This document shows, piece after piece, positions 1 through 23,787 of a stretch of 23,787 nucleotides of DNA. Source of the DNA: a virus. The DNA is taken from positions 1 to 23,787 of IMG/VR virus record IMGVR_UViG_3300043413_000057. One strand, written 5' to 3'. Each line of letters opens with the position of its first letter. The first letter of the stretch is position 1. Made by a program: the position numbers and the translations under genes. Below the pieces are notes generated by a model, which saw nothing but the letters and a program-made list of their open reading frames with translations, did not search any database and had not been told where the DNA came from.

Positions 1-2
1 GT

Positions 3-305
3 AATGTGTCCTCGCCAATTGACGTTTTCATCATGAGTGGCAATGACAACAAACCGTCAGAAGAGCATTTTGCAGGTTCCATAGGCTTGTTCGGACTGAG
101 ACAGGCATCCAAACCAAGTCTGGAGCATGACGGTAGCGGTTTGAACTTTGCCTTGGATGTCTCATCCGTCGTGGATGGACTTCGCCAGCGCCCAGACTGG
201 GATGAAGAGAAGATCATGGTCCGCCTCGCGCCACAGTTTTCCCAGAATAACAAGGGCGATATTAAGGTGGGTCGAACCAGCCTGGAGACTGAACTCGGTG
301 ACTAA
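3..305 (+). CDS. Probable tyrosinase-family protein, C-terminal part (5' end outside window)
   Basis: The frame is open to the left window edge, so this is the last ~100 residues of a longer protein. The segments FAGSIGLFGLRQAS, DGSGLNFALDVSSVVDGL and IKVGRTSLETEL resemble the beta-rich C-terminal domain that follows the di-copper catalytic domain in bacterial tyrosinases and polyphenol oxidases. The copper-binding histidine motifs would lie upstream and cannot be seen, so activity cannot be judged. The stop codon overlaps the probable GTG start of the DUF2182 gene by 8 nt, which suggests one transcript. The family call rests on pattern memory of this tail domain. A secreted or surface beta-sandwich protein of another family is the main alternative. 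Confidence 0.55.
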   Translation, partial: NVSSPIDVFIMSGNDNKPSEEHFAGSIGLFGLRQASKPSLEHDGSGLNFALDVSSVVDGLRQRPDWDEEKIMVRLAPQFSQNNKGDIKVGRTSLETELGD

Positions 306-1053
306 CTATCTACAGACCAAGCTGGCGGCAAGCCGCCAGCTCCTACGTCTTCACCCCCATTGGCTGCTGTTCGCCATTAGCCTGCTCTGTTGGGCTAATA
401 TCCTGCTCGAAAGCCAGGATCGCCATCACCATCACCATCACCACATGACGATGTCCGCGCTGTCGGATGCAATGAGTCAGTTGCTGGGCTGGCTAACTAT
501 GGTCTATGCAATGATGCTGCCTATGCTGAGCGGCTCCCTACGTTGGTTGCTGCAATCCCAACCCCGGTATCTACGTTGGCGCGGTATCATAGCCTTCCTT
601 CTTGGATATTCATGTCTTTGGCTGGCCATAGGCCTGGCCATCTACGGTCTGGGCCTATGGCTCAATGGTCTGCCGCAACACTCCCTGCAACAGGCACAAA
701 TTGGGGCCCTAGCTTTCTTCTCTGCCGGTCTCATAAGCCGGACTAGTTATCGCCAAAGTGCGGTCTATGCCTGCGGCAGTGGAATGCCACTTCGCATCCA
801 GGGTTGGGGGGCCTGGTTTGACACCTTCCAATTTGGCGCAATCAAAGGGGGACGCTGCGCCGCTAGCTGCCTGCACTTAATGGTGGCCCTGATACTGGCT
901 GGCCATACTCTCCCTTTAATGCTGCTGGTCACTGCCCTACTCTTCTACGAGCGACGACTGCTGCCCAGAAGAACCCGGATGATCGAGATAGCCTGTTACT
1001 CTCTGGCTCTGCTATATACTCTGTTATGGCTGCAACCGACGTTGTTTCAATGA
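298..1053 (+). CDS. DUF2182 integral membrane protein (predicted metal-binding)
   Basis: About 251 residues from the GTG at 298, which overlaps the upstream stop by 8 nt. A longer reading frame reaches back to 148, but that part only shadows the upstream gene. An N-terminal hydrophobic segment (about 22-37) is followed by seven consecutive histidines (43-49). Several membrane helices come next. They include the segment WLTMVYAMMLPMLSG, typical of DUF2182, a conserved KGGRCAASCLHLM cysteine-containing loop and two C-terminal helices. DUF2182 proteins are predicted inner-membrane metal-binding proteins of unknown biochemical role. The neighbouring probable copper enzyme makes copper handling a reasonable but unproven guess. 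The following gene starts inside this stop codon (ATGA), so the two are probably co-translated. Confidence 0.8.
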   Translation: MTNYLQTKLAASRQLLRLHPHWLLFAISLLCWANILLESQDRHHHHHHHMTMSALSDAMSQLLGWLTMVYAMMLPMLSGSLRWLLQSQPRYLRWRGIIAFLLGYSCLWLAIGLAIYGLGLWLNGLPQHSLQQAQIGALAFFSAGLISRTSYRQSAVYACGSGMPLRIQGWGAWFDTFQFGAIKGGRCAASCLHLMVALILAGHTLPLMLLVTALLFYERRLLPRRTRMIEIACYSLALLYTLLWLQPTLFQ

Positions 1054-1481
1054 AGATTTTGGCAGAAAACACCCGCCCCTTTTGCCTGTCTGGGCAGGAG
1101 TGCAGACTTGAGCTTCCCTTAAATGAGGAGCACGAGGGCGAGATAATGAGCGGCGACAAGACACCAACCTCCTGGTCTCTGCATCTCAGAGGGATTTTCG
1201 GAACGAGCAATTGCCCCTGTTACGATATATTTCTCCTAGATCAAGAGCCTATAATTCTACTCGGAATCCTGTCCTGCTTCGGCTGCCGCTCAAAATCGGC
1301 GAGTAATCCCGACGGAGGAAATCTGGCCTTTCGCCTAAACACGGAAACCAGACACATCGCCACCCACACCCTAGAGACCACCAAGAGCTTGCACCTCCTG
1401 TTTATAGCCCAAGAGGTCGCCCCTCCAGACCTAGCGATATCCGTCGAGTTCATATACCTCTGCAGTAACGATTCCGCTTAG
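1050..1481 (+). CDS. Hypothetical protein, third gene of the tyrosinase-DUF2182 operon
   Basis: This is a 143-residue ORF starting MKILAENTRPFC at the ATG that overlaps the DUF2182 stop as ATGA. There is no obvious Shine-Dalgarno, consistent with translational coupling. The protein is soluble in appearance, with five cysteines (FCLSGQEC, NCPC, SCFGC) and alternating hydrophobic stretches such as LEQ-free LLFIAQEVAPP and AISVEFIYLC that look like beta strands. I do not recognise the family. The frame could be opened further upstream at 1026, but that would lie wholly inside the DUF2182 gene. The cysteines and the neighbours hint at a metal-related role, but this is speculative. It is the last host-side gene before the prophage boundary. 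Confidence 0.55.
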   Translation: MKILAENTRPFCLSGQECRLELPLNEEHEGEIMSGDKTPTSWSLHLRGIFGTSNCPCYDIFLLDQEPIILLGILSCFGCRSKSASNPDGGNLAFRLNTETRHIATHTLETTKSLHLLFIAQEVAPPDLAISVEFIYLCSNDSA

Positions 1482-1605
1482 GATAAGTTCAAATACCCAT
1501 ATATTAATAAACACATCCAAATGGCTCAGTTCATTTATACCATGAACCATTGGATTTATACAAAAGCCACAAAGAGCCGAGGCGAGCTGCACAAAGCCAT
1601 TTATT
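1482..1605. other. AT-rich boundary segment between host operon and prophage end
   Basis: No convincing gene is seen. The segment holds an interrupted inverted repeat (1515-1555: ATCCAA...GTTCAT...ATGAAC...TTGGAT) and the left arm of a second one (CGAGCTG 1583-1589 with CAGCTCG 1607-1613). No tRNA gene is visible here. The prophage attachment core probably lies in or near this stretch. It cannot be fixed without the other prophage end, because the duplicated core has only one copy in the window. Confidence 0.4.
1515..1555. repeat. Interrupted inverted repeat at the host/prophage boundary
   Basis: Outer arms ATCCAA (1515-1520) and TTGGAT (1550-1555) enclose inner arms GTTCAT (1529-1534) and ATGAAC (1542-1547) around a 7-nt loop. 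The spacers between arms are unequal (8 and 2 nt), so it is an imperfect structure. It lies 34 nt after the last host gene. It could be a weak transcription stop without a U tract, or part of an attachment site. Confidence 0.4.
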
Positions 1606-1890
1606 TCAGCTCGTTATGATAATTCCACCTTGGCTAATCATGGCTTTACCCGGCTCTTTATTTGGCCCCATTTTGGCCCCAAATAAAAAATTCTCGCATC
1701 TTTTGGCCCCAGGATGGCCCCAAATTGGCGGATGATTTCTTGGCAAGATCATAATGATTGTTGCTGGCGGAAGGGCCAGTTCTTGGCGGTAACCAACGGC
1801 AGCATCAAGCATCTCTTTCTCATCACTGGCTTCAGCCGGGAACGGGCCGCAGCATGTAGTTCCGATCCGAAAGTACACATCAAACTCCAT
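1606..1890 (-). CDS. Small hypothetical protein at the prophage edge
   Basis: This is a 94-residue minus-strand ORF with a good ribosome site (GAGGG, 9 nt before ATG 1890). The first ~50 residues (MEFDVYFRIGTTCCGP..., then an acidic helix EASDEKEML) read like a genuine small protein. The last ~40 residues run across the four GGCCCC repeats and look like non-protein sequence (HPPIWGHPGAK, FGAKMGPNKEP). One explanation is that the real gene was longer and was cut or re-ended at the attachment site when the prophage integrated. No family is recognised. It points the same way as the late operon but is separated from it by the plus-strand regulator. Confidence 0.45.
   Translation of the reverse strand: MEFDVYFRIGTTCCGPFPAEASDEKEMLDAAVGYRQELALPPATIIMILPRNHPPIWGHPGAKRCENFLFGAKMGPNKEPGKAMISQGGIIITS
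1661..1722. repeat. Four direct repeats TTTGGCCCCA, candidate integrase arm-type sites
   Basis: Copies lie at 1661-1670, 1672-1681, 1702-1711 and 1713-1722. The first three are identical and the fourth begins GA instead of TT. Start-to-start spacing is 11, 30 and 11 bp, so each pair is one helical turn apart and the pairs are about three turns apart. All have the same orientation. Tyrosine-recombinase phages carry short direct arm-type repeats beside the att core. The location at the phage end fits that role, but no integrase is in the window to support it. Confidence 0.5.
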
Positions 1891-1994
1891 CTCTTATGTT
1901 CCCTCAATTGCAGCTGAATCAATCAGCATCTGGTAAGACCTGTTGAAATCTACCGCTGCATTTGCGGCAAAGATATGGTCATGCTGCTACGTTA

Positions 1995-2008
1995 TTTCAT
2001 ACATGAAA
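1995..2008. promoter_or_regulatory. Short inverted repeat TTTCAT-AC-ATGAAA upstream of the HTH gene
   Basis: A 6-bp dyad with a 2-bp centre lies three bases before the larger 18-bp palindrome. It may overlap the promoter of the regulator gene: TGGTCA at about 1976 and ATACAT at about 1999 are at near-normal -35/-10 spacing but match the consensus poorly. It could be a second operator half-site or chance. Confidence 0.3.
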
Positions 2009-2010
2009 AA

Positions 2011-2028
2011 CCTGTCAGATCTGACAGG
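2011..2028. promoter_or_regulatory. Perfect 18-bp palindrome, probable operator of the HTH regulator
   Basis: CCTGTCAGATCTGACAGG is identical to its reverse complement. It lies 45 bp before the ATG of the helix-turn-helix gene, where a dimeric repressor would be expected to bind its own promoter. No other copy was noticed in the window. Confidence 0.55.
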
Positions 2029-2043
2029 GTCAAAATTGAGCAC

Positions 2044-2071
2044 GGGCAACGTAGTAACTCGGGAGTTGCCC
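2044..2071 (+). promoter_or_regulatory. Nested inverted repeats enclosing the ribosome binding site of the HTH gene
   Basis: GGGCAAC (2044-2050) pairs with GTTGCCC (2065-2071). Inside, AACTC (2056-2060) pairs with GAGTT (2063-2067). The two stems share bases and so are mutually exclusive. Both bury or flank the GGGAG Shine-Dalgarno (2060s) that lies 7 nt before ATG 2073. The leader could therefore fold in two ways with different access to the ribosome site. Confidence 0.4.
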
Positions 2072-2072
2072 A

Positions 2073-2447
2073 ATGAAAAACAGACGAAAGGTGTATCTGA
2101 CCGCTGCAGAACAGGGTTATGTTGCTGCCTCTAAGCGCTACCTGGCTGCCATCCTTGCTGAAAAGGGGGTGAGTGAGTCTCTGCTGGAAGAAATGACCGG
2201 CATTCCAGTCTCAACCATAAGTCGCTGGCTATCGCCTGACAGAAGGGAGTTCATGACGCTGGCTGATGCCGCCCTGATCTGCCGCATCCTTGGTATCGAT
2301 GTGCAAGCCATGCTGCCACCGGCAACCTGGCACTGCTCACACCCGGAAAGTTCGAAAATGGTGGTGTTCTTGATGGGGATACCGCTACCGCACCTGAAGT
2401 GGTTGGCGGATACCTATGAGAAGGGGGTAGTAGCCCTGCGCCAATGA
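2073..2447 (+). CDS. Helix-turn-helix (Xre-like) regulator at the prophage end
   Basis: This is a 124-residue protein starting MKNRRKVYLTAAEQ, with GGGAG 7 nt before the ATG. Residues ~30-75 (KGVSESLLEEMTGIPVSTISRWLSP, then a helix MTLADAALICRILGID) form a Cro/C1-type DNA-binding domain: the recognition helix would be VSTISRWL. The C-terminal ~45 residues have no recognised domain. It is the only plus-strand gene on the phage side of the boundary and converges on the fibre assembly gene. It has an 18-bp palindrome in its leader, so autoregulation is likely. It could be a lysogenically expressed control gene or a host-range or accessory gene carried at the att end. The specific target is unknown. 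Confidence 0.7.
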   Translation: MKNRRKVYLTAAEQGYVAASKRYLAAILAEKGVSESLLEEMTGIPVSTISRWLSPDRREFMTLADAALICRILGIDVQAMLPPATWHCSHPESSKMVVFLMGIPLPHLKWLADTYEKGVVALRQ

Positions 2448-2456
2448 CGCAGGGCT
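2432..2456. terminator. Hairpin between the convergent HTH and tail fibre assembly genes
   Basis: AGCCCTGCG (2432-2440) and CGCAGGGCT (2448-2456) form a perfect 9-bp stem with a 7-nt loop that contains the stop codon of the HTH gene. There is no U tract on either strand, so termination would be rho-assisted or weak. The position between convergent genes favours a bidirectional stop for the HTH transcript and the 21-kb late transcript. Confidence 0.5.
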
Positions 2457-2461
2457 GGAGG

Positions 2462-2866
2462 TCAGATAACGGTCGCTGGCTGCTCCAGCCACTGAGGAGA
2501 GGTTGGCCAGCCAACTTGCTCAGACACCAGGGTCAGTTCGTAGCGGTAGCGCTGCCAGTCTGCCAACAACTGGGTATGCTCCGGTTTGGCATAGCCGCCA
2601 TCGACGGCGGGCTTGATGATGGCAATCTGCTGGTTGGCTAGCGCCAAGCGCGAGTTCAAGTCGGCGGATGCTTTTTCGTGATCCGATTGCGGTTCCCGCT
2701 CTTTTTGAGTCGGGTATCCATCAACATCAACGATGTCCATCATGTTACTCAGACCATCGAGCAATCGGTCATAATCCCCATTGCGCAGCTCAACGGCATC
2801 ATCAGGAACCTCGTTGATATCGTCGTTATAAAACCCCTTTTGGGTAAACGAGTAGTAATATTTCAT
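2462..2866 (-). CDS. Tail fibre assembly protein (Tfa/Caudo_TAP family)
   Basis: This is a 134-residue protein beginning MKYYYSFTQKGFYNDDIN, followed by PDDAVEL, the usual opening of lambda Tfa-type fibre chaperones. The C-terminal part, with TQLLADWQRYRYELTLV and VGWPTSPQW, is also family-typical. These proteins bind the tip of the fibre and help it trimerise or attach. In several phages they stay on the virion and help determine receptor use. It lies 2 nt after the gp53-like fibre gene, so that fibre is its likely client. It is the last gene of the late operon. Confidence 0.85.
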   Translation of the reverse strand: MKYYYSFTQKGFYNDDINEVPDDAVELRNGDYDRLLDGLSNMMDIVDVDGYPTQKEREPQSDHEKASADLNSRLALANQQIAIIKPAVDGGYAKPEHTQLLADWQRYRYELTLVSEQVGWPTSPQWLEQPATVI

Positions 2867-2868
2867 GG

Positions 2869-3555
2869 TTAGCGCCCCAAAGATATCCAGTAAAAGCTGC
2901 GAGAGTGGAACACGTAGTTTTCCACAAATGCCTGAGCCGATACGCCGGTTTGTGTCGGGATGCCCACGCTAAAGTTCTGACGACACAAACGGTATTCTGA
3001 GTTGGTATCTAGATTTCCGATGCTAACCCCTGATGTTGTTGCAATACCTAATACGGCATTTGGATAGGCAATGGGGAATGTGATATCGGCTTTTATTCCT
3101 CCTGCCATCCCCGTCGGAACCATCAAAGAGCCCCATTGAAAAATAAACGAACCCAGCCATGTGGGAAATGAAAAATACCCCGTAGACCCTAGCTTCATTG
3201 CAAACCCCAGTCGCAATTTTTTGGGTGTTACTGCAAGCGAATCAGACGTTCCTGCCTCTACATCTTGCTGTGTTGCAATTTTAATCACACCGCGCAATGA
3301 CTCGCTGGCTAACATACCGGCAGATCGAATGATGTTTTTAATTGCCGTTAGCAGTTGATTGTTTTTTGATTTATCGAGAGTAAGTCCACTGTCTTGGTCT
3401 TCAATTACAGCGGCAAGCTCTTCCTGAATTGAATCCAAGAAAGTTGCACTCACCTGTGTTGCCTGAGTACCGGTCTGCGGGTCACCTTGAGTGAAGCCGT
3501 CTTTGCCGGCACCAAATTTGTCTTTCTGGCGGGATGGGGTATCAATACGGTGCAT
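2869..3555 (-). CDS. Tail fibre protein with gp53-like C-terminal domain
   Basis: This is 228 residues from the ATG at 3555 (GGGAG 6 nt upstream). The reading frame extends 11 codons further, but MHRIDTPSRQKDKFGAGKDG is the standard N-terminus of this fibre family. The start is a short attachment segment (GFTQGDPQTGTQAT), then a helix (SIQEELAAVIE) and a shaft-like middle with IRSAGMLASESLRGVIKIATQQDVEAGT. The C-terminal domain, from about 135 to the terminal FYWISLGR, matches the gp53-like receptor-binding tip (TWLGSFIFQWG, ITFPIAYPNAVLGI, NFSVG). The fibre would sit on the baseplate and contact the host surface. The gene looks more AT-rich than the baseplate genes upstream, as is common for exchanged host-range modules. 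Confidence 0.8.
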   Translation of the reverse strand: MHRIDTPSRQKDKFGAGKDGFTQGDPQTGTQATQVSATFLDSIQEELAAVIEDQDSGLTLDKSKNNQLLTAIKNIIRSAGMLASESLRGVIKIATQQDVEAGTSDSLAVTPKKLRLGFAMKLGSTGYFSFPTWLGSFIFQWGSLMVPTGMAGGIKADITFPIAYPNAVLGIATTSGVSIGNLDTNSEYRLCRQNFSVGIPTQTGVSAQAFVENYVFHSRSFYWISLGR

Positions 3556-3578
3556 GGAATGCTCCCAATGTTTGCAGA

Positions 3579-3884
3579 CTATGCCCACTTACGGACGGGC
3601 GTCTCAGGGTAGATACGCAGCACATCGAGTGCTGCTGCCAGCTCTGGTGAGATGGTACGCACATTGACGTGATAGCCAGGCGCGGCTGCCACAACTGGCA
3701 CTTCACCGCCATCAACTAGCGTGGTTTCGCCTGTTTGTTGGTAGATGGTGCCGATCACATCGATCGCGGCGTCAGGGTGGTAGAGTGACCCGCCGTCTGG
3801 ATCCTGGTTAAAACCGGCAGCCTTGAGGGCCTGTATCATCGCCGCCTCGCTGCCGTCCTTGAGGTAGAGATCAATTGTAATCAT
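3579..3884 (-). CDS. Small phage protein between the two fibre genes, function unknown
   Basis: This is 101 residues from ATG 3884 (AAGGA 8 nt upstream). The longer frame to 3941 lacks support. The N-terminus MITIDLYLKDGSEAAMIQALKAAGF alternates a strand and a helix, and the rest (ALDVLRIYPETPVRKWA end) looks compact and soluble, with no membrane segment or signal peptide. I do not recognise a family with certainty. Small proteins of this type often lie beside tail fibres in temperate phages and may be virion or chaperone components. A 35-residue ORF upstream ends at its start codon (ATGA). Confidence 0.65.
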   Translation of the reverse strand: MITIDLYLKDGSEAAMIQALKAAGFNQDPDGGSLYHPDAAIDVIGTIYQQTGETTLVDGGEVPVVAAAPGYHVNVRTISPELAAALDVLRIYPETPVRKWA

Positions 3885-3988
3885 GGTGTTTGTCCTTCCA
3901 GAAATGACAGCAGCTGTTCGTAACTGGGGAGACTGGGACAAGCCCAGCGCAGTAATATCGGGTCATCGCAACGCCTTAATCTGTGCAT
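3881..3988 (-). CDS. Possible 35-residue ORF bridging the fibre and the next small gene
   Basis: It begins MHRLRRCDDPILL at ATG 3988, inside the 3' end of the 505-residue fibre gene, with AGAGG 6 nt upstream. It ends LLSFLEGQTP at a TGA that overlaps the next start as ATGA. Composition is protein-like (LPSYEQLLSFLEG could form an amphipathic helix) and both boundaries fit translational coupling. It is too short to judge by homology and may be chance. Confidence 0.35.
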   Translation of the reverse strand: MHRLRRCDDPILLRWACPSLPSYEQLLSFLEGQTP

Positions 3989-5480
3989 CTGATGCCTCTT
4001 GGTGCGATATTTTGATATCGCGAATGTGGCCAAAGAAATGACGGGCTGTGCTGCCCTTCTGACTACCAATGGCAAGCGCCGGGCCTATACCATACTTGAC
4101 GCCTTGGGTTCCGACATTTTTGTTGCCTGCAGCATAGGCATTCAGACCAATATCCGAACGAATCATCGACACCACGCCTCGATTAGTGAATCCAGATACG
4201 ATAGATGATGCACCACTGACCCCACCGAAAGCATTGAAGCGGCCATCCGTATAAATAGTTGTTTCAACTGATGCTCCTGCCTCGCCGCCAGTAATAGACA
4301 GGATTCGAGGGGCGGTGTTTGGAGCAGTTTTCCCCAGCCATGGCGCGTTAACTTGAGCGGTAGCTGTGAATTTTCCTGGTGGAATATTTCCAGCCGTGGG
4401 GATCTCGCAAATATCAGGCGCCCTTGTCACTGCCGCATTGCTGGTAAGAATGAACGATGAGGGAAACGCGCTCTCTTCCAGTTGAAAGCCGACAACGCAC
4501 AAAGACCAATCAATTTCAGGTGTTTGTGCGCCTCCCTGTGCATTTAGGAAAAACATATCTACAGACCCGCCGCCGCTTGTATTAGCCTCTCCAGAGGAAG
4601 TGGTTGTGGCTGTTACAATTAGGAGGTCACCTATTTTTCGTATTGTCCCAGCGGTATCCGCTGTTATCGATAACATGTTCCCATCGGTATCAAAATTGAC
4701 CTGCCGACCGTTCGGCCAATTTGCTCCATACGCAAACTGAATCCTTAAGCGCTTACCTGGCACGTTACTGTTAGTAAGGTCGATGATCACAGTCGCTGTG
4801 TACGTGGTGGAGTTTTTGATCGGCTCCCGAGACGCACCGAACACCACAGCATTAGAACCGCCAGTAACCTTTTTAGCGGTTATCCCCGGGTATTTAGGAG
4901 AAGTTACTGACGACAGCACTCCTCCATCAGCTGCAAGGCGGGTTGCGTCCCAACGAAACAGGTTGGTACTGCCTCCCTCTATCAGGAGGCCTTCCGATTC
5001 AAACCGGGGCTCATTGATTGCCACCTGCCGAAGAGATCCACTCTTATCGAAATACCAGGCGGCTGACGCACGCTCAAAGCTCACATAGCGCCCCACCACA
5101 TCATCCCCGACCTTCACCTCTCGGCCGTAGCCAGTGATTAGACGCAGACTGTCAGAAAGCGGAGCCCACACATCCGGCAGCGGCAGCGCGGCGAGGCCAA
5201 CGGCCTCTGCCACTGTGTCAAGACCTGAGATCTGGCTGGCCAGCTTAGCTGAAACATCTGCGGCCTTGGCACTGGCGGAGGCCTGTGCGGCATAGTTAGC
5301 GGCTGCATCGGTGCTCGGCTTGAGGTTCTGCTTTACCCGCTCTGCGAGCGTCGGCTGGTTGGGGTGGCCAGGGACGGGGACCATCTGCCCCTCCTGCCCC
5401 ACTACAATCTGGTTGAATGTGTTGACTGTCTGCTCGACCAGCGATATCGCTTCGGTGGGATCTTTATCGTTTACTGCCAT
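3963..5480 (-). CDS. Tail spike/fibre protein with spike-type middle and LamG-like tip
   Basis: This is 505 residues from ATG 5480 (GGAG 7 nt upstream, start overlapping the gp48 stop as TGATG). An N-terminal part (TEAISLVEQTVNTFNQIV) probably attaches to the baseplate. An Ala-rich coiled shaft follows (~65-95). Next comes RYVSFERASAAWYFDKSGSL...AINEPRFESEGLLIEG with STNLF, a hallmark of phage spike/fibre proteins, then a beta-rich carbohydrate-binding-like section ending AFPSSFI...AVTRAPDI. The C-terminal ~130 residues resemble a concanavalin/LamG-like fold, ending in HFFGHIRDIKISHQEASDAQIK. No catalytic motif for polysaccharide cleavage is evident. It occupies the Mu gene 49 position. The middle is visibly AT-richer than the baseplate genes. 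Confidence 0.75.
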   Translation of the reverse strand: MAVNDKDPTEAISLVEQTVNTFNQIVVGQEGQMVPVPGHPNQPTLAERVKQNLKPSTDAAANYAAQASASAKAADVSAKLASQISGLDTVAEAVGLAALPLPDVWAPLSDSLRLITGYGREVKVGDDVVGRYVSFERASAAWYFDKSGSLRQVAINEPRFESEGLLIEGGSTNLFRWDATRLAADGGVLSSVTSPKYPGITAKKVTGGSNAVVFGASREPIKNSTTYTATVIIDLTNSNVPGKRLRIQFAYGANWPNGRQVNFDTDGNMLSITADTAGTIRKIGDLLIVTATTTSSGEANTSGGGSVDMFFLNAQGGAQTPEIDWSLCVVGFQLEESAFPSSFILTSNAAVTRAPDICEIPTAGNIPPGKFTATAQVNAPWLGKTAPNTAPRILSITGGEAGASVETTIYTDGRFNAFGGVSGASSIVSGFTNRGVVSMIRSDIGLNAYAAGNKNVGTQGVKYGIGPALAIGSQKGSTARHFFGHIRDIKISHQEASDAQIKALR

Positions 5481-6133
5481 CAGGTATCTCCAAATCCCAG
5501 ACAGCATGCGGCCAGCGCCGTTTCGGCGAGGCGGATCATGTTGTCATGGTCGGTGGTATAGACGAAATTCAAAATGGTGTGCGGCGGAGAGCGCTTGTCC
5601 AAAATGCACTGCATCACTGCATCGCCCCACATGCACAGCACGCTGCCAGCGACTGAGCCCACACGCATGTAGTCCACGTTCATCCTGGGAAGGTTGATCT
5701 CCCATACAAAGCGCCATTGAGCGTCACAGATGAGGTCACCCGCCCGGGAGCCAACTTGGAATACTCGGTTGTGGTATCGGGTAATAGTGGCGTCAGGGTA
5801 GCCAAGGGCGGTCAGCAGCGAGAGGTAATAGGCCTCGTTTATGCCCCCAATGGAGTTCATCTTGGCGTCCAGACGCCGCTGCCGTTCGAAAATGGTGGCT
5901 GTGCCCGGCACTTCACACTCGTCTGGTAAGCCACAAAGGGCCTCATACCGTGGTAGCAGCCAGGTTGTACTGAGCGGGTTGGTCTCTTCGATGGAGAGGG
6001 CTGTCGCCTGCTCGCCGACACGAGCAAGCTCCGCGGCCCCACCTTGTAGCAAAGGGTGATCACCATCCCACGCGGGCCCGTATGGAAGCAGCTGGCGCAG
6101 CTGAACGGCATAGTCTTCAGCACTCAATCCCAT
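5480..6133 (-). CDS. Mu gp48-like tail protein (DUF2313 family)
   Basis: This is a 217-residue protein. The start MGLSAEDYAVQLRQLLPYGPAWD is the classic N-terminus of the Mu gp48/YmfQ family (helix then LLPxGxAW). The conserved RYEALCGLPDE and TIFERQRRLDAKMNS...GGINEAYYLSLLTALGY segments follow. In Mu-type phages this protein completes the baseplate and connects it to the fibres. The ATG overlaps the gp47 stop by 10 nt and the stop overlaps the spike gene start by 1 nt. It ends in a run of cysteines (ALAACCLGFGDT). Confidence 0.88.
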   Translation of the reverse strand: MGLSAEDYAVQLRQLLPYGPAWDGDHPLLQGGAAELARVGEQATALSIEETNPLSTTWLLPRYEALCGLPDECEVPGTATIFERQRRLDAKMNSIGGINEAYYLSLLTALGYPDATITRYHNRVFQVGSRAGDLICDAQWRFVWEINLPRMNVDYMRVGSVAGSVLCMWGDAVMQCILDKRSPPHTILNFVYTTDHDNMIRLAETALAACCLGFGDT

Positions 6134-7182
6134 GTGACGTTCCCGACTGTAGCGATCTCGCCTTTGTTGAGGGTGAATGGCGCATGAGGCACCAGCAGCT
6201 CATGGCGATATTCACCGTTGGCAGAACTGATGGACTCTGACAGGCGGGAGATCTCGATGGTCTCTTCCGGCCCACCCTCTCTGCGGTAGAAATCGAGCAT
6301 GGCCGCAGTAACAGCGGCGCGCACGACCGGCGTAGTTGGGGTGACCCGGATCCGGTGTGCGACCTTGCGGAGGTTGACGCCCAGCACGTAGAGCTCGGAG
6401 CCAGCCACTGGCGCCAACGGTTCAATGTGATCGCGAACTGCATTCAGGACGGTTTGGCTAGGGATGATGTCTGGCGATCCGTCATCGCAAACAAACACCC
6501 CCACAGTGCCGGGCCCCATCCAGTTTCGATAGCACCAAGCACGGGTGACGCCGGCAACTTCCTTGGCCCACACCACATAGTCAGTGTCGGCGCCACCTTG
6601 AGGGGTGTAATACCAGCGTTCAACTACTCGGGAGCGCCACACTTCAAGATCTTCAATGTCTGCCCCGCCCTGCAGCGTGTCAGCTTGGGAGCCAGACGCC
6701 AGCCCAGGCAAAGGCTCGGACAAGATCAGCGCCTCACCATCATCACGGTTGGTTGCGTAACCCGTTGTCGAGCAGGTGATCGGCACTCTCAGGATTCCAT
6801 CCACCGCCGTAGCGGTTTCGGTCACCACATACTCGATGGGAGTCGCGCCCTGATACACCAGCACCCGGCCAGCTGGTACCGAGATCCCTGCGGACACGCC
6901 GGTAAACCTTGCCCACCCATGCGCTGGAGTAGGTTCCTTTCTCGGGCATGTCTTCATTTTCCCATGCCGATAAAGCCAATCCTCATCGCACAGGTCGGGC
7001 AGGAGGTTGCGCTCCAGGTACTCAAGATGCCCATGCAGGCCATGAGCAGCACCGGCATAGGCCCGACTGTATACCTCGACATCCGAACGACGCAGCGGGT
7101 CATTGTCCAGTGAGCTGTTGATGTCGCTGCGGACCCGGTTGATAAGGTCACGCAGTAGCGGTCTAAGTCCGTATGCTGACAT
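6124..7182 (-). CDS. Mu gp47-like baseplate protein (baseplate J family)
   Basis: This is 352 residues from ATG 7182, with a strong GGAGG 6 nt upstream. The longer frame to 7230 lies inside gp46 and is not favoured. The N-terminal helix (LRPLLRDLINRVRSDI), followed by EYLERNLLPDLCDEDWLYRHG, and the central FTGVSAGISVPAGRVLVYQGA...Y are typical. So is the wedge-forming segment QGGADTDYVVWAKEVAGVTRAWCYRN. The protein forms the baseplate wedge ring and is homologous to P2 gpJ and to the T4 gp6 core. It overlaps gp46 by 20 nt and gp48 by 10 nt. Confidence 0.92.
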   Translation of the reverse strand: MSAYGLRPLLRDLINRVRSDINSSLDNDPLRRSDVEVYSRAYAGAAHGLHGHLEYLERNLLPDLCDEDWLYRHGKMKTCPRKEPTPAHGWARFTGVSAGISVPAGRVLVYQGATPIEYVVTETATAVDGILRVPITCSTTGYATNRDDGEALILSEPLPGLASGSQADTLQGGADIEDLEVWRSRVVERWYYTPQGGADTDYVVWAKEVAGVTRAWCYRNWMGPGTVGVFVCDDGSPDIIPSQTVLNAVRDHIEPLAPVAGSELYVLGVNLRKVAHRIRVTPTTPVVRAAVTAAMLDFYRREGGPEETIEISRLSESISSANGEYRHELLVPHAPFTLNKGEIATVGNVTWD

Positions 7183-7585
7183 TGATGGCCTCCAGAATAT
7201 CGGGCACTGAGAAGGCGTGGTCTGAACCATCCACGCTGAAGGTGATCACCAGCCCTGCCGCATCGTTGCCCCGGCGTTCGCAGGTTGCAGTTATGCCAGT
7301 CACGAGAAGGTCATCCTTCATCCAGGCCAATGCCTCAAGGGCATATTGCCTAGCCCGTTCACGCACAGACTGAATGTTTTTCTCACGTTGGAGCAGGTAG
7401 AGGCGTGATCCGATGCGATCGCCAGCCGAGTTGGGAAAGCTGTCTCCCCACCACCCATAGGGGCGTGGAGCATCGTCGTCAGCACCGGCCCGGCGCCAAG
7501 TGAACAGGCTGATGAATACGGCGCGATAGAGGGGGTGCACCAGATCATTGGCTTCCGTCAGCACCCCGTTGATCATGATGAGCAT
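7163..7585 (-). CDS. Mu gp46-like baseplate wedge protein
   Basis: This is a 140-residue protein beginning MLIMINGVLTEAND, with GGAG 5 nt before the ATG. An alternative start is the fourth codon. The conserved segment GWWGDSFPNSAGDRIGSRLYLLQREKN is diagnostic for the Mu gp46 family. A helix (ARQYALEALAWM) and C-terminal strands follow. It corresponds to P2 gpW and T4 gp25 in the baseplate wedge, next to the sheath initiator. It lies between the spike and gp47 genes in the same order as in Mu. Confidence 0.9.
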   Translation of the reverse strand: MLIMINGVLTEANDLVHPLYRAVFISLFTWRRAGADDDAPRPYGWWGDSFPNSAGDRIGSRLYLLQREKNIQSVRERARQYALEALAWMKDDLLVTGITATCERRGNDAAGLVITFSVDGSDHAFSVPDILEAINVSIRT

Positions 7586-7587
7586 GG

Positions 7588-8085
7588 CTACTCCATTTTG
7601 ACGTTCGGCTTGCCGCCGCCAGGGTGTTCGTGCTGGTTGTGCTGATCACGCATGGCCTGCATGGAGCCTGTCTTGTCTTTGATCTGACCGGTGCACTCCA
7701 GCAGTGGCGTATCAAATACCGCCTTGATGCTCGCTTTGACATCCAGGGTCAGGGTCTCGATTTCGATGCGTCGCCCCCGGCGGAGCACTACCTTGTCGCC
7801 TTCATCGCTGTAGATGGCCACTTCACCGGTCGCAAGTCCTTTCAGACGGTAACGCCGATCGGCAACAACGATGACGACACCATGGCTCTTGTCACCATCA
7901 GGGAAGATGGCTACCTGCTCGGCGCCAGCGTGAGGGTTAGATGTGAAGCCGTATGGCTCGAGGTGCTCCACATCGTCTTTCACCTCCCCACACAACATCT
8001 CAATTTGCAGTAGTTGGCATTTGGCGGCGGCATTGACCAAGTGAACAATCCCTCGAGCAACCAGGTTACTTAGTGCAGTGCGCAT
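7588..8085 (-). CDS. Mu gp45-like baseplate spike (central spike, gpV family)
   Basis: This is a 165-residue protein. The N-terminal OB-like domain has LLQIEMLCGEVKDDVEHLEPYGFTSNP and AEQVAIFPDGDKSHGVVIVV, typical of gp45. The strand-rich middle RYRLKGLATGEVAIYSDEGDKV suits the intertwined beta-helix of a trimeric spike. Near the C-terminus is HNQHEHPG (H152, H154). Paired histidines at this place bind an iron ion at the needle tip of P2 gpV and Mu gp45. The spike punctures the outer membrane. The start overlaps the gpP stop by 1 nt (TGATG). Confidence 0.9.
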   Translation of the reverse strand: MRTALSNLVARGIVHLVNAAAKCQLLQIEMLCGEVKDDVEHLEPYGFTSNPHAGAEQVAIFPDGDKSHGVVIVVADRRYRLKGLATGEVAIYSDEGDKVVLRRGRRIEIETLTLDVKASIKAVFDTPLLECTGQIKDKTGSMQAMRDQHNQHEHPGGGKPNVKME

Positions 8086-9155
8086 CAGAATCTATCGTCC
8101 TCTTTGGCCTTCTTGGCTGGTTTCGGATCTGGCACATCAGGTAGATAGGCGGCGGCAGGACCGCAGCGCAGTGTGGCAAGGGTGCCCTGATCGCCGCGGC
8201 TGTACTCCACCTCGGCAATCACCAGCGTTTCCTCAGCAAATCCGGCATGTGGGTCAGTCACCGTTACCGCCATGTTTGGCCGCCATAAACGGCCACTGGT
8301 CTGCCGCCAGCCCTGTACTGTGTATGTCACGTCCCGGGCTTTGGCCGCCCGCTTCGCCGATTCAAACTCACACATAGCTCGGCAGCTGGCGCCCGTCGCA
8401 TGACCGGTTTGCTTGATGTAGAGCGGTCGATGCCGTTTCACAGACCCAAGGGTCTTTTGACTGACTTTGGTTGTAGTGGCAGCGCCGAAGTCATCGTCGT
8501 TCCCGGCCCGCTGGCCGGCGACCAGGTACTCGGAGTGACACTCGCTCTCGTCATCCCCCATCTGGCAGGTGAGGATGTTCTGCCCGTAAACCAGCGGCGT
8601 ATCAGCCCTCAAAGCACCAACAGCACCGAAATGAAGATCACCGGCGGCATCGTCGTAGGCCAGCAGGCGCTGGCTACTCATCAGCTTGTCGATCGCCTCA
8701 CGCACCGTCTCCCCCCAGTCAACCGAGAAGTCACTGATGGCGGTAAGCGCGCTGGCGGCGTAGACCTTGATCCCAAAGGGTTCGCATAGCGCCTGGGCTA
8801 TCTGCTGTGGGGTTTGGCCACGGAACTGGCGAACCTGGGCGGAACTATCAACGAGATCCCCCGTGCGGGAGCGGCCGCTGATAGAGCGAGTGATGCTGCG
8901 GGCGTCATAGTTGACGGGCCTCGCATCGACATATCCCGTCAGCACAAGATCGGTACCGAGCAGCACCTCAACCTTGTCGCCCTGCCGGATCCCGCTTGAT
9001 ACCGCATCGAGCAGCCCGCCTGAGTCACCCGCCCGGCGCGTGACCTGTACTTCAAAGTCACGGGCAATCCGCTCGATGCCGGTACTGATCCGCATGGCCG
9101 TCCAGCCATGCCAGGCCTGACCATTGATACGCAGGTGATACTCTTCTGCAGTCAT
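8085..9155 (-). CDS. Mu gpP-like baseplate hub protein (gp44 family)
   Basis: This is a 356-residue protein. It starts MTAEEYHLRINGQAWHGWTAMRISTGIERIARDFEVQVT, the usual gpP beginning. SGIRQGDKVEVLLGTDLVLTGYVD and the domain with FRGQTPQQIAQALCEPFGIKV...FSVDWGETVREAIDKLMSSQRLLAYDD follow. It is the hub (P2 gpD, T4 gp27-like) that joins the tube to the spike. The C-terminus is charged (KPAKKAKEDDRF). Start and upstream stop overlap as ATGA. Confidence 0.9.
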   Translation of the reverse strand: MTAEEYHLRINGQAWHGWTAMRISTGIERIARDFEVQVTRRAGDSGGLLDAVSSGIRQGDKVEVLLGTDLVLTGYVDARPVNYDARSITRSISGRSRTGDLVDSSAQVRQFRGQTPQQIAQALCEPFGIKVYAASALTAISDFSVDWGETVREAIDKLMSSQRLLAYDDAAGDLHFGAVGALRADTPLVYGQNILTCQMGDDESECHSEYLVAGQRAGNDDDFGAATTTKVSQKTLGSVKRHRPLYIKQTGHATGASCRAMCEFESAKRAAKARDVTYTVQGWRQTSGRLWRPNMAVTVTDPHAGFAEETLVIAEVEYSRGDQGTLATLRCGPAAAYLPDVPDPKPAKKAKEDDRF

Positions 9156-10465
9156 GACGATAGGGTCCGAAGCGGTTCTGGAGGTACAAAGCCCGGGTGA
9201 GCAATGCGGTTACGGCTGACAATCTCATCGGCCCGGCCAGCGTCGTCATACCACTCTGCCGCCAAGACCAAGGCGGGACTGACTTCGGCGGGGGTTCTGG
9301 ACTTCACTGGCTGGCTTCCCTGCTGACGCAGCTTGATGGTGGTGATCACCTCGCGCCGCAGGTCTCGTAACGCCTGGTACACCCCATCATCAGTCGTGCG
9401 CTCGCTCTCACGGTCGATCGCCTCAACCAGCCCCTGCTTGGCCTCCTCCAGGTCGTCAAAGGTGATCGTCTCCACCGGTGCTGGGCTTGATGTACGACCA
9501 TCAGCGACCGAGGTAGTGATGACCCTCGGCGGCTCCATATCCAACGCCGGGTGTGTGGTGACCTTGGCCGCAGGCACTTTCTCAGGCAAGGCAACGAGGG
9601 CATCAGCACTGGTAGTAATGAGGTTCACCCTCACCAGGGCAGACACCTCGTTAGCCAGGGTGTCAGCTTGCTGGCGCTCGGCAGCGCCGGTTGACCAGCC
9701 TCCGGTCGGTCTGGCCGTTGGCGTTTTGGTAGCGCTGGCGCTGCTTCTGGACAGAGAGAGAAGCGACTGACTGGTCCGGCCCGTAGAGCCACCGACGTCC
9801 AGCACCTCGGCCAGCCGGCGGGCAAAGAGCCAGCTGGTTGATGGTGGAGGCATCAGGACACTGAGATCCCCCTGCATCAGCCGCAACCCCTTTGCCATCA
9901 TGCTGTCTACGCTGCTGAGCTGATCAGCCACATCACCAAGCAAGCTGCTGGCGCGGTCAACCGTGGACATGGACATCCATTCCGGAAGGCCTTCCAGAGA
10001 GAAGGCGTTGGTGAATGCGTTCTGCGCACGCTCCAGCAGTGAGCTCGAGCGGGCACCGAGCAGGGATGAACCAAGCGGTGTTGTCGTCGGCCAGTCATCT
10101 TCCCCGGCCTCGGTAAACGTGAACGAGATGATGGCCATGCCACCATCTTCCTTGCGGTGACTGATGCGCTGCTTGCCCTGGATCACCACCTGCATGGCCC
10201 CATACCAGGGGCTGACCAATTCACCAGGGCCCGCAGTTTCAATTGCGGTGATCAGCTGGTCTCTCGCGGCCATGAAATCCGGCCCGATGACATAGGCGGA
10301 GATCGAATACTCCCGAGTCTCCCTTCCCATATCTTCCGTCGATGGCTTGTCACGCCCAGGGTACTCATGGATGACAGTGCGCCGCCCGGCGCCCAGATCA
10401 TCTCCATCAACCTTGAAAGCCACCCCTCTAAACGAGGCTGGTTGCAAACGATCTTTCCAGCTCAC
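9152..10465 (-). CDS. Mu gpN-like DNA circularization / tail protein (gp43 family)
   Basis: This is about 437 residues from GTG 10465 (MSWKDRLQPASFRG, the standard start). A TTG at 10477 would add four residues but begins in the terminator U tract. A run of seven G at 10469-10475 probably acts as the ribosome site. The N-terminal ~95 residues (GDDLGAGRRTVIHEYPGRDKPSTEDMGRETREYSISAYVIG, PWYG) form the DNA-circularization domain. A helical middle and a C-terminal region with ALRDLRREVITTIKLRQQ follow. Mu gpN was named for DNA circularization but is a tail/baseplate component. The gene lies directly after a strong terminator and its start may need read-through. Confidence 0.88.
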   Translation of the reverse strand: MSWKDRLQPASFRGVAFKVDGDDLGAGRRTVIHEYPGRDKPSTEDMGRETREYSISAYVIGPDFMAARDQLITAIETAGPGELVSPWYGAMQVVIQGKQRISHRKEDGGMAIISFTFTEAGEDDWPTTTPLGSSLLGARSSSLLERAQNAFTNAFSLEGLPEWMSMSTVDRASSLLGDVADQLSSVDSMMAKGLRLMQGDLSVLMPPPSTSWLFARRLAEVLDVGGSTGRTSQSLLSLSRSSASATKTPTARPTGGWSTGAAERQQADTLANEVSALVRVNLITTSADALVALPEKVPAAKVTTHPALDMEPPRVITTSVADGRTSSPAPVETITFDDLEEAKQGLVEAIDRESERTTDDGVYQALRDLRREVITTIKLRQQGSQPVKSRTPAEVSPALVLAAEWYDDAGRADEIVSRNRIAHPGFVPPEPLRTLSS

Positions 10466-10475
10466 ACGCCCCCCC

Positions 10476-10508
10476 AAAAAATAAAAAACCCGCCGAATGG
10501 CGGGTTTT
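10476..10508 (-). terminator. Strong intrinsic terminator after the PH-SHOCT gene
   Basis: A 10-bp stem (AAAACCCGCC 10485-10494 and GGCGGGTTTT 10499-10508) with loop GAAT. In minus-strand direction it is followed by TTTTTTATTTTTT. It stops transcripts 18 nt after the PH-SHOCT stop codon. It lies only 11 nt before the GTG of gpN, so the downstream baseplate genes need read-through or another promoter. Confidence 0.85.
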
Positions 10509-10525
10509 CAATGTTGATGACTGGC

Positions 10526-11017
10526 TTAAATCTGTGCCATCAACTCTGCTTTCTTCTCAGCAAACTCTGAGTCAGTGATGACACCTGCTTCTTTCAACGA
10601 AGCCAACTTTTTCAAACGATCAACCACATCATTACCACCGGAAATTGGCTTATCGGTTGGCTTATGCCGACCAACCTCAATCGCGCCAATAACCAGTGTT
10701 TCCCCATCTTTATCGAAGGTCTTGAATTCTAGGGCATCATGGCTTGTGTGCATGCGAATGGTACGGTGACCCATCACAGACTGTCGCTCCACAGAGGTGA
10801 GCTTGTCGAGAGGGATCGTCTCGATGATTTCACCGATAAAACCCTTGCGGTAAAAAGCCACCCGAATGTTGGTGACAATCAGCACACCATGTCGCTGGAC
10901 ATCCTTGCCACTGCCTAACATCTTCCCTGTATAGCCATCCGTCCATGCAACAACCTGTTCGCCTTGGTTGAGATGCCGTTTGGCAAATGCAGCAACGTGT
11001 TTCGATTCTTTGGCCAC
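10526..11017 (-). CDS. PH domain-SHOCT protein inserted in the tail module (moron)
   Basis: This is 163 residues from a GTG at 11017 (AGGAG 5 nt upstream). Residues ~18-115 form a bacterial PH-like domain (GVLIVTNIRVAFYRKG, ETIPLDKLTSVER, HDALEFKTFD). Residues ~133-161 (DRLKKLASLKEAGVITDSEFAEKKAELM) are a clear SHOCT domain, a short helical C-terminal module of unknown role often joined to PH-like domains. There is no membrane segment or signal peptide. It has no known job in tail building. It sits between tape measure and gpN with 94 nt before it and an intrinsic terminator after it. That is the pattern of a lysogenic-conversion or anti-phage cargo gene. A specific role, for example superinfection exclusion, is only inference. 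Confidence 0.8.
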   Translation of the reverse strand: MAKESKHVAAFAKRHLNQGEQVVAWTDGYTGKMLGSGKDVQRHGVLIVTNIRVAFYRKGFIGEIIETIPLDKLTSVERQSVMGHRTIRMHTSHDALEFKTFDKDGETLVIGAIEVGRHKPTDKPISGGNDVVDRLKKLASLKEAGVITDSEFAEKKAELMAQI

Positions 11018-11111
11018 TTAGACTCCTGTCAGTTGATGATTCACCGACCCGATTTTACTGCCTGATCGGATTCATACATACCACACAGGTCACATCTGGC
11101 TTAAAGAATAC

Positions 11112-13199
11112 CTACTTTTGGGCGTATCTTGAGTAACCCACATCCGGCGACATGGACCAGCCTGGCGAAGTTTTACCCTCGTCAACTCGCAGGTTCTGCG
11201 GAGCATTCTCAAAACGCACCACCATTTCGCCGGAGACCTGTCCAACGCCGGTCGAACTGTTGGCGCCCGCAGCTGGCGAGATAGATGCGAGTGGGGATGA
11301 CGAGCCAAGGCCGCCATTTTCACCGCGCCATATCGCACTGATGGCGTCACCACTGTGCTGCCAGATAGAGCCAACCCCATCCATGACACCACCTACCTTG
11401 TCACCCACCCAGCTGGAGCCATCCATAAGCGGTTGCAGGTAGGGTTGAATGCGCTCCCACATTCCTTTGAACCACGCAACGATAGGTTCCCAGTTCTGAA
11501 TAATGAGCCCCAGCGGGGTAAAGTCGAGGAACCCTTGCTTCAAGAAAGCCCACGCTAACGAGAATCCAGTTTTCACCGAGCCCCACAACTCGCCAAACCA
11601 GCTGCTGATAGGTTCCCAGTTCTGAATAATGAGCCCCAGCGGGGTAAAGTCGAGGAACCCTTGCTTCAAGAAAGCCCACGCTAACGAGAATCCAGTTTTC
11701 ACTGAGCCCCACAACTCGCCAAACCAGCTGCTGATAGGTTCCCAGTTCTGAATAATGAGCCCCAGCGGGTGAAAGTTGAAAAACATCAGCTTCAGCGATT
11801 CCCATGCCGCACTGGCGAGAATGGTAATGGACTGCCATACCTTGGCAAACCAGGGGCCGATAGTGCCCCAGTTGGCAATGATCAGGCCAGCCGCCATAGC
11901 CACCCCGCGCAGGATCAGGCCAATCGGCGTCGCTGTCATGGCATTGCCAAAGAAGGTCATGGCTACGCCGCCAGCATAGAGTGCCAGCTTTAGGGCAGCA
12001 AACCCTGCGGCAACGCCTACCACGCCGCGAATCACTTCTGGGTTGGCAGCTGCGAATTCACTGAACTTGGCGGCCATATTACCCAACCAAGTGACGGTTT
12101 CCTTCGCCTCCCCTTGAAAAGCGCCGCCTATCGCAGCAAGACCGTTCACCGCAGTGCCAGTCATGGCATCCCATAGGTTGCCCAGAGTGCCTAGCTGAGC
12201 GCCAACCCGTTGTTGCAGACTCGCCTGCTTGGCCATTCTCTGCTGGATCTCGTCGTATCCAGATTTCCCTTTATCAATAATCGTTTTGAGGGCTTGCTGG
12301 GTTTCAGAATCCGTACCGAAGATTTGCCCTAATACGGTGAGCTTATCGCCTTCGTTGAGAGCTTTTAACTTGTCGAGTTGGGCAAACATATTATCAAGCC
12401 CACCGAATTCTCCTTTACCATCGGTGAAATCGAGCTTGATCCCCTTGCGGCTCATCAGTCGATTAGCTTCTTTTACCTTTTTCCTGTCAAATCCTGCAGT
12501 CATGATCTTTCGCATGGCGTTACCTGCAGATTCACCAGCCATTGAAGCTTGATCCAGCATAACTGCAATAGGAGCCATCGCTTGCGCTGCTTTCAACCCA
12601 TCCTTGCTAACCAGCTTCATGGCTGATGAGGCTTTGCCAAAAAACTGAAGCATGTTGTTGTCATCGACCCCCATATAGAAGGCCTTCTGGATGGTATCGA
12701 ACAGACTCATCATGTCTTTGGAGGTTGTACCGGTCGCGTCCTGCATCTTGGCAGCGAACTCTGCCGCAGCGGCCGGTGCCTTACCCAACTGCACCGCCAG
12801 ATAGGCGGTCGCCTCACCAACCCCACCTAGCACCGTTTCGGCACTGAGGCCTTGACGCTGCAGCATGGTCATCATGTCCTGAAAGTCGGCGGTGGTACCT
12901 GGCAACTTGTTGCCAAGCCCTATCGCCATGTCGTTCATTTTCTTGAACTCGGGGCCTACAGCACCGCTGGCATCCATCATCGCAACTTTGAGGCCTGTAG
13001 CTGCATTTTCTGACTGGGCAAATGCGGCAAGACTGCCACCTACCGCGGCCGCTAACCCAATACCCAATGCAGGAGCCCCCTCCCCTGCGCTTTTGAGGTC
13101 ACGCTCCCATCCCTTGATGTTCTTGCGGATCCCCTTGAGTGCAGGCGAGAGTTTATCTACGCCGGTGATCAGGGCTTTTAGCTGAAATTCATTGGCCAT
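11112..13199 (-). CDS. Tail tape measure protein
   Basis: This is a 695-residue protein starting MANEFQLKALITGVDKLSPALKGI. The N-terminal half is helical with Gly-Ala-rich and phage TMP-type stretches (GLGNKLPGTTADFQDMM, PAAAAEFAAKMQDATG). Long hydrophobic segments lie at ~387-442 (VIRGVVGVAAGFAALKLALYAGGV, TPIGLILRGVAMAAGLI). After these come repeated P-x-G-L-I...NW-x-x-I-x-x-WF units (~425, 478, 520, 562). Two of them, 482-523 and 524-565, are the products of a nearly perfect 126-bp DNA duplication. The tape measure sets tail length and leaves the tail during DNA entry. The ATG lies just after the stop of the frameshifted chaperone extension. Its ribosome site is weak, so coupling to the chaperone is likely. 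Confidence 0.93.
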   Translation of the reverse strand: MANEFQLKALITGVDKLSPALKGIRKNIKGWERDLKSAGEGAPALGIGLAAAVGGSLAAFAQSENAATGLKVAMMDASGAVGPEFKKMNDMAIGLGNKLPGTTADFQDMMTMLQRQGLSAETVLGGVGEATAYLAVQLGKAPAAAAEFAAKMQDATGTTSKDMMSLFDTIQKAFYMGVDDNNMLQFFGKASSAMKLVSKDGLKAAQAMAPIAVMLDQASMAGESAGNAMRKIMTAGFDRKKVKEANRLMSRKGIKLDFTDGKGEFGGLDNMFAQLDKLKALNEGDKLTVLGQIFGTDSETQQALKTIIDKGKSGYDEIQQRMAKQASLQQRVGAQLGTLGNLWDAMTGTAVNGLAAIGGAFQGEAKETVTWLGNMAAKFSEFAAANPEVIRGVVGVAAGFAALKLALYAGGVAMTFFGNAMTATPIGLILRGVAMAAGLIIANWGTIGPWFAKVWQSITILASAAWESLKLMFFNFHPLGLIIQNWEPISSWFGELWGSVKTGFSLAWAFLKQGFLDFTPLGLIIQNWEPISSWFGELWGSVKTGFSLAWAFLKQGFLDFTPLGLIIQNWEPIVAWFKGMWERIQPYLQPLMDGSSWVGDKVGGVMDGVGSIWQHSGDAISAIWRGENGGLGSSSPLASISPAAGANSSTGVGQVSGEMVVRFENAPQNLRVDEGKTSPGWSMSPDVGYSRYAQK
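11485..11769. repeat. 126-bp tandem repeat in the tape measure gene (two full copies, part of a third)
   Basis: Copies begin at 11485 and 11611, with a partial one from 11737 to about 11769. The two full copies differ by one noticed synonymous base (CACCGAG / CACTGAG). The unit encodes 42 residues from IIQNWEPISSWF to LDFTPLGL, so the frame is kept. The near-identity indicates a recent duplication. Confidence 0.95.
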
Positions 13200-13202
13200 G
13201 AC

Positions 13203-13624
13203 TTATACGTCGCTCTGGTGTGTTTTGATTCTGCTGCACTGTTGCTCTAGCAAGCCAAGAAAATCGAGGTCACGGGAGAGCAACACCATGGGGTCACTCC
13301 CCCACCACTTAGCCATATCAAAGTAGCGATTAAGGATGTCTTGCTCGGTCACCCCTTGAGGAAAAAACCGGCAATCATCCAACCGGCATTATTCAGATCC
13401 GACGGAGTCATTTGCTCTACTGAACTTACGGGGATACCAGCCAGCTCCACCAGATAGAACTTCACCTTTTTCATGCTGATGTTGGCTTCCCCTTCCGGAG
13501 TCATTGTGTATGGCAGGCCAATCTTGCACACCTGCTCACCGGTTGGGGTCGGAATCGTGAGCTCGGTAACTGACTCACCGTGTGCTTGGATAGGAGCACT
13601 CAGCTTAATTACTTGCTTGGTCAT
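13203..13624 (-). CDS. Tail assembly chaperone, long form made by -1 frameshift (gp41-gp42 type)
   Basis: Ribosomes that slip back one base at TTTTTTC (13367 down to 13361) would join the first 88 residues of the short form to a 52-residue extension. The extension starts PQGVTEQDILNRYFDMAKWW and ends at TAA 13205-13203. The extension has no start codon of its own, is protein-like and ends 3 nt before the tape measure ATG. Lambda G/GT and many myophages use the same layout. The long form binds the tape measure and the short form coats it during tail assembly; neither is in the virion. The 140-residue length is typical. The frameshift was inferred from reading frames only. Confidence 0.8.
13349..13624 (-). 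CDS. Tail assembly chaperone, short form (Mu gp41-like)
   Basis: This is a 91-residue protein (MTKQVIKLSAPIQAHGESVTELTIPTPTGE) with AAGGA about 10 nt before the ATG. The N-terminal strands followed by IGLPYTMTPEGEANISMKKVKFYLVELAGIP and SVEQMTPSDLNNAGWMIAGFF match the Mu gp41 / tail assembly chaperone family. The terminal GFF codons lie in the slippery run. The normal stop is TGA 13351-13349. It would pack along the tape measure before the tube polymerises. Confidence 0.88.
   Translation of the reverse strand: MTKQVIKLSAPIQAHGESVTELTIPTPTGEQVCKIGLPYTMTPEGEANISMKKVKFYLVELAGIPVSSVEQMTPSDLNNAGWMIAGFFLKG
13361..13367 (-). other. Canonical -1 slippery heptamer T TTT TTC
   Basis: In the frame of the short chaperone the codons are GGT TTT TTC, so the heptamer is in the X XXY YYZ register. 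The zero-frame stop is 10 nt further on. The minus-1 frame is open for 52 codons beyond. Confidence 0.85.
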
Positions 13625-13675
13625 TAGATGTTGATCCTTACGCTTTCTATACGTTTGTATTTGGTGTTTTTAGTT

Positions 13676-13689
13676 GGTCTATATAGGCC
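13676..13689. promoter_or_regulatory. Near-palindrome in the gap between tail tube and chaperone
   Basis: GGTCTATATAGGCC differs from a perfect 14-bp palindrome by one base pair. It lies in the AT-rich 77-bp gap before the chaperone gene. It could be a protein-binding site, or an A/T-rich promoter element on the minus strand. No good -35 was found. Confidence 0.25.
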
Positions 13690-13701
13690 CCGAAATCATG
13701 C

Positions 13702-14058
13702 TCATTGATAGAAGCCCTCCTGACCATTGAATTGCAATTCGACGGTGCCTTCCTCGGCGTTATGGTTGGCTTCCCCTTCCAACCAGGCGTTTTTCAACAC
13801 ATAAACCAGACCATTCGCCAGCTCGGCGGTGATGGTCATGTCGGTCCCCTCTTCCAGCTTTTTGAGCGGGAAGTCTTTGGGCACCTTGTAGGTGCCTTTC
13901 ACAAAGGGAGCGCGGTGAGTTTCCTTGAAGTCGACCCCGCCACCGAGGTCAACAATGGACTCCTTGACACGGAGGTTCATCGGAACCTCAATGCCACCAG
14001 TCAGCGACAACTGACCGCCATCGACTTTCACGAAGCAGGTACCCGCGATGCGTGACAT
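13702..14058 (-). CDS. Tail tube protein (Mu gpM / gp40-like)
   Basis: This is a 118-residue protein starting MSRIAGTCFVKVDGGQLSLTGGIEVPMN, then KESIVDLGGGVDFKETHRAPFVKGTYKVP. The C-terminal strands end in GTVELQFNGQEGFYQ. This is the Mu-type tail tube family, with length close to the usual ~118. It forms the hexameric rings of the inner tube. GGAGG lies 5 nt before the ATG, which follows the sheath stop directly. Confidence 0.93.
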   Translation of the reverse strand: MSRIAGTCFVKVDGGQLSLTGGIEVPMNLRVKESIVDLGGGVDFKETHRAPFVKGTYKVPKDFPLKKLEEGTDMTITAELANGLVYVLKNAWLEGEANHNAEEGTVELQFNGQEGFYQ

Positions 14059-15552
14059 TTATGCCTCCTGGTGTTGCAGACGAAATTGGTTGAGCATCGC
14101 AAAGATGCGCAGTTGGTTGACGTAATCGGGAGGGAACAGCATGTTCATGCGGTTCGAGTCCTTATCACGCTCCACGATCAGGTATTTGGCGAAGACCTCG
14201 AAGTTCTCGACGATGCCTTCGCGCTCCATCAGCTTGTATTCCCCCATCACCTCCCCTTTAACGACGGAGGGGGTGACAATCGCTTGGCCAGGGCCAAAGC
14301 GAGTGCCATCGTTCGCCAGCTTATGGCGACCATACTTGCTGGTGACGATGCTGCGCAGCCGGCGGATCACGTAAGCCGAGGTGTGCAGGGTCTCGCTGTC
14401 GAGATAGCTGTTGTCGGCCGCACCATATTTGTTGCGCTGGTAGTTGGTGATGGCCCGCTCTACCTGCATCACACCGGACTGGACGGTTTGAGTTGCCATG
14501 CCAGAACTCAGCAGGGTCTGGCGCTCACTGGCGATGAAGCGCTTGCCCATCGGCGCCGGCAGTTGACCATCCAGGTCGCCAGTTTGAGTTGGGCGGGCCG
14601 GGTCAATCCGGATGAAGATGGCATTGCGTGCCGTGAATGCGGCGGCTGCACAGTAGGGGACGGCCGGCGCCAGCAGCTCCAGGCTCAGATAGCTGATGTG
14701 CTGGCCGTTGCGCGCCTTGCCAAAGGTGACCAGGTCACTGACCGTCCCCTTCTTGGCGGTGTAGATGTGGCCGTAAATCTGCCGTGACCAGGACCAGCGC
14801 CCCGTGCTGTCATTCATCTCGCGTTCGAGCGCATCAACGCTGGCGCTATCTGTCCAGGGCATGCCGATATAGTCGAACAGCTCATCGCCCATTGCGGCGA
14901 TGGCCGCAGTCAAATCTGGCGAACCGGCCCCACCACTCATCGCAGCAATAGTCAGAGTGAGCCCTTTCGGCACGTCTTCACCACCAGCCACACCACGGTA
15001 GGAGTGAAGCAGGCTGATGTCGTTGCCAGTGAGACCCTTCCATCTGGCGGTGAGCGTGGTTACGCCAGCCGCTCCGGCGGTTGCTATGACCGGCAGATCT
15101 GCAGCAGCATTGACCGCCGCCAAGACGGACGCCGCGACTACAGCAGCCGTGTCGTTCGCTGCTACGGCTACCTGCACCCGTTGAGTCGCGATGTAGAGAG
15201 AGAGCACGCCGGCAGCTTGCGCAGTACCGGTCACGGTGATTGTGCCGGTTGCAACAGCCCCGGCTGTCGGTTCTGGCACGTTGATCATCCACAGCTCACC
15301 GAAGCTATCGACGTTGCGGTATGCCTCAACCATGGCGGCCAGCTGACTACCTTGCCCCACCAGCCCTTTTGCAGCGGCGGCAGTGGTTGCCAGCTGCAGC
15401 TCATTTTTCCCAGAGGTTACCGACGCCAGCCCATGACCGATGATCAGAGAGCGCAAGACCTCGCTCGCGGTATTCGCCGCGCTGTTGTCCATCTCCGCAT
15501 AGAACAGCGGAACCCGCAGGTCAGCGGGGATATTGTTGAAGCTGACAGCCAT
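14059..15552 (-). CDS. Tail sheath protein (Mu gpL-like)
   Basis: This is 497 residues from ATG 15552, which overlaps the upstream stop by 1 nt. A GTG one codon earlier is less likely because GGGAG is 7 nt before the ATG. It starts MAVSFNNIPADLRVPLFYAEMDNSAAN, with QQ-like inserts (~100-200 beta domain TGTITVTGTAQAAGVLSLYI). The core then has YIGMPWTDSASVDALEREMND and RWSWSRQIYGHIYTAKKGTVSDLVTFG. The C-terminal domain (YVIRRLRSIVTSKYGRHKLA, YLIVERDKDSNRMNMLFPPDYVNQLRIF) holds the mesh arm. It shows that the tail is contractile. Confidence 0.95.
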   Translation of the reverse strand: MAVSFNNIPADLRVPLFYAEMDNSAANTASEVLRSLIIGHGLASVTSGKNELQLATTAAAAKGLVGQGSQLAAMVEAYRNVDSFGELWMINVPEPTAGAVATGTITVTGTAQAAGVLSLYIATQRVQVAVAANDTAAVVAASVLAAVNAAADLPVIATAGAAGVTTLTARWKGLTGNDISLLHSYRGVAGGEDVPKGLTLTIAAMSGGAGSPDLTAAIAAMGDELFDYIGMPWTDSASVDALEREMNDSTGRWSWSRQIYGHIYTAKKGTVSDLVTFGKARNGQHISYLSLELLAPAVPYCAAAAFTARNAIFIRIDPARPTQTGDLDGQLPAPMGKRFIASERQTLLSSGMATQTVQSGVMQVERAITNYQRNKYGAADNSYLDSETLHTSAYVIRRLRSIVTSKYGRHKLANDGTRFGPGQAIVTPSVVKGEVMGEYKLMEREGIVENFEVFAKYLIVERDKDSNRMNMLFPPDYVNQLRIFAMLNQFRLQHQEA

Positions 15553-15755
15553 CACTTGGCTCCCTTGATTTTGGTTGGGTTCTGCTCCGCAGCATCAGGG
15601 TTGTCCTGAGTTACTGCCTCGGTGAGGGTGATATCGCCATCAAGCTGACGGCGGTACCAATACTGGTTTGGCTCGACGTTGCGGCCATCTGGCGGCAAAA
15701 AGTCGCCCCTGACCGGATCTGGTACAGATCGGCCACCATTGGGTTTGGCGAACAT
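15552..15755 (-). CDS. DUF2635 protein (Mu gp38-like)
   Basis: This is a 67-residue protein. GRSVPDPVRGDFLPPDGRNVEPNQYWYRRQLDGD is the diagnostic DUF2635 sequence, found just before the sheath gene in Mu-like tails. AGGAG lies 6 nt before the ATG. The exact role is not established. It ends in a 20-residue Asn/Gln/Lys-rich tail and its stop overlaps the sheath start. Confidence 0.88.
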   Translation of the reverse strand: MFAKPNGGRSVPDPVRGDFLPPDGRNVEPNQYWYRRQLDGDITLTEAVTQDNPDAAEQNPTKIKGAK

Positions 15756-15758
15756 GGA

Positions 15759-16445
15759 TTACTCCTGGGGAGGGATAGCCTCAGAACCGAGGCGGCTGGC
15801 ATCATTCATTGAATCAGCGAGTCTCAGCATGTTGCTGTAATCGCTGATAAATACTGTGTTTACTGGGAAGTAGAACTCGTGTTCGATAATCCGCCACGCC
15901 GGCGGGACCACATCAGGGCCCTGGCCGGGGTTAATGTAATCGACACCCCACTTGCCATCGCCGTATCCACTCACTCCGTCAAAATCTGGCAGTGCCTGCA
16001 GTTCCTCCCATTGCCGGGTCTGCTCCTCTGTAATCTCGAAGCGGGCAGAGAATTCGAACTGGTAGTAAAGCACTCCCCGGTCCATACGCAGCAGGTTGCC
16101 ACCTTCATAGGCGATGCCTTCATACTTCTGCTCAGGTGCCCAGCCGAGCAAGGCCTTCCACAGCACCTCCCGACTGACCTCGACAAGATCATTGGCCGCT
16201 TGGCCTCTCTCGTCCTGGCCGTTATTGATGGCCACAATGACTGCGAAACCATCGGTAATGGATTGCCAATAGTCTGTCTGGCTGCGCTGTTCTTCTGCGC
16301 TGTCATCGAGCGGGATCACGTATGCCGCAGGGAGCGCGAGCTTTGCTCCCTCAGGTAGCGGCTTGAACTCGCTGGCTCCCGCTACCCTCCCGGCAAACAT
16401 CGGGCAGCGCTGGCGCAATGCTGTAATGATGGGGCTTATCTTCAT
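15759..16445 (-). CDS. Tail terminator-like protein (Mu gp37-position)
   Basis: This is 228 residues from ATG 16445, overlapping the neck protein stop as ATGA. The frame reaching 16562 would start inside that gene. The first ~150 residues (SPIITALRQRCPMFAGRVAG, LPAAYVIPLDDSA, DGFAVIVAINN, LWKALLGWAPE, MDRGVLYYQFEFSARF) have the pattern of phage tail terminators that cap the tube and join it to the neck. The last ~75 residues (EELQALPDFDGVSGYGDGKWGVDYINP, ending in IPPQE) are an extra tail of unclear origin. The family match is moderate. Confidence 0.7.
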   Translation of the reverse strand: MKISPIITALRQRCPMFAGRVAGASEFKPLPEGAKLALPAAYVIPLDDSAEEQRSQTDYWQSITDGFAVIVAINNGQDERGQAANDLVEVSREVLWKALLGWAPEQKYEGIAYEGGNLLRMDRGVLYYQFEFSARFEITEEQTRQWEELQALPDFDGVSGYGDGKWGVDYINPGQGPDVVPPAWRIIEHEFYFPVNTVFISDYSNMLRLADSMNDASRLGSEAIPPQE

Positions 16446-16966
16446 TTCACCTTCTCCGGCCTGATGGCGGCCTTCAGAGCCTGGAACAGGGTGCGCTGTA
16501 TCCAGTAGGAGCGGTCCATCATGACCTTGGCCAGGTAGTTCTCGCGCGGCGCAGTCCGCCACTGCGATCCACCGCTGGCCCCCTTCTTGTGCTTCTTGGT
16601 GCGACGAGCACCACGCCGCACGCCGTAATAGAGATAGGCCGGGTAAAAGGCATCGCTGGGGATATCCTTCGATGCCCCCTCACCTTTGCTGTTGTGGCTG
16701 ACCTTCACCATAAAGCCCGGGCGCCGACTGCTCGGCCGTGGCACGTAGTAGCCTATTGACTTGGCCAGGTCCCCACTTTGATATCCAGGGGCATGGCCGG
16801 CCTCTGAGATCGCTCGCCGCGATACTCGGCGCCGTGAGTCGCGCAGCAACTTGCGGCCGACGTCAATAAATGCCCGGCGAACCCGGGCTTTGTTGAACCG
16901 GATCTCCATCGCATCCGGGAAGTCAACGTGGAGGTAAGCGCCTGAGCTCGAGTTTTCAACTGTCAC
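16442..16966 (-). CDS. HK97 gp10-like neck / tail completion protein
   Basis: This is a 174-residue protein from a GTG that overlaps the upstream gene by 11 nt. It is basic, with a helix (ARVRRAFIDVGRKLLRDSRRRVS), HAPGYQSGDLAKSIGYYVP, and SDAFYPAYLYYGVRRG followed by a Lys/Arg-rich loop. The C-terminal WRTAPRENYLAKVMMDR resembles the HK97 gp10 family. These proteins form part of the head-tail connector or complete the tail end. It sits between head-closure and tail-terminator genes, as in SfV-like phages. Confidence 0.75.
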   Translation of the reverse strand: MTVENSSSGAYLHVDFPDAMEIRFNKARVRRAFIDVGRKLLRDSRRRVSRRAISEAGHAPGYQSGDLAKSIGYYVPRPSSRRPGFMVKVSHNSKGEGASKDIPSDAFYPAYLYYGVRRGARRTKKHKKGASGGSQWRTAPRENYLAKVMMDRSYWIQRTLFQALKAAIRPEKVK

Positions 16967-17321
16967 GCCTCAACTCCTCCAGATCCAACAATGCCCAGAT
17001 CCGCTCACCGTTCAGCGGGGTAACTCGCTTCACCCGGTACTCTGCCCCGGCGTACACGATCTGGTGGTCACTGCTGAGTGGACGCCACCGTATCAACGCC
17101 TTGTGCGTGATCTTGTCGTCAACCTGCATCGACCCGATGTACACCGCACCACTCACAGGAGTCAGCTTTCCCCATACCTTGATGACGTCGTGATACTCCT
17201 GGGTTACCTCGAAATCTGCAGCAGGGATATCAATAACGCGGCGGATAGTCAGCCGGTGCTTGAGTTCTCCCGCTTGCGGCGGCCGATAGCTACCAGTGAC
17301 TGCTGACTGACGAAGCTTCAT
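16956..17321 (-). CDS. Head closure / head-tail adaptor protein (HK97 gp7, SPP1 gp16-like)
   Basis: This is a 121-residue protein. AGELKHRLTIRRVIDIPAADFEVTQEYHDVIKVWGKLTPVSGAVYIGSMQV followed by HKALIRWRPLSSDHQIVYAGAEYRVKRV is the standard head-tail joining pattern (strands and a WAKLTP-like turn). It closes the portal-proximal channel after packaging. Start and upstream stop overlap as ATGA; the gp10-like gene overlaps its 3' end by 11 nt. Confidence 0.88.
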   Translation of the reverse strand: MKLRQSAVTGSYRPPQAGELKHRLTIRRVIDIPAADFEVTQEYHDVIKVWGKLTPVSGAVYIGSMQVDDKITHKALIRWRPLSSDHQIVYAGAEYRVKRVTPLNGERIWALLDLEELRRDS

Positions 17322-17638
17322 ATCGGGATCCTGCGGTGTGGCGACAGCAAAAATCCAAATGCCAACGGAACCTCCGTTTTCTCAAAGTCCGCAACCGACT
17401 CCCGGTTGTTGAACCAATGTCCGATGATCAGTAGCGTGGCCAAGCGGATGTCGTCTGTGATAACCAGGTGCCGAGCAGTTGGCTCCCCAGGCAAGGACTC
17501 CACCAATTCGCGATCGGTGTGCTGCTCAATGGCATGCTTGGCTGCCTTGATGTAGAGGTCGAGCAGCAGATCCTGGCTGGTGTCGTCAATTTCGAGGCGG
17601 CACTGATGTTTCACCTCTTCCAGCGTGATCCACGGCAT
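17318..17638 (-). CDS. gp6-like head-tail connector (adaptor) protein
   Basis: This is a 106-residue all-helical protein: WITLEEVKHQCRLEIDDTSQDLLLDLYIKAAKHAIEQHTDREL, then IRLATLLIIGHWFNNRESV and PLAFGFLLSPHRRI. These features match the HK97 gp6 family that forms a ring under the portal. GAGGAG lies 5 nt before the ATG. Confidence 0.9.
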   Translation of the reverse strand: MPWITLEEVKHQCRLEIDDTSQDLLLDLYIKAAKHAIEQHTDRELVESLPGEPTARHLVITDDIRLATLLIIGHWFNNRESVADFEKTEVPLAFGFLLSPHRRIPI

Positions 17639-17640
17639 AA

Positions 17641-17877
17641 CTACTCCTCGGCTTGTTCCGGCTCGTAGTCCGCCAGCTCTTTCTTGATCACCAATTCGGC
17701 TTCGGCTGGTGACAGGCGGGTGATGTCACCACGGCTGTAGTTCTTCCAGGGGCCGGTGAAACGCACCAGCACCCGCTCATCATTGGTAGGTGTGGGATCA
17801 TCGCCGCTCTGCTGCTCGTGATCGGAGTCAGTGGCAGGTGTCTGCCCTGCGTGAACGATTTTCGGTGGCTTTGCCAT
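17641..17877 (-). CDS. Small head-associated protein downstream of capsid
   Basis: This is a 78-residue acidic protein. The N-terminal ~33 residues are polar and likely disordered (TDSDHEQQSGDDPTPTND). The C-terminal part VRFTGPWKNYSRGDITRLSPAEAELVIKKELADY resembles small proteins found directly after the capsid gene in HK97-type phages (pattern V-R-F...W...Y..G-[DE]). The function is unknown; a neck or decoration role is possible. AGGAG lies 5 nt before the ATG. It is separated from capsid by a strong hairpin. Confidence 0.65.
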   Translation of the reverse strand: MAKPPKIVHAGQTPATDSDHEQQSGDDPTPTNDERVLVRFTGPWKNYSRGDITRLSPAEAELVIKKELADYEPEQAEE

Positions 17878-17906
17878 GTCGGCTCCTTGTTACAAGGGAA
17901 TGAGAG

Positions 17907-17927
17907 AGGGCGCCAGTGCGGCGCCCT
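17907..17927 (-). terminator. Strong hairpin after the capsid gene
   Basis: AGGGCGCC and GGCGCCCT form a perfect 8-bp, GC-only-core stem with a 5-nt loop. In the minus-strand direction it is followed by CTCTCATTCC, not a U run. It is therefore more likely a partial stop, or an RNA end stabiliser that helps keep capsid message abundant, than a full terminator. Confidence 0.45.
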
Positions 17928-17936
17928 GCTGCGGCC

Positions 17937-19223
17937 TTACCAGGTAACCTTGGTACCCAGCGCCAGACCTTCCGGATGACGGAAGCCCACATCGTGGTTG
18001 CCGACCAAGCGGATCAGAGACTGGTTGCGTGCAAAGGCGCTGACCAGATCTCCATTGGTATCCACATAGGTGGCTTCAGTGGAGAAGTCCATGGTCATGT
18101 TGTCCTGCTCACCGATCACCACATCGCGCCAATCAGCGAAATAAATCTCAGACTCGTTGGTGCCGGTGCCGAGATTGGCCGGAATGGTGTTGGTATGCGC
18201 AATGGGATAACCCTTGAGCAGACCTTTCTCCATCTCCGGATAGACCTTGTTGCCGTTGCCATCACGCAGGCCGAACAGCTTCATCCAGGTGCGCGGACTA
18301 AGCGCCCAACCCGGCATGACCATTTTGCTATCAGAAGCCATCAACATCAGGATCAGGCCATCAAGGTATTCATCGATAGTGGTCAAACCGACAGAACCTG
18401 ACCACTCCTTAACCCGGCCTGCAGCAGTTGCAAAATGCTTGAAGCCAGTTGGAGTATCGTTGGTGCCATCATCGCGCAGGAAGGCCTTATCCTCTCGCAC
18501 GGACATAGCAGAGATGCAATCGTCCAACACCAGCTGCTCAACGTTGAAACCAGCACACCCGATCAGCTGGTTGCTGAGGGGTACCATGGTGATCATGGTC
18601 TTGGCGGACAGTTTCACATCACCGAACTGGCTGCCAGTAGCACGGGCATCCTTACCTTCACCAACGTAGCTGGACTGGGCGCCGCCAGTCATACGCGCCA
18701 TAGACAGATTACCGTTTGGCAGCGGCAATACTCGGGCTCCCAGCTTGCGAACTACCGTTTGCGGGCGCAGCAGCTCGATCACTTCGGAGTGCAGTGTCTC
18801 GGGGATCAGGGCGCCGCCTGATCCGGCAGCGGTGCTGATGGCCATGGCCACCTGCTTATCGCCGATCTCTTTAGCGGCGAACTGCTCTGCCATCTTCAGG
18901 TCGCCCTTGCCGGCAGCGACAGCCATCGCCATACGGGCAAAACCGGCGCCAGGGTACTGTTTGGCTTCCTGCTTCACATGGATGGCCGGAGGCGCCTGGG
19001 AGCCGTGAGCGTTGACCGGTACCGCCTGCTGCGCCATCAGCCGCTCGGCGCTCTCTTGGCGGGCGATGGCGGCGCTGATCTTGTTCGCTTCACTCTCCAG
19101 GTCGGCAAACTGCTGCAGTTGCTCGTCGGTGAGAGCGGTGCCGCTGGCTTCGAGTTCTGCCAAGGCTTTGACCTGGGCGGCGATGTCGCCACGCTCGCGG
19201 CGGAGGGCTTCGATAGTCTTCAT
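17937..19223 (-). CDS. Major capsid protein, HK97 fold
   Basis: This is about 428 residues from ATG 19223 (MKTIEALRRERGDIAAQVKAL) with AAAGGAAA upstream. An ATG 7 codons earlier lies right after the terminator U tract and has no ribosome site. Residues ~1-65 form a coiled-coil delta/scaffold domain (TDEQLQQFADLESEANKIS), expected to be removed by the protease. The HK97 fold follows: GSGGALIPETLHSEVIELLRPQTVVRKLGARVLPLPNG, AKTMITMVPLSNQLI, LVLDDCISAMSVREDKAFLRDDG, TPTGF, ALSPRTWMKLFGLRD, YPIAHTNTIP and IYFADWRDVVIGEQ. The C-terminus NQSLIRLVGNHDVGFRHPEGLALGTKVTW is typical. The gene is flanked by a terminator upstream and a hairpin downstream. Confidence 0.95.
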   Translation of the reverse strand: MKTIEALRRERGDIAAQVKALAELEASGTALTDEQLQQFADLESEANKISAAIARQESAERLMAQQAVPVNAHGSQAPPAIHVKQEAKQYPGAGFARMAMAVAAGKGDLKMAEQFAAKEIGDKQVAMAISTAAGSGGALIPETLHSEVIELLRPQTVVRKLGARVLPLPNGNLSMARMTGGAQSSYVGEGKDARATGSQFGDVKLSAKTMITMVPLSNQLIGCAGFNVEQLVLDDCISAMSVREDKAFLRDDGTNDTPTGFKHFATAAGRVKEWSGSVGLTTIDEYLDGLILMLMASDSKMVMPGWALSPRTWMKLFGLRDGNGNKVYPEMEKGLLKGYPIAHTNTIPANLGTGTNESEIYFADWRDVVIGEQDNMTMDFSTEATYVDTNGDLVSAFARNQSLIRLVGNHDVGFRHPEGLALGTKVTW

Positions 19224-19244
19224 CGATTCGTTTCCTTTGGACAT

Positions 19245-19267
19245 AAAAAAAGCCCCTTTTGGGGCTT
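19245..19267 (-). terminator. Intrinsic terminator between protease and capsid genes
   Basis: AGCCCC (19251-19256), loop TTTT on the + strand and GGGGCT (19261-19266) pair perfectly. In the minus-strand direction the stem is followed by TTTTTTT. It lies 25 nt after the protease stop and 21 nt before the capsid ribosome-site-linked ATG. It has all the marks of a functional rho-independent terminator inside the head operon. Confidence 0.8.
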
Positions 19268-19291
19268 GTTGGGATGTGCTCCGCCGCTGGG

Positions 19292-20230
19292 CTAGAGTTG
19301 GTTCTGCATTTCGATGGCACGGGCCCGCAGGCCGATGCTTTGCACCGGTTTGGTCGGCTTGGCCACGCTGGCGGCCAGGCCGTTGAGATAATCCTGCGGG
19401 TTGGCCAGTTCATCAGCCAGCCCGTTATTGACCGCCTCGGCACCGCTGTAGAGGGTGGCCTCGGTGGCTTTCACTTGCTCGACTGACAGGTCGCGATAGC
19501 GGGCCACCGAGCTGATAAACAGTTCGTAAGCCTGATCCATGCGGTGGTTGATCGCCGCCATGGCCCCATCGCTGAGCGGCTCATGGGGGGTGCCGTCCTT
19601 TTTGCGGTCACCGCGGTAGAAGGTGGTGAACTTGAGCCCAACCTCTTCCTCCCACTTGCTCACCTCCATGTGCTCCATGATGACGCCAATGGAGCCGCAG
19701 CCACCGGTTTCACTGACCACAACCTTGCTGCAGGCGGAGGCAATGAAGTAGGCCGCCGAGTAGGCAGAGAAGTTGACCAGGGCGGTGATCGGCTTGACGC
19801 TGCGCTTGGCATAGATGTAGTCGGCCAGCTCCTTGCAGCCGACCGCATGCCCACCACCGGAGTTGATATCAAGCACGATCTCTTTGACCCGCTCATCAGC
19901 CAGCGCCGTGGCGATCTGCGCCCGCGCCCACTCATAGCTGGTCAGTTCGGTGCAGGCGCCATCAATTTGACCGCGCCGCGCCACCAGGATGCCGTGCAAC
20001 GGGATCACCGCCAACCCTTCAACGCGGTACTGCGATTCGCTGCGGGCCTCGAGCTGCTTGGGTTCCAGCACATCCGGCAGTTCATCTGCGGCCATCACCT
20101 CAATCTGGCTGCCCATCATGCGGGGCATCAGCAGGCTCTTCACCCCGGCCAACACCTCCTGAGTGACGTAGAGCGGCACACCGAACACCTGGCTGGCCAG
20201 GTGCGGGTAGTTGATCATCAGCTTCGGCAT
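19292..20230 (-). CDS. S49 (SppA/protease IV-like) prohead maturation protease
   Basis: This is 312 residues from ATG 20230 (GAGG 7 nt upstream), overlapping the portal gene by 13 nt. The longer frame to 20395 is antisense-like filler. Key segments are YRVEGLAVIPLHGILVARRG (start of the catalytic core) and VKEIVLDINSGGGHAVG (oxyanion Gly). Also present are ALVNFSAYSAAYFIASAC, with the nucleophile probably S158, GGCGSIGVIMEHMEVS, and FYRGDRKKDGTPHEPLS, with the general-base lysine near 210. A C-terminal helical region follows (DQAYELFISSVARYRDLSVEQVKA, YSGAEAVNNGLADEL). It would cut the capsid delta domain and itself during head maturation. Confidence 0.9.
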   Translation of the reverse strand: MPKLMINYPHLASQVFGVPLYVTQEVLAGVKSLLMPRMMGSQIEVMAADELPDVLEPKQLEARSESQYRVEGLAVIPLHGILVARRGQIDGACTELTSYEWARAQIATALADERVKEIVLDINSGGGHAVGCKELADYIYAKRSVKPITALVNFSAYSAAYFIASACSKVVVSETGGCGSIGVIMEHMEVSKWEEEVGLKFTTFYRGDRKKDGTPHEPLSDGAMAAINHRMDQAYELFISSVARYRDLSVEQVKATEATLYSGAEAVNNGLADELANPQDYLNGLAASVAKPTKPVQSIGLRARAIEMQNQL

Positions 20231-21465
20231 AGGATGGCCTCGATTTCCTTGAATTGTTCTTGGGTCGCCTGGCTGATGCCTTGCGGCAGCTTGCCGGTAG
20301 AGACCATGTTGAGCGGGGTCAGGTAGATATCGCCACCCTGGATAGGGGGCAGGTTTTCCAACCGGCGGATATCGTTGACGCTGAGCCAGCCCCACTGGCG
20401 ACCGAGGGCGTATGACTCGTAACGGGACTTCTGGTCTGCCCGCAGCAGGCCGGAGAGGTTGAACTCGATATAGAGATCTTTGCGCTCATTCGGCAGCAGC
20501 AGGTCGCGCATCATGGCGGCCTCGATGCGCTTGACCCACGGCAGCAGGGTGTAGATAACGAACTGTAGCCCCTGATGCTCGATGTTGTTGTTGGTTGCCC
20601 GATCCAACTCGCCGATCATGTGCGGCGGGACCTTGTAGAGGCGGCAGATTTCGATGGCGCCATATTTGCGCGACTCGAGCAGTTGGCTCTGCTCGTTTGT
20701 CATCGCCATCTGTTTGTACTGCATCCCCTCCTGCAGGATCGCCACACCGAAAGAGTTGCGGGCCCCGGCGTAGGCATCAACAAACTTCGACTTGAACTGC
20801 TCCAGTGACTCTTGGGTTGTGAATGGCTTGCCGGTGGTTTCGATTGTTCCTGACAGGGTGGTGCCGTTGGCAAATACCGATCCGGCATGCTCATCCACCG
20901 CCATAGCCAACCCGATTGCATCCGGGTTGCTCTGGATCGGCGAGACACCAAGGTAACCATCCAGGCTGAAGGCCTTGACGTGGTGCACCATCCGCATCGG
21001 AAGGATCTGGTTGCTGCCATCAAGCAGCTGATAGTAAGGCAGCCCGTCAGGCCCCTTGAGTACCATCATCTTGTCCGGGTTGACCGGGATCAGTTCGTTG
21101 ATGTATCCGTCGCCACGGCGCCCAATAATGCTGTAGCTGTTGCCACGCAGGCCGAGGTGGCCCATGCGCTGCTCGTTAAACTCGAAGCTGGTGTCTTTCT
21201 GGTTAGGGCAGGCGTGGACAATGTCGTACAGTGGGTGGTCGGTCGCCCGGGTGCGACTGTCGTCGCTGCGCTGGTAGAGCTCGCACGGCAGTTGGGCAAT
21301 GGATTCAGCCAGCAGGGTGACACAGGCGCGGACTGTGCCCTGTGCCAGCGCAGACTCCGGCGTGACCATGACGCCCGCCTTGCTGCGCCGCGCCCCTACG
21401 CTCGAGATCCACTGACTGAAGTTGCCACCGCCACCCCTGCGCTCAAACAGGAATGGGAAGAACAT
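20218..21465 (-). CDS. Portal protein, HK97 gp3 family
   Basis: This is a 415-residue protein. The sequence APESALAQG-like segment (VTPESALAQGTVRACVTLLAESIAQLPCELYQR) is the family hallmark. Further marks are HPLYDIVHACPNQKDTSFEFNEQRMGHLGLRGNSYSII, DGYLGVSPI and the stem/wing region LESRKYGAIEICRLYKVPPHMIGELDRATNNNIEHQGLQFV. The portal makes the dodecameric DNA channel and the docking site for terminase and connector. The start overlaps the small membrane gene stop (TGATG) with GAGGGGG upstream. An N-terminal GGGG stretch precedes the core. Confidence 0.95.
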   Translation of the reverse strand: MFFPFLFERRGGGGNFSQWISSVGARRSKAGVMVTPESALAQGTVRACVTLLAESIAQLPCELYQRSDDSRTRATDHPLYDIVHACPNQKDTSFEFNEQRMGHLGLRGNSYSIIGRRGDGYINELIPVNPDKMMVLKGPDGLPYYQLLDGSNQILPMRMVHHVKAFSLDGYLGVSPIQSNPDAIGLAMAVDEHAGSVFANGTTLSGTIETTGKPFTTQESLEQFKSKFVDAYAGARNSFGVAILQEGMQYKQMAMTNEQSQLLESRKYGAIEICRLYKVPPHMIGELDRATNNNIEHQGLQFVIYTLLPWVKRIEAAMMRDLLLPNERKDLYIEFNLSGLLRADQKSRYESYALGRQWGWLSVNDIRRLENLPPIQGGDIYLTPLNMVSTGKLPQGISQATQEQFKEIEAILCRS

Positions 21466-21650
21466 CAGTCACCCCCTCGCTGTTTGTTGTACTGGTTACA
21501 GGCGATGGCTCGGCTCAACCAGGCAGACCAGCCCAGCGCCAGCAGGCCACCGACCACCCAACCGAGCGGGGCAGAGCAGAGCCATGCGCCATAGGTCAGC
21601 GCGGCGGCACCTAGCAGGCCCACCAGAAAAGCGATGATGTTCATCAGCAT
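21465..21650 (-). CDS. Small two-helix membrane protein between terminase and portal
   Basis: This is 61 residues, [23 protein letters not shown]..., with a second ATG two codons in. Two hydrophobic helices (about 4-24 and 30-48) with a short PLGW turn suggest an inner-membrane hairpin. The C-terminal [12 protein letters not shown] would be on the same side as the N-terminus. It overlaps the terminase stop by 7 nt and the portal start by 1 nt, so it is firmly part of the operon. Small ORFs occur here in SfV-like phages but I do not know their function. Membrane tethering of packaging or an exclusion role are both guesses. Confidence 0.7.
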
Positions 21651-23365
21651 AGGACGTCCGTGGTTTCGTAAATGGATTTGGTATTGCTGCGGCCTGCCAC
21701 CATGGCACGGCCAATGGCCATCATTAGCGCGACAGCACCGTCAATTTTCTGGTCGGCAGACTCCTTGACCGGGCGCACCACATCATCGTTACCGGGCAAG
21801 TTTTTGCCGATCACGTTGCCGATACACCAGGTCATCAGGCTGTTGCCATCGTGATGGAAGCGGCCAGCCGTAATGGCGGCCTCCAGTTCGCGCATCGGGT
21901 CGCTCATGTTGGTGTAGTTCTGGGTGATGGAGATGGGGGTCAATCCCTCATCTGCCAGATCATGAGCCAGTGCGGTTGCACCTGCCGGGTCGAGTGGGAC
22001 TTCCAGTACGTTGCCACTGGCAGCCGCTTCTTTTGCCACAGCCAGGATTTCTCGATAGTCGATCTCGGCACCGTCGGTGGTGCTCAGCTCGCCAAGGTTC
22101 ATCCACTTCTGGTAACGCTCGGCAAGCCGCCGGTTATCGGTGTTGAAGGCTGTATCTTCCGGCACCCAGAACTCGGGGGCGACCGAGTAATAGTGGCGCT
22201 TTCCGTCAATATCTCGCCAGAACAGTCTGGCCATAGAGTTCATGTCTAACTTGCGGGCAAGGTCGAAGGACAGGATCAGCTCCTGCCCATCGAACTGCTC
22301 CAGCGTCAGGCTGCGATCTTCGCAGGCCTTCCACGCCTCCATGTTGTAGTAGGCGGTTTTGGCCGACACCCAGACGTTGAGGTGTTTGGTCTTGAAGATA
22401 TTGGCAAAGCGGGCCGACTTGATCGCCTTGGCTTGCTGCGCCAGCAGGTATTCGGCGTAGACAGACACCCCCATGTTGGGGTTGGCCTTGGCCAGCACCT
22501 TGGGATCCGTCCAGTCATCACCCTCGTCAATTGTGTAGATGAGGCCGAACAGCTCATCATCCGGCATCGTGCCGGCCAGCATCTCGATCACTTCCCGCCG
22601 CTTGTCGTAGCAGGGGCCGTCGATGTTGTAGCCAGCGGTGGTAATGACCCACATCAGCGGTTGGCGGCGGGCGCCCATACCGGTGATCATGGTGGTGTAG
22701 AGGTCATCCGTATCGTGCTCGTGGTATTCATCCACGATGGCGCAGGATGGCGACTGACCATCACCCGGGTTGCCGATCAGTGGCTCAAAGCGGGCGCCGT
22801 CAGCCGGGATATTCAGGTTGCTGGCGTTGACCTCAATCCCGTAATTGTCGAGGAAGTCTTGGGTGCGCTTGGCCATCAGGCGGGCGGGGCGGAACACCTC
22901 CCATGCCTGTTTTTCTGTAGTTGCACCGGAGTAAACCTCGGCGCCGAATTCGTTGTCTGCCGCGAAGCAGTAGAGGCCGACCGGTGCGGAGAGCGCCGAC
23001 TTGCCGTTTTTACGCGGGATCTCGTTGTAGACCTCGCGAAAGCGGCGCAGGCCGCTACCCTTGCGCACCCAGCCGAACACACAGCAGATGATGAACATCT
23101 GCCACGGCTCGAGATTCAGGGTCTGGCGCTTGAAGGCCCACTCCCCCTTGGTATGGGGCATGAGCTGAACGAAGGTGGCTGCTCGTTCGGCTTTGTCCTT
23201 GTCGAAGCGGAACCGAAACTTGGCCGACTTCTCTTTGGCCAGATCATCAAGGTGCCGCTGGCAGGCCTGAATGACGTAGCGGCAGGCGGGGAGCTTGCCG
23301 CGCACCACGTCGCGTGCGTAGCCGTTGGCCACGTTGACAAAGGGATAACTTTTGCGTGTTGCCAT
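21644..23365 (-). CDS. Terminase large subunit (HK97-type TerL)
   Basis: This is a 573-residue packaging motor. The N-terminal ATPase has EIPRKNGKS (115-123) as the Walker A-like loop, SCAIVDEYH (207-215) as Walker B with the catalytic Glu, and WVITTAGYN (239-247) as the coupling motif. The C-terminal RNase H-like nuclease has acidic residues at SFDLARKLD (D368) and [10 protein letters not shown] (D542), with DPAGA between. It cuts concatemeric DNA and pumps it into the prohead through the portal. The GGGAT upstream of the ATG and a 9-nt gap to the small subunit complete the usual pair. Confidence 0.95.
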
Positions 23366-23374
23366 CGGTCATCC

Positions 23375-23787
23375 CTACAAAGCTGCGAACGGGTTCCCCC
23401 CTCCCTGTTTCTTGTTGCCTCCGATCAGGCGTGAGCGACTGGACGGGTCCAGCCCAAGCAGCGAACCGTAGCTGGTCATCTGCTTGAGTGATTCGTTGGC
23501 CACCGTACAGGCGGGGTTTTTGACCGGCCCGCCGGTTGCCCCTTCGACAACCAGGCCGTGTTTTTTGATCTCCACCTCAGCTCTGCGCCAACGCGAGTAG
23601 GCGGCGCAGAAGGCCTCGAGGTTGTGCAGGTCAGTGACGCAGAGCACCTCGGCACCGCAGAGCTCACGGATCACCATATCCCACATAGTCGGAGCCCACT
23701 GATCCTCTGCCAGCCATTCGGGACATTCGACATAGAGCAGCGGGGTGAAGGTGGGCTCGGCATTGTTCAGCGAGCGCTTGCCGGGGT
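23375..23787 (-). CDS. Terminase small subunit, P27 family (5' end outside window)
   Basis: The frame is open to the right window edge, where it reads PGKRSLNNAEPTFTPLL and then CPEWLAEDQWAPTMWDMV. This is the typical P27/HK97 gp1 N-terminal region. The end NPACTVANESLKQMTSYGSLLGLDPSSRSRL is the conserved C-terminal helix. About 137 residues are visible; the family is usually ~150-170. The protein recognises the packaging site and recruits TerL. The first ATG in view (23686) is internal to the conserved domain and is not the start. Confidence 0.88.
   Translation of the reverse strand, partial: PGKRSLNNAEPTFTPLLYVECPEWLAEDQWAPTMWDMVIRELCGAEVLCVTDLHNLEAFCAAYSRWRRAEVEIKKHGLVVEGATGGPVKNPACTVANESLKQMTSYGSLLGLDPSSRSRLIGGNKKQGGGNPFAAL

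Follow-up and report, generated by a model that had tools for sequence, protein, structure and literature searches.

The window, by which we mean the whole 23,787-nt stretch of DNA analysed here, carries a set of tail genes on its minus strand. The gene for the contractile tail sheath protein (498 aa, 14059-15555; PF04984, 1e-24, and PF17482) is followed by that for the tail tube protein (118 aa, 13702-14058; PF10618, 1e-30), a short gene for a protein of 91 aa (13349-13624) and the gene for the tape measure protein (695 aa, 11112-13199; PF10145 PhageMin_Tail, 1e-21; phrog_28 tape measure, 3e-93). The 91-aa protein matches the Pfam family Phage_TAC_7 (PF10109, E 1e-10; 42 bits with a cut-off of 25), which holds the tail assembly chaperones E, 41 or 14, and in PHROGs it matches the tail protein family phrog_166 (2e-12). 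We assign it as the G/E-like short form of the tail assembly chaperone. The order tube, chaperone, tape measure is the placement of the G/GT class.

The tape-measure gene contains a tandem repeat at 11481-11776 (126-bp unit, 2.3 copies, 98% matches) that codes for the 42-residue unit LGLIIQNWEPISSWFGELWGSVKTGFSLAWAFLKQGFLDFTP. The repeat is a recent internal duplication and may change the length of the tail. Between the tape-measure and DNA-circularisation genes lies a gene (10526-11017) with bacterial PH-like (bPH_3) and SHOCT domains. Its position looks like a cargo site, since AH07 and SKA5 likewise have an extra gene at the equivalent spot.

The 3' end of the chaperone gene reads ATT GCC GGT TTT TTC CTC AAG GGG TGA, with the stop codon TGA at 13351-13349. 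The slippery heptamer T_TTT_TTC (13367-13361, minus strand) is in register with the chaperone frame, and the stop lies 16 nt downstream of it. Upon a -1 slip the C would be re-read and translation would continue through CCT CAA GGG GTG ACC for 52 codons (PQGVTEQDILNRYFDMAKWWGSDPMVLLSRDLDFLGLLEQQCSRIKTHQSDV) to the TAA at 13205-13203; the tape-measure ATG at 13199 is 3 nt further. The predicted fusion has 88 + 52 = 140 residues and the junction peptide ...IAGFFPQGVTEQD..., and its extension (13203-13361, minus strand, including the TAA) appears as a T/E'-like domain on the grounds of conservation, frame-specific purifying selection and predicted fold. The in-register heptamer, the open 52-codon frame, its end and the 3 nt to the tape-measure ATG had all been given in the original prediction, and every one of these coordinates was reproduced. 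The same prediction denied the extension any start codon. This is incorrect: in the -1 frame a GTG (13352-13350) runs into the stop codon of the chaperone, in the sequence GTGA, and there are ATGs within the extension. The -2/+1 frame of the window is shut 6 codons beyond the chaperone stop, and in the closest kin it is also soon closed.

A -1 frame that stays open for 50 codons occurs in 7.5% of dinucleotide shuffles and is alone not rare. Among the 6,949 codons of the 26 listed minus-strand genes, the heptamer is the sole in-register T6 and one of two runs of T6 or A6. It is placed this close to the stop in exactly the gene type known for such sites.

Searched at the nucleotide level, the phage collection gave no match to the window; a protein search did find matches. 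The mixed alignment contained sequences too divergent for a search by pattern, and single proteins from three clades were used instead. The conservation census covers the window and 236 loci, some of which are one contig fetched twice, and amounts to 161 distinct DNA sequences. All loci were retrieved by chaperone peptides, with no use of the heptamer or the extension, so the way in which the loci were chosen did not favour either feature. Aeromonas and IMG/VR prophages come closest (65-71% identity), followed by Edwardsiella phage EPP-1, Pantoea phage AH07 and the SfV/SfI/SfII group. In a tblastn search with the fusion, EPP-1, AH07, SfV, SfI and SfII each gave a two-piece match, one piece to the chaperone and the other to the extension.

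An in-register T6 heptamer stands at the equivalent place in 233 of the 237 loci. Counted by distinct sequence (n = 161), the heptamer is TTTTTTC in 157, TTTTTTT in 3 (SfIV, ST64B and YeP1) and TTTTTTG in 1 (PG1); 158 of the sequences have a run of 6 T, the other 3 a run of 7 T, and none is longer. The conservation among SfV-like phages that had been proposed as a check was thus found, with the identical heptamer and the extension in SfV, SfI and SfII. Across the relatives the chaperone stop lies 16, 31, 37, 55 or 70 nt downstream of the slip site, and the -1 frame nearly always ends near, or just within, the tape-measure start, which it reaches in every intact locus. In SfIV and ST64B, the chaperone frame extends 70 nt past the slip site, so that both frames are read over a long stretch.

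The departures from the -1 frame pattern are L034 (an insertion), L165 (a contig end) and Paraburkholderia phage IPK (no T6). In L034 the match to SfI ends inside the frameshift extension, from position 2863, and beyond it runs a long open frame that by eye is like a phage or satellite helicase-primase; this is an insertion or a misassembly. Phage IPK has at 2998-3509 a related chaperone and an extension-like sequence in the -1 frame, without a T6 run. This extension may be a separate gene, because a GTG is found near its start. In three SfV-type prophages of E. coli (L036, L059 and L229), GGG replaces GGT before the Phe codons and the extension is otherwise intact. Their sites are G_TTT_TTT or G_TTT_TTC, not T_TTT_TTC, and should slip less.

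Beyond the chaperone stop, the -1 frame has a pN/pS of 0.08 among 81 enterobacterial sequences and 0.09 among 69 Pseudomonas-type sequences, whereas the other two frames of these clades have values of 1.9-2.3. For the Aeromonas clade, which comprises four sequences including the window and whose silent sites are near saturation, the value of the -1 frame is 0.44 versus 1.0 and 1.1. Low values in the -1 frame only argue that this frame is translated into a protein that matters. As the arrangement is conserved in 161 distinct relatives and purifying selection acts in the -1 frame only, it is beyond doubt that the two reading frames joined at a slippery run are real and lie far beyond chance.

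The extension has the core pattern FF...(F/Y)(D/N/E)xxAxxWxxx(D/N)P...QAxRI, and its predicted structure is a three-helix domain (pLDDT 87). Fold searches of this model against PDB and BFVD gave no significant match, nor did a PDB sequence search, NCBIfam and Pfam with the extension. The AlphaFold model of the chaperone only (pLDDT 51) was too poor to use.

All the above indicate that the chaperone gene of this Aeromonas-type SfV-like myovirus prophage very probably uses programmed -1 ribosomal frameshifting to produce a G/GT-type pair. The original prediction of a programmed -1 shift giving a GT-like protein of 140 residues has thereby gained comparative support from conservation, selection and the P2 alignment described below. 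As in the G/GT class, the -1 frame is open to just before the tape-measure gene and is under selection at the protein level. Most ribosomes would end at the TGA and release the 91-residue chaperone. In a minority, the Phe-tRNAs on TTT and TTC would slip by -1 on T_TTT_TTC, and the ribosome would add the 52 further codons of the fusion. Judging from lambda G/GT and P2 E/E+E', the short chaperone might coat the tape measure protein, the extra domain of the rare fusion might recruit the tail tube subunits, and both forms would be absent from the finished virion. We infer from sequence that slipping occurs, how efficient it is, that it is translational rather than transcriptional, and what the two products do.

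The fusion could also arise by transcriptional slippage, in which RNA polymerase inserts or skips a base within the T-run and a share of the mRNAs encodes it. The slip site is indeed a homopolymer run. Published slippage on T-runs is linked to more than 8 T (PMC3711429), and since the runs in the census have at most 7 T, we regard this route as very unlikely. The codon phase of the run and the C, G or T after it fit X_XXY_YYZ, which slippage does not need.

Re-initiation offers a different origin for the extension, which would then be a separate small protein made from the GTG at 13352-13350 by translational coupling through the GTGA overlap. The GTG is present in the window, PHROGs has stand-alone families that resemble the extension in sequence (phrog_32181 and phrog_11318), and a stand-alone ORF is annotated in one record. 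However, the window is the only one of 159 distinct sequences with GTG at this place; the others have GTA, CTG, CTA, TTA and, in one case, TTG. The Pseudomonas group has no usual start near the chaperone stop, and what is kept among the relatives is the slippery run, not a start. Because the GTG is private to one sequence, re-initiation is judged very unlikely, at a slightly lower probability than transcriptional slippage. Although a T-run is an error-prone place, the idea that chaperone and extension are one ORF broken by a sequencing or assembly error or by decay is refuted by the census and has practically no chance of being right, as the two-frame layout is found again in SfV, SfI, SfII and many other independent genomes (161 distinct sequences), with purifying selection on chaperone and extension alike.

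We looked for a stimulatory RNA structure. Folds predicted downstream of the site are no more stable than those of shuffles (z -1.1 and 0.1). In the window alone, the sequence across the site folds with unusual stability (z -3.2). We considered this fold as a conserved element and rejected it: the alignment consensus is only -0.84 kcal/mol with no compensatory change, and no conserved stimulatory structure was found in the alignment. This would speak against programmed frameshifting, but P2-like slip sites are likewise without a stimulatory structure (PMC3091744).

Two RefSeq E. coli genomes lack an annotation of the extension, as do SfV, SfI, EPP-1 and AH07. In the inspected E. coli records, the 141-bp stretch that holds it has no annotation, with the chaperone gene on one side and the tape-measure gene on the other. 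One record, of an E. coli phage, does list the extension as a separate 'hypothetical protein'. The expectation that gene callers would miss the extension is thus borne out by most of the relatives' records inspected and fails for this one. Close relatives are found in 908 of 5,426 complete E. coli genomes. The practical value of the present analysis is the annotation of an extension that is missing from most of the inspected records. The mechanism is not new, as the trick is known from many tailed phages and from P2 above all; a clear case with strong comparative support is added to a known mechanism that sets the ratio of the tail chaperones.

The closest known system is the E/E+E' pair of P2 (Peduoviridae). 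Both chaperones belong to Phage_TAC_7 and have the same place in the tail operon. P2 E has 91 aa, as does the short form of the window, and E+E' has 142 aa compared with the predicted 140 aa; in P2 the -1 shift is annotated at TTTTTTG (PMC3091744). The two systems share a T_TTT_TTN slip site at the homologous position, the -1 direction and the absence of a downstream hairpin. They differ in that the heptamer ends in G in P2 and in C in the window, that the distance from the heptamer start to the stop is 25 nt in P2 and 16 nt in the window, and that the P2 extension overlaps the tape-measure start while that of the window ends before it. In hhalign, the profiles of SfV-type and P2-type fusions align with 97% probability (E 1.1e-10) over 121 columns and through the slip site; the extension alone has no significant similarity to P2 E' (6%, E 0.006, 32 columns). 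The end-to-end alignment with P2-type fusions indicates that the predicted fusion is a P2-type chaperone pair.

SfV, SfI and SfII, in which the chaperone is encoded by the gp13-like tail protein gene, share with the window not only the heptamer but also the 16 nt to the stop and a colinear -1 extension. They are about 43% identical, and the extension is unannotated in these records. In the literature searched, no description of the SfV slip site was found; it is possibly among the 28 phages of Xu 2004. It is an even chance that the SfV-type tails form one large and practically unannotated P2-type -1 branch, in which T_TTT_TTC persists across Aeromonas, Pseudomonas, Burkholderia and E. coli, with the rare G_TTT_TTN variants (L036, L059 and L229) as natural tests of the amount of frameshifting that a tail needs.

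The slip site of lambda G/GT is GGGAAAG, unlike that of the window. A site of this lambda-known type stands in register in Mannheimia phage PHL101, which has a P2-type chaperone and lacks the T6 heptamer. The lambda pair, likened here by description, resembles that of the window in its -1 shift, which lies near the end of the chaperone gene and directly ahead of the tape measure (PMC5009743). A -1 frameshift before the tape measure, or a -2 frameshift in Mu, is conserved in tailed phages (PMC2628397, PMC5009743).

Mu gp41 is similar in its gene position and tail architecture, and its extension in another frame likewise reaches the tape-measure gene. However, Mu requires a -2 shift; its -1 frame closes early and an in-register T6 is absent. 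When Mu was run through the script used on the window, the -2 frame alone ran on, to 15 nt before the tape measure. The -2/+1 frame is therefore open to the tape measure in Mu, whereas in the window it is not. The Mu-like Pseudomonas phage PaMx73 has, by its published description, a -1 shift at T TTT TTC in the tail assembly genes ORFs 35/36, in a siphovirus-type tail that differs from that of the window (PMC4378225). This site was published in 2014, and the -2 shift of Mu was there called exceptional (PMC4378225). A plain -1 shift in a Mu-type tail had been put forward as being of special interest. Given the kinship with P2 E, the published T TTT TTC of a Mu-like phage and the exceptional status of the Mu shift, it is instead what would be expected, and the comparison suggests that it is the -2 shift of Mu that stands apart within this type of contractile tail.
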